A stretch of DNA of 36,346 bases. Source: Bryobacterales bacterium (GTDB taxonomy: Bacteria > Acidobacteriota > Terriglobia > Bryobacterales > Bryobacteraceae). Under the pieces are notes generated by a model. That model was not told the DNA's origin and did no database searches. It was given only the letters and a program-made list of their open reading frames with translations. This document shows, one piece after another, positions 1-36,346 of the stretch. Location of the stretch: the NCBI GenBank assembly GCA_020847315.1, contig JADLCF010000167.1, positions 1 through 36,346 on the forward strand. Reading direction: 5' to 3'. Position 1 is the stretch's first letter. The number at the start of each line of letters is the position of its first letter. Made by a program: the position numbers and the translations under genes.

Positions 1-965
1 CCGTTTCTGCCGATCCGGACTTGCCGGAAAAGCACCGGGCTGCCCGAATCGAGCCGAACGGCAACTGCCGCGAGTACCATCAGCGGCCATGTGAGAAGGA
101 TGCCCGTGAGAGCGATAACACGGCCATAGACTTCCTGCAGCATCAGGACCCACGGCCGCGGCCGAAAGGCCGGCGAGAAGACCAACTGGTTCAGCGTGAC
201 GGTTTCGATCGCCACGCGCCCGAACATCTCCTCGTATACGGTTCCGACACTCTCGACGTTCAGGCCGAGCATGCTGCAAGTGAGCAGTTGGCTCCGAATC
301 TCATCGTCCAATTCCACCGAATCGGCCACGGCCACGCGCTCTGGGTCGAGCTGTTGCACGGTGTCGGCGAGAGAGAGAATCCGCGTATCGGCTTTCTCCG
401 CGTCCTCCGTCAGGCCGATCAATCCTTCGTCCCGGTGCAGAGAGCGGATGCATCCGATGGTGGCGAAGCCCGCCTCCGGATTCGCTGCGATGAAGTCCCG
501 CACCCGTTCCACCAGGGGGGAATCTCCAAGAAACAAGACGCCTTGCCTGCCGGAGCGCCGGACGACCTCGATGCTGTAAAGCGATCGCCATATCAGCAAA
601 GCGATCCCACCGAGCGCCGAGCCATAAAGCATCACCCAGCGCGATAGGACTAGCTGTGTCTTGGAATAACTTGCAATGGCCTGAACCAGAAATGCCACCC
701 CAAATACCAGCAACAGGTCCTGAATCAAGCCGGGAAGGGATTGCACCCGAATCCGCTCATACAGGCCCAGAAAGTACATCCCCAGCAGGACGGTAACCAT
801 CACGCCTGCGATCTCAATCAAGCCGTTGTCGAGCAACAGGAAGACATCCAACTCCATGGATGGAACGTAGCCCTGACGGCTGGCAAACAAGTAGGCAGCC
901 AGGAAGGAACCTGCCAGCAGGAGGATGTCGCCGATCAACAAATAGAGAATGCGACGCTTGAACAT
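1..965 (-). CDS. Exopolysaccharide biosynthesis polyprenyl glycosylphosphotransferase (undecaprenyl-phosphate sugar phosphotransferase), C-terminus truncated by window edge
   Basis: Manual reverse-strand translation from ATG at 965: MFKRRILYLLIGDILLLAGSFLAAYLFAS... several N-terminal TM segments, continuing in frame to ...LIALTGILLTWPLMVLAAVAVRLDSGSPVLFRQVRIGRNG, the start of the sugar-transferase domain. Absent from the supplied ORF track because it is open at the edge. Confidence 0.88.
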   Translation of the reverse strand, partial: MFKRRILYLLIGDILLLAGSFLAAYLFASRQGYVPSMELDVFLLLDNGLIEIAGVMVTVLLGMYFLGLYERIRVQSLPGLIQDLLLVFGVAFLVQAIASYSKTQLVLSRWVMLYGSALGGIALLIWRSLYSIEVVRRSGRQGVLFLGDSPLVERVRDFIAANPEAGFATIGCIRSLHRDEGLIGLTEDAEKADTRILSLADTVQQLDPERVAVADSVELDDEIRSQLLTCSMLGLNVESVGTVYEEMFGRVAIETVTLNQLVFSPAFRPRPWVLMLQEVYGRVIALTGILLTWPLMVLAAVAVRLDSGSPVLFRQVRIGRN

Positions 966-1033
966 GCGCGAAATACGCCCACTCCGTTGCTGCAGTGTGT
1001 CTTGCAGCCAACACTATCGAAGGTACCATGAGC

Positions 1034-2194
1034 TCAGCGCAGGCTTTCCGGCGAAGAGAAAGCATCCGGTTCTCTCGGGGAGTAGGAATGTCCCACTGGC
1101 AGCGATAGTACTACCCAGGCCAGCAACGCCAGCAGGAGATCCGTGCTCTCGGGAGTGCGCCCGGGCAGGTAGATCTGCGCCGTTTCGCCCACGGCCAAAA
1201 TCACGATCACGCCTAGCGACGCCGCTCCCAAGGGGATGCCTCTTCTGGCGATGATGAAGATCGTCGCGCCATAGAAGAAGAATTTCTCCGCGAAATAGTG
1301 GATGGCGGTGACGGGCGATATATCGAAGACGGCCACAAACGGAACCCATCCAAACGCCTGAGGTTGTGCCATGAAGGTAAACGGACGGAATTCCTCGACA
1401 AGCACAGCAATCGGCAGCAGGATCGACAGTGCGCGTTCAAGTGCCGCCGGCCGAAGGAAGGCGCCCGCGGCGCTCCCCAGGAATGCAGCCACCCATTCGC
1501 CTCCGGTGAACGGAATATTTCCAAAAAGCGGACGGAGGAATAGAAAGAACACCATCACGAGGAGGCACCATCTCCCCCGCAAAGGCGGCGTCATCGCCAA
1601 CCGCACCAGGTACGCCGCCGCCGCAAGGACCAGCAATACCGTAAGCACCTGCAGCCCGTCCCCGACTTCCATCACGGGACCGAAGGCATTCCGCAAATGC
1701 GGCAGGCGATAGCGGGGAATGAATGGGAACGTTTGACCCGCGAAAAAACTGATCGCCAGCACAACGGCCGGCACGTACACCCGGGCGGCTTTCAGACTGG
1801 AGACTTCGTGACGGACAAGACTCGCCAGCCATGGAGCGACCAAGCACCCCAGCGCCGCTCCGGCCGTATTACTCAGCAAGTCGCTAATACTGCTCACGCG
1901 CCCTGGAAGCCATCCCTGCAGCAACTCGATCAGGAAGGAAAGCACGGCGCACAGCAAAACAACGGGCACGGCGCGCCCGCTACCCCGGAACGCAAGTCCC
2001 CCGCTGATGCCCAAGGGGACAAACAGCATGACGTTCAGAACGAAATCGGCCAGACCGGTGCGGCCTCCCGCCCAATCCCAAGAAAGCCAAGGACCGGGCG
2101 GGCCCGGCTTCGCCACCCATGGGAACAGACACAAATAAATCACCAGCACCGCATAGGCGGCGAAGATCTTTGCAGCAAGGTTCAATCGCATCAT
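1034..2194 (-). CDS. VanZ-like family membrane protein with two VanZ-like segments
   Basis: 386 aa, multiple TM segments; ADFVLNVMLFVPLG...IELLQGWLPGRVSSISDLLSNTAGAALG motif typical of VanZ-like proteins; start overlaps lpxA stop (ATGA). Confidence 0.85.
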   Translation of the reverse strand: MMRLNLAAKIFAAYAVLVIYLCLFPWVAKPGPPGPWLSWDWAGGRTGLADFVLNVMLFVPLGISGGLAFRGSGRAVPVVLLCAVLSFLIELLQGWLPGRVSSISDLLSNTAGAALGCLVAPWLASLVRHEVSSLKAARVYVPAVVLAISFFAGQTFPFIPRYRLPHLRNAFGPVMEVGDGLQVLTVLLVLAAAAYLVRLAMTPPLRGRWCLLVMVFFLFLRPLFGNIPFTGGEWVAAFLGSAAGAFLRPAALERALSILLPIAVLVEEFRPFTFMAQPQAFGWVPFVAVFDISPVTAIHYFAEKFFFYGATIFIIARRGIPLGAASLGVIVILAVGETAQIYLPGRTPESTDLLLALLAWVVLSLPVGHSYSPREPDAFSSPESLR

Positions 2195-3030
2195 TCGATA
2201 GTGGGGTCGTCCGCACCCTCCGCCGTCCCGGGTCTATGAGTCTTCCTTCGCGGGGGGCAGATGCCGCGCTTGCTGGATCGCGCGAAAGCGGCGATCTCCC
2301 GGCTCACCTCCGGCCCCGCCTCCAGTTGCGACAGCGCCTCGGCGCGGGAAAGGCCGCTCATATACAGCAACCGGAAGGCTTCCTTCACGGCGCGCACATC
2401 CGCGCTCTTGTACCCCGCTCTCCGCATGCCGACCACATTCGGGCCGATGGCCTCCACGTGGAAGCCAACCGTCAGGAAGAAAGGGGGTATATCCAGGTTC
2501 ACGCGGGAGTTCCCGCCCACCATCGAAAGCCGGCCGATCTTCGAGAACTGGTGGATCACGACGCCCCCGGAGATGAAGGCGTTATCCTCCACTTCGGCGT
2601 ACCCGGAAACGAGCGAACAACTGGCGATTACAGTGTTGCTGCCCACCACGCAATTGTGCGCGATGTGTCCGGAAGTCATGATGTAGTTGTCATCGCCCAG
2701 GACGGTAACGGATTCGGGCTTCGTGCCTCGCGAAATTGTGTAATGCTCGCGAATTCGGTTCCCGCGGCCGATCTTCAAGTAACTGCGTTCGCCGGTAAAA
2801 CCCTTATCGAGCGGGTCCGTGCCGAGCGCGGTTCCCGCGGAAATCTCGTTCCGGCTGCCCATCGTGGTCCAGCGCTTCACATAGACGTAGGGTTCCAATC
2901 GGCACTCCGCGCCCATTTCGACGTCGCTTTCGACGACGCAGAACTCGCCAATATGGCAGCCTGGACCGATCTTCGCTTCCGGGTGAATGACCGCGGTAGG
3001 GGCAACGTAGGTAGAGGGATCGACAGCCAC
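2191..3030 (-). CDS. lpxA: Acyl-[ACP]--UDP-N-acetylglucosamine O-acyltransferase
   Basis: Hexapeptide-repeat protein; IHPEAKIGPGCHIGEFCVVE, GTDPLDKGFTGERSYLKIGRGNRIREHYTISRGT, HIAHNCVVGSN, NVVGMRRAGY are LpxA hallmarks. Confidence 0.93.
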   Translation of the reverse strand: MAVDPSTYVAPTAVIHPEAKIGPGCHIGEFCVVESDVEMGAECRLEPYVYVKRWTTMGSRNEISAGTALGTDPLDKGFTGERSYLKIGRGNRIREHYTISRGTKPESVTVLGDDNYIMTSGHIAHNCVVGSNTVIASCSLVSGYAEVEDNAFISGGVVIHQFSKIGRLSMVGGNSRVNLDIPPFFLTVGFHVEAIGPNVVGMRRAGYKSADVRAVKEAFRLLYMSGLSRAEALSQLEAGPEVSREIAAFARSSKRGICPPRRKTHRPGTAEGADDPTIE

Positions 3031-3041
3031 AATTCAGTATC

Positions 3042-3057
3042 CTACTAGGAATAGTAG
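3042..3057. promoter_or_regulatory. Inverted repeat CTACTA-GGAA-TAGTAG in the lpxA/lpxD divergent intergenic region
   Basis: Perfect 6-bp arms with 4-nt spacer in the 73-bp gap between divergent starts. Confidence 0.35.
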
Positions 3058-3103
3058 CTTGTGGGCCGCCGCGAAAGGCCCGCCATCGGGGAGGCAGAAC
3101 ACA

Positions 3104-4147
3104 ATGGAAGTCCGGCGCATTGCGGAGATACTCGGCCTTACCTTTGAAGGAGATGGCGAACGCGAGGTGGATGCGGTGGCTGAACTGAGCGCGGCGGGAG
3201 TTTGCGATCTCGCTTTCATCGGGAATCGCAAAGCCGCTGAACAAGCACCCGCGTCCGCCGCTGGCTGCCTTCTGGCTCCGATGGAGTACCCGAACGCGGA
3301 GCAGCGCACGGTGATCCGCTCCCGGCAGCCACGCGTGGATTTCGCCCGCGCCGTGCGGCTCTTCCATCCGCTGCCGCGGCGGCTGGAGGGGATCCACCCG
3401 GCGGCCAAGATATCCTATGACGCCCTGGTGGCGGAGAGCGCTTCCATCAGCGCCGATGTGGTGATCGGTTCCGGCAGCGCCGTGGGCGAGGGCACGTATA
3501 TCGCCCCAGGCGTGGTTATCGGAGATTTCGTGCGCATTGGAGCGAGTTGCACCATCCACCCGAACGTCACGATTTATGACGAGGTCGAGATCGGTGATCG
3601 CGTGGTGCTCCAGGCCGGCTGCGTGGTGGGCGCGGATGGATTCGGCTATGTGATGAACGAGGGCCGCTATGAGCAGTTCCCACAGGTGGGCCGCGTGGTG
3701 ATCGAGGACGATGTGGAGCTGGGCGTCAACTCCACGGTCGACCGGGCGGCGCTGGGCGTGACCCTGATCGGCGAGGGAACGAAGATCGACAACCTGGTAC
3801 ACATCGGACACAACTGCCGTATCGGGAAGCACGTGGTAATCGTGGCGCAAACGGGGCTCTCCGGAGGGGTCGTTATCGAAGACTACGCCGTGATTGGCGG
3901 CCAGGTCGGGATCGGCGACAAGGCGCGCATCGAGACACGAGCCACGGTCGGTTCCGGCAGCGGCATTCTCACCTCGAAGATTGTGCGATCCGGAGAGGTC
4001 GTCTGGGGGACGCCGGCGCGCCCCTTGAAAGAGTACCTCGTCCAACTCGCCAATCTGGGGAAGATCGGCAAGCTGCGGGAGCAAGTGGCCAGCCTGCGTG
4101 AAAAGGTGGACAAACTCGAAGCGCAGCAGCAGACGCCCCCCTCCTAG
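3104..4147 (+). CDS. lpxD: UDP-3-O-(3-hydroxyacyl)glucosamine N-acyltransferase
   Basis: MEVRRIAEILGLTFEGDGEREV... LpxD N-terminal domain followed by hexapeptide repeats; VVGADGFGYVMNEG, VELGVNSTVDRAALG, IGHNCRIG motifs. Start at ATG 3104 (GGGAGG upstream) preferred over 3059. Confidence 0.94.
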   Translation: MEVRRIAEILGLTFEGDGEREVDAVAELSAAGVCDLAFIGNRKAAEQAPASAAGCLLAPMEYPNAEQRTVIRSRQPRVDFARAVRLFHPLPRRLEGIHPAAKISYDALVAESASISADVVIGSGSAVGEGTYIAPGVVIGDFVRIGASCTIHPNVTIYDEVEIGDRVVLQAGCVVGADGFGYVMNEGRYEQFPQVGRVVIEDDVELGVNSTVDRAALGVTLIGEGTKIDNLVHIGHNCRIGKHVVIVAQTGLSGGVVIEDYAVIGGQVGIGDKARIETRATVGSGSGILTSKIVRSGEVVWGTPARPLKEYLVQLANLGKIGKLREQVASLREKVDKLEAQQQTPPS

Positions 4148-4257
4148 GCGGCCGTCCGCGCAGCCTCTTCTCGATGCCCGGCTGCCGCAACTTTCCAAGT
4201 GTTGCCGGGTTTGCATGAACAGCCATCAAATCGAAAGACGGGAACCCCCGCGATGGA

Positions 4258-4275
4258 TGCCGGAATATTCCGGCA
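4258..4275. promoter_or_regulatory. Perfect 18-bp palindrome TGCCGGAATATTCCGGCA, candidate operator
   Basis: Exact self-reverse-complement, ending 24 nt before the ATG of the Spy/CpxP-like gene. Confidence 0.55.
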
Positions 4276-4299
4276 ATTGCACTTGAAGAGGTATCGATC

Positions 4300-4851
4300 A
4301 TGAAGAAACAAACTCTATTCGCTGCGGGAATGGCCATCCTGCTTGCCGCCACTCTTGCGTTCGCTCAGGGTCCGGGGCGTATGCGCGACCGGGGACCGAA
4401 TGCAATGGGCAAGCGGGGCGGATCGTTTGCAGCCGCCTGCCCCGGTTGCGATTTGCTAAGCCCGGTGATGGTTCGTCTCCTAAATCTCACCGATGCGCAG
4501 AAGGAAGCGATTCGAGCGGAAGGGAAGTCGGCGCGTGATGCCGGCCAAGCCGTTCGCGAACAGTTGCGGAACATTCAATCGCAAGTTGCCGAGGCGATGA
4601 ACAGCGGCGCGACGGATGCCACGCTGGATGGGCTCGCCAATCAGGTAGGCGCCCTCCAGGGGAACCTTCTCGCGATCTCGCTGAAGTCGCGCGCCGCCAT
4701 CCACAACAACATTCTCACCGCGGAGCAACGCGCCAAGCTCACCGAGATTCGTTCCGAGCAACGCAACCGACGGAGAGACCGCCCCAACCGCCGCCAGCCT
4801 GGCGCTCCAGCGCCGGGTGCTGCAGCGCCACAAGCTCCGAACGGCCTGTGA
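4300..4851 (+). CDS. Periplasmic Spy/CpxP-like (LTXXQ motif) protein
   Basis: Signal peptide MKKQTLFAAGMAILLAATLAFAQG; LTDAQKEAI and LTAEQRAKL motifs; Pro/Ala-rich C-terminus. Confidence 0.75.
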   Translation: MKKQTLFAAGMAILLAATLAFAQGPGRMRDRGPNAMGKRGGSFAAACPGCDLLSPVMVRLLNLTDAQKEAIRAEGKSARDAGQAVREQLRNIQSQVAEAMNSGATDATLDGLANQVGALQGNLLAISLKSRAAIHNNILTAEQRAKLTEIRSEQRNRRRDRPNRRQPGAPAPGAAAPQAPNGL

Positions 4852-4875
4852 TCGACATAACGCTTCTCGACCAAT

Positions 4876-4910
4876 GCGAAAGGGGGAGCCGGTCCGGTTC
4901 CCCCTTTCGC
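4876..4910. terminator. Bidirectional hairpin terminator between convergent genes
   Basis: GCGAAAGGGGGAGCC-GGTCC-GGTTCCCCCTTTCGC, 15-bp stem with one G:T, between convergent stops. Confidence 0.7.
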
Positions 4911-4942
4911 TGTTCCACGATGTTGGCCAAGGAGTTGCGACG

Positions 4943-7189
4943 CTAGAAGAAGCGCAAAGTGTAGCCGAAGCGGATGCCGCGCCCGATCTCCGGCGCCAGA
5001 TCTTTGATAAAGGAAAGATGGTTCCGCCACAACCGGTTCCCCAGGTTGAAGGCATCGACCGAGAAAATATGCGTGGTGTGCGAGGTCGCGATCGCATACG
5101 AAGCGCGGAAATTGGCCACCAGGTAACCGGCCGTTTCCGTCTCATCGAAATACGTGCGATCCTGGCGGCTTGCCATTGCCAGTTCCGGTTCGAAGCTGAA
5201 CCTGCCTGGACGATAGTCGAGACCCAATCGAAGCCGTCGCGGGGGAATGCGAGGCAGGCCGGTATGGAGATCGGTCAACGCCGCATTCACGGAATCAAAG
5301 CCGAGCTTCACCCAGAGATTGCGCACCGTCTCCAGGTCTGCGCGGCCGTCAAAGCCCCAGAAGCGCGCGTTGCCTTGCAGGTATCTTGCCACGGGCAAAC
5401 CCGCCTCCCGCTCCCCGGTGGGCGCCAGGAAGATGAAGTCCGAGAACTGATAGAGGAAGAGGTTCGCCTCCAGATGGAAATGCTCCGACAGTTTTCTTAG
5501 CGAGGCCTCCACCCCATTGCTCCGTTCCACGCTCAGATTCCGGTTCCCAATCTCATAGGTGAGGTTCCCGGCGTGAGGGCCGTGATTGTACAGTTCCTCC
5601 AACCCCGGCGCGCGCGCCGCATGGCTGTAGTTGGTGGCGAACGTAAACTCATGCGGGAGCGGCACGGCGAATCCGGCGGAACCGGAGAATGCCGTGAAGC
5701 TTCGATCCACCAACCCGGTTGGCTGGAAGCCGTTCCTTTCGAAACGGCCGCCGAACTGCCACTTCACGCGGTCAAACGTCATCTCTTCGAGGGCGAAGAG
5801 GGCAAACGCGCTCTGGCCGGTTGGAGGCGCTAGGGCCTCTTCGCCGATGGCGCGAAAATCCCGCTGCATGCCCCAGAAACCGAAGGTTCCGGTGAGGTTT
5901 CCCCGCTGCTTCTGGTCAAAGGCCCCTCGATAGACTGTCTGCTTGTTGAAGAACTCCGTGCCAATGGCGCCGCCCTCCATCTCGCGATGATTCCAATCCG
6001 TGTGATTGAGGACGAGGGTGAAGTTCTCGACAACGCGGGGAATGCGGGTGAAACCCAGTTCGCCGCGCAGGTTATGCCTTCGCCAGCCGATCCCGATCTT
6101 TTCGGCTTCCTCCGCCGTGGAATGGTCGTGATCGCTGTGCTCTTCCCCTTCGTGCGAATGGATCTCACCCGCGAACGGCACGCCGTAGTTTCCTTCCCCG
6201 AACGTGTATTCGAGGTTGAAGTAGGCTTTGTCGTTGTACTTTCCGAAACCTGCATAGGTATTGCGCGAATCGGTGGCGGAGTTGAAAATCCGGCCTACGG
6301 GAGTCTGGTAATCGCTTGTGCGCTGGCCGCCGCCGCCTCCCCAGAGCAGCCACCCCTTGTGGCCGTATTCAAAGCCGCCGCTACCCCCGAACATCCCATT
6401 GGCGGACCCACCCGAGGCGGCCAGATTGCCACTCAGCGTCTGATGCTGATGCTCATGGAGATGATTCCCGTAGCCGACCACATTCACAACGCCGCCGATC
6501 GCATTGCTTCCATAGAGCAGCGTGGCAGGACCTCGAATGATCTCCACGCGTTCTGCGCTGGCGACGTTGATGGGTTCGCCGTGATCCCCGGAACTCGATG
6601 ACATCGTACCGGTCGGCATTCCATCCTGCAGCACAAGGACGCGATCGCCATCAAAGCCCCGGATGACAGGCCGTTCGTTACCCGGTCCAAAGCTTCGCCG
6701 GTTCACGCCGGGCACCTCGTCCAAAGCTCCACCTAGCGACGGCGCCATTCGCGTGATGAGTTCCGTGGATTCGAGAGACGTCACGACTTGAAGCGATTCC
6801 TGCGCCGTCACCTGGCTTCCGGTGGCCGTCACATTGATGTGCTCCCGCACGGGGCGGATGCCGAGTTGGAAGGCAACTCTCACGGTCTTGCCCGCTTCCA
6901 CGGTGACGCGCTGGCGGGTATCTGAAAGTTGACCCAAATGAACAATAAGGTCGTAGTTTCCCGGCCGAAGATGATCAATGACGAACAGGCCCTTCTCATC
7001 CGTGCTGATGACGCGCCGAAGTTGCGGTGAGGTAACGAGTGCTTCGTGGATTGGCTGGCCGGACCCTTCGAGGGTCACTTGACCCTGGATGCTTCCGAGG
7101 GCAGGCTGAGCTGGCAGGGGGCAGAGGCAGAAGGCAAGCAAGACCAGGGACTGGAGAACATTGCACAAGAAACTCGGCCGGAGAGACAT
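4943..7189 (-). CDS. TonB-dependent receptor with N-terminal carboxypeptidase-regulatory-like domain, ZnuD-type (candidate zinc receptor)
   Basis: Signal peptide, SIQGQVTLEGSGQPIHEALV fold, plug domain (PVIRGFDGDRVLVLQDGM, VEIIRGPATLLYGSNAIGGVVNV), beta-barrel; His-rich HLHEHQHQ and HSHEGEEHSDHDHS segments. Confidence 0.9.
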   Translation of the reverse strand: MSLRPSFLCNVLQSLVLLAFCLCPLPAQPALGSIQGQVTLEGSGQPIHEALVTSPQLRRVISTDEKGLFVIDHLRPGNYDLIVHLGQLSDTRQRVTVEAGKTVRVAFQLGIRPVREHINVTATGSQVTAQESLQVVTSLESTELITRMAPSLGGALDEVPGVNRRSFGPGNERPVIRGFDGDRVLVLQDGMPTGTMSSSSGDHGEPINVASAERVEIIRGPATLLYGSNAIGGVVNVVGYGNHLHEHQHQTLSGNLAASGGSANGMFGGSGGFEYGHKGWLLWGGGGGQRTSDYQTPVGRIFNSATDSRNTYAGFGKYNDKAYFNLEYTFGEGNYGVPFAGEIHSHEGEEHSDHDHSTAEEAEKIGIGWRRHNLRGELGFTRIPRVVENFTLVLNHTDWNHREMEGGAIGTEFFNKQTVYRGAFDQKQRGNLTGTFGFWGMQRDFRAIGEEALAPPTGQSAFALFALEEMTFDRVKWQFGGRFERNGFQPTGLVDRSFTAFSGSAGFAVPLPHEFTFATNYSHAARAPGLEELYNHGPHAGNLTYEIGNRNLSVERSNGVEASLRKLSEHFHLEANLFLYQFSDFIFLAPTGEREAGLPVARYLQGNARFWGFDGRADLETVRNLWVKLGFDSVNAALTDLHTGLPRIPPRRLRLGLDYRPGRFSFEPELAMASRQDRTYFDETETAGYLVANFRASYAIATSHTTHIFSVDAFNLGNRLWRNHLSFIKDLAPEIGRGIRFGYTLRFF

Positions 7190-7208
7190 AGGGCGAACGG
7201 CACAATCG

Positions 7209-7229
7209 GGAATACATTATCAGTATTAC
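7209..7229. promoter_or_regulatory. Candidate Fur/Zur-family operator upstream of TonB receptor
   Basis: GGAATACATTATCAGTATTAC: 7-bp arms with one mismatch; reverse strand contains TGATAAT, resembling a Fur-box half-site; about 20 nt upstream of the ATG at 7189. Confidence 0.45.
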
Positions 7230-7266
7230 GAACGCTCGCCGATTCCGCAACATTCCCGCCAGCGGT

Positions 7267-7299
7267 CCCCAACCCTCCACCGCGATGGATGGGTTGGGG
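7267..7299 (-). terminator. Hairpin downstream of dodecin gene
   Basis: CCCCAACCC-TCCA-CCGCGA-TGGA-T-GGGTTGGGG, 13-bp stem with one bulge; no clear U-tract. Confidence 0.45.
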
Positions 7300-7342
7300 T
7301 GCACCGGGCGCTCAAGACGCACGGGAGCGCGAGGCCGCGCGG

Positions 7343-7546
7343 CTAATCCACAAGCACGAAGGTGATCTTCAGCGTTGCGCGGTACTCCGTGATCGCGCCG
7401 TCTTTCACTACGACTTTCTGGTCTTTCACCCAGGCGCCCTGGACATTCTTGAGCGTCTTATTCGCACGCTCAATTCCCTGTTTTACCGCGTCTTCGAAAC
7501 TGATGGAGGAGGAGGAAATCACCTCAGTGACTCTTGCTACGGACAT
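7343..7546 (-). CDS. Dodecin family flavin-binding protein
   Basis: 67 aa: MSVARVTEVISSSSISFEDAVKQGIERANKTLKNVQGAWVKDQKVVVKDGAITEYRATLKITFVLVD; typical dodecin length and sequence. Confidence 0.92.
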   Translation of the reverse strand: MSVARVTEVISSSSISFEDAVKQGIERANKTLKNVQGAWVKDQKVVVKDGAITEYRATLKITFVLVD

Positions 7547-7800
7547 TAGAATACTCCCGATCGAGATAGTCGCCGCGCTCGGCCAATGCGAAGCGAAACG
7601 CCGAGTTCAGCGTACCGGAATCGAACGGGGAATGCGAACCGATGCGGGAAGGAAGCCCGACAAACGGTACATCGCAACCGTGAACAGCTTGCGAAGTCCG
7701 GATGTGGAGGATCGGGGATTCCGGATAGAATCCAACCATGCGGAGAATCCTGCGGACCCGGTTTCGCCGCGCGAGCGGCATCTGGAGAGTGAGGTTGTAG

Positions 7801-9114
7801 ATGATGACGAACAAGCTTTTGGATCAAACACGAGGATCGAAGTCCCCGCACTGGGGAATCCGGCTAGCCGCTTTGTCCCTCCTCGCCAGCCTCCAGGCAT
7901 GGCCGCAACCGGCGCCGGTGACCAAAGTGATCGTGCCCGAGCCCTCCGCGCATGAACTGGCACGGACGAACTACCACCCGGCGAATAGCCCGCGCACGCC
8001 GGCTCCCGAACCCGGCCAGGAGAATACGCCGCTGCTCTCGCCGCTCGAACGGCCGGATGGCCAGCGGGTCTCCAGCACCCAGGAGTGGTATGGCGAACGC
8101 AGGCCGGTGATTGCCGCCAATTGGCTGGAGATTCTCGGCAAGCTCGAGCCGGGCGCGGAGGATCGGAAGTGGTTCGGCGATGTAACCAAAGTCCGCGTTG
8201 TGTCTACCGAGGAGAAGGAGCACTATACGCGGATCGTTCTGGAGATTCCGCTTGAGTCGGACTTCTATCAGAAGCACTTGCTGCTGTTGCCACGGGGCCA
8301 AGGGGATGGCCCTTTCCCGGCCGTGATCGCCTGGACCTCTTCGACTCCGGACTACCAGAAACCCGAGGAATGGTGGGGCGCTTATCTGGCGTCACGCGGG
8401 TATGTGGTGCTGACAAGCTGGTCTTTCATTCGGCACTACCGGGAAGGGGTGGAAGATAGCACGGCTAGCGAGAAGCTCTATGCACGCTTCGGCCACTGGC
8501 TCCCGATGGCAAAGATGGTGCACGACGTGGAACGCGAGGTGGAATATCTGCGATCCCGAAGAGAGGTGAGTCCTGGCCGGATCGGATTCATGGGATTCTC
8601 CTTGAGCGCCAAGACAGCGGTATACGTGGGCGCATTTTCCCCGAGCATCATCGCAACCGTGGCGATTGACCCGCACATCGCCCTGAACGGGGGGACCAAC
8701 TACTACGACCCCTGGTATCTTGACTGGCATCACCGCTTCGACGATATCCACACGGACGGCTATCCGGTGGCCGAACTGCGGGGCACGGTGCAGAGCTTAC
8801 TGAATCCGGACGTCGAACGGCCCGGCTTTGAGCGCAACCACCATGAATTGCTGGCGCTGGCTGCGCCACGGCCTTTTCTGTTGATTGGGGGCAGCCAGAG
8901 CGAAGCCGAAGGCCATGACTCGGACGACCTGGCGAGTTGGGGCTATTTCAACCGGGCGAAGGAGGTGTATAACCTGCTCGGGATTGGCGAACGCTTGCAA
9001 TTCGCGTCTACCGCCGATGGCCACCACGCAACCGGACCCGCGATTGACTCCGCATGGAAAAGTTTTCTGGAGCGCTGGCTCAAGGAAACCCCGGTGGAGG
9101 GGGAGCGGCCCTAG
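7801..9114 (+). CDS. Secreted alpha/beta hydrolase (dienelactone hydrolase/acetyl-xylan-esterase-like)
   Basis: N-terminal signal-like hydrophobic stretch; RIGFMGFSLSAKTAVYVGAF nucleophile elbow; HH near C-terminus (TADGHHATG). Confidence 0.72.
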   Translation: MMTNKLLDQTRGSKSPHWGIRLAALSLLASLQAWPQPAPVTKVIVPEPSAHELARTNYHPANSPRTPAPEPGQENTPLLSPLERPDGQRVSSTQEWYGERRPVIAANWLEILGKLEPGAEDRKWFGDVTKVRVVSTEEKEHYTRIVLEIPLESDFYQKHLLLLPRGQGDGPFPAVIAWTSSTPDYQKPEEWWGAYLASRGYVVLTSWSFIRHYREGVEDSTASEKLYARFGHWLPMAKMVHDVEREVEYLRSRREVSPGRIGFMGFSLSAKTAVYVGAFSPSIIATVAIDPHIALNGGTNYYDPWYLDWHHRFDDIHTDGYPVAELRGTVQSLLNPDVERPGFERNHHELLALAAPRPFLLIGGSQSEAEGHDSDDLASWGYFNRAKEVYNLLGIGERLQFASTADGHHATGPAIDSAWKSFLERWLKETPVEGERP

Positions 9115-9202
9115 GTTCGAGGCCCTCCCGATTCTCGCGCCCAACCGTATTGTGTAGCATGAATGCAGGGCTTCGGAGAACGCATATCCTGGGAGGATCT
9201 GG

Positions 9203-10735
9203 ATGCTCAATCGCAGAGAATTGCTGGCAGTCGCAGCCACCGTGCCGCTGGCGAGGCTCAGCGCCGCCGAGAAGGCAGATCGCGACCGTCTGGCCGACAT
9301 GGCGATGGAACTCGCGAAAAAGGCCGGCGCCGAGTATGCCGACCTGCGCGTGAGCCGCTATGACAACGAAGGCATCTTCACGCGCGAGCGCCAGGTGCAG
9401 AATGTTTCCTCCAGTTCGAGCTACGGCTATGGGATTCGTGTGCTCAAGAAAGGGGCATGGGGCTTCTCCGCCACCAACGACTTCCGGGAGGAGGCGCTGG
9501 CGCAAGCGGTACGGAATTCCATCGAAATCGCGGAAGCGAACGGAGCCATCCAAACCAGGCCGGTTCATCTGGCTCCGCTCAAGGCGTATACAGCGAAGTG
9601 GAAGTCCGCCTATGAGATTGACCCGTTCACCATCCCGATTGAGCGCAAGGTGGACCTGCTGATGAAGGTGAACGCCGCCGCGCTCGCCACGAAGGGAGTG
9701 AGCTTCGTGAACAGCTACGTTCGCGCGGTTCGTGAAGACCGGTACTTTGCCTCAAGCCTTGGTTCCCGGATTCAGCAGGATATCGTTCGCTCGCACGGCC
9801 AGTTCATGGTGACGGCTGTGGATCGGGCGAAGGGCGATTCGCAATCCCGCCGGTCCATGATGGCGCCGATCCAGCGCGGCTGGGAAGCCATTGAAGAATA
9901 CCCGCTGGTGCAAGAGGCGGCTCAGGCCGGTGAAGAAGCGGTGATGAAACTGAAAGCCCCGGGTGTGGAACCGGGCGTCTACGATTTGCTGCTGCATCCG
10001 AACCATCTGTGGCTGACGATTCACGAAAGCTGCGGACACCCGACAGAACTCGATCGCGCGTTGGGCTACGAAGCCAACTACGCAGGGACGAGCTTCCTCA
10101 CGCCGGATAAGCTGGGCAAGTTTCAATACGGCTCCAAGTGGGTGAACATGGTGGCGGACCGGATTCAGCCTCATGGGCTGGCCACGGTGGCCTACGACGA
10201 CGATGGCGCGCCGGCACAGCGCTGGTATTTGATTCGGGATGGCGTCTTTATCGACTACCAGACGACGCGGGAGCAGGAGGGCCTTGTGCCGGGGGTGAAG
10301 GCGCACGCCTGCACGCATGCGGATTCCTGGTCCAGCGTGGTGTTCCAGCGCATGCCGAATGTTTCGCTCGATCCAATGGATAGCAAGCTCACGGAAGCGG
10401 AATTGCTCTCTGAGATCGACAACGGGATCCTGATTCTCGGCGATGGCAGTTTTTCGATCGATCAGCAGCGCTACAACTTCCAGTTCGGCGGTCAGGTTTT
10501 CTGGGAGATCAAGAATGGCAAGAAGACTCGGATGCTGCGCGACGTGGCCTACCAGGCGCGCACGCCGGAGTTCTGGAATTCCTGCGACGGCGTGGCCGGT
10601 AGGGCCGAGTATGAATTGGGCGGCGCTTTCAACGACGGAAAAGGAGAGCCGCCCCAAAGCAACGCGGTAAGCCATGGCTGCACTCCTTCCCGGTTTCGCG
10701 GCGTGAACGTGATCAATACGGGGAGGAAATCGTGA
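9203..10735 (+). CDS. TldD-family metalloprotease with Tat-like signal peptide
   Basis: HESCGHPTELDRALGYEANYAGTSF active-site region (HExxxH); N-terminus MLNRRELLAVAATVPLARLSA resembles a twin-arginine signal. Confidence 0.92.
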   Translation: MLNRRELLAVAATVPLARLSAAEKADRDRLADMAMELAKKAGAEYADLRVSRYDNEGIFTRERQVQNVSSSSSYGYGIRVLKKGAWGFSATNDFREEALAQAVRNSIEIAEANGAIQTRPVHLAPLKAYTAKWKSAYEIDPFTIPIERKVDLLMKVNAAALATKGVSFVNSYVRAVREDRYFASSLGSRIQQDIVRSHGQFMVTAVDRAKGDSQSRRSMMAPIQRGWEAIEEYPLVQEAAQAGEEAVMKLKAPGVEPGVYDLLLHPNHLWLTIHESCGHPTELDRALGYEANYAGTSFLTPDKLGKFQYGSKWVNMVADRIQPHGLATVAYDDDGAPAQRWYLIRDGVFIDYQTTREQEGLVPGVKAHACTHADSWSSVVFQRMPNVSLDPMDSKLTEAELLSEIDNGILILGDGSFSIDQQRYNFQFGGQVFWEIKNGKKTRMLRDVAYQARTPEFWNSCDGVAGRAEYELGGAFNDGKGEPPQSNAVSHGCTPSRFRGVNVINTGRKS

Positions 10736-12084
10736 CGAGCGAGCAGGCGCGAGACATTACGGGCAAGGCGCTGAAGGCGGCCGGCGTCCCAGAGGTGGAG
10801 ATCAACCTCTCCCATGACCGGCATGGCTTTCTGCGCTTCGCGCGGAATGCGCCCACGACGAGCGGCCTTACCCTTACGGGCCAGGCAAACGTTACCGCTT
10901 GGAAGGGCAAACGCAAGGCCAGCGTGGCTGGAGCGGTAGATCTTGCCAACCCGCAGAACGCCATAGATGAACTCAAACGCCTGGTGGCGCAAGCGGAGCG
11001 GCTTGCGGCGATCTCGCCGGAAGACCGCGAATACCTCCCCTTGCTTGGGCCACAGAAATACCTGGAGGTGAACGCCTACGATCCCGAGACGGCGGAGATG
11101 ACCGCGGGAAAGCGGGCGCAACATGTCGCGGACGCCATCCGCGTGGCGAATGAACGCAATGTGGTGGCGGCGGGCTTGTTCGAACAGCGCGGATCGGAGC
11201 AGGCGATTGCCAATTCCGCAGGGCTGTTTGCTTATCATCGCGGCAGTGTGGCGACATTCTCCATCACGGCACGGACACCGGATGATCGCGGGTCCGGGTA
11301 CACGGCCGTCAGTTCCAGCCGCATAGGTGGGCTGGACTTCAAGGAGACTGCCGCGATGGCCGCGCACAAGGCGGTGGAATCCCGGAACGGGCGGGAGATA
11401 AAGCCGCAAGACTATCCGACGATTCTCGAGCCGCAAGCGGTGGCGGACCTCATCGGCAACATGATGCGCGGCATTCTGGACGCTCGCAGAGCCGATGAGG
11501 GCCGCAGTGTTTTTTCCGGTCAGGATGGGAAGACGCACATGGGCCAGAGAATTTTCGACCCCAGGGTGAGCGTCTATACCGATCCGGCGAATCGGACCAT
11601 CCCATCGCGGCCGTTTGACGAGGACGGTTTCCCAATCAGGGCGGCCGACTTCATCCGGGATGGGGTGCTCAAGAACCTCACATATTCCCGTTACTGGGCG
11701 GAGCGGAGCAAGAAACAGGCCGGACCTTTCCTGAATAATTTGATCATGGATGGAACGGATGCGCCCCTGTCGAAGCTCATAGAGAATACTGAGCGGGGAG
11801 TGCTGGTGACGCGGCTCTGGTACATTCGTCCGGTGGATCCGCAGCAGGCGCTTTATACCGGTCTCACGCGGGACGGCTTGTTCTGGATCGAAGATGGAAA
11901 GATTCAGCATCCGTTGAAGAACTTCCGGTTTAATGAGAGCCCGTACCGGCTGCTGGGCGATGTCGACGAGATCGGCCAGGTGCTGCCGGTGGTGGCGGGG
12001 GAACGTTATGGCGATTTCCGCATGATGCTGCCCGCGCTGCGGCTGAAGAGTTTCCGGTTTACCTCGATCTCCGACGCGGTGTAG
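10732..12084 (+). CDS. TldE/PmbA-family protein, partner of upstream TldD
   Basis: 450 aa; GTG start overlaps TldD stop (GTGA); PmbA/TldD-type C-terminal features (GQDGKTHMGQRIFDPRVSVYTDP, RPFDEDGFPIRAADFIRDGVLKNLTYSRYWA); no HExxxH. Confidence 0.88.
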   Translation: MTSEQARDITGKALKAAGVPEVEINLSHDRHGFLRFARNAPTTSGLTLTGQANVTAWKGKRKASVAGAVDLANPQNAIDELKRLVAQAERLAAISPEDREYLPLLGPQKYLEVNAYDPETAEMTAGKRAQHVADAIRVANERNVVAAGLFEQRGSEQAIANSAGLFAYHRGSVATFSITARTPDDRGSGYTAVSSSRIGGLDFKETAAMAAHKAVESRNGREIKPQDYPTILEPQAVADLIGNMMRGILDARRADEGRSVFSGQDGKTHMGQRIFDPRVSVYTDPANRTIPSRPFDEDGFPIRAADFIRDGVLKNLTYSRYWAERSKKQAGPFLNNLIMDGTDAPLSKLIENTERGVLVTRLWYIRPVDPQQALYTGLTRDGLFWIEDGKIQHPLKNFRFNESPYRLLGDVDEIGQVLPVVAGERYGDFRMMLPALRLKSFRFTSISDAV

Positions 12085-12202
12085 GCCGGAGGAAATCAGA
12101 GGTGACCGGGCAGGCTCGTCGTTTGGGAATGGCTGGCCGGCACGCGGCGATGGGAATCCCGTATCAATGAGGATTGCCCATTTTGCAGAGAGGAAAAGAG
12201 TG

Positions 12203-13528
12203 ATGATGAAAGAGCCATCGCGGCGGAGCATGCTCTACGCTACGGCCGCCGCGCTGCCAATGACGGCGCGATCGTACGCGCGAATTCTCGGAGCCAATGA
12301 CCGGATCCAGATCGGGCAGATCGGATGCGGCCACCGCGCGGGCGGACACAGGCTGATGCTGAAGAAGTCCGCCGCCACGGATTCGAAGTTTGACGTTCGG
12401 AGTGTTTGCGATCTTTGGAGCGTGAACCGGGAAAGGGCGGCGGCGAGTGTGGAGAAACTCTTCGGCGCCCGCCCGAAGATGTATCAATACTCCGAGCAAA
12501 TCCTGGCGGACTCGGACTTGGACGCAGTGATGATCGGCACGGGCGATCATCAGCATGCAAGAGTCCTCGCAGAGGTGGTGCGGGCCGGGAAGGATTGCTA
12601 TTGCGAAAAACCGATGGCGAATACGCTTGAGGACGCCAAACTTGCTCGCGACGCTGTGCGCGGCAGCAAGCAGGTGGTACAGATGGGATCCCAGTGGCTG
12701 AGCGACCCGTATCAGTGGCAGGTTCGCGAGATTGTGCGAAGCGGAAAGCTGGGCAAGATCGTAGCCATCGACCAGAGCTGGAACTTCAATGGCCCGCGCT
12801 GGGATTCGCCGAAGAACCCGGATATCGCCCTATTGCGCGAACAGGATACAGATTGGAAGCGCTGGCTGCTGGGGCGTCCATGGCGTCCTTTCGATCCGAG
12901 GGTTTACTTCGAGTTCCGCATCTTCAAGGAATTCTCCGGCGGAATTACGGACCAATGGTACAGCCACGGGAGCGGCCTCGCCCATTTCTACCTGGACACT
13001 TTCATTCCCGACGACACGGTGGCGAACGGCGGAATCTTCGCGTGGCATGATGTGCGCGAGAATCCAGATACCTTCCAGTGCGTCTCCACGTTCGCGGAGA
13101 GGGAAGTGCTATATAGCTATAGCACGACCTTTGGGAATGCGTATGGCGACCACACGATCATCCGCGGCACGCGCGGCACGCTCTACTCGCCGGGAGGGGA
13201 GGGCAGCCCGCAATGGTGGTTCCTTCCTGAAACGAGGAGCGGGTGGGGCGGCCACGTGATTTTCGACTTGAAGCTGGGCAAGGTGAAACCGGAACCGGTT
13301 ACACTTCCCGGGAATCCGGAAGTGCCTCCCGTGAATCAGGACGACAATCTCAAGGCTCACACGGACAACTGGCTGGCGTGCATGCGCAGCCGGAAGACGC
13401 CGAATGGCGACATCGAGACGGGATTTGCGCATTCGGTCGCGGTGGTGATGGCGAACCGCAGCTATCGTGAAGGGAAGAAGATGTATTGGGACCGGAAGAA
13501 CGAGCGGATTCTGGATCATCCCGTTTAG
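12203..13528 (+). CDS. Gfo/Idh/MocA family oxidoreductase, Tat-signal-bearing
   Basis: MMKEPSRRSMLYATAAALPMTARS twin-arginine-like leader; IQIGQIGCGHRAGGH Rossmann; GKDCYCEKPMANTLEDAK (EKP motif). Start at 12203/12206 preferred over 12167 because of upstream GAGAGGAAAAGAG. Confidence 0.9.
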   Translation: MMKEPSRRSMLYATAAALPMTARSYARILGANDRIQIGQIGCGHRAGGHRLMLKKSAATDSKFDVRSVCDLWSVNRERAAASVEKLFGARPKMYQYSEQILADSDLDAVMIGTGDHQHARVLAEVVRAGKDCYCEKPMANTLEDAKLARDAVRGSKQVVQMGSQWLSDPYQWQVREIVRSGKLGKIVAIDQSWNFNGPRWDSPKNPDIALLREQDTDWKRWLLGRPWRPFDPRVYFEFRIFKEFSGGITDQWYSHGSGLAHFYLDTFIPDDTVANGGIFAWHDVRENPDTFQCVSTFAEREVLYSYSTTFGNAYGDHTIIRGTRGTLYSPGGEGSPQWWFLPETRSGWGGHVIFDLKLGKVKPEPVTLPGNPEVPPVNQDDNLKAHTDNWLACMRSRKTPNGDIETGFAHSVAVVMANRSYREGKKMYWDRKNERILDHPV

Positions 13529-13548
13529 GCTGGATACAAGCGAACACA

Positions 13549-13584
13549 AGAAAAGCCGCGGCACATCGGAGCCGCGGCTTTTCT
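13549..13584. terminator. Bidirectional intrinsic terminator between convergent genes
   Basis: AGAAAAGCCGCGGC-ACATCGGA-GCCGCGGCTTTTCT: perfect 14-bp stem with A/T-rich flanks on both strands. Confidence 0.85.
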
Positions 13585-13606
13585 GTTCCGACCTGACAAT
13601 CTCAAC

Positions 13607-16600
13607 CTAGAAGGTGAGGCGCAGGCGGATGCGGAAGGTTCTGCGGCTATCCACGCCATCCTGATCGTAGCTGCTGAGAAGGCGGCCAAAATCGGGATTT
13701 CGCTCGACCGATTGAATTTCGGGTTTCAGCGTGGTGGGGTTCACCATAAGGGTGAAGTTCCCAAGCGCGCCAATGTCGTAAGCATCGGGCGACTTCAGGG
13801 GATGATTGAGGATATTGTTCGCATCAGCGCCCAGTTCCAGGCGAACTTGCTCGCTTAGCGAGAATATCTTCTTCAAGCCCATGTTCAAGCCATAGGTGCT
13901 CGGCCCGGTGAGCAGGTTGCGCACCGCAATGTTCGGGTTGGTGAATAGGTCCGCGCCCAAAGGCATCAAGCTGAATGCCGATGGATCCCAGAGACGGTCT
14001 CCGCTCTTTACATTGGGGTCGCCGCTCACAATGGGACGCATCGTTGTCCCATAGAAGCCACCGGTGGCATCAAGCGAACCGGAGCCAACGTTGCCCGGCA
14101 TGATGGGGTCGCAGTTGTCGCAAATCCAGAACGGAGTGAAGGGGGTTCCGGACTTGGCGAACAGTTGCCAGGACAACTGCCAGCCGCCCACGATGGCATC
14201 CAGTCCCTTGTGCATATCACTACCGAACCGCTTCCCACGGCCCACTGGCGATTCCACGATGCCGTAGGAAATGAAGCGATGCTTCGAGGTGAACGCATCC
14301 GCGCCATAATCGGCGTTTGGATCGAACTGGTTATAGGCTGTTCCACCGAGACTCGAGTTCCCGGTATCGGGTGACGTCGACTTCTGGTTGAGGTAGGTGT
14401 AGGACGCATTGAAGGTGAACCCGCTCGAGAACCTCCGGTTCACTTCCGTCTGGAAAGCGTGGCTGCGGCCGTGGCCGAAGTTGCCGAAGGAAGTCTGGTA
14501 CGAGCCCAGGTTCGGGTAGGGCAACCGGCTCCGATCCGCGTCGGAGTAGTCACAATCGCCGTCATCCGGGGTGCAAGGCGTTACACCGTCGCCGATTGTG
14601 GTGGCGAACGGGGTATCGCTCGGCGGAAGCAGGTTCGCATCGGCGCCTGAAATCAGACGCTGCATGGTAGAGCCCAGGTAAGACACGCGGACTCCCGTCT
14701 GCCAGCCGATCTCGTGCTCCACGGTGATGTTGTATTGCTGGATTCGGGGCTGCTTTAGGTTAAACGGGACCCAGTTCGCGGAAATTGTCGAGCTAAGCGC
14801 GTTCACCGCGCCGCCAGACATCGGGCTGATCCCGTGGACTGCGCCCGGCCATCCCTGAAGAGCGGCATCCGGGGTGGTTCGTTTGGTGAGACCCACCTGG
14901 AATGAGTTGGTCGCCAAGGGATCACGGATGCCTTGCGCGGCGGCGGTCGGATAGAACAATCCGTAACCTCCGCGGAGCACGGTCTTATCAGTGATTCGGA
15001 AAGCCAATCCGATACGGGGAGCGATGCTGCCATAATCCGTGTTCACGAGACTTCGCGGAACACCCAGTGTATCGGCTGTGGTGACGCCGTAAGCGATGAA
15101 CCGCGGGTCCACGAACTCGAGGGTCTTCGAGGAGGGAACCACGAAGCGGCCCTTCCTGCCATCCGGTCCGGTGAAGTTTGGATCGAAGTTCACGAGGAGA
15201 TCATTGTTCTCCGTGAAGGGAGAGACGATTTCATAGCGCAGGCCGAGGTTGAGAGTAAGCCTCGGGTGGATCTTGAAATCATCCTGGACAAAGTAGCCCT
15301 GCTCCCAATTGTGGACGTCCATGGGGGGGCGGAACTGGTTCACGTAGCTAACCGTATTCGCCGGCATGCCCAACAGGAAGCGGGAGAGAGGAGCCGTTCC
15401 CGCGCCAGTGTAGTTCATCACGCCACGCGGATTGCCGCGGCCGCTGGTGAAGCCATCCACCGCCGCATTGCGGACCCAATCCGCACCTGCTTTGATGACG
15501 TGCTTCCCGGTGACCCAGGTGATGGTATCGCCGAAGGTGATCAGGTTCTGGTCGAGCGGCCGGTAAGTGTTCCTGCCGCCGTTCGTGAAGGCCTGGAAAG
15601 TGGAGCCGAGGTTCACCGCCGGGTGGCCGAAGGTGTCGAGAGTAGATGCACCGATAACGGACCCATAAGCGTCGATGTCGGAGTTGTCAAAACCGATGTT
15701 GGTGAGGAACTCGCGCATCGTGTTGTTGCTCTTGCGGAGATTCGGCACCCGGTTGAAGCCGCCGCGGACTTCATTGATGATCGTGGGCGAGAACATGTGA
15801 ATCTCGGAGATGGAGAGGGTGTCGTTCCGGCGCTCATTCTGGGTTAGGCCCAGAGGGACGAACGGCGAAACGACTGGACTCGTCGCAGAGGTGACCGCCT
15901 GGACGTTGTAGACGGCGTAAATACGATCGGAATCCGTGAAGTCGTGGTCCACGCGCAAGGTGCCGAGATCACGGCGCAAGGTTCCGGGAAGATTCGTTGC
16001 GTACTCGATCAGGCGCCCATTGCTAGCATTGATAGGCGCATTCATGCTGACGCCGGGGAAGTACTTCTGAACGAAATTCCCGACGGTGGGATTCATCAAG
16101 CGCTGGGGAATCTTCGTGAAAACCAGGCCTTGCCCGTTCACGGTGTTCTGAGCGATTTCCGATGCGGTCAGGGTGATGCCCGCGGGCACGGCAGGCTTTG
16201 CCGAATCCGAGATCATCGTGAAATCTCCTGCAAGCAGGGAAGGATGGGGCAGTCTGGTATTCCTCAGAAACACCGGCGAGTTTCGGAACAGTTTCTCGTA
16301 CGCCGCGAAGAAGTAGGTCTGCTTGACCTTCGGGACCGGGCCGCCGAACGATCCGCCAAACTCATTCTGATTGAAATACGGGAACGGATACTCCGGCACA
16401 GCCTGTGTGGGCACGAATGAACCCTTGGCGTTCTTGTTATTGAGGTTCCAGGCCGCCAGGGCGGAATTCTTGTTGTCATAGAACAGCGAGCCATGATACT
16501 GGCCCGTGCCGCGCCGCGTGGTGACGCGGATATTGGCGATGCCCGCGTATTCCGCCGTGAAGTTGTTCGACATTACCGTGAGCTCGCCGATGGTCTCAAG

Positions 16601-17230
16601 CGATGGCTGGCTTGCCGTGGGTTCGCCAAACACGCCACCGTTGGTCCGTTGACCGTCGACGGAGAAACTGGCGCCGTAACTCTGCGCGCCGATGAACTTG
16701 AAGCTACCGGACCCGGCTGCCTGCGTGACATTCGGGCTCAGATAGAGAAACGAGAAGTAATCCCGGCTGTCTCGCGGCAACGAGGTTACCTGCTCATTCG
16801 TCAGGGTGCCGCTCACGGTCGGGTTGTCGGTTTGGATCATCGGCGCTTCGGCAGTCACCGTAACGGTTTCGGTTGTCTGCCCGACTTCCAGGCGCCCGTC
16901 GATACGGGTAATTTCACTGGGCCGAAGGGTCACGGGGCCAACCTGAAGCGTGTTGAACCCCTGGGCGGTGAACGTGACGGTATACGATCCGGATTTTTGT
17001 CCGGCAGCTTCGTATTCCCCCAAATCGTTTGTGATAATTTCTCTTTGGGCTTTCGTTCCCGTATCGGTGATGGTCACCGTTACACGGGGGATGCGGGCGC
17101 CGGAGTTATCCGTCACTGCGCCGCGGATGGTGCCCAAGTCCGATCCCTGCCCCCACAGTTGCGCGGGCGTCAACATAGTGATCGCCGCGAAAAGAATGAA
17201 GGTAATCCGATACCAGTTCATCCTATGCAT
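13607..17230 (-). CDS. Oar-like TonB-dependent receptor with carboxypeptidase-regulatory-like N-terminal domain
   Basis: GTIRGAVTDNSGARIPRVTVTITDTGT... domain, plug and very large barrel ending in RTFRIRLRLTF. Start at 17230 (GGGAGGG, 6-nt spacer, ATG) preferred over 17341. Confidence 0.93.
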   Translation of the reverse strand: MHRMNWYRITFILFAAITMLTPAQLWGQGSDLGTIRGAVTDNSGARIPRVTVTITDTGTKAQREIITNDLGEYEAAGQKSGSYTVTFTAQGFNTLQVGPVTLRPSEITRIDGRLEVGQTTETVTVTAEAPMIQTDNPTVSGTLTNEQVTSLPRDSRDYFSFLYLSPNVTQAAGSGSFKFIGAQSYGASFSVDGQRTNGGVFGEPTASQPSLETIGELTVMSNNFTAEYAGIANIRVTTRRGTGQYHGSLFYDNKNSALAAWNLNNKNAKGSFVPTQAVPEYPFPYFNQNEFGGSFGGPVPKVKQTYFFAAYEKLFRNSPVFLRNTRLPHPSLLAGDFTMISDSAKPAVPAGITLTASEIAQNTVNGQGLVFTKIPQRLMNPTVGNFVQKYFPGVSMNAPINASNGRLIEYATNLPGTLRRDLGTLRVDHDFTDSDRIYAVYNVQAVTSATSPVVSPFVPLGLTQNERRNDTLSISEIHMFSPTIINEVRGGFNRVPNLRKSNNTMREFLTNIGFDNSDIDAYGSVIGASTLDTFGHPAVNLGSTFQAFTNGGRNTYRPLDQNLITFGDTITWVTGKHVIKAGADWVRNAAVDGFTSGRGNPRGVMNYTGAGTAPLSRFLLGMPANTVSYVNQFRPPMDVHNWEQGYFVQDDFKIHPRLTLNLGLRYEIVSPFTENNDLLVNFDPNFTGPDGRKGRFVVPSSKTLEFVDPRFIAYGVTTADTLGVPRSLVNTDYGSIAPRIGLAFRITDKTVLRGGYGLFYPTAAAQGIRDPLATNSFQVGLTKRTTPDAALQGWPGAVHGISPMSGGAVNALSSTISANWVPFNLKQPRIQQYNITVEHEIGWQTGVRVSYLGSTMQRLISGADANLLPPSDTPFATTIGDGVTPCTPDDGDCDYSDADRSRLPYPNLGSYQTSFGNFGHGRSHAFQTEVNRRFSSGFTFNASYTYLNQKSTSPDTGNSSLGGTAYNQFDPNADYGADAFTSKHRFISYGIVESPVGRGKRFGSDMHKGLDAIVGGWQLSWQLFAKSGTPFTPFWICDNCDPIMPGNVGSGSLDATGGFYGTTMRPIVSGDPNVKSGDRLWDPSAFSLMPLGADLFTNPNIAVRNLLTGPSTYGLNMGLKKIFSLSEQVRLELGADANNILNHPLKSPDAYDIGALGNFTLMVNPTTLKPEIQSVERNPDFGRLLSSYDQDGVDSRRTFRIRLRLTF

Positions 17231-17511
17231 AGATTTCCCTCCCATCAGAATTCGTTGGAAAGCTAAAGTAAAACAAGCGAGCTGATGAATAGTAACATGT
17301 TGAAACAACAAGTACAACCTCTGATCAATGGGCGAGGACAACTCGGACGAGGAACCCTCGCGTCATCGTGAGACAAGTGGGCCGGGCAGCAACCGGCACA
17401 GGGATTTTTCCACAAGATTCCTGCGCCGCCGGATTGCCGCGCGTGTTGCAGAAGCCGCCGCTCCTCACGCTGCATAACAGACCATTTGGTATGATATGAG
17501 ATGTTGCCACG

Positions 17512-19404
17512 ATGTTGATTTCACACCAGTTACGCTCTTTCCTCGTTTTTTCATTGTTTGTTTTTCCTGGCTTTTGTTTTGCCTTAGAAAGTCGTCTGGA
17601 ATCGACCGAAGGGAAAACCTCAACGAATGCGCGCAGCGGAAACGAGGCGCCCCAACCACCCGCGAATCCACAACCTCCACGCAAGGAGACCATCGTCGTC
17701 ACTGGCACGTTCACGCCAATCCCGCTCGAAGAGAGTGAGCGTTCGGTGGATTCGCTCAACGTCGCCGCGTCGCCGCTACTTTACAACACGTTTACCGACT
17801 ACCTGAAACTGCTGCCGTCCCTCGATCTGCGGCAACGGGGGCAGAATGGCATCCAGGGAGATCTGTCGATCCGGGGAGGAACGTTCGGACAGACGTTGAT
17901 TCTACTCGACGGCGTTAGGATGAACGACGCACAATCCGGCCATCACAACCTGGATCTGCCCGTTCCGATGGAGGCGCTGGAAAGCATCGAGGTGCTGCGA
18001 GGCGCAGGGTCCACTCTCTATGGCGCGGATGCGATCGGGGGCGTGGTGAATTTCCGCACGAGGCGGCCGGAAGTTTCCGAGATCCGGCTGCGGGGCGCTC
18101 TTGGCAACTTCGGCTCCAATCAGGAGCGCATTACGGCCAGCCTGGTGAGGGGCATTCTCTTTCAGCAGTTCGCGGCATCTCGCGATTTCTCGACAGGCTT
18201 TGTACCGAACCGGGACTATCGAAACGGATTGATCTCTTCAACAACCCATATCCAGACCGGACTCGGCTTCACGCGGGTGACGCTCGCCGGGCTTGACCGG
18301 CCCTTCGGCGCACAGGGCTACTACGGGAATTACAACTCCTGGGAGCGCACCAAGGAATGGCTCGCCATGGCCAGCCAGGAACTGGGCTCCAAGACCACGG
18401 CCAGTTTCAGCTACCGGCGCCACACGGACCTCTTCGTGCTCTACCGGGACCGCCCGCAAGTCTACGCGAACCACCACATTTCCGAAACCTGGCTGGGCAG
18501 TCTCCGGCGCAGCGACGAATTGGGAGCCAATGGCCGGCTGCACTATGGCTTTGAGAGCCTTCGGGATGGGATTGCTAGCACCAATCTGGGCACGCACAGC
18601 CGGAACCGGCAGTCTGTTTATGTAAACTACGATCTCCGCGCGGCAGGGCGTTTTTCTCTAACGGCGGGCATGAGGTACGAACTCTTCGATACCTGGAGCG
18701 GGCAGCTCAGCCCCACGCTCTCCGCCGGCTACTGGATTTCCACGCACGCAAAACTACGCGCTAGCGTAAGCCGCGCGTACCGGGCGCCCAGCTTCACGGA
18801 TCTCTATTATCACGATCCCGCCAACGTGGGGAACCCCGATCTTCGTCCGGAGAGAGCGGTGGGTTATGAAGCGGGCCTTGACTGGAATGCCGGAAATGCC
18901 ATCGACGGCGAAGTGACCGTCTTCGAACGCCGGGAGCGGGATGGAATCGACTTCGTGCGTTCCTCCGCGGCGGAGATCTGGCGCGCGCGCAATTTTCAGA
19001 GGCTCCACTTTACGGGTGTTGAATCCGCGGCGCGTTGGCGATACCGGCCACGGACAAGCGTCGAGATCGCCTATACGGGTTTGCGCGGCGCGCAGGATGC
19101 CCTCCAGGGGCTCGAATCGCGGTATGCGTTCAATTATCCGGTGCATCAGGCGGTAGCGAGCTGGCAAGCGGTGACGCGCGGCGAGTTTGCGGTGCGAACG
19201 CGAATCGGCGTAACGAAGCGGTTCAGGCGAGACTCCTACATGGTGTGGGACCTGTCTCTTGCTCACTATGGGAAGCGGATTCGCCCCTTTATACAATTGA
19301 GCAATCTGGGCGGCGCCGTCTATGAGGAGATCCCAGGCGTGCCGCTGCCGGGCCGCGGCATTCTGGGCGGTATCGAGCTGGTTCTTTTTACAAAGCCTCG
19401 CTGA
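17512..19404 (+). CDS. TonB-dependent receptor (BtuB/vitamin-siderophore receptor-like)
   Basis: Signal peptide, ETIVVTG TonB-box-like segment, plug motifs (LSIRGGTFGQTLILLDGVRMND, IEVLRGAGSTLYGADAIGGVVNF), barrel. Confidence 0.92.
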   Translation: MLISHQLRSFLVFSLFVFPGFCFALESRLESTEGKTSTNARSGNEAPQPPANPQPPRKETIVVTGTFTPIPLEESERSVDSLNVAASPLLYNTFTDYLKLLPSLDLRQRGQNGIQGDLSIRGGTFGQTLILLDGVRMNDAQSGHHNLDLPVPMEALESIEVLRGAGSTLYGADAIGGVVNFRTRRPEVSEIRLRGALGNFGSNQERITASLVRGILFQQFAASRDFSTGFVPNRDYRNGLISSTTHIQTGLGFTRVTLAGLDRPFGAQGYYGNYNSWERTKEWLAMASQELGSKTTASFSYRRHTDLFVLYRDRPQVYANHHISETWLGSLRRSDELGANGRLHYGFESLRDGIASTNLGTHSRNRQSVYVNYDLRAAGRFSLTAGMRYELFDTWSGQLSPTLSAGYWISTHAKLRASVSRAYRAPSFTDLYYHDPANVGNPDLRPERAVGYEAGLDWNAGNAIDGEVTVFERRERDGIDFVRSSAAEIWRARNFQRLHFTGVESAARWRYRPRTSVEIAYTGLRGAQDALQGLESRYAFNYPVHQAVASWQAVTRGEFAVRTRIGVTKRFRRDSYMVWDLSLAHYGKRIRPFIQLSNLGGAVYEEIPGVPLPGRGILGGIELVLFTKPR

Positions 19405-19546
19405 GCGGAGCGAAACCCGTGGAAGCGGCCGGACGCCTTACAATATGTAGTTAGCGCTCCGGCGTCCGCCGGATTCCGGCAGGAGCCAGGCCCAGCGTGA
19501 CATTTACCCAGCGAACGAATTTTCCCAGAAGGCATACCCCTTTAGC

Positions 19547-21085
19547 GTGAGATCGATGGTAAACCGAAATCTCGGGAAGCACTGCGCGCGCTTGGTTCTC
19601 GCGGCGACGCTTAGCCTTTCCCTATCGGCACAGTTCGAGGCGCCATCCTCCGCGCCGCCAGTGAAGGACGCAGTGCGCTTCGAGGTGAGCGAAACCCTCT
19701 TCACGGCGCTGGCAGCGATTAATGCGGCGGGCTATGACGAGGAGATTGACAGCACAGCTAACCATCCGGCCCGGCGGTGGGTGCGCGAGCAGCTTAAGAA
19801 GAAGAACCCCGCGCTGCTGGCGGATATTAAGCGCTTCTACGAAGAGCATCGCAAGGCGAACTGGCAGGAGGAGTTCAGCCAGTATGTTTCCTTCGCTCTG
19901 CTGAACCAGGGCCCACCGGGCTTCGAGCCTCTGTTCATTTGGAATGAAATGCCCCCGGACACGCAGGAATTGCGGGGATTCGAGGCTTTCATGAAGCTCT
20001 TCTATGAGGAGGCGGATGTACCTTCTTTGTGGCGGGAGGTGGAGCCGCAGTTCGAACCCCTGCTTGCGAAGTATCAACCGCAGGTGGCCGACACGATCTT
20101 GAAGTCGAACGCCTATCTGCGTAACCCCACAAGCGGCGTTACCCAGCGCAGTTTCCAGATTGTGCTGGATCTTATGGGCGCGCCCAACCGGGTGGAGACG
20201 CGGGCGTATGACGATCTTGTATTTTTCGTAATCACGCCGACATCCGAGTTTCCGCGCGACCGTCTGCTGATCGCTTATCTGCATTATCTGGTGGACCCCG
20301 TCGTCTACCGCTTTCACCATGAGCTTGAACCCAAGCGAGCGATTGGCGATTTCGCTTTGCGGGCGCCCGCGCTGAGCATGGCCTACAAGCAGGATTTCAC
20401 GCTGCTCGCTTCCGCGAGCCTGGTGCGGGCGATTGCCGCGCGGATAGACCCGATGCCCGCTTCGCAACGCGAAAAAATGGTGCGCGACGCCACCCAGCAG
20501 GGCTTTGTGCTCACACCGTTTTTCTATGAAGAACTGTTGAAGTTCGAGAAGCAGCCAGCCACGCTACGCTTCTATTTCGAGGAGATGGTGAAGAACCTCG
20601 ATATCTACAAAGAGAACGAGAGGCTGAAGAACGTCACTTTCCTTGAGAACGAGCAGCAGAAGGTCATCCGTGAGGCGCGAACAGTTGAACTGAGCGAGGC
20701 GCAGAAGCGGCTGGAAGAAGCGGAAGCATTGCTCTATGAGAAGAAAGATTACCCCGGCGCGAAGGCGATCTATCTGGAGCTTTCCCAGAATACCGGGCAG
20801 CGGACGATGCAATCGCGCGCGTTCTTTGGGCTGGCCCGCATTGCCGTATTGGAACGCCAGACCGAAGCGGCGATTCAATTGTTCCAGCGCGCGCTCGAAT
20901 ATGGTCCCGACCCCTCCACGAAGAGCTGGAGCCTGATCTATTTGGGGCGGCTGGCGGATATCGAAGGGGATGCCAGAAAAGCGGCTGCTTACTTCGAAGC
21001 GGCCCTCGAAGTAGCAGGACTTTCCCGGGCGGGTAAGGCCGCCGCGGAGAAGGGCCTGGAACAGGCGCGGAAAGAGCGCCGGTAA
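19547..21085 (+). CDS. Secreted tetratricopeptide-repeat-containing protein of unknown function
   Basis: GTG start (or ATG 19556); signal peptide NRNLGKHCARLVLAATLSLSLSAQ; C-terminal TPR-like repeats (AKAIYLELSQNTGQRTMQSRAFFGLARIAVLERQTEAAIQLFQRALEYGP). Confidence 0.8.
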   Translation: MRSMVNRNLGKHCARLVLAATLSLSLSAQFEAPSSAPPVKDAVRFEVSETLFTALAAINAAGYDEEIDSTANHPARRWVREQLKKKNPALLADIKRFYEEHRKANWQEEFSQYVSFALLNQGPPGFEPLFIWNEMPPDTQELRGFEAFMKLFYEEADVPSLWREVEPQFEPLLAKYQPQVADTILKSNAYLRNPTSGVTQRSFQIVLDLMGAPNRVETRAYDDLVFFVITPTSEFPRDRLLIAYLHYLVDPVVYRFHHELEPKRAIGDFALRAPALSMAYKQDFTLLASASLVRAIAARIDPMPASQREKMVRDATQQGFVLTPFFYEELLKFEKQPATLRFYFEEMVKNLDIYKENERLKNVTFLENEQQKVIREARTVELSEAQKRLEEAEALLYEKKDYPGAKAIYLELSQNTGQRTMQSRAFFGLARIAVLERQTEAAIQLFQRALEYGPDPSTKSWSLIYLGRLADIEGDARKAAAYFEAALEVAGLSRAGKAAAEKGLEQARKERR

Positions 21086-21111
21086 CATACACTATTGGAA
21101 GAGGAACGAAC

Positions 21112-21882
21112 GTGATGAAGAAATCCACCCGACTCATGATTGCCTTGGTCGCGCTCGCCGCGATGGCATTCTCCGTATTCGCGCAGGGACCGCAACCAAA
21201 GTCGCAAAAAGAAGTGGACGCCCTGATGGCGATCCAGGCCGCCACCACTCCCGATGGCCGCATCGAAGCAGCTACCAAGCTAATTCAAGATTTCGCCGAC
21301 ACGCAATTCAAGTCCTGGGCGCTTTCGATCATCATGCAGAGCTACGAGATGAAGGGCGACATCCCGAACATGATCGTATATGCGGAGCAAACTCTTGCCG
21401 CAAAGCCTTCGGATATTGAGGCAGCCACCGCGCAGATCCGTATTGCCAATGGTTTGGCGCGACAAACCAAGGAGTTCGACCTGGATCGCGAAGAGAAGCT
21501 GAAGCGCGTGGAAGAACATGCCGCTAAGGGAATCGCCCTTTTGAAGACGGCAACCAAGCCGAACGCGGAGTTTCCGGATGCAGATTGGCAGGCGTATTTG
21601 AAGGCGGAAGAAGCGATGGCTCACGATGCCGTGGCTCAGGCGGAATTTGTTCGGAAGAAGTACGTCGAAGCCGCGGAATACTTCAAGAAGGCGATTGAAG
21701 CGCAGCCCGACCCGGTGCGGATGCTGAAGGCAGGCAATGCATACCGGCTGGCTAAGAAGTACGACGAAGCGATCGCGATGTTTGACCAGGCGATTGCCAG
21801 CCCCCAGGCCACCGAGCAGGTGAAGAGCTTGGCAAACAATGAAAAGAAACAGGCCTTGCAAGCCAAGGCATCAGGCGCATAG
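21112..21882 (+). CDS. Secreted tetratricopeptide-repeat protein
   Basis: Signal peptide KKSTRLMIALVALAAMAFSVFAQ; TPR-like helices (YVEAAEYFKKAIEAQPDPVRMLKAGNAYRLAKKYDEAIAMFDQAI). GTG 21112 or ATG 21115. Confidence 0.82.
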   Translation: MMKKSTRLMIALVALAAMAFSVFAQGPQPKSQKEVDALMAIQAATTPDGRIEAATKLIQDFADTQFKSWALSIIMQSYEMKGDIPNMIVYAEQTLAAKPSDIEAATAQIRIANGLARQTKEFDLDREEKLKRVEEHAAKGIALLKTATKPNAEFPDADWQAYLKAEEAMAHDAVAQAEFVRKKYVEAAEYFKKAIEAQPDPVRMLKAGNAYRLAKKYDEAIAMFDQAIASPQATEQVKSLANNEKKQALQAKASGA

Positions 21883-21927
21883 CCCTCTGTCCGCTGAACT
21901 TCGTGGCAAGGCCACGATGGAACCACA

Positions 21928-22686
21928 GTGGAAGACCAGGCAATCTGGAGCGGGATGGAACCGGACTGGCAGCAACTGGAGCGGACAATCCGCTACCCAT
22001 TTCGAGATCGCGGTCTATTGCGGAGGGCGCTGACGCATAAGTCGTTCGCGTCCTCCGCGATCCCGGATCCCAACGACACACACCCCCACAACGAGCGCTT
22101 CGAATTCTTCGGAGACGCCATCCTCTCCTTTACCGCGAGCGAAATTCTGTTAACCCGTTATCCCGATGCGCGAGAGGGGCAACTTTCGAAGTTGAAGAAC
22201 CACCTCGTCAGCAAGAGTCACCTCACGATGGTGGCGCGCGAGATGATGCTAGGCGATTACTTGCTCTTGGGGAAAGGCGAGGAACTCACGGGCGGCCGCG
22301 TGAAGCAGAAGCTACTCGGCAATGCGATGGAAGCGTTGCTCGCCGCAATATATCTGGATGGCGGCATCGTGCCTGCACGAACGTTCGTTGAAGCTTTTCT
22401 GGTGGCGGAGTACGACAAGACGGTAGGGCAGATCGAGGAAGCGCGCAACTTTAAGAGCGAGTTGCAGGAGCGCGCAAAAGTTATCGGACTGCACCAGCCC
22501 ACTTATACGGTGCTCGCCAAGCATGGCCCAGACCACGCGAAGCTTTTCGTCGTGGAAGCGCGAATCCAGACCGACCTAAGCGAGACGGCGGAAGGGCACA
22601 GCATCAAGGCGGCCAGCCAATCCGCGGCGGCACGTTTGCTGGACCGCATCGAAGCGCTTCCCCACTCCGGCAAGAGTCAGAACTAA
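21928..22686 (+). CDS. rnc: Ribonuclease III
   Basis: NERFEFFGDAILSFTASEIL signature, KNHLVSKSHL, KQKLLGNAMEALLAAIYLDGG, C-terminal dsRBD (FKSELQERAKVIGLHQPTYTVLAKHGPDHAKLFVVEARI). Start uncertain (GTG 21928 or ATG 21955). Confidence 0.93.
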   Translation: MEDQAIWSGMEPDWQQLERTIRYPFRDRGLLRRALTHKSFASSAIPDPNDTHPHNERFEFFGDAILSFTASEILLTRYPDAREGQLSKLKNHLVSKSHLTMVAREMMLGDYLLLGKGEELTGGRVKQKLLGNAMEALLAAIYLDGGIVPARTFVEAFLVAEYDKTVGQIEEARNFKSELQERAKVIGLHQPTYTVLAKHGPDHAKLFVVEARIQTDLSETAEGHSIKAASQSAAARLLDRIEALPHSGKSQN

Positions 22687-23528
22687 TTGGCCGTTCCGAT
22701 CGCTTTTTGCTTTTCCTCGGCAAGGCGGTGAATCAGTTCGTCCTGAGCCCGGTTCCCCCCGACGGGCTCATCATTCAAGCCGTAGAGGTTCAGCACCACG
22801 ATATCGACCCGCCGATTTCTACGCCGGCCGTCGTCGGTTTCATTCGAATCCACGGGGATGGTGTCGGAATACCCGGCCACCGTGAACTTCGCGCCGGGTA
22901 CGTGGAACTCCCCGGTAAGCAGATCGAGCATGGAGATGGCGCGGGCGGTGGAAAGGTGCCAGTTGCTGCGGAATCGCCCGTTGTGGATCGGGATGGAATC
23001 CGTATGTCCTTCGAGCCGCACGTGATTGGGCAGCTTGGCGATGGTCTCGGCTACCTTGCCGATGGCGCCGTAAGTTTCCGGAGCGATGACATCCTGCCCG
23101 GAAGGGAAGAACGCCGCCTGCCGGAGTGAGATCACGAGGCCGCGGCGGGTAAGACGAATCTGTACCTGTTCTTTCCTGATCTCATCGGCCAGTTCCCGGG
23201 AAAGAAAGTTCATTGAGGGCAGGAATTGCTCCAAAAGGACTGCATCGGCCTTGCTCGCCGTGGATTTCTTATGGTTCGCGGGATTGGCGGAATAGGTACC
23301 CGGATTCCGGGTGTTCTCTTCCATGAGAGCGGAGACCAGGGCGCGAAAAGAATCTTCCTTCAGAGCCTCTCTCACCGATTCGGAGACCCGCTGCGGCGCG
23401 GACTCGTCAATCCGGGCGGTGGCGTACATGACGACGAAGAATGCGAAGAGGAGCGTCACGAAGTCGGCGTAACTCACCATCCATCGTTCGTGATTCTGGT
23501 GCGGCTGGTGTTTCTTTTCCCGGGCCAT
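22683..23528 (-). CDS. motB: Flagellar motor protein MotB
   Basis: ERWMVSYADFVTLLFAFFVVMYA N-terminal TM/Asp motif; OmpA-like domain VRLEGHTDSIPIHNGRFRSNWHLSTARA. Confidence 0.92.
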   Translation of the reverse strand: MAREKKHQPHQNHERWMVSYADFVTLLFAFFVVMYATARIDESAPQRVSESVREALKEDSFRALVSALMEENTRNPGTYSANPANHKKSTASKADAVLLEQFLPSMNFLSRELADEIRKEQVQIRLTRRGLVISLRQAAFFPSGQDVIAPETYGAIGKVAETIAKLPNHVRLEGHTDSIPIHNGRFRSNWHLSTARAISMLDLLTGEFHVPGAKFTVAGYSDTIPVDSNETDDGRRRNRRVDIVVLNLYGLNDEPVGGNRAQDELIHRLAEEKQKAIGTAN

Positions 23529-23540
23529 GGCGGACCTTCG

Positions 23541-24386
23541 CTATGCGGCCTTTCCGCGCGAACGGTTGGAGGAGGGCGAGGAAGAGCGGCTGCGGGAGGA
23601 ATCGTCGAGATACGCTTCGAGCTTGAGCCGGATCAGTTTCGGATTGAGGCCTTCGACGATGCTCGCAACCCCATCGAGCACGAGTTCCTGGTGCTGAGCG
23701 AGTTCCTCGGCCCTGGCCCGGATCTTGCTGGCGGCGGGCAGCAGCAACAGGTTGGCGAGGCCCACACCATAAATGGTCGCCACGAAGGCGACCGCGATGC
23801 CATGGCCCACTTCCTCCAGATTGTCCAGTTGTTTCATCACCTGGATCAGTCCCATGACCGCCCCGATGATGCCGATGGTGGGGGAATAGCCGCCGGCGGT
23901 TTCGTAGACGCGCGCAGCCGATTCCGCCCGGCGCTCCTGAATGGTGATCTCGAGTTCCATCTGGCGCCGCAGATCCTGGAGGGGGGTGCCATCGACGGCC
24001 AGGTTCATCGCCTTGCGGAAGAAGGGATCCTCCACCCGGTCTGCGTCCGATTCGAGGGAGACGATCCCCTGCTTGCGCGCCTTCGTCGCGAACTCGACGA
24101 GGTGCTCAATGGTGGCCGGGGTAGAGGGAGAGCGCACGATGATGAGATCCGCGAATCGCCGGGCCGCGGCCATGAACACGTTCATAGGCGTGGTGACGAG
24201 CACCGCGCCCACCGTGCCCCCAAGCACAATCAAGGCGGCCGTGGCCTGTCCGATATCCGCGAGTTCCCCACGCTCCGCGATCAGCCCGCCGATAATGCCG
24301 ATGAGGCCAAGCACGATGCCCAGAGGGGTTGCATAATCGAAGCGAAACTTCCTGGGCTTGCTCTCGGGCACGGACGTTGACCTCAC
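23541..24386 (-). CDS. motA: Flagellar motor protein MotA
   Basis: Four TM segments; GGYSPTIGIIGAVMGLIQVMKQL, GIAVAFVATIYGVGLANLLLLPAASKI are MotA/PomA motifs. Confidence 0.93.
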   Translation of the reverse strand: MRSTSVPESKPRKFRFDYATPLGIVLGLIGIIGGLIAERGELADIGQATAALIVLGGTVGAVLVTTPMNVFMAAARRFADLIIVRSPSTPATIEHLVEFATKARKQGIVSLESDADRVEDPFFRKAMNLAVDGTPLQDLRRQMELEITIQERRAESAARVYETAGGYSPTIGIIGAVMGLIQVMKQLDNLEEVGHGIAVAFVATIYGVGLANLLLLPAASKIRARAEELAQHQELVLDGVASIVEGLNPKLIRLKLEAYLDDSSRSRSSSPSSNRSRGKAA

Positions 24387-24453
24387 TTCCGCATGGATCC
24401 CGGCCGTCGGGAATCACTCGATCTAATCGGCTCAATCTAATGGGCCCATCCAC

Positions 24454-24708
24454 CTAGGCAGGTTCCTCTTGCCGCAGCGTTTCGCCGATGGGAGAAACCA
24501 GGGATAGGTTCAACCGGCGATCCGGACTCTGGTGTACTTGACGGCCATAATCGATCACCATGGCGACGATTTGATCGGGTGATTCCAGAACCATGAATTT
24601 TTCTCCCGTGGTGAGAGAAATCACCGTGTCGGGCGTCGTTTCGACATACTCGATCAACTCGGCGTTGACGTAGATGGGCTCGTGATTGAGCCGGGTTACT
24701 CGAATCAT
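24454..24708 (-). CDS. FlbD family flagellar protein
   Basis: MIRVTRLNHEPIYVNAELIEYVETTPDTVISLTTGEKFMVLESPDQIVAMVIDYGR is a classic small FlbD sequence; upstream of motAB. Confidence 0.9.
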   Translation of the reverse strand: MIRVTRLNHEPIYVNAELIEYVETTPDTVISLTTGEKFMVLESPDQIVAMVIDYGRQVHQSPDRRLNLSLVSPIGETLRQEEPA

Positions 24709-24814
24709 GCAATCCTCTCCCGCATTCCTTCATATCGTTCGCGGCGACGGAGGTATGAGGAACTTGGATTGATTCGCGGAATCGGAGAGCAGACCGATTC
24801 AAAAGATGCGGGTT

Positions 24815-24830
24815 TGGAGCGTAAATTGCA
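24815..24830 (+). promoter_or_regulatory. Candidate sigma54 (-24/-12) promoter
   Basis: TGGAGCGTAAATTGCA against consensus TGGCACGNNNNTTGCA/T; exact GG/GC spacing, two substitutions in the -24 box. Confidence 0.45.
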
Positions 24831-24837
24831 CGGGGCG

Positions 24838-25353
24838 ATGTCGATGATGGAGAACCACCCGATACGGACGATGGAATCCGAGGCTCTTGAGCCAACGGAA
24901 GAATCGGGTTCACCGATCCCCGCCTGCATCAGCGCCGCCGCTTGCACGTGCGCGCAGGACGCCGCCGGCAGGCTCGCCGCCGAATTGCTGGACGCGGTGG
25001 ATAGCGGGTCTTCCGCCTCTTTACTCGAGGTCCTTTCAAGGATTGCACTGATGGATCCGGGCATCGGAAAACCGGATGAAGTGAACACCGCGGATGACGG
25101 GGAGTTTGAGAAGTTGGAGTTGCTGCGCGCCATCGCCGTGCAGATGCGGCTGGATCTGCACGCCATGTTGATGCATATCTATCAACGCATTGAGGCTTCC
25201 CGTAGCTATCTGGACATTGCCCGGCATCTGGCGGGCCGCGCGCCGGGCGAGGGAGCCGATCTGGGAACGGCGCTCCCTGGATTGGGGCTTAAAGTAGGAG
25301 CCACGCCGGGTGGACGGGAATTTGACACCGGCGGACGAAACGGCGAAATTTGA
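24838..25353 (+). CDS. Hypothetical protein (orphan, possibly flagellar-associated)
   Basis: Open frame with good codon-position GC bias and amphipathic C-terminal half (FEKLELLRAIAVQMRLDLHAMLMHIYQRIEASRSYLDIARHLAG). The track start at 24682 would overlap flbD; in-frame ATGs at 24838, 24847 and 24871 are more plausible. Confidence 0.5.
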   Translation: MSMMENHPIRTMESEALEPTEESGSPIPACISAAACTCAQDAAGRLAAELLDAVDSGSSASLLEVLSRIALMDPGIGKPDEVNTADDGEFEKLELLRAIAVQMRLDLHAMLMHIYQRIEASRSYLDIARHLAGRAPGEGADLGTALPGLGLKVGATPGGREFDTGGRNGEI

Positions 25354-25396
25354 ACAGCCGCGATCCGCAGTCTGAGGGGGCAGCGGAGCCGTTCCG

Positions 25397-25903
25397 CTAT
25401 TCGAGGAGCGTGAGAATACTGCGGAGTTCCTGGCGCAACCCATCAATGGTAACGGCTTCCGCGGAAGTTGGGGTCCCATTCCCGGAAGAATCGGTATCCA
25501 TGGCCACGCTACTTGCGGATTCCGCCGGGACCGGCATGGAGACAACGCGCATCGACTCCGCGGGGGAATCTTCCACCGCATGCGGCCGGCGCTGGCCGAG
25601 TTCCTTCAGGTATTGCCGGGCGCCTTTGATGGTGTACTGACGATCATAGAGCAATTGCCGGATCAGCAATAGCTGCTCGACTTCGCGGCGCCGGTACATC
25701 CGGTGACCCGTACCGGATTTCTTCGGGGCGAGTTGGGAAAACTCGGTCTCCCAATAGCGAAGCACGTAAGGTTCGACACCCACGATTCGGCTTACTTCCC
25801 CAATTCGAAACACGAGTTTGTCGGGAATCCCGGCGGGCGTGGAGACTGCGGAAGCGGATTTGGGAGAGGCACCCTTGCGTGAGAGTCCGCCATGTTCACC
25901 CAT
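25397..25903 (-). CDS. MerR family transcriptional regulator
   Basis: FRIGEVSRIVGVEPYVLRYWETEFSQLAPKKSGTGHRMYRRREVEQLLLIRQLLYDRQYTIKGARQYL. Start MGEHGG at 25903 preferred over 26011. Confidence 0.9.
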   Translation of the reverse strand: MGEHGGLSRKGASPKSASAVSTPAGIPDKLVFRIGEVSRIVGVEPYVLRYWETEFSQLAPKKSGTGHRMYRRREVEQLLLIRQLLYDRQYTIKGARQYLKELGQRRPHAVEDSPAESMRVVSMPVPAESASSVAMDTDSSGNGTPTSAEAVTIDGLRQELRSILTLLE

Positions 25904-25995
25904 AAGAGGCATTCTAATGCAAAATGGAGGTTCGAGCGCGGGCCAGGTACGTGAACTTGTGGTAAGCGCGCGGGTGTTACAGAGCCGTGGGGTCC

Positions 25996-26769
25996 ATGCC
26001 AGAGAAATCAATGAACTTGCGTTCCGGAATCAATCCGGTGATGGAGGCATTGCGCGCGGGGGCGCCTCTCGAACGCATTCTGATCGCGAAGGGTGCGGGT
26101 GGAGCACGAATTCAGGCAATTGTGGATGCGGCGCGGCAGGCCGGCGTGCCGGTGCGTTTCGAACCCCGGGACGCGCTCGACCGCATGACGAAGAGCAGTG
26201 TTCACCAGGGTGTGGTGGCGTATGGGGCAGCACAAGGCTACGCCGGGTTGGATGCCGTGTCGGGGGCGGAAATGCTCGTGCTGCTGGATGGCATTGAAGA
26301 CCCCCACAACCTGGGGGCGATCGCCCGAAGCGCCCATGCGGCGGGCGCGGGCGCGGTTGTCATCCCTGAGCGCAGGGCGGTGGGTGTGACCGACGTCGTG
26401 CAGAAGGCGGCGGCCGGCGCTCTCGAGTACTTGCCGATTTCGAAAGTCAAGAATCTGGCCCAGGCCATGGAATCGCTTAAATCGGAAGGCTACTGGATCT
26501 ACGGTCTCGACGAACGCGGCGAGACTCCCTATCATCAGGTGGAGTGGGGGCGGCAGAACGCGATTGTGCTGGGCGCCGAGGGCCATGGTCTGCATCGCCT
26601 GGTTTCCGAGCGTTGCGATCTGCTCATCGGCATTCCGATGGCGGGCGCCGTGGCTTCGCTGAATGTCTCCGTTGCCGCGGGCATCGTCTTGTTTGACTGG
26701 CGGCGCAAACAGTTGGAGGCGGCGAGAGCCGGTATCCCACGGGAGACTGAGGCCGCGCCACCCGCGTGA
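25996..26769 (+). CDS. rlmB: 23S rRNA (guanosine-2'-O)-methyltransferase RlmB-like (SpoU/TrmH family)
   Basis: GINPVMEALRAG, LLDGIEDPHNLGAIARSAHAAGAGAVVIPERR, IVLGAEGHGL, IPMAGAVASLNVSVAAGIVLFDWRR motifs. Confidence 0.92.
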   Translation: MPEKSMNLRSGINPVMEALRAGAPLERILIAKGAGGARIQAIVDAARQAGVPVRFEPRDALDRMTKSSVHQGVVAYGAAQGYAGLDAVSGAEMLVLLDGIEDPHNLGAIARSAHAAGAGAVVIPERRAVGVTDVVQKAAAGALEYLPISKVKNLAQAMESLKSEGYWIYGLDERGETPYHQVEWGRQNAIVLGAEGHGLHRLVSERCDLLIGIPMAGAVASLNVSVAAGIVLFDWRRKQLEAARAGIPRETEAAPPA

Positions 26770-26783
26770 TAGGATGGCCCCGC

Positions 26784-28493
26784 ATGCGCATCTTTCCATC
26801 CGCACTTCTCATCCTGTTGCTGCTTCCCTTTGCCTGGAGCACGGAGCCCGTTCGCGCGCGTCACGGCATGGTGGTTTCGACTGATGCGATCGCGAGCAAA
26901 GTGGGTGTGGAGGTACTCAAGAATGGCGGCAATGCGGTGGATGCGGCCGTGGCCGTAGGCTTCGCGCTGGCCGTGACGCACCCGGCAGCGGGCAATCTAG
27001 GCGGCGGGGGATTCATGCTGATCCGCCACGCGGATGGCAGGGACACGTTTCTGGACTTCCGGGAAATGGCGCCGGCCTCCGCCCATCGGGACATGTATCT
27101 TACGAAGAAGAACACCGGGGTAATCCATTCGGATTACCAGGGTCGCCAGATGCAAATCGAGTTGAACGAGAGCCTGGTGGGCTGGCGCGCCAGCGGCGTG
27201 CCCGGCACGGTGCGCGGCCTGGAACTGGCATCGAGCAAGTACGGACGGAAACCGTGGAAGGAACTTCTAGCACCGGCGGTGAAGCTAGCGCGGAATGGCT
27301 TCCCGGTGGATTATACGCTGTCGGAAAGCCTCAGAGGCTCCACCGCCTTGCTGGGACGATTTCCGGACTCGAAGCGCATTTTTCTGCGCGATGGGAAGTA
27401 TTTCGAGGCCGGGGATACACTGCGCCAACCGGAGTTGGCGGCAACGCTCGAACGGATCGCCGGGCAGGGAGCGCGGGATTTTTACGAGGGGGAAACCGCG
27501 CGATTGCTCGCAGCCGGAATGAAGCGGAACGGCGGCGAGATTACCCTCGATGACCTGAAGCGATACCGCGCGGTGGAGCGCCAACCACTGCGCGCGGAGT
27601 ACAAAGGCTACACGGTAATCACCGCGCCGCCGCCCAGTTCCGGGGGTGTCGGCATTCTCGAGATGCTGGGAATGCTGGAAGGCAGCGGCTATGAGAAGGG
27701 CGGCTTCAACGCCGCCAGCACCTGGCATTATTTGGCCGAAGTGATGCGGCGTTCCTACGCGGACCGCAGCGAGTTTCTGGCCGACCCCGATTTCTATCGT
27801 GTTCCGCTCGGCAGGCTGCTCGACAAGGGATATCTCACGGCGAGACGATCGACGATCAATCGAACCAGGGCATCTCGGAGCGAGGAGATTCACCCTGGGA
27901 TCGCTCCAGGATACGAGAGCATGGAAACCACCCATTTCTCCGTGGTGGATGGCGATGGCAACGCCGTTGCCGTAACGTATACGCTGAACGGGAGTTATGG
28001 CTCCGGCGTGACCGTGCCTGGCGCGGGGTTTCTGCTCAACAATGAGATGGATGACTTCGCCACGAGACCGGGCCAGGCCAATATGTTCGGCCTCGTGCAG
28101 GGCGAGGCCAACAAGGTGGAGCCGGGCAAGCGTCCGCTGTCGTCGATGACACCCACCATCGTGGTTAAGGACGGCAGTTTAAAGATCGTAGTGGGCGCTC
28201 CCGGCGGTGGACGCATCATCAACGCGGTGCTTCAGGCGCTCTTGAACGTGATCGATTTTGGGATGAACGCCCAGGAGGCGGTGGACGTTCCACGCATCCA
28301 TCACCAGTGGATGCCGGATCAACTGAACGTGCAATCGGGAGTTTCTCCCGATACCGTGGCGTTGCTCAAACAGATGGGGCACGAGGTGGTTGAGATTGAG
28401 AGTGTGGGCCGGCTACAGCTCATCGTGATCAATGGAGAATGGCTAGAAGGCGGGTCAAACTCCCTACCGCACGGCGGGGCGGCAGGATACTGA
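26784..28493 (+). CDS. ggt: Gamma-glutamyltransferase
   Basis: Signal peptide MRIFPSALLILLLLPFAWS; ARHGMVVSTDAIASKVGVEVLKNGGNAVDAAVAVGFAL; catalytic ETTHFSVVDGDGNAVAVTYTLN; PLSSMTPTIV; GAPGGGRIINAVLQALLNVIDFGM. Confidence 0.95.
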   Translation: MRIFPSALLILLLLPFAWSTEPVRARHGMVVSTDAIASKVGVEVLKNGGNAVDAAVAVGFALAVTHPAAGNLGGGGFMLIRHADGRDTFLDFREMAPASAHRDMYLTKKNTGVIHSDYQGRQMQIELNESLVGWRASGVPGTVRGLELASSKYGRKPWKELLAPAVKLARNGFPVDYTLSESLRGSTALLGRFPDSKRIFLRDGKYFEAGDTLRQPELAATLERIAGQGARDFYEGETARLLAAGMKRNGGEITLDDLKRYRAVERQPLRAEYKGYTVITAPPPSSGGVGILEMLGMLEGSGYEKGGFNAASTWHYLAEVMRRSYADRSEFLADPDFYRVPLGRLLDKGYLTARRSTINRTRASRSEEIHPGIAPGYESMETTHFSVVDGDGNAVAVTYTLNGSYGSGVTVPGAGFLLNNEMDDFATRPGQANMFGLVQGEANKVEPGKRPLSSMTPTIVVKDGSLKIVVGAPGGGRIINAVLQALLNVIDFGMNAQEAVDVPRIHHQWMPDQLNVQSGVSPDTVALLKQMGHEVVEIESVGRLQLIVINGEWLEGGSNSLPHGGAAGY

Positions 28494-28536
28494 GCGGGCG
28501 GCTTCGGAATCCGGCGAAAGAACAGTGGGTGGAAAC

Positions 28537-30114
28537 ATGACACGTAGGGAACTGGTGCAGGCAGGCAGCGCGACGTTGGGAGCGGCTGCTGCATTGGGTG
28601 CGCAAGCCCTCCCGGAGAAGCAGGTTGCATACCGCAATTTTTTCGGGGATCTGCACAACCACAACCAGGTCGGTTACGCGCAGGGCACGCTTGAACGTAG
28701 TTTCGAGATCGCCCGGAATCATCTGGACTTCTATGCCTTCACGCCGCACTCCTATTGGCCCGATATGGGCGCATACGACGGCCGCATCGAGACTAAGTGG
28801 CGGAACGGATTTTACGTCGCCAAGGCAAACTGGCCGGAGGTGGTGAAGCTGGCCAGGCAATATGACGACCCGGGCCGCTTCGTCACCATTCTCGGATACG
28901 AGCGGCATGGCGCGGCGGAGGGGGATTATCACATCCTGTACCCGGATCTGAAGGGCGATTACGAACTGATTGCGGATCTGCCGGCGCTGCAGGCCTTCGC
29001 TCGCGAGAGAGGCTGCATTCTGGTTCCCCACCACCCGGCGAACCGATTGGGCCATCGCGGCATCAATGCGCACGCGGTGGATGCGCGAGTTTCGCCAGTT
29101 CTGGAGATTCACTCCGAGTGGGGCTGCGCCGAACACGACCGCGCGCCGAACCCATACAAGCGGCACACGGAGGGCGGGCGTTGGACCAGGCACACGCTGC
29201 AGCACTATCTGGCACAGGGGATGCGCTTCGGCGTGGTGGCCAGCACCGACGACCATCTCGGGTATCCCGGCGCGTACCGCGAGGGACTCGCCGTGGTGAA
29301 GACCACCGAACTCACCCGCGAGGCGATCTTCGATGCGATCCGGAATCGGCGGACGTACGCGGTGACCGGAGACCGCATCGATCTCGACTTCCATTTGAAT
29401 GGCCGCATCATGGGGCAGGAACTCCCGTATGCGCGCACACGTTCCCTGGCGGTGGAAGTCCGCGGCTGGGACGTCGTGGACCGGGTGGAAGTGCTCAAGA
29501 ATAACCGCGTCGTACACCGCGATTTCCCCATGGATGCGGCGCCCACGGCGGAAAGTTGGCGCAGGCCGGTGACACTTCGATTTGAGTACGGTTGGGGGCC
29601 ATGGCCCGCTCTGGGATGGGGCGGCACGGCGGATTGGGAGTTTACCGTCACCGTCGAGAACGGGAAATTCGAAGCCGTGCAACCTTGCTTTGTGACAGGA
29701 CCACTCGACGAGTTCCGGCGGGACCGGATTCTCGAGCGCACGGAGACCTCCGTGAAGGTGCGAAGCTTCACCGCGCTCAAGCAGCAGGTGGACGACTATT
29801 CTCAGAAGGCGATCGTTCTACGCGTCCAGGGCGGGCCGGAAACGCGCGTGACCGTCACATGCACCCGGCCGAAGCCATGCTCCCTGACGCAGACGTTCGC
29901 GCAGTTGAGCGAATCGAACGAAATGCTCTTCACGGCAAAGTTTCCGTGGGAATCCGCCATGCTGCACCGGGTGGTGTTTGAAGAGAATTATCTGAGCCGC
30001 TTTACGTTTGAGGACGAGGACGAAGGCCTAGAGGCGAACTGGTATTATGTGCGAGTGGTGCAGGCCAATGGGGAACTCGCTTGGTCCAGCCCCATTTGGG
30101 TGGAGAAGGCTTAG
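28537..30114 (+). CDS. Tat-exported PHP-like metallohydrolase (DUF3604-like)
   Basis: MTRRELVQAGSATLGAAAALGAQA Tat-like leader; FGDLHNHN, HHPANRLGHRG, LEIHSEWGCAEHD, STDDHLGYPG metal-binding motifs. Confidence 0.8.
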   Translation: MTRRELVQAGSATLGAAAALGAQALPEKQVAYRNFFGDLHNHNQVGYAQGTLERSFEIARNHLDFYAFTPHSYWPDMGAYDGRIETKWRNGFYVAKANWPEVVKLARQYDDPGRFVTILGYERHGAAEGDYHILYPDLKGDYELIADLPALQAFARERGCILVPHHPANRLGHRGINAHAVDARVSPVLEIHSEWGCAEHDRAPNPYKRHTEGGRWTRHTLQHYLAQGMRFGVVASTDDHLGYPGAYREGLAVVKTTELTREAIFDAIRNRRTYAVTGDRIDLDFHLNGRIMGQELPYARTRSLAVEVRGWDVVDRVEVLKNNRVVHRDFPMDAAPTAESWRRPVTLRFEYGWGPWPALGWGGTADWEFTVTVENGKFEAVQPCFVTGPLDEFRRDRILERTETSVKVRSFTALKQQVDDYSQKAIVLRVQGGPETRVTVTCTRPKPCSLTQTFAQLSESNEMLFTAKFPWESAMLHRVVFEENYLSRFTFEDEDEGLEANWYYVRVVQANGELAWSSPIWVEKA

Positions 30115-30149
30115 AACGCAGACGCGAAAGGACAGGACGAGGCTTACGT

Positions 30150-31142
30150 ATGAGAGCGATTCGAGTGGGCGCGGCACAATTTGAAGCACGCGATGGGGAT
30201 AAGGCGTACAACCTCGGCGCGATTGCGCGGCTGACCGCCGCGGCAAAGGCGGAGCGGGCAGAACTTGTGTGCTTCCACGAATGCTCCATCAGCGGCTACA
30301 CCTATCTCGAAACACTTGACCGGGGGGGACTCGAGGCGGTGGCGGAAGCAGTGCCCGACGGACCGTCAATCCAGCGGCTGATCGAGATTGCGCGTGACAT
30401 TGGGATCTCGATTGGCGCCGGCCTCATCGAGCGCGAAGGAGAAGATCTCTACAACACCTTCGCCGTTGTCTCGCCCGACGGACTCGTTGCTAAGCACCGT
30501 AAAATCCACGCATTTGTGAACGACGCGCTGAGCTGCGGGAGCGGCTATACGGTCTTCGATCATCTTGGTTGCCGGATCGGAATTTTGATCTGCTACGACA
30601 ATAACCTACCCGAGAATGCGCGCATGACCGCCATGCTAGGCGCGGATCTCATTCTGGCTCCGCACGTCACGGGATGCCTGCCCTCGGCAATGCCGGGGCG
30701 CGGAATTGTGGCGCCGGAGATCTGGCATAACCGGGAACTTGACCCGGTGCGCTGCCGTCAGGAGTTCGACGGCCCGAAGGGCCGCGCCTGGCTGCTGCGG
30801 TGGTTGCCGGCGCGCGCCTGGGAAAACGGCGTGTTTATCGTTTACGCCAACCCGATCGGCGAGGAGGGCGGCACGATCAAGCCGGGAGGTTCGCTGATTC
30901 TGGACCCCTTCGGGGAAGTGCTTACAGAGTGCCGCACGTTCGGGGATGAAGTGGTGGTGGCCACGCTCGACCCGGAGAAGCGCAAGCTGGCCTCCGGACC
31001 GGGATACATTCGCGCACGGCGTCCGGAGCTTTACGCGAAAATGGTGGAACCGAATCCGCACCTGAGCCCGAGCGGCCGCCCGGACGTCTGGTGGAAGAAG
31101 AACCGGGTCGCGCAAGTCACAGTGGAAAAGGTCTCAACCTAA
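30150..31142 (+). CDS. Carbon-nitrogen hydrolase (nitrilase superfamily)
   Basis: Catalytic triad regions FHECSISGY (Glu), KHRKIHAF (Lys), GILICYDNNLPENAR (Cys). ATG at 30150 preferred over 30081. Confidence 0.92.
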   Translation: MRAIRVGAAQFEARDGDKAYNLGAIARLTAAAKAERAELVCFHECSISGYTYLETLDRGGLEAVAEAVPDGPSIQRLIEIARDIGISIGAGLIEREGEDLYNTFAVVSPDGLVAKHRKIHAFVNDALSCGSGYTVFDHLGCRIGILICYDNNLPENARMTAMLGADLILAPHVTGCLPSAMPGRGIVAPEIWHNRELDPVRCRQEFDGPKGRAWLLRWLPARAWENGVFIVYANPIGEEGGTIKPGGSLILDPFGEVLTECRTFGDEVVVATLDPEKRKLASGPGYIRARRPELYAKMVEPNPHLSPSGRPDVWWKKNRVAQVTVEKVST

Positions 31143-31144
31143 CT

Positions 31145-31193
31145 CTCAGCCGCAATGCCGCAGTTCGCGGGGATCGTGCCGCAATGGGCTGAG
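31145..31193. terminator. Weak inverted repeat between convergent nitrilase and aspS
   Basis: CTCAGCC ... GGCTGAG, 7-bp arms with long loop in the short convergent intergenic region. Confidence 0.25.
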
Positions 31194-31195
31194 CC

Positions 31196-32995
31196 CTACT
31201 TCCGGATGTGCATGATGCCCAGATCGCGAAGCAACCGGTCCGGCACATCGCTCGGAGCTTCACACATGAGATCTGTGCCGCGGGCCGTCTTGGGGAAGGC
31301 GATGACGTCGCGGATGGAGGTCTCGCCCGCCAGAATCATCACCATGCGGTCCAACCCCAACGCGATGCCGCCGTGCGGAGGAGCGCCGTAGCTGAGCCCT
31401 TCGAGCAGGAAGCCGAAGCGGTGCTGGGCATCTTCCGGGGTAAAGCCAAGGGCGCTGAACACCTTCTGCTGCACATCGGCGCGGTGGATACGGATGGAGC
31501 CGGAACCCAACTCCACGCCGTTGAGAACGATGTCGTAGCTCTTGGCGCGGCAGTTGGCGGGATCGGTCGTCAGCAGGTCCAGATCCTCATCATGCACGGA
31601 CGTAAATGGGTGATGTGCGGCCACCCAGCGCTGTTCCTCGGGGTCCCATTCGAACATGGGGAAATCCACCACCCAAAGGAAGTTGAACTTCTTCGGGTCG
31701 AGGAGTTTGTGCTTGTCCGCATACTTCTGCGCGGCGAAGAGCCGAAGCTGTCCACAGGCCTTCAGCGCTTCACGTTCCGGCAAATGCGGATCCGGTTCGG
31801 CCGCCCAGTTGGCTAAGAGCAGAAGGTCCTCATCCGTGGCGTTGGTTATCTCGCGCACCTTTGCCATTTGCTCCGGATAATCGCGCTCCAAGCGTTTCGC
31901 GTCGTCAAACACGCGAAGGTTCTTCTCCTGCCCGAACGTCTTCAGCTCATCCCGTTCCTTGCGGGAGATCTGGCCCACCTTCGGGACGAGGATCGCCACC
32001 ATCGGGAGACCGTTTCCGCCGATCGGCGTCCCTTCGAACAATGCCTCCACGCGATGGAAGGGCGGGATGCGTGTATCCGGCTTGTCGATTCCATAGGAAT
32101 CCATCGCTTCCCGGTACGTGATCCGCTGAAACGGCGCTTCAATCGGGAAACCCGCAGCCGCAAAGGCAGGGACGAGCATCTTCTCGATGACCGCGAAGAC
32201 GTCCGGCTGCTGCACGAAGGACATCTCCAGATCGATCTGCGTGAACTCGGGCTGCCGGTCCGCGCGCAGATCTTCGTCGCGGAAACAGCGCACGATCTGG
32301 AAATAGCGCTCGTAGCCCCCAACCATCAGCAATTGCTTGAAGATTTGGGGCGATTGCGGCAAGGCATAAAAGCTCCCCTGGCTGAGGCGGCTTGGGATGA
32401 TGAAATCGCGTGCGCCTTCCGGCGTGGAGCGCGTCATGAAGGGCGTTTCAATCTCGTGGAAACCCTGTGCGAAAAGGCTATTCCGCACCGCGAAGGAGAC
32501 ATCGGAACGCATCCGGATGTTCTGCTGCATCCGATGGCGGCGTAAATCGATATAGCGGTGCTTGAGGCGGCTTTCCTCGCCGACGCTGAGATCGTCTTCC
32601 ATGGGGAAGGGCGCAGGCTTCGATTCATTGAGAATCCACACCTTCTCCACTACCACTTCGACCTCGCCAGTGGGAAGATTCGGGTTGACGGTTTCCGCGG
32701 ATCGCTTCTCCACACTCCCCTCAACCGCCACGACGAACTCGCCGCGGATGTGCTCCGCGCGGGCGTGAACTTCCGCCGCATTCTCGACGCGAAAGACAAC
32801 TTGCGTGATCCCGGTGATATCGCGGAGGTGAAGAAAAATCACGCCGCCGAGATCCCGCCGACGGTGTACCCAACCCATTAGAAGCACGCGATTGCCGGCA
32901 TTTTCCGCGCGCAATTCACCACACTTGTGGGTACGCCGCAAATTTCCTAGGAAATCTAATTGGACGGAGTGTTGGCCTTCGCCGTTGGTGCTCAT
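31196..32995 (-). CDS. aspS: Aspartyl-tRNA synthetase
   Basis: GWVHRRRDLGGVIFLHLRDITGITQVVF anticodon-binding domain; RYIDLRR; FMTRSTPEGARDFIIPSRLSQGSFYALPQSPQIFKQLLMVGG; GGIALGLDRMVMILAGETSIRDVIAFPKTARG. Confidence 0.97.
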   Translation of the reverse strand: MSTNGEGQHSVQLDFLGNLRRTHKCGELRAENAGNRVLLMGWVHRRRDLGGVIFLHLRDITGITQVVFRVENAAEVHARAEHIRGEFVVAVEGSVEKRSAETVNPNLPTGEVEVVVEKVWILNESKPAPFPMEDDLSVGEESRLKHRYIDLRRHRMQQNIRMRSDVSFAVRNSLFAQGFHEIETPFMTRSTPEGARDFIIPSRLSQGSFYALPQSPQIFKQLLMVGGYERYFQIVRCFRDEDLRADRQPEFTQIDLEMSFVQQPDVFAVIEKMLVPAFAAAGFPIEAPFQRITYREAMDSYGIDKPDTRIPPFHRVEALFEGTPIGGNGLPMVAILVPKVGQISRKERDELKTFGQEKNLRVFDDAKRLERDYPEQMAKVREITNATDEDLLLLANWAAEPDPHLPEREALKACGQLRLFAAQKYADKHKLLDPKKFNFLWVVDFPMFEWDPEEQRWVAAHHPFTSVHDEDLDLLTTDPANCRAKSYDIVLNGVELGSGSIRIHRADVQQKVFSALGFTPEDAQHRFGFLLEGLSYGAPPHGGIALGLDRMVMILAGETSIRDVIAFPKTARGTDLMCEAPSDVPDRLLRDLGIMHIRK

Positions 32996-33020
32996 GATGT
33001 TTCCTGCCTGGAGTACTTCC

Positions 33021-34268
33021 CTAATTTACGAGATCGAGAATCGCCGCTTCACTGAGATTTTCCTGCTCGCCGGTTCGCATGTCCTTCACGACGAAGACAC
33101 CGCGCGCAAGCTCATCGTCACCAAGGATGACAACGCGCTCAACCGCCAGACGATTCGCCAGATCCATTGCGCGCTTCAGCTTGCCTTCGAAGAATACTTC
33201 GACGGTAGCGCCTTTCGATCGCAGGGCGCGAGCCAGCGAGAGATTCCGCTCCATCGCGGCATCGCCAAGCGCGAGCATGGCAAAGTGCACGCCTTCCCTC
33301 GGAAGGGTGGCGGACTGCGTTTCCTGAAGGCTCATAGCCAGACGGTCCGCGCCAATCGAATAGCCGATTCCGGGTGAGCGCAGCTTCGACCCCAGGGATT
33401 CCGCCAGGCCGTCATACCGCCCGCCGCCCAGCACGGAATTCTGCGCTCCCAGCGCGCCATGGACAATCTCAAACGTGGTGCGTGTATAGTAGTCGAGCCC
33501 GCGCACCAGCCTCGGGCGTATCTCGAACTCGATTCCGGCCGCCGTGAGGTAGTCCAGCACCGCGTCGAAGTGAGCCTTGGTTTCATCGTTCAGGAACTCG
33601 TGAATGGAAGGCAAGGCGGCGATGATGGGTTCATCTTGCGGGTCTTTCGAATCCAGCACCCGGAGGGGATTCGTTTCCGCGCGCCGCTGGTTATCCTCGC
33701 TGAGCTGGTGCTTCACGCCCCGCAGTTCCTCGCGAAGTTTCGCGACGTAGCGCGCGCGGCTCTCCGGATCTCCCACGGAGTTGATGAGGAGTTTGAAATC
33801 CTTCAGGCCCACCTCACGGAGGTAGGTCACCACCATCTCAATCACTTCGCCGTCGACGAGCGGTGATTCCGAACCAATCACTTCCGCGCCGATCTGGTAG
33901 AACTGGCGGAAGCGGCCCTTCTGCGGGCGCTCCCGGCGAAACATCGGCCCCATGTAATAGAGCTTCTGGAGGCCCGCTCGCTGGTCCAGCCGATGCTCGA
34001 TGTAGGCGCGGATTACGGATGCGGTGTTCTCCGGGCGGAGCGTCAAGGAAGAGCCGTCGCGATCTTCCCAGGTATACATTTCCTTCGTGACGATGTCGGT
34101 TTCCTCGCCAACTCCGCGGGCGAAGAGTTCGGTTTGTTCAAAAATGGGCGTGCGGATCTCGGCGTAGCGAAAACGGCGGAACACTTCGCGCGCCGTGCGC
34201 TCGACGTGATTCCAGACGGAGGTATCCGGCGGGAGCAAGTCCCGGGTCCCTTTCACGGCGCGAATCAA
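33021..34268 (-). CDS. hisS: Histidyl-tRNA synthetase
   Basis: AVKGTRDLLPPD, LRPENTASVIRAYIEH, GPMFRRERPQKGRFRQFYQIGAEVIGSESPLVDGEVI, VRGLDYYTRTTFEIV; TTG start overlapping upstream stop. Confidence 0.96.
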   Translation of the reverse strand: MIRAVKGTRDLLPPDTSVWNHVERTAREVFRRFRYAEIRTPIFEQTELFARGVGEETDIVTKEMYTWEDRDGSSLTLRPENTASVIRAYIEHRLDQRAGLQKLYYMGPMFRRERPQKGRFRQFYQIGAEVIGSESPLVDGEVIEMVVTYLREVGLKDFKLLINSVGDPESRARYVAKLREELRGVKHQLSEDNQRRAETNPLRVLDSKDPQDEPIIAALPSIHEFLNDETKAHFDAVLDYLTAAGIEFEIRPRLVRGLDYYTRTTFEIVHGALGAQNSVLGGGRYDGLAESLGSKLRSPGIGYSIGADRLAMSLQETQSATLPREGVHFAMLALGDAAMERNLSLARALRSKGATVEVFFEGKLKRAMDLANRLAVERVVILGDDELARGVFVVKDMRTGEQENLSEAAILDLVN

Positions 34269-34780
34269 AATACTTCGTCCTTGAAGGCTTTCTTGTATTT
34301 CACGTAGTTGGAAGCGTTCTCGCTGAAGCGCTGCTTCTCGTCGTCGCGCAATTCCCGAACGACCTTGGCGGGCACGCCCATCACCATCGAGTTTGGCGGC
34401 ACTTTCATCCGTTCCGGCACCAGAGCGCCGGCGGCCACCACGCTGCCTTTGCCGACCACGGCGTCGTTCAGGACGATGGCGCCAATCCCAATTACGGCAT
34501 CGTCTTCGATGGTGCAGCCATGTAGATTGACGGAGTGGCCCACGGTGACGCGATTCCCGATCTTCAGCGGACAGATGTCGTGTTCCACATGGAGGCAGGA
34601 ATTGTCCTGGATATTGGTGGCGTCGCCGATGCGAATGGTATTCACATCACCACGGATGGTGACATTGCACCAGACGCTCGATTCCTCTCCCAGCACAACA
34701 TCGCCAATCACCTGAGCGCTGGGATCGATGTAGCAGGAGGAGGGAACGGTGGGGGTGATTCCCTTGTAGCTGCGAATCAT
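34265..34780 (-). CDS. Gamma-class carbonic anhydrase-like hexapeptide protein
   Basis: VVLGEESSVWCNVTIRGDVNTIRIGDATNIQDNSCLHVEH...VGHSVNLHGCTIEDDAVIGIGAIVLNDAVVGKGSVVAAGALV. Confidence 0.93.
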   Translation of the reverse strand: MIRSYKGITPTVPSSCYIDPSAQVIGDVVLGEESSVWCNVTIRGDVNTIRIGDATNIQDNSCLHVEHDICPLKIGNRVTVGHSVNLHGCTIEDDAVIGIGAIVLNDAVVGKGSVVAAGALVPERMKVPPNSMVMGVPAKVVRELRDDEKQRFSENASNYVKYKKAFKDEVF

Positions 34781-34878
34781 AGAAAGCCTGAACCCTCTAT
34801 TTTAGCAGAGCCCCTGGGAAGCGCTTCTGAAGAATCCGAATCGGAGAGATGGAGCCTCCCTTCCCTCTGCGAATTGAG

Positions 34879-35601
34879 CTAACACTTTTGGAACCAGACA
34901 TAGCAATGGTTTCCAATCTGGCGGGCGCGCGGATTTCGTAGGAGAAGCAGGTCCAGATAGCGCAGCGGGAAGAGCAGCCAGCCGAGAACGCCATGCGCCA
35001 CCGGCCGGAGTGGCCTGGGCGCCCAGAGCTTGGCGTACTCCAGCAGAAAGACGAGCAGCGTGGCGGTGGGCCCCGTGCGCCAGCCGTGCTTGACGGCCTT
35101 GAGGCCAGGGTTCATCAGCAGAAGCGCATCGATGGTGAAGCGCCGGTAATCGCGAGGATACTCATGGAAAGGATGCGCGAAGGGGACGACGATGTGGAGA
35201 AATCCGCCGGGCTTCAAGGCGCGCGCCATCTCAAGGAGAATCGCTTCCGGTCTTTCGACGTGCTCCAGAACGGCGTCGCATTCAATCCGCTGAAATACGC
35301 CGTCCGGGAAGGGGAGGTGTTCTGCGTCGGCGGCAAGATCGACGCCCGGAAGAGGGAAAAGGTCGAGATTGAGGTAGCCATCGGGCCGCGCGCCGGCCCC
35401 GCCGATGTAGAGATTCCAGCGGCCCAGCGGAGCGTCAATCCGAAGCTCATCGGGATTCAGCACATAGGGAAGCGGCGGGCTAAGGAGACGTCGCAAGCGG
35501 CCGCGCCATGAACTCGCCGTGCGGCGGCGATGCAACTCCCGGATGGATTCGTCATTCACGATGATTCTGCCGGGGCGATGCGTTTCGCGAAAGCGGGCCA
35601 T
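34879..35601 (-). CDS. Class I SAM-dependent methyltransferase
   Basis: YLNLDLFPLPGVDLAADAEHLPFPDGVFQRIECDAVLEHVERPEAILLEMARALKPGGFLHIVVPF, the methyltransferase-11-like pattern. Confidence 0.88.
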   Translation of the reverse strand: MARFRETHRPGRIIVNDESIRELHRRRTASSWRGRLRRLLSPPLPYVLNPDELRIDAPLGRWNLYIGGAGARPDGYLNLDLFPLPGVDLAADAEHLPFPDGVFQRIECDAVLEHVERPEAILLEMARALKPGGFLHIVVPFAHPFHEYPRDYRRFTIDALLLMNPGLKAVKHGWRTGPTATLLVFLLEYAKLWAPRPLRPVAHGVLGWLLFPLRYLDLLLLRNPRARQIGNHCYVWFQKC

Positions 35602-35648
35602 GGGGCAGAGCTACAGCCCCTGCGAAACCAGCAGCCGCGCCGCAAATT

Positions 35649-36346
35649 CTAGACTAATGCAGCAACCGGTTGGACGCCCCGGGCGCCGTCGCTATCTCTC
35701 GCGGGCGCTCCGGGTTCCCCCGGCCCCGGCACTCCTCCGTGCTCAAAAAGATCCACGAACGGAAGCGCGAGCGCCCCGGTGAATCCGGTTTCCTGGGCGA
35801 GAGAGCACGGCCGCAGGATGAGGTTGTTAAAATTGCGGAATTCGTCGCCGCCGGGGAATTGCTCCCGAATCGCCGTCAGAACCAAAGGCCAGGCGTCGGT
35901 GATGGCGCCATCGATAATCACCACGTCCGCATTGAGCGCCCAGATGACGTTTGCGATGCCAATGCCGAGATATCGCATGCACTCGCGAATCGCCTGGACG
36001 GCAGCGGCGTTGCCTTCCCGTGCGAGATGGCAGATCTTGCGAATGCGGCTCTCGGTCTCCCCGCTCGCACCGCGCGTCTCGTTGGCTAGAGAATTGTAAC
36101 GGGAGAAGATCGCGGGATGCGCCGCCAGGGATTCGAGGCAGCCCGGGCGGTCCTGCGCACCCAGGCCCGGGGAGTCGGCCACCACCATTTGTCCGATTTC
36201 ACCGGCGGCGCGATGTGGGCCGCGGAAGATCTTTCCATCCATCACGATGCCCATGCCGATCCCTTCATCCACGCGGATGTACAGCATGCAGCGGCTTCCA
36301 TTGATCTCCGCGCTTCCGGAATGGTACTGGGCAAGGGCGGCCGTTC
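35649..36346 (-). CDS. ROK family protein (sugar kinase/transcriptional repressor), N-terminus truncated by window edge
   Basis: MLYIRVDEGIGMGIVMDGKIFRGPHRAAGEIGQMVV typical of ROK; frame stays open upstream (TAALAQYHSGSAEINGSRC) to the window end. Confidence 0.87.
   Translation of the reverse strand, partial: TAALAQYHSGSAEINGSRCMLYIRVDEGIGMGIVMDGKIFRGPHRAAGEIGQMVVADSPGLGAQDRPGCLESLAAHPAIFSRYNSLANETRGASGETESRIRKICHLAREGNAAAVQAIRECMRYLGIGIANVIWALNADVVIIDGAITDAWPLVLTAIREQFPGGDEFRNFNNLILRPCSLAQETGFTGALALPFVDLFEHGGVPGPGEPGAPARDSDGARGVQPVAALV

Follow-up and report, generated by a model that had tools for sequence, protein, structure and literature searches.

Can a TldD/TldE peptidase pair act outside the cytoplasm when only one of its two proteins carries a twin-arginine leader? 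The question is raised by two overlapping genes in a stretch of 36,346 nucleotides from a Bryobacterales bacterium (the window), which is contig C167 of a draft genome (G000; 4.75 Mb, 404 contigs, 87% complete). TldD and TldE occur in about 60% of bacterial genomes and their everyday role is unclear; in E. coli they form a stable closed heterodimer, about 65 Å across, which threads unfolded N-termini to an inner zinc site and whose activity requires both proteins (PMC5810440). Judging from sequence comparison, we consider it probable that the window pair is a Tat-exported heterodimeric metallopeptidase of the MEROPS M103 type, in which TldE would be carried along as a hitchhiker.

The gene pair and its leader

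The features of the locus are collected in table 1. As read from the sequence, the overlap between tldD and tldE is GTGA, and TldE, for which the earlier note had claimed an overlapping start and no signal, does indeed lack a leader. The tldD gene is under purifying selection, its codon changes relative to a congeneric locus (L008) being mostly synonymous. All three Pfam PmbA_TldD domains are above the cut-off in TldD and two, the central and the C-terminal, in TldE. The best PDB relatives of TldD are E. coli TldD structures, both by profile (5nj5, E 1.5e-23) and by Foldseek with a partly confident model (5njc), and those of TldE are PmbA-like TldE proteins.

Table 1. Features of the tldD/tldE locus, in window coordinates.
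Feature	Position	Strand	Basis and remarks
Shine-Dalgarno GGGAGG of tldD	9191..9196	+	6 nt 5' of ATG; kept in L007, as CGGGAGG in L008
tldD-like metallopeptidase subunit	9203..10735	+	ATG start, 510 aa; Pfam PF01523, PF19290 and PF19289 above cut-off; 5nj5 by profile, 5njc by Foldseek
Predicted Tat-type leader, TldD residues 1-22 (MLNRRELLAVAATVPLARLSAA)	9203..9268	+	RR at 9212-9217; RR leader in 68/76 Asp-type relatives
HExxxH metal motif HESCGH, TldD residues 274-279	10022..10039	+	Sequence and alignments
Asp478-Gly-Lys480	10634..10642	+	Alignments; Asp478 at E. coli TldD Cys454, Lys480 at Lys456
Shine-Dalgarno GGGGAGG of tldE	10720..10726	+	Within the 3' end of tldD; read from sequence
tldE-like non-catalytic partner	10732..12084	+	GTG start, 450 aa; no leader, no HExxxH

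The two-protein make-up and the Pfam domains are those of E. coli TldD/TldE (PmbA; MEROPS M103; PDB 5nj5/5njc), and both pairs share the HExxxH motif, in TldD only, and the Lys/Glu/Asp network by the metal. On the other hand, identity between the two TldDs is only about 20%, the window TldD has a leader and Asp478 where that of E. coli is leaderless and uses Cys454 as a ligand, and the E. coli genes are not adjacent. The window TldD scores 54.8 bits against the canonical NCBIfam equivalog NF008006, for which the cut-off is 513, and the pair lies far under the equivalog cut-offs for both TldD and PmbA.

The N-terminus of the window TldD reads MLNRRELLAVAATVPLARLSAAEKAD, with a twin arginine followed by a hydrophobic stretch (MLNRRELLAVAATVPLA); the best 11-residue hydropathy of this leader, 2.25, is joint top among the compared TldDs. 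The TATFIND rule asks for an uncharged h-region of at least 13 residues; this region counts 11 residues in the window TldD, where Arg18 follows, and 16 in the closest relative (L007), which has no Arg at that position. Among congeneric TldDs the leader sequence varies (MLNRRELLAIAATVPLTSLNAA in L007, MLNRREWLAIAATVPLARLTAA in L008), but MLNRRE is retained. A wrongly assigned start of tldD was considered and rejected, because 9203 is the start that the Shine-Dalgarno sequence fits, whereas codons 33 and 35, the first in-frame ATGs after it, lack one; a conserved downstream start, which the earlier note had named as evidence against its own reading, is absent from the window lineage.

A gene for TatC is present in the same genome (contig C90, E 1.1e-62), with a TatA/B-like ORF adjoining it. 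RR leaders are also found on two further window proteins, a Gfo/Idh/MocA oxidoreductase near tldDE (12167-13528, MKEPSRRSMLYATAAALPMTARSYA) and a DUF3604 protein (28525-30114, MTRRELVQAGSATLGAAAALGA); Tat is much used in this genome.

The entire tldDE region is syntenic within the genus, and outside it the neighbouring genes vary by lineage. A RiPP cluster was ruled out, since no precursor or modification genes adjoin the pair and its neighbours are ordinary and differ between lineages. E. coli TldD/E is also active from outside its clusters, and the window pair may therefore still act in RiPP maturation in trans.

Conservation of the leader asymmetry

Named genomes, together with 297 from the phylum and 150 from the order, supplied the relatives, and 101 TldD N-termini were inspected. 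By the residue that aligns with E. coli Cys454 these TldDs were divided into 76 of Asp type, the window TldD included, and 25 of Cys type, which comprise the closest paralogues and canonical TldDs. The leader test combined an RR motif, a hydrophobic stretch and an upstream start codon. A Tat leader was found in 68 of the 76 Asp-type TldDs, a count that includes four additions made by eye (L044, L062, L066 and L089, the last with MFTRRQF), and in none of the 25 Cys-type TldDs. Its usual form is [ST]RR.F[LIVM] soon after the start, followed by a hydrophobic stretch. Chance occurrence of the RR was excluded on these counts together with the background of the simple test, which is 6/98 for other ORFs of at least 250 codons from the same loci and 1.8% for shuffled leaders. 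The twin-arginine leader that the earlier note had read in TldD is thus kept in orthologues that share as little as about 36-50% identity; its absence there had been named as a refuting point. The eight Asp-type TldDs without a leader (L012, L013, L015, L026, L027, L030, L031 and L034) begin at the first helix, which implies that the Asp-type enzyme has no strict need for export.

An RR motif was found on none of the 65 readable TldEs adjacent to Asp-type TldDs, 57 of which neighbour a Tat-bearing TldD. The hydrophobic-stretch test was positive in 10 of the 65, but a hidden leader was ruled out, because the best 12 hydrophobic matches correspond to the TldE domain's own first helix, with nothing added N-terminally. 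A leader on TldD and none on TldE is therefore a stable trait of the family, beyond a single locus. In almost every relative the two genes stand side by side, and in the close ones they overlap or come near to doing so.

Tat-bearing Asp-type TldDs occur in several acidobacterial families and on contigs titled Latescibacterota and Gammaproteobacteria (L016, L017), and in a relative from Myxococcaceae (L015) the Asp-type TldD is one of those without a leader. The Tat-leader Asp type is a widespread variant, new within this known family of peptidases, and is found mostly in Acidobacteriota but in other phyla too. A scan of viral contigs returned no relatives, and among the members checked in a plasmid search there were Cys-type or distant ones only. 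In four TldDs (L014, L016, L033 and L035) a Cys closes the Tat leader (QWGCG, GFGCS, QWACG), making Tat lipoproteins possible in one subclade.

An altered metal site

In E. coli TldD the third zinc ligand is Cys454, and a role is also given to Lys456 (PMC5810440). The claim of the earlier note that the HESCGH motif is intact holds for the motif but does not extend to the full metal site, where the equivalent of Cys454, which that note did not mention, is Asp478. Asp occupies this position in all 76 Asp-type TldDs, every Tat-bearing TldD among them, and according to the alignment the residues matching E. coli Glu270, Asp272 and Lys456 are kept in the window TldD. The register against E. coli alone is ambiguous by two residues (hhalign places it 2 off). 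However, the Cys-type paralogues carry NCGKGQP.Q where Asp-type TldDs have NDGKGEP.Q, and these CGKGQP intermediates fix Asp478 on Cys454. The metal ligands of the window TldD are probably two His and one Asp, where those of E. coli TldD are two His and one Cys. Asp is known as the third ligand from other HExxH zinc peptidases, such as the M35 deuterolysin. An AlphaFold model built from 11 sequences has a pLDDT of about 25 past residue 254, that is, in the catalytic domain, and the ligand swap is therefore argued from the alignment rather than from a three-dimensional view of the site.

The Cys-type paralogues of Acidobacteriota (L045, L047-L049, L058, L107-L111 and others) are 37-43% identical to the window TldD and likewise stand in tandem with TldE, but they are leaderless and have CGKGQP, in contrast to the leader and DGKGEP of the window protein. 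In the tree the Tat-bearing Asp-type TldDs form two blocks, with leaderless Asp-type TldDs nested inside one of them, and the best tree implies two changes of the ligand and five of the leader. As a single origin of Asp is compatible with the data (AU p 0.14), Asp and leader, for which there are only two independent contrasts, are claimed here as an association and not as an established convergence. Our hypothesis is that the swap from Cys to Asp is an adaptation to the periplasm.

Variation around the metal site was seen in several places. Many Tat-type TldDs of the family (L084, L087, L090, L094-L106 and others) have HESVAH, in which Ala replaces the Gly that precedes the second histidine of HExxxH. 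L044, L062 and L066 form a subclade with HEII[GA]H; in their N-terminal domain a long insert rich in Gly separates the first helix from the GFGVRVI stretch. A leaderless pair on a plasmid (NZ_CP083743.1, Mycobacterium ulcerans record; L139:2896-4413) has a TldD that combines the Cys ligand (NCGKAQP) with the SHGC motif typical of the Asp type, and may possibly be an intermediate between the two types.

Probable export of the pair and competing explanations

The same genome holds one further TldD/PmbA-like pair, on contig C282 (L050:1567-3459 and to 5282), with Sec-type signals on both partners (MLRTVKRAILGGVFLCGLLAGAARSPAQ on the catalytic one, MIRFARHRSVRHALLTPALLLAALSGLMGLATPPALAQ on the other). 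A cytosolic second copy, the presence of which the earlier note had proposed to check, was ruled out: PF01523 matches the window gene alone, and PF19289 adds only this Sec-type pair. G304, a congeneric genome with 99% completeness, likewise has these two pairs and no canonical cytosolic one, and two genomes of the same family (G302, G399) have three pairs each, canonical, Tat-type and Sec-type. At least one TldD/E pair was found in all 61 family genomes searched; judged by score, the canonical pair is absent in 15.

The gene layout, the leader, the conserved asymmetry, the altered ligand position and the presence of TatC are the observations from which a mechanism can be proposed. TldD and TldE would be co-produced from their overlapping genes; in the cytoplasm they would assemble into a folded, metal-loaded heterodimer of closed, near-spherical shape, and the folded pair would then cross the inner membrane as one unit via Tat, using the single leader of TldD, and would trim unfolded N-terminal peptide ends in the periplasm. 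Tat carries folded proteins, and some heterodimers with a single signal are among its substrates (PMC10924467). Given such substrates and a pre-formed folded shell, a leader on TldD alone is what co-export would call for. Sec would demand a signal on each chain, as in the C282 pair, and therefore a pair with a single leader would be expected to fold and metallate inside and to leave as a unit. The hitchhiking of TldE suggested by the earlier note is compatible with all 57 Tat-type pairs examined. In known Tat hitchhiker heterodimers (Ni-Fe hydrogenases, formate dehydrogenases; PaoABC) the RR leader is likewise on one subunit only (PMC10924467, PMC4273604); those are cofactor-bearing redox enzymes, whereas the window pair is a predicted peptidase with putative co-export. 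The full-text literature searched, whose reach excluded most subscription papers, contained no link between TldD and Tat and no exported TldD/E.

Several other explanations were weighed against co-export. TldD alone might be exported, or anchored in the membrane by an uncleaved leader, as a homodimer, with TldE staying in the cytoplasm in another role. The invariable lack of a leader on TldE would fit, as would the homodimers that E. coli TldD can form in solution (PMC5810440), but the close coupling of the two genes across relatives speaks against it and the genus offers no other leaderless TldD as a partner for TldE, making this very unlikely. It is also rather improbable that the leader is a conserved, non-exporting N-terminal extension of a cytoplasmic pair doing ordinary TldD/E work. 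The eight leaderless Asp-type relatives and the RR-test background of 6%, which is above zero, agree with such an extension, and to our knowledge all characterised TldD/E act in the cytoplasm; against it, [ST]RR.F[LIVM] and the hydrophobic stretch are kept at 36-50% identity across many families and are absent from all Cys-type TldDs, and carriers of the Tat-type pair within the family, such as G302 and G399, often own a separate canonical cytosolic pair.

The reaction itself could also differ, the exported enzyme having the TldD/E fold but performing, for example, N-deacylation. The changed metal ligand, the scores far under both equivalog cut-offs and the lack of RiPP or other conserved neighbour genes are in keeping with this, and a review title cited in PMC10885120 names N-deacetylases in the TldD/TldE family; as HExxxH, Lys480, the equivalents Glu282 and Asp284 and the overall fold are all retained, we regard such a reaction as unlikely.

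Returning to the co-exported peptidase, a broader scenario seems to us evenly balanced: a widespread branch of TldD/E was relocated outside the cytoplasm, gaining a Tat leader with TldE riding along and exchanging Cys for Asp, and the genus lost its cytosolic pair and kept exported TldD/E-like pairs only. Beyond the reducing cytoplasm the Cys ligand is perhaps a liability, which would be the reason for the exchange. If the pair is exported, this pencil-sharpener peptidase would also act on periplasmic or incoming peptides, and a Tat hitchhiker would be a peptidase instead of a redox enzyme. The natural exchange of Cys for Asp at a catalytic metal would coincide with a change of compartment.

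The C282 pair, which like the window pair is TldD/E-like and appears exported, is very distant from it in sequence, has signals on both partners and keeps the Cys ligand, together with HEIFGH, in its catalytic partner; it appears to be another peptidase pair destined for export. In three genomes of the genus an ORF for an LptF/LptG-like permease comes immediately after this Sec-type pair (L050:1567-5282; L119/L127, L116/L121). In the Sec-type pair of G399 (L131; C1, ~4980819-4982300) the non-catalytic partner starts with MISRRGWLWTGLAASSRLLVSKAWAQ, an RR leader, and the catalytic partner has a Sec-type-looking signal, so that the signals appear to be swapped or mixed between the partners.
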